From: Gemmatimonadaceae bacterium
Lineage (GTDB): Bacteria; Gemmatimonadota; Gemmatimonadetes; Gemmatimonadales; Gemmatimonadaceae
Length of the DNA: 7,710 nucleotides
Reading direction: 5' to 3'
Assembly: GCA_025451425.1 (NCBI GenBank)
Contig: JANWKK010000248.1
Location: 1-7,710, forward strand
Shown here: positions 1 through 7,710 of the stretch, in pieces
How positions within the stretch are numbered: position 1 is the stretch's first letter
Layout of the letters: the number at the start of each line of letters is the position of its first letter
Translations under genes and position numbers: made by a program
The notes under the pieces: model-generated
Database searches by the model: none
What the model was told of the DNA's origin: nothing
Seen by the model: the letters and a program-made list of their open reading frames with translations, nothing else

Positions 1-2271
1 CTCGCCAAGATTCGCGAGGTACGTACCCGGTGCTCCGCCTACGCCGACGAAGCCCGTCGACGGAGGAGCCGGCACGGTGACCAGCGCGTCCTTCGTGTGC
101 TTGTTGTAGTAGGTGAACTCGGCTCCCATGCGCCCATTCAATGCCGAGGCGTCGAACCCAAGCTCCACCTCACTCCCCGTTTCGGCACGCAGATTCGGAT
201 TGCCGTACGACTGGGGTTGCAGCGCGTTGACCGCGACGTCGTTGACCGGCGTCTGAGTCGCCGAGAAGGCGCGCACGGCCGTGAAGGGTTGCGGCGCATT
301 GCCCGCCTCTCCCCACGCCGCGCGCAGCTTCAGCTGATCGACCTTCGGCAGATGGAAGAACGACTCATCGGAGATGATGTACGACAATGAGGCCTTGGGG
401 TACGTGACGAACTTGAAGTTCGAGCCGAAGGCCGAGTTGTTGTCGACGCGAACAGCGCCGGTCGCGAACAACCGGTTCCTCCAGCCGATCATCTCCTGCA
501 CGTAGGTGCCAAGTGATTTCTGTTGAGTGAAGGTCTGGTCGGCTGTCGTCGTGGCCGCGGAACCCACAAGGTTTAGTGAATTCGCAACGAGGCCTGTACC
601 CGTCGCCTGCCACGAGTCCGCCTGGAGCGACGTGTACTGCACGCCAACCGAGGTTGCCGACGTCAGGTCGTGAAAGCGCGGGACCGGAGCGCTCGCCGTG
701 CCTGCGTAGTCGAACGTCCACAGGTGAGTGTTCGGCAAGAGATACGAGATCTGGCCATTCGCGAGCGTCGCACCCCACGGCTGACGACCCGTCGTGTCGA
801 TGCCGTAGAAGTTCATGTCGCGCTGATTGTTGATGTCGACGCCGGCGCTCAACCGATTCTGGAACCAGCTGAACGGCTGATAGTTCGCCGTCGACGCGAA
901 GATGAACCGCTCGGTCTGAACTTCATTGTCGTACTGATTCGCGATCGCCGGTCCGAGGCCGCGATACGCGAATTGCCACGGGAATGGTCCGCTCGGTCGA
1001 TCTCGATAGGCGTTGCGGATGATGCTGTTGGACGAGTTGTCGGACAAGGGCTCCAGCGCGTCAGTCCGACCGTACGAGACGTTCAGATTGAGGTTGAGGT
1101 TGTCCATGATGCCGGCCTGAAAATTGGCGCGGCCGTTGTTGCGGCGGAAAAAGTTGTTGTTCAGAACGCCGGTTTCGCCATCGTGATCGCCGGAGATGAA
1201 ATACGAATAGCGATCAGCTCCGCCGCGCACCGACAATCCATACGCGTTGCTGCCGCCTTCGCGTAGAGCGCCGGGCTCATTGAGCGGATCGTTGATCAGC
1301 ATCCGGTTGCTCGGATTCGCTCCGAGCGCCGAGCACGCCGGGAAGAGAGCCGAGTTCGCGATCTCTGCGTCCGTGCAGTACCAGTAGCGAAGCGGCCGAT
1401 CGAGCGCCCACTCCATGTTTCCCGCTTCGGCCTTCGCCTGCCATTGCGTGGACTGCTGGCCCATCCGGCCCTTCTTCGTGATGATCTGGATGACGCCAGC
1501 CGCCGCGTCGGCGCCGTAGAGTGTCGCGGCCGCCGGACCCTTGATGACTTCCATCGATTCGATGTCGTTCGGATCGATGGCGTCGAGCGCCGAGGTCGCC
1601 TGCACGGTCGCGCCGCTGTTGTCGAACGAGCGCTGAGCGCCGCTCTGCATGCGAATGCCGTCGATATAGATGACCGGCTGCGTATTCGCCGAGAGTGAGC
1701 CGGCGCCACGAATTCGAATCGTCGCGCTCGTGCCGACGGCGCCCGAATTTGTCACGACATTTATGCCGGCCGCGCGGCCCTGCAGCAGCTCCGTCACGTT
1801 CGGCACCGGCACCGTCTCCGTAAGCTGCGAGGCATGGACGGTCGCCAAGTCGTTGCCGAGAGTGCGCTTTTCCGTCGCGCCTGGCGTGCCGGTGACGACG
1901 ACTTCATCGAGTGAGAGCGCCGCCTGCGCGAGGCGGAAGTTCACGACGGCCGTGTCGGTTCCGCTGACCGTCACGTTCATCTGCGCCGGCGCGAATCCAA
2001 GCTTCTGTGCACGCAGCGTCGTCGGGCCGAGCGGTACACCTGTGATGACGAAGCGACCCGCTTCAGAGGTGACAGTACCGCGGCGCGATCCGAGGACGTA
2101 CACCTGAACTTCCGCGAGCGCGGCGCTGCCGCTGGCATCGACAACGGTGCCGCGTACGACGCCCGTTGCTTGCGCTCGCGCGACGGATGCGCTGACGAGG
2201 AGCGCGACCGCCGCGGGAATGAGTGTGCCGAGTCTCAGACGCGAGCCTCGCCCTGGTGATGAGATGGCCAT
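1..2271 (-). CDS. SusC/RagA-type TonB-dependent outer-membrane receptor, N-terminal 757 residues (3' end outside window)
   Basis: The minus strand is open from ATG (2271-2269) to base 1 with no stop, so the C-terminus lies outside the window. Seen: a signal peptide with the hydrophobic run LIPAAVALLVSASVA and likely cleavage after ARA (residue 33); a carboxypeptidase-regulatory-like beta domain at about 37-115 (GVVRGTVVDASG to NFRLAQ); a TonB-box-like LDEVVVTG at 121-128; and a plug domain at about 135-268 with VTELLQGRAAGINV, IRIRG, PVIYIDGIR and GPAAATLYGADAAAGVIQI. Asn/aromatic-rich barrel strands follow. Family knowledge: such receptors import oligomers (glycans, peptides, siderophores) using TonB energy, usually with a SusD-like lipoprotein encoded downstream, which here would be off-window. 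Members run about 950-1050 residues, so roughly 200-300 are missing. The start is supported by GGAG (2282-2279) seven bases upstream. The substrate cannot be told. Two Cys at about 285-300 may form a disulphide. Confidence 0.93.
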   Translation of the reverse strand, partial: MAISSPGRGSRLRLGTLIPAAVALLVSASVARAQATGVVRGTVVDASGSAALAEVQVYVLGSRRGTVTSEAGRFVITGVPLGPTTLRAQKLGFAPAQMNVTVSGTDTAVVNFRLAQAALSLDEVVVTGTPGATEKRTLGNDLATVHASQLTETVPVPNVTELLQGRAAGINVVTNSGAVGTSATIRIRGAGSLSANTQPVIYIDGIRMQSGAQRSFDNSGATVQATSALDAIDPNDIESMEVIKGPAAATLYGADAAAGVIQIITKKGRMGQQSTQWQAKAEAGNMEWALDRPLRYWYCTDAEIANSALFPACSALGANPSNRMLINDPLNEPGALREGGSNAYGLSVRGGADRYSYFISGDHDGETGVLNNNFFRRNNGRANFQAGIMDNLNLNLNVSYGRTDALEPLSDNSSNSIIRNAYRDRPSGPFPWQFAYRGLGPAIANQYDNEVQTERFIFASTANYQPFSWFQNRLSAGVDINNQRDMNFYGIDTTGRQPWGATLANGQISYLLPNTHLWTFDYAGTASAPVPRFHDLTSATSVGVQYTSLQADSWQATGTGLVANSLNLVGSAATTTADQTFTQQKSLGTYVQEMIGWRNRLFATGAVRVDNNSAFGSNFKFVTYPKASLSYIISDESFFHLPKVDQLKLRAAWGEAGNAPQPFTAVRAFSATQTPVNDVAVNALQPQSYGNPNLRAETGSEVELGFDASALNGRMGAEFTYYNKHTKDALVTVPAPPSTGFVGVGGAPGTYLANLGE

Positions 2272-2278
2272 TCCACTT

Positions 2279-2282
2279 CTCC
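2279..2282 (-). promoter_or_regulatory. Shine-Dalgarno site of the TonB receptor
   Basis: Minus-strand GGAG (in CGGAGAAG) lies seven bases before the ATG at 2271. It fixes the receptor start, which is followed directly by a convincing signal peptide. Confidence 0.7.
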
Positions 2283-2285
2283 GGT

Positions 2286-2305
2286 GGGGATGGGACAGGG
2301 ATGGG
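2286..2305 (+). promoter_or_regulatory. Canonical G-quadruplex motif in the receptor 5' leader
   Basis: Four G-tracts on the plus strand (2286-2289, 2292-2294, 2298-2300, 2303-2305) are separated by loops AT, ACA and AT, which fits the G3+N1-7 rule. The site sits 15-34 bases upstream of the receptor ATG, with the G-rich strand as template for the receptor. The transcript would carry the C-rich complement. That it folds or regulates is inference. Confidence 0.55.
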
Positions 2306-2390
2306 AAGCGCGTCGGCTTGTATGGGAAGTCGCAACCGCGCTGGCATCCGACGGTGCAACGACGCACCTTCAAACCCATTGTGCGGAGTG

Positions 2391-2413
2391 AAGTGTCACT
2401 CACAGTGGCACTT
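2391..2413. repeat. 23-bp imperfect inverted repeat, candidate operator in the divergent promoter region
   Basis: AAGTGTCACT (2391-2400), spacer CAC, then AGTGGCACTT (2404-2413): the arms pair at 9 of 10 positions. It lies about 120 bases upstream of the receptor start and 88 bases upstream of the permease start, where a regulator could control both divergent genes. I could not place convincing -35/-10 boxes for either gene in 2272-2500. A short hairpin is the alternative reading. Confidence 0.45.
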
Positions 2414-2500
2414 ACTACACACTAAGAAATTTGAGCGTCGTCATCATACGAAGCTTCCAGCCGTCTCGCAATCGTCTCATTCAAACGTCGAGAACACGCC

Positions 2501-4954
2501 ATGGAATCATTCATTCGTGATCTGCGCTTCGTTGCCCGATCGATGGCGAGAACGCCGGGCTTCTTCATCATCGTCGTCGCCACGCTCGGCCTCGGGATCG
2601 GCGCCACCACGGCAATTTTCAGTGTCGTGAACGGTGTGCTGCTCCGTCCTCTCCCGTATCGAGAGCCCGATCGCATCGTTCGCGTTTGGCAGGTGAACAA
2701 GAATGGCGGCGACGTTCAGTTCTCCGACCCGAACTTCAACGACGTTCGCGCCGAGACCCGAACGCTCGCTTCTATGGCGGAGTTCAATGACTTGGGAACG
2801 GTATCGGTGACGACCACGCACGACGCTGTGCGAGCACACGTCGCGGCAGCGTCGAGCGCATTCTTCTCGATTCTTGGCGTGCACCCGCTCGTTGGGCGCG
2901 CATTCGTACCCGAGGAACAGCACGTGGGTGCGCCTGGCGCCGTCGTGGTGAGCCAGGGTTTCTGGCAGCGCGCGCTCGACGGCACGCCGTCAGCGTTAGG
3001 TACGGTCCTCATGATGGATGGCCGGGCGTATCGCGTCGTCGGCGTGATGCCGGCGACCGTAGATGTTCCGAGCGGTGTGGACCTCTGGATCCCGCGTGAG
3101 CTGAGCGGTCCGTCGCCATATCGCACCGGCCACAACTTCCAGGTCATCGCGCGGCTGCGCGATGGCGTGACGCTCGAGCAGGCGCGGCGCGAGACGAGTG
3201 CGATTGCCAAGGTTCTCAAGCAGCAATACGGCGACGAAACGTGGATGTACGACGCGCATCTCATACCGCTGCGCGAACAGTTGGTCGGCGACGTGCGCCC
3301 CGCCTTGATGGTCGTGCTCGCGGCCTCAGGATTCCTTCTGCTCATCGGCTGCGCGAACGTGGTGAATCTCCTCGTCGCTCGTATGGCGGCGCGCGAGGGC
3401 GAGCTTGCGCTCCGCCTCGCGCTTGGCGCCGGCCGCGGCCGACTCGTGAGGCAGTTTCTGGCAGAGTCGCTTCTTCTCTCGTTGTGCGGCGGCGTGCTCG
3501 GGGTTGCAATCGGCACCGCGGGCGTCAAGGCTCTTCTCGCGCTCGAGCCGGGCCGGTTGCCACGAATCGGCGAAGTCGGTGTCCACTGGCCCGTCCTGCT
3601 CTTTGCGCTCGCCGTATCGATCGCGTGCGCGGTCGCGCTTGGCTTGCTCACAGCGTGGCGCGCAACGCGCGGGGATATTCGGGAGACCCTGGCGCAATCA
3701 CAACGGACGCAGGCCGGCGCTGGCGCGACGCACCGCGTGCGCAACGCGCTCGTCGTCGCGCAGATGGCTCTCACACTGGTGCTGCTCGTCGGTGCCGGAT
3801 TGTTGGCGCGCAGCTTCGAACAGCTCCTCGCCGTCTCGCCCGGATTCCATGCAGACAATGCGGTCGTGATGGACGTCGACTACCCGGGCGGCGACACGAC
3901 GGCGCGGCACCAGATGGTGCAGCTCTACGACGAGCTGATGCCGCGATTGGCAGCGCTTCCCGGCGTCTCGGAAGTCGGCGGTTCGAACTTCTTCCCCTTC
4001 GCCGGCGGCAGCATGGGTGATGGCGCTTTCATTATAATGTCGCGCCCCGACGAGAAGATCGACTTCGCGCAGATTCCGACTCTGCTCAAGGACAAGACTC
4101 GGTCGGGGTACGCGCAGTTCCGCGTCGCCAGCCCCGGCTTCTTTCGTACGCTGCACATTCCGCTCGTGAGTGGCCGACTGTTCGACGATCGCGACGCACC
4201 GACCGCGCCGCCAGCCGCGGTGATCAACGAAGCGCTCGCACGCAAGCAGTGGCCTAACGAGAGCCCCCTCGGCAAGATCATTCAATTTGGCAACATGGAC
4301 GGCGACCTGCGCCCGTTCACGGTCGTGGGGGTCGTTGGCGACATTCGCGACGCGAGCCTCGCCGAGGCGCCGGACCCAACGTTTTACGCATATTACCGGC
4401 AGCGGCCGGCGCGCGCGGGAACCTTCTTTTTCGTGCTCGGCGACGCGGGCGCGGCGTCCAGCGTCATCGCCTCGGCGCGTGGCATCATCCACGATCTGCG
4501 GCCGGACATCCCACCGCGCTTCCGCACGATGGAGACGATCCTTGCGGACTCACTCGCCGATCGGCGCTTCACGCTGGTGTTGTTGGGCGCCTTCGGCGCG
4601 GCGGCGCTGTTGCTCGCGACGTTAGGCGTGTACAGCGTGATCTCCTTCCTCGTGACCCAGCGCCGCCAGGAGATCGGCGTCCGTGTCGCGCTCGGCGCAC
4701 GGAGCGAGGATGTGCTGCGCTTGGTGCTGCGCCAGGGTGCGTCGTTGGCGCTGATTGGGGTCCTGATCGGCGCCGTCGCCGCGTTAGGCCTCACGCGGCT
4801 GCTCTCGGGGCTGCTCTACGGCGTGAGCCCGACGGATCCGCTTTCCTTCGTCGCGGTGATGGTGTTACTCACGTTCGTCGCGTTGGTTGCGAGCTTTGTT
4901 CCAGCACGCCGCGCAGCGAAGGTCGATCCGATGACGGTGCTGCGCGGGACCTGA
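2501..4954 (+). CDS. ADOP-family duplicated ABC permease (MacB/FtsX-like)
   Basis: An 817-residue inner-membrane protein with two MacB/FtsX-like halves. Eight membrane segments are visible at about 21-45, 268-292, 321-345, 363-386, 415-436, 691-715, 746-768 and 781-803. MacB-type periplasmic core regions lie at about 50-265 and 445-685. The N-terminus (RDLRFVARSMARTPGF, LGLGIGATTAIFSVVNGVLL) and the C-terminus (PARRAAKVDPMTVLR) are family hallmarks. The duplication shows in GELALRLALGAGRGRLVRQF (near 300-320) against QEIGVRVALGARSEDVLRLV (723-742), the cytoplasmic loops that contact an ATPase. Family knowledge: ADOPs are abundant in Acidobacteriota and related phyla, are often encoded without an adjacent ATPase, and have unknown substrates, though MacB relatives act in efflux. 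No ATPase gene is in this window. The start has only a weak GAGAA six bases upstream, but the N-terminal match supports it. The full length is intact. Confidence 0.95.
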   Translation: MESFIRDLRFVARSMARTPGFFIIVVATLGLGIGATTAIFSVVNGVLLRPLPYREPDRIVRVWQVNKNGGDVQFSDPNFNDVRAETRTLASMAEFNDLGTVSVTTTHDAVRAHVAAASSAFFSILGVHPLVGRAFVPEEQHVGAPGAVVVSQGFWQRALDGTPSALGTVLMMDGRAYRVVGVMPATVDVPSGVDLWIPRELSGPSPYRTGHNFQVIARLRDGVTLEQARRETSAIAKVLKQQYGDETWMYDAHLIPLREQLVGDVRPALMVVLAASGFLLLIGCANVVNLLVARMAAREGELALRLALGAGRGRLVRQFLAESLLLSLCGGVLGVAIGTAGVKALLALEPGRLPRIGEVGVHWPVLLFALAVSIACAVALGLLTAWRATRGDIRETLAQSQRTQAGAGATHRVRNALVVAQMALTLVLLVGAGLLARSFEQLLAVSPGFHADNAVVMDVDYPGGDTTARHQMVQLYDELMPRLAALPGVSEVGGSNFFPFAGGSMGDGAFIIMSRPDEKIDFAQIPTLLKDKTRSGYAQFRVASPGFFRTLHIPLVSGRLFDDRDAPTAPPAAVINEALARKQWPNESPLGKIIQFGNMDGDLRPFTVVGVVGDIRDASLAEAPDPTFYAYYRQRPARAGTFFFVLGDAGAASSVIASARGIIHDLRPDIPPRFRTMETILADSLADRRFTLVLLGAFGAAALLLATLGVYSVISFLVTQRRQEIGVRVALGARSEDVLRLVLRQGASLALIGVLIGAVAALGLTRLLSGLLYGVSPTDPLSFVAVMVLLTFVALVASFVPARRAAKVDPMTVLRGT

Positions 4955-4961
4955 GGAGCGC

Positions 4962-4980
4962 GTGGCGCGCGGCGCGCCAC
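4962..4980. terminator. GC-rich hairpin between convergent genes, candidate bidirectional terminator
   Basis: A perfect 8-bp stem GTGGCGCG/CGCGCCAC closes a 3-base loop (CGG). It starts 8 bases after the permease stop and ends 9 bases from the peptidase stop, where a shared terminator is expected. There is no U-tract on either side, so it is not a textbook intrinsic terminator and may only protect the 3' ends. Confidence 0.5.
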
Positions 4981-4988
4981 TAACTACT

Positions 4989-6653
4989 TCACTTCAACCG
5001 CGGATCCGTCGTTCGTGGCGCCTTGGTGCACTCCGGCCACGTGGTCGAGAAGCCACGGCCGCCGCGACCACCGCGTCCAGCAGCGGCAGGATTCGCTGCC
5101 GCCTGCTGTTGTGCCGCCTGCGCCAGCGCCGCGAGATCGACGCGCTCGCGCGTGATCAAACTCGGATCTTCCGACGCGAGATAGGCGAGCATCGCCGTCA
5201 GCGTTGCGTTCGACTTGAGGTCATCGAAGACGACCTTGTCGTAGGTATCGCGGTTGGTGTGCCAGGTGTACGCGTTGTAATCCCATGGCAGCGCACCGAG
5301 ACCGAAGGCTGGCAGCCCATAACACGCGAAGGAGAAATCATCGCTGCCGCCGCCCGCGGGTCGACCCGCACCCGCAAAGTTGATCTGTGCCTTGAACTCC
5401 GTTGGCACCTTGTCGAGCCATTGCGCGATGTGCTCAGCCGCGTTAGGCAAGCCGCCGCCGCCCATGCGCACGATGCGTCCCGTACCATTGTCCTGATTGA
5501 ACAGCGCCTGCAGCCCCTTGAGGACCTCAGGGTGGTCTTCCGTGAAGGCCTTCGAGCCGACTTCGCCCTCTTCTTCGGCACTCCAATGGCCAACAAGAAT
5601 GGTACGCTTGGGATGCGGATACACCTTCTTGAGGATCCGCATTGCCTCGAGCATCGTTAGGGTCCCGGTGCCGTTGTCCGTCGCGCCCGAGGAGCCGTCC
5701 CACGAGTCGAAGTGCGCCGAGAGCATCACGTATTCGTCCGGCTTCTCCGTCCCCTTGATCATCGCGACCGTGTTGTACACCGGCCGCTCACCGAGGAGCT
5801 CGGCGTCGAGGTTGAGACGGAGCTTCGGACCTTCGTTGTTCTCGGTGAGACGATACACGAGGCCGTAGTCTTCGCAGCTCAGCGCGATCGTCGGCGCGCG
5901 AGTGTTATAGGTCTCGAACACCTCGATCGTGCCCCAGCCGCCGCTGGCGCGCTGGAAGTCGAGCTTGGGACGCGACGTGATCACGCCGGCGACGCCGCCC
6001 TCCTCGAGGCGCTTGCCAAGCTCGCCGCCGCCTAACGCGAGACTGTAGCCAGTGCCGCGAACGTTGCGTCCGCCCCATTCGCGCTGGATGCCAGCCGCGA
6101 GGCTGTCCATGCGCTCGTTGGACTCGGGCGTCGCGTTCTGCTTCCAATCGTCCGGTGGACGGCAGGTCGGCATCGGCGCGGAAACGAGCACGAGCTTACC
6201 ACGTGCATTCGGCAACCACTTCACGAATTCGCTACTGTCGGCAAAGCGCGGCAGAATGATCGGAGCGGCGGTGAGGTCCTTGCCCCCCGTGCCTGGGCTG
6301 TAGCCCACCATCTGTCCCTCGAGGGATCGCACGCGCGGACTGACGAGATCGATGTGCGAGTACCCACGGCGCCACCCACGCCAGGTGCCGTACTGCTCGT
6401 TTTTGGCGTCGATCCCCCAGGACTTGTACGTCTGTACGAGCCAGTCGTTGCCGCGCTTCTGATCGGGCGATCCCGTTAGGCGCGGACCGATCGAGTCGAA
6501 GAGCAACTGAGCGAGGCGCATCGTCTGTGAGCTGTCCATGCCGACGGCCCAGATGCGCTTGATGATCGGATCGTCGGTGGCAAAGGTCTGCGCGCGCGAG
6601 ATCGTGGGCGCTAACGCAACGCCAATGAATGCAAGTACGAAGAGTTTTCGCAT
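4989..6653 (-). CDS. Secreted M28-family zinc peptidase with PA domain (carboxypeptidase Q/aminopeptidase-like)
   Basis: A 554-residue exported metallopeptidase expected to trim N- or C-terminal residues from peptides in the periplasm or outside the cell. Seen: a signal peptide RKLFVLAFIGVALAPTISRA with cleavage near residue 21; a region with PA-domain character at about 125-290; then the M28 catalytic fold. The expected two-zinc ligands are all present: H314 (SAHFD), D326 (ATDNGTG), catalytic E360 and ligand E361 (AEEEGEVGS, matching EExGxxGS), D388 (FNQDNGTG) and H465 (TWHTNRD). The domain order resembles carboxypeptidase Q relatives. The tail at about 508-535 is Ala/Gln-rich, then Gly/Arg-rich (GRGGRGGRG), followed by a short end with C542. 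No Shine-Dalgarno is visible; the bases before ATG read GCCTCCAGCC. The start is still favoured because the signal peptide begins there. The gene is monocistronic here and convergent with the permease. Exact substrate preference is not readable. Confidence 0.95.
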   Translation of the reverse strand: MRKLFVLAFIGVALAPTISRAQTFATDDPIIKRIWAVGMDSSQTMRLAQLLFDSIGPRLTGSPDQKRGNDWLVQTYKSWGIDAKNEQYGTWRGWRRGYSHIDLVSPRVRSLEGQMVGYSPGTGGKDLTAAPIILPRFADSSEFVKWLPNARGKLVLVSAPMPTCRPPDDWKQNATPESNERMDSLAAGIQREWGGRNVRGTGYSLALGGGELGKRLEEGGVAGVITSRPKLDFQRASGGWGTIEVFETYNTRAPTIALSCEDYGLVYRLTENNEGPKLRLNLDAELLGERPVYNTVAMIKGTEKPDEYVMLSAHFDSWDGSSGATDNGTGTLTMLEAMRILKKVYPHPKRTILVGHWSAEEEGEVGSKAFTEDHPEVLKGLQALFNQDNGTGRIVRMGGGGLPNAAEHIAQWLDKVPTEFKAQINFAGAGRPAGGGSDDFSFACYGLPAFGLGALPWDYNAYTWHTNRDTYDKVVFDDLKSNATLTAMLAYLASEDPSLITRERVDLAALAQAAQQQAAANPAAAGRGGRGGRGFSTTWPECTKAPRTTDPRLK

Positions 6654-6689
6654 GGCTGGAGGCGATGATTCAAAGAAGTAGGTGGCGCT

Positions 6690-6802
6690 GTTTTAACAAA
6701 GTCATGTGACTTCCCTTGTGCAAGGAGTTGCGAATGCGCAGGGAGCGATCCGGGTGATCTGTTGCACCCGTCGAATCCGTACCACCTCTTCGTCATTGTG
6801 GC
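6690..6802 (-). repeat. Dispersed ~113-nt repeat, copy 1 (left of GxxExxY gene)
   Basis: Read on the minus strand this copy starts GCCACAATGACGAAG, then GGTGGT. Four 9-nt units follow in plus coordinates 6780-6745 (ACGGATTCG, ACGGGTGCA, ACAGATCAC, CCGGATCGC), then TCC and AACTCC (6729-6724). Its 3' third is the most diverged of the four copies, with TTGTTAAAAC where copies 3 and 4 have TTGTGAACG, so the 6690 boundary is approximate. It is inverted relative to copy 2, with the GxxExxY gene between them. Confidence 0.85.
6692..6723 (-). promoter_or_regulatory. Weak candidate promoter for the M28 peptidase, inside repeat copy 1
   Basis: On the minus strand TTGCAC (6723-6718) is followed after about 19-20 bases by TGTTAA/GTTAAA (6698-6692), with the peptidase ATG 39 bases further on. 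Spacing is long and the -10 match poor. It is listed because only 36 bases separate the peptidase start from the repeat, so any sigma70-type promoter must overlap the repeat. Confidence 0.2.
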
Positions 6803-6868
6803 TCTTTTCGATGTCTTCCGCACGGAAACGATGCCGACTCGGCGGCCTGTGACAGCAAACTTTCCCTC

Positions 6869-7390
6869 ATGGAACTTGTCGAGTCCAAGCTCACCGGCTC
6901 CGTCATTAGCGCCTTTTACGAGGTCTACAACACTCTCGGCTTCGGGTTTCTCGAGTACGTCTACAAAGCGGCACTCGAACGCGAGCTACTCGCACGCGGT
7001 CATCGAGTCGCGCGAGAGGTAGGGGTTGTCGTTTTCTACAAAGGCGATCCGCTCGTCGCACAACGCCTGGACATGATTGTCGATGACAAACTCGTCATCG
7101 AGACTAAATCGACCGCGGGACTGGCTGCGGGAGCGCAACGCCAGCTTCACAACTACCTGCGTGCGAGCAATCTCGAGGTCGGGCTCCTTCTGCATTTTGG
7201 GCTTGAGCCAAAGTTCTATCGAGTCGTCGAGTTGCGCGCCAGAAAAGCCACTATGAAGAAGGGTGGTACGGGTTCCACGGATGCAACTGACTCAACGGAT
7301 CGCTCCTCGGCACACGAGACGCCGTGCGCAACGAGCCCGGACGATGATTCTTTGGAACGACCCCGGGAGGCGTCTAGCACCAGCACCTAG
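6869..7390 (+). CDS. GxxExxY family protein (PD-(D/E)XK nuclease-like), with repeat-derived C-terminal extension
   Basis: A 173-residue predicted cytoplasmic protein. The family signature is present as G26-F-L-E29-Y-V-Y32, preceded by the typical N-terminus (LTGSVISAFYEVYNTLGFGFLEYVY). A PD-(D/E)XK-like core follows: D68 (QRLDMIVD), E78-T-K80 (VIETKS) and Q92 with NYL (RQLHNYLR). These suggest metal-dependent nuclease chemistry, but I know of no established role for the family. Members are usually about 120-130 residues, and the domain here ends near residue 122-126 (FYRVVELRARK). From codon 127 the frame runs into repeat copy 2, adding a hydrophilic tail with TGS-TDA-TDS-TDR and ending at TAG. 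There is no clear Shine-Dalgarno (AAACTTTCCCTC before ATG), but the family N-terminus starts at this ATG. The gene stands alone in a repeat-rich patch. Confidence 0.9.
   Translation: MELVESKLTGSVISAFYEVYNTLGFGFLEYVYKAALERELLARGHRVAREVGVVVFYKGDPLVAQRLDMIVDDKLVIETKSTAGLAAGAQRQLHNYLRASNLEVGLLLHFGLEPKFYRVVELRARKATMKKGGTGSTDATDSTDRSSAHETPCATSPDDDSLERPREASSTST
7247..7360 (+). repeat. Dispersed ~113-nt repeat, copy 2 (overlaps 3' end of GxxExxY gene)
   Basis: Starts GCCACTATGAAGAAGGGTGG. Four perfect-register 9-nt units follow at 7268-7303 (ACGGGTTCC, ACGGATGCA, ACTGACTCA, ACGGATCGC), then TCC, GCGCAACGAGCC, GACGATG and a diverged end TTTGGAACG. It encodes residues 127-164 of the GxxExxY product. 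It is in direct orientation with copy 3 and inverted relative to copies 1 and 4. Confidence 0.85.
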
Positions 7391-7400
7391 CACCTAGTGG
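7374..7400 (+). repeat. Short tandem CTAGCAC repeat across the GxxExxY stop codon
   Basis: CTAGCAC, CAGCAC, CTAGCAC and CTAGTGG lie head to tail. The TAG of the second full unit (7388-7390) is the stop codon, so the last codons (SSTST) are made by this microrepeat. No function is evident. Confidence 0.6.
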
Positions 7401-7440
7401 AGTGTCTTTGAAATCCCGATAGCAGGAGGGGAGGCGGAGT

Positions 7441-7572
7441 ATGGCCACAATGAAGAGGGGTGGTACGGATCCCGACGGATGCGACTGGTGCGACGGATCG
7501 CCCCTCGAACGAATCCGAACTCCACTCGCAACGAGCCCGACGAACTTTGTGAACGACCTCGGTCGGCCGTGA
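7441..7572 (+). CDS. Possible 43-aa small ORF inside repeat copy 3
   Basis: ATG at 7441 follows a purine-rich stretch with GGAGG (7430-7434) at a good 6-base spacing. The frame gives 43 codons to TGA at 7570-7572. The peptide starts MATMKRGGTDPDGCDWCDGS, has a CDWC pair (C14, C17), and matches no family I recognise. Almost the whole frame is repeat copy 3, and the other copies do not keep this frame, so it is more likely a chance ORF than a conserved gene. The strong ribosome-binding site is the only reason to list it. Confidence 0.2.
   Translation: MATMKRGGTDPDGCDWCDGSPLERIRTPLATSPTNFVNDLGRP
7444..7555 (+). repeat. Dispersed ~113-nt repeat, copy 3 (left arm of palindrome)
   Basis: Starts GCCACAATGAAGAG. 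Units at 7465-7501 are ACGGATCCCG, ACGGATGCG, ACTGGTGCG and ACGGATCGC, followed by CCC, GAACTCC, CGCAACGAGCC and the terminal TTTGTGAACG. The first unit has one extra base, which breaks the 9-nt register once. Confidence 0.85.
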
Positions 7573-7594
7573 GCCACGAACCTGACTGGTGTGC

Positions 7595-7706
7595 CGTTCA
7601 CAACATCGTCACGGCTCGTTGCGTGAGGAGTTGTGTGTGATCACGGAGCGATCCGTAGAATCCGGCGTTTGTCCGTTGCATCCGTACCACCCTTCGTCAT
7701 TGTGGC
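7595..7706 (-). repeat. Dispersed ~113-nt repeat, copy 4 (right arm of palindrome)
   Basis: Read on the minus strand from 7706: GCCACAATGACGAAGGGTGG, then units in 7685-7648 (ACGGATGCA, ACGGACAAA, an 11-nt variant ending GGATTCT, ACGGATCGC), TCC, AACTCC, ACGCAACGAGCC, GACGATG and TTGTGAACG. Its end lies only four bases from the window edge. Confidence 0.85.
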
Positions 7707-7710
7707 TACC

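Follow-up and report, generated by a model that had tools for sequence, protein, structure and literature searches.

The intervening sequences of 23S rRNA genes place a small open reading frame, coding for a four-helix bundle, between inverted repeats. REP/RAYT systems (REPtrons) and TIRtrons are among the known systems closest in plan to the locus studied here: a single small gene has short flanking inverted repeats, and related repeats are dispersed singly or in pairs (PMC3733652). The REPs themselves carry a GTAG tag according to the sections available of two papers (PMC8266576, PMC3733652). The protein family at the centre of the present locus, GxxExxY, appears in the accessible text of one paper as a domain mentioned beside a reverse transcriptase (PMC8934634), and the corresponding sections of the three papers that name GxxExxY or its Pfam entry give no function for the family (PMC8934634, PMC12085832, PMC9756366). 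Among the titles and abstract openings listed in literature searches, none described a link between the GxxExxY/PDDEXK_3 family and repeats.

The window, by which the whole analysed stretch of 7,710 nt from a Gemmatimonadaceae bacterium is meant, carries genes for a SusC/RagA-type receptor, an ADOP permease, an M28 peptidase and a GxxExxY protein (Table 1). Around and behind the last of these, a repeat recurs in the order copy 1 (minus), GxxExxY gene, copy 2 (plus), copy 3 (plus), copy 4 (minus), with halves of about 65-125 nt. The four copies and their orientation agree with the preliminary description, and in a self-comparison of positions 6641-7710 the copies match each other beyond chance (E values: copies 3 and 4, 4e-31; copies 2 and 3, 1e-18; copies 1 and 2, 2e-13). 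Copy 1 is indeed an inverted arm, but its clean part is shorter than had been drawn (Table 1); with copy 2 it forms an inverted pair (6742-6786 / 7262-7306, 80% over 45 nt). That no other likely gene lies between copies 1 and 2 was borne out by the list of open reading frames and by a scan of four proteins, of which only the GxxExxY protein falls inside. The repeat is built partly of units of about 9 nt resembling ACGGATTCA, as can be seen directly in the sequence, and copy 2, placed within the 3' end of the gene, encodes the protein tail KATMKKGGTGSTDATDSTDRSS. Copies 3 and 4 make up a gene-less palindrome of 263 bp (7444-7706) downstream of the gene, formed of the same repeat as the arms. 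The term "structured repeat" that had been applied to all copies suits this pair, which has a strong single-stranded DNA fold (z = -9.9; 0 of 200 shuffles as good), but not the single copies, which lack an RNA fold signal (z = 0.36, -0.25, 0.50 and 0.08 for copies 1-4). A search for RNA families in 6600-7710 gave only two matches, both below the gathering score.

Table 1. Features of the insertion and its surroundings in the window (positions are those of the window).
Feature	Position	Strand	Basis
M28 peptidase gene; borders the insertion	4989..6653	-	PF04389, E 1.4e-33; syntenic in G025
Native intergenic flank, common to the window and G025	6654..6737	.	local alignment with G025 stops at 6737
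Left inverted arm (copy 1), outer end GGAGCGATCC	6742..6811, right limit approximate	-	inverted pair and longer gapped alignment
GxxExxY gene, PD-(D/E)XK nuclease family	6869..7390	+	PF13366, TIGR04256, conserved columns, model
Right inverted arm (copy 2), within the 3' end of the gene	7240..7306, left limit approximate	+	self-comparison, inverted pair
Continuation of copy 2 toward the equivalent of the palindrome centre in copies 3-4	7307..7371	+	self-comparison to 7371; profile match to 7345
Copy 3, left half of the gene-less palindrome	7444..7567	+	self-comparison, profile, fold
Copy 4, right half of the gene-less palindrome	7604..7706	-	self-comparison, profile, fold

The window protein matches PF13366 (PDDEXK_3; 106.9 bits, cut-off 22) and TIGR04256 (GxxExxY; 103 bits, cut-off 35), and these two families only; no known transposase family was matched. 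It has 2659 homologues above threshold, and distant matches occur in 8 plasmid records. Across 48 sequences G26, E29, Y32, D68, K80 and Q92 are invariant while E78 and Y96 are at least 90% conserved, and the window protein has all eight residues, which spell out the GxxExxY motif and the nuclease-type D, ExK and QxxxY columns, the latter of which we read as catalytic. Its AlphaFold2 model (mean pLDDT 84, low in the repeat-encoded tail) finds Cas4 SSO0001 as the best PDB match in Foldseek (E 1e-4), followed by LHK-Exo and an archaeal Holliday-junction resolvase, with TM-scores on the query below 0.5 for all three. Taken with the conserved columns, the model suggests a nuclease-like protein of the PD-(D/E)XK, Cas4/RecB-like kind. 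The lone sequence match among solved structures (E 0.33) was set aside as chance. The gene is under purifying selection, with a median omega of 0.16 in the 40 of 113 relative pairs that have dS between 0 and 2, pairs that overlap and hence are not independent. A tail of the same TDxTDxTD type is present in 12 of 20 relatives compared, taken from at least 120 listed. Two near-identical window-like GxxExxY proteins (P0017, P0023) have a Casimicrobiaceae label in one source. Membership among anti-phage defence genes was considered as well: the window protein matches no PADLOC defence family; it has nothing clear in PHROGs either, and among three proteins scanned one relative gave weak Cas4-like PADLOC matches (E 4e-4 at best).

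The best match to the window among 148 Gemmatimonadaceae genomes is G025, 83% identical over window positions 3485-6667 (locus L307). Past the M28 start codon, related intergenic sequence continues in G025 up to window position 6737 and is unrelated from there on, and the left arm begins at 6742. The flank 6668-6741 aligns with G025 better than 1000 of 1000 shuffles, whereas the arm from 6742 onwards is equalled by 217 of 1000; L307 contains no GxxExxY reading frame and no match to the repeat profile at E up to 0.1. From the stop in homology and the contrast between flank and arm it follows that gene and repeats are a block absent from G025. The left end of this block falls on the outer tip of the arm or close to it, with an uncertainty of about 25 nt because a weaker profile match to the repeat extends left to 6716. 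After this comparison, which covers the left end of the block alone since the window ends at 7710, the early idea that window-type blocks terminate at palindrome tips was given up for that end. Gain in the window lineage and loss in that of G025 fit this pair of sequences equally well. The preliminary description had pointed to loci without the element as a way of finding its ends, and such loci exist, both here and at further sites.

Elsewhere G025 itself has a GxxExxY gene with window-type arms in the order (- gene +). No GxxExxY frame was found at this site in any of the nine relatives' loci inspected; both flanks are on one contig in eight of them (G001, G071, G019, G015, G033, G039, G021, G014), and the stretch between the flanks in gene-less relatives measures 44 to about 450 bp. 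The gene-less state of the relatives fits a gain in G025. The junction of this block (L257, L258, L262) is kept in several relatives, and its neighbours look like the terminus of zapA and a stretch resembling 6S RNA. The same genome also holds two window-type halves placed face-to-face and separated by about 100 bp of gene-free DNA, in the same order as around the window gene (L042:1523-1811). In one Bacteroidales genus a palindrome, the gene and a palindrome follow each other in G157, G152 and G198, the frame of G198 carrying a stop codon, while bare flanks occupy the same site in G191, G203, G190 and G196. One gene-less palindrome of G157 is absent from G191 and G203 and shows a possible target duplication of 7-9 bp with a mismatch, read by eye in this single case; no target duplication could be resolved at the gene-bearing blocks compared (window against G025, and the Bacteroidales site). 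At defined orthologous sites the unit that bears the gene is either there or missing, and the same holds for at least some of the gene-less palindromes.

A further site, first seen in G028, holds a GxxExxY gene in G028, G159 and G161, enclosed in the first two of these by arms of the ACCACGGAGACACGGAG type, each about 35 nt long; short gene-less stretches take its place in G074, G103, G125 and G091, and a lone array (CACCACAGAGGACACAGAGGACACAGAG..., L190:2790-2850) in G162. G074 has another GxxExxY gene about 2 kb from this gene-less site. In G100 a GxxExxY gene stands between a pair of units that elsewhere in that genome makes short gene-less pairs, the gene occupying the place where those pairs have only a spacer. 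Such alternation between gene-bearing unit, lone array and nothing, together with the nuclease-like nature of the protein, would also be expected of a homing-like process, in which the nuclease would cut unoccupied palindromes and the gene would be copied in by gene conversion, so that the palindromes would be targets and not derivatives. This reading is nevertheless quite unlikely, as gene-less sites without any palindrome occur in G025 (the window site), G191, G203, G190 and G196, from which it follows that insertion is not limited to existing palindromes.

The inverted framing was then scored in general, by aligning the upstream flank of each gene to the reverse complement of its downstream flank, for the 66 GxxExxY genes with enough flank in 60 fetched regions from listings ranked by profile score; 4404 positions in the same regions served as controls. 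Besides Gemmatimonadaceae, these genes come from a planctomycete, a member of the Neomarinimicrobiota, two genomes of one Bacteroidales genus and an Omnitrophota genome, and 3 of the 60 regions (L141, L142, L183) from genomes first picked for window-type repeats. With 120-bp flanks, 24 of the 66 genes exceed the 99th percentile of the 4404 controls (0.7 expected) and 23 the 99.5th; with 200-bp flanks, 36 exceed the 95th and 21 the 99th percentile. Scored in direct orientation, the same 66 genes lie at the background median, with 10 above 17. A larger set of 129 distinct genes, enlarged with more from genomes noticed for their repeats, with relatives of one another and with the window itself, and freed of duplicates and of loci with less than 200 bp on either side, has 71 genes above the 95th-percentile score in inverted orientation and 26 in direct orientation. 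These direct scores (above 17.5) probably reflect full palindromes on both sides, which align in either orientation. In about 45% of these genes (58/129) the inverted score does not exceed the 95th percentile. Control places scoring above 26 merge into 24; 18 of these, which look GC-rich, come from G021 and G020. The arms themselves consist of short units in arrays, for example ACCACAGAGNNACAGAG, CACGGATTTCACGGATAACACGGAT and ACGCGGAAAACGCGGAAA, and their orientation differs from locus to locus. The association of gene and repeat recurs in other genomes and phyla and is not an accident of the window contig. An Omnitrophota genome, G158 (about 1.4 Mb), has 22 GxxExxY matches (L095, L106, L111, L118, L123), many of them fragments with stops, a pattern as expected of decaying mobile genes.

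Relatives of the repeats are also dispersed in the genomes of the window's relatives, with many copies away from GxxExxY genes. For 38 arms, matches outside the own locus numbered 51 in the regions of the own genome, which add up to about 2.6 Mb, and 84 in those of other genomes, which add up to about 40.6 Mb; the densities are thus about 20 and about 2 per Mb, a roughly tenfold difference. Since all of these regions are centred on GxxExxY genes, the own-genome matches may partly adjoin other such genes. Within the sampled regions 18 of the 38 arms have own-genome matches and 20 have none, and two arms (L176, L148) account for 23 of the 51. GxxExxY genes are present in 102 of the 148 Gemmatimonadaceae genomes and window-type repeats in seven, five of which also have the gene. 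GxxExxY genes occur in 18 of 20 genomes with at least 20 CCACRGAK pairs against 84 of 128 others, a weak association (Fisher p = 0.036), and the genome-wide number of such pairs has a median of 16.5 where the GxxExxY flanks contain at least three CRCRGAK units (n = 26) against 2.5 where they do not (n = 20; p = 0.003, uncorrected for kinship). In the Bacteroidales genus the gene is found in 9 of 11 genomes with at least eight query matches and in 6 of 8 with fewer, the query being a 3-kb stretch whose matches are not all palindromes. When genomes are compared, arms are more alike where the proteins are more alike (rho 0.22; none of 500 permutations gave so high a value), with base composition and descent uncontrolled; among paralogues within genomes the relation is not significant (rho 0.14, 52 pairs). 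Repeats without a detected GxxExxY gene occur in G007, G078, G092, G097, G190 and G191, many of which are incomplete assemblies judging by contig numbering, and assembly gaps or later gene loss could be the cause. The link between gene and repeat drawn in the preliminary description is partly upheld, by recurrence, by the own-genome density of the arms and by the presence and absence of blocks, but it does not amount to tight coupling, given the dispersed copies and the repeat-bearing genomes without a detected gene.

For comparison, framing was scored at genes of another family, TIGR02436, whose products we take to be four-helix-bundle or S23-type proteins without a nuclease fold. Thirty loci were drawn from more than 100 listed matches, and 26 of the 29 with enough flank exceed the 95th-percentile inverted framing score. 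Their arms (L277-L306, e.g. L285, L289, L306) consist of inverted tandem units of about 7 nt, of the AGGAGTC, GTGAGTT and AGGAATT types. A flank pair has on average 7.76 exact tandem 7-mers at TIGR02436 genes, 0.07 at GxxExxY genes and 0.03 at random places. For CRCRGAK the averages at GxxExxY genes are 1.88 in the (+ gene -) arrangement and 1.00 in the opposite one, against 0.10 and 0.24 at TIGR02436 genes and 0.32 and 0.33 at random places. Repeats without enrichment near GxxExxY genes had been named at the outset as the finding that would speak against a link; instead, CRCRGAK units are enriched beside these genes. The two gene families follow one plan with a different unit, which helps the case for specificity.

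Since genes presumed to lack a nuclease share this plan, a nuclease is not needed for the layout, and the framing of 26 of 29 TIGR02436 loci in the same style favours the main rival explanation, according to which another enzyme, such as a RAYT-like HUH transposase acting in trans, would move the repeats and the GxxExxY gene would be cargo, perhaps a selfish or addictive passenger. Genomes rich in repeats in which no GxxExxY gene was detected point the same way, as do the RAYT-type genes with flanking TIRs already published (PMC3733652). A common mover would, however, not be expected to leave a unit class that differs by gene family within the same genomes (CRCRGAK against tandem 7-mers), and when the fetched loci, 2.07 Mb in all, were scanned for motifs, one plausible Y1-type gene came up, unframed; transport as cargo appears rather unlikely. 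The gene in question (L160:1371-2441, motif MPDHLH) is a Y1-transposase-like frame about 8 kb from a GxxExxY gene and has no inverted arms. The same unit classes bear on the proposal that the repeats serve as ordinary terminators or regulatory palindromes of intergenic DNA and that GxxExxY genes merely settle in their midst. The strong fold of the palindrome and the position of some blocks directly behind terminator-like hairpins, as at the G028 site, would agree with it, yet the mirror-image framing at both ends well above controls, the presence and absence of blocks, the family-specific units and the array make-up of the arms have already disfavoured it, and it is very unlikely.

The evidence supports the view that the window contains a small insertion element composed of a GxxExxY nuclease gene and inverted arrays of short units, with gene-less relatives. 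The best explanation, to which we give about as much credence as doubt, is that the nuclease acts on the repeat of the insertion element that encodes it and that the gene-less palindromes are MITE-like derivatives. The nuclease would recognise its own unit arrays, that is, many short mirror-image sites able to form a hairpin or cruciform, and would cut at or near them; the element would then be moved or copied via strand transfer or repair, and palindromes without a gene would be moved in trans, depending on the nuclease for their spread. The chances that the nuclease is the mobilising enzyme are, in our estimate, about even, and gain rather than loss is presumed at each site. More broadly, the GxxExxY block suggests a little-noticed kind of mobile element. 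It is conceivable, though somewhat short of an even chance, that GxxExxY genes form a widespread undescribed class of minimal mobile DNA, in which a PD-(D/E)XK nuclease mobilises its own inverted arrays, the binding word drifts between lineages and swarms of gene-less palindromes depend on the enzyme, with TIGR02436 genes and their inverted tandem 7-mers as a parallel second class. If this is true, many unnamed genes and unexplained intergenic repeats share one explanation, and the enzymes behind minimal mobile elements come to include one with a nuclease fold. Because the two gene families are cleanly separated by unit class, repeat recognition is directly testable.

Compared with known systems, the locus had been put forward in the preliminary description as a possible nuclease analogue of a REP/RAYT system. 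The layout is alike, with repeats that flank the gene and are, in the genomes of relatives, dispersed as well; it is not a REP/RAYT system, since the gene between the arms matches PDDEXK_3 only and no HUH/Y1 transposase. RAYTs are HUH/Y1 tyrosine transposases and REPs palindromes of 20-40 bp, whereas the GxxExxY enzyme belongs to the PD-(D/E)XK fold and its arms are short-unit arrays or half palindromes of about 100 nt. With insertion sequences and their MITEs the blocks share the placing of a gene between inverted arms, presence or absence at orthologous sites, and relatives that lack the gene but keep the ends; they differ in that the window protein matched no known transposase family and that block ends and target duplications are only tentatively placed. 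Homing endonuclease genes are likewise small free-standing nuclease genes spread at sites, but the GxxExxY gene is enclosed by inverted arrays of its own, and some gene-less sites lack an array altogether. The 23S rRNA intervening sequences, finally, resemble the blocks in their small open reading frame between inverted repeats, a layout to which that of TIGR02436 is analogous; GxxExxY genes differ from them in protein family and unit class (the tandem 7-mers being those of TIGR02436) and reside in intergenic DNA, not in rRNA.
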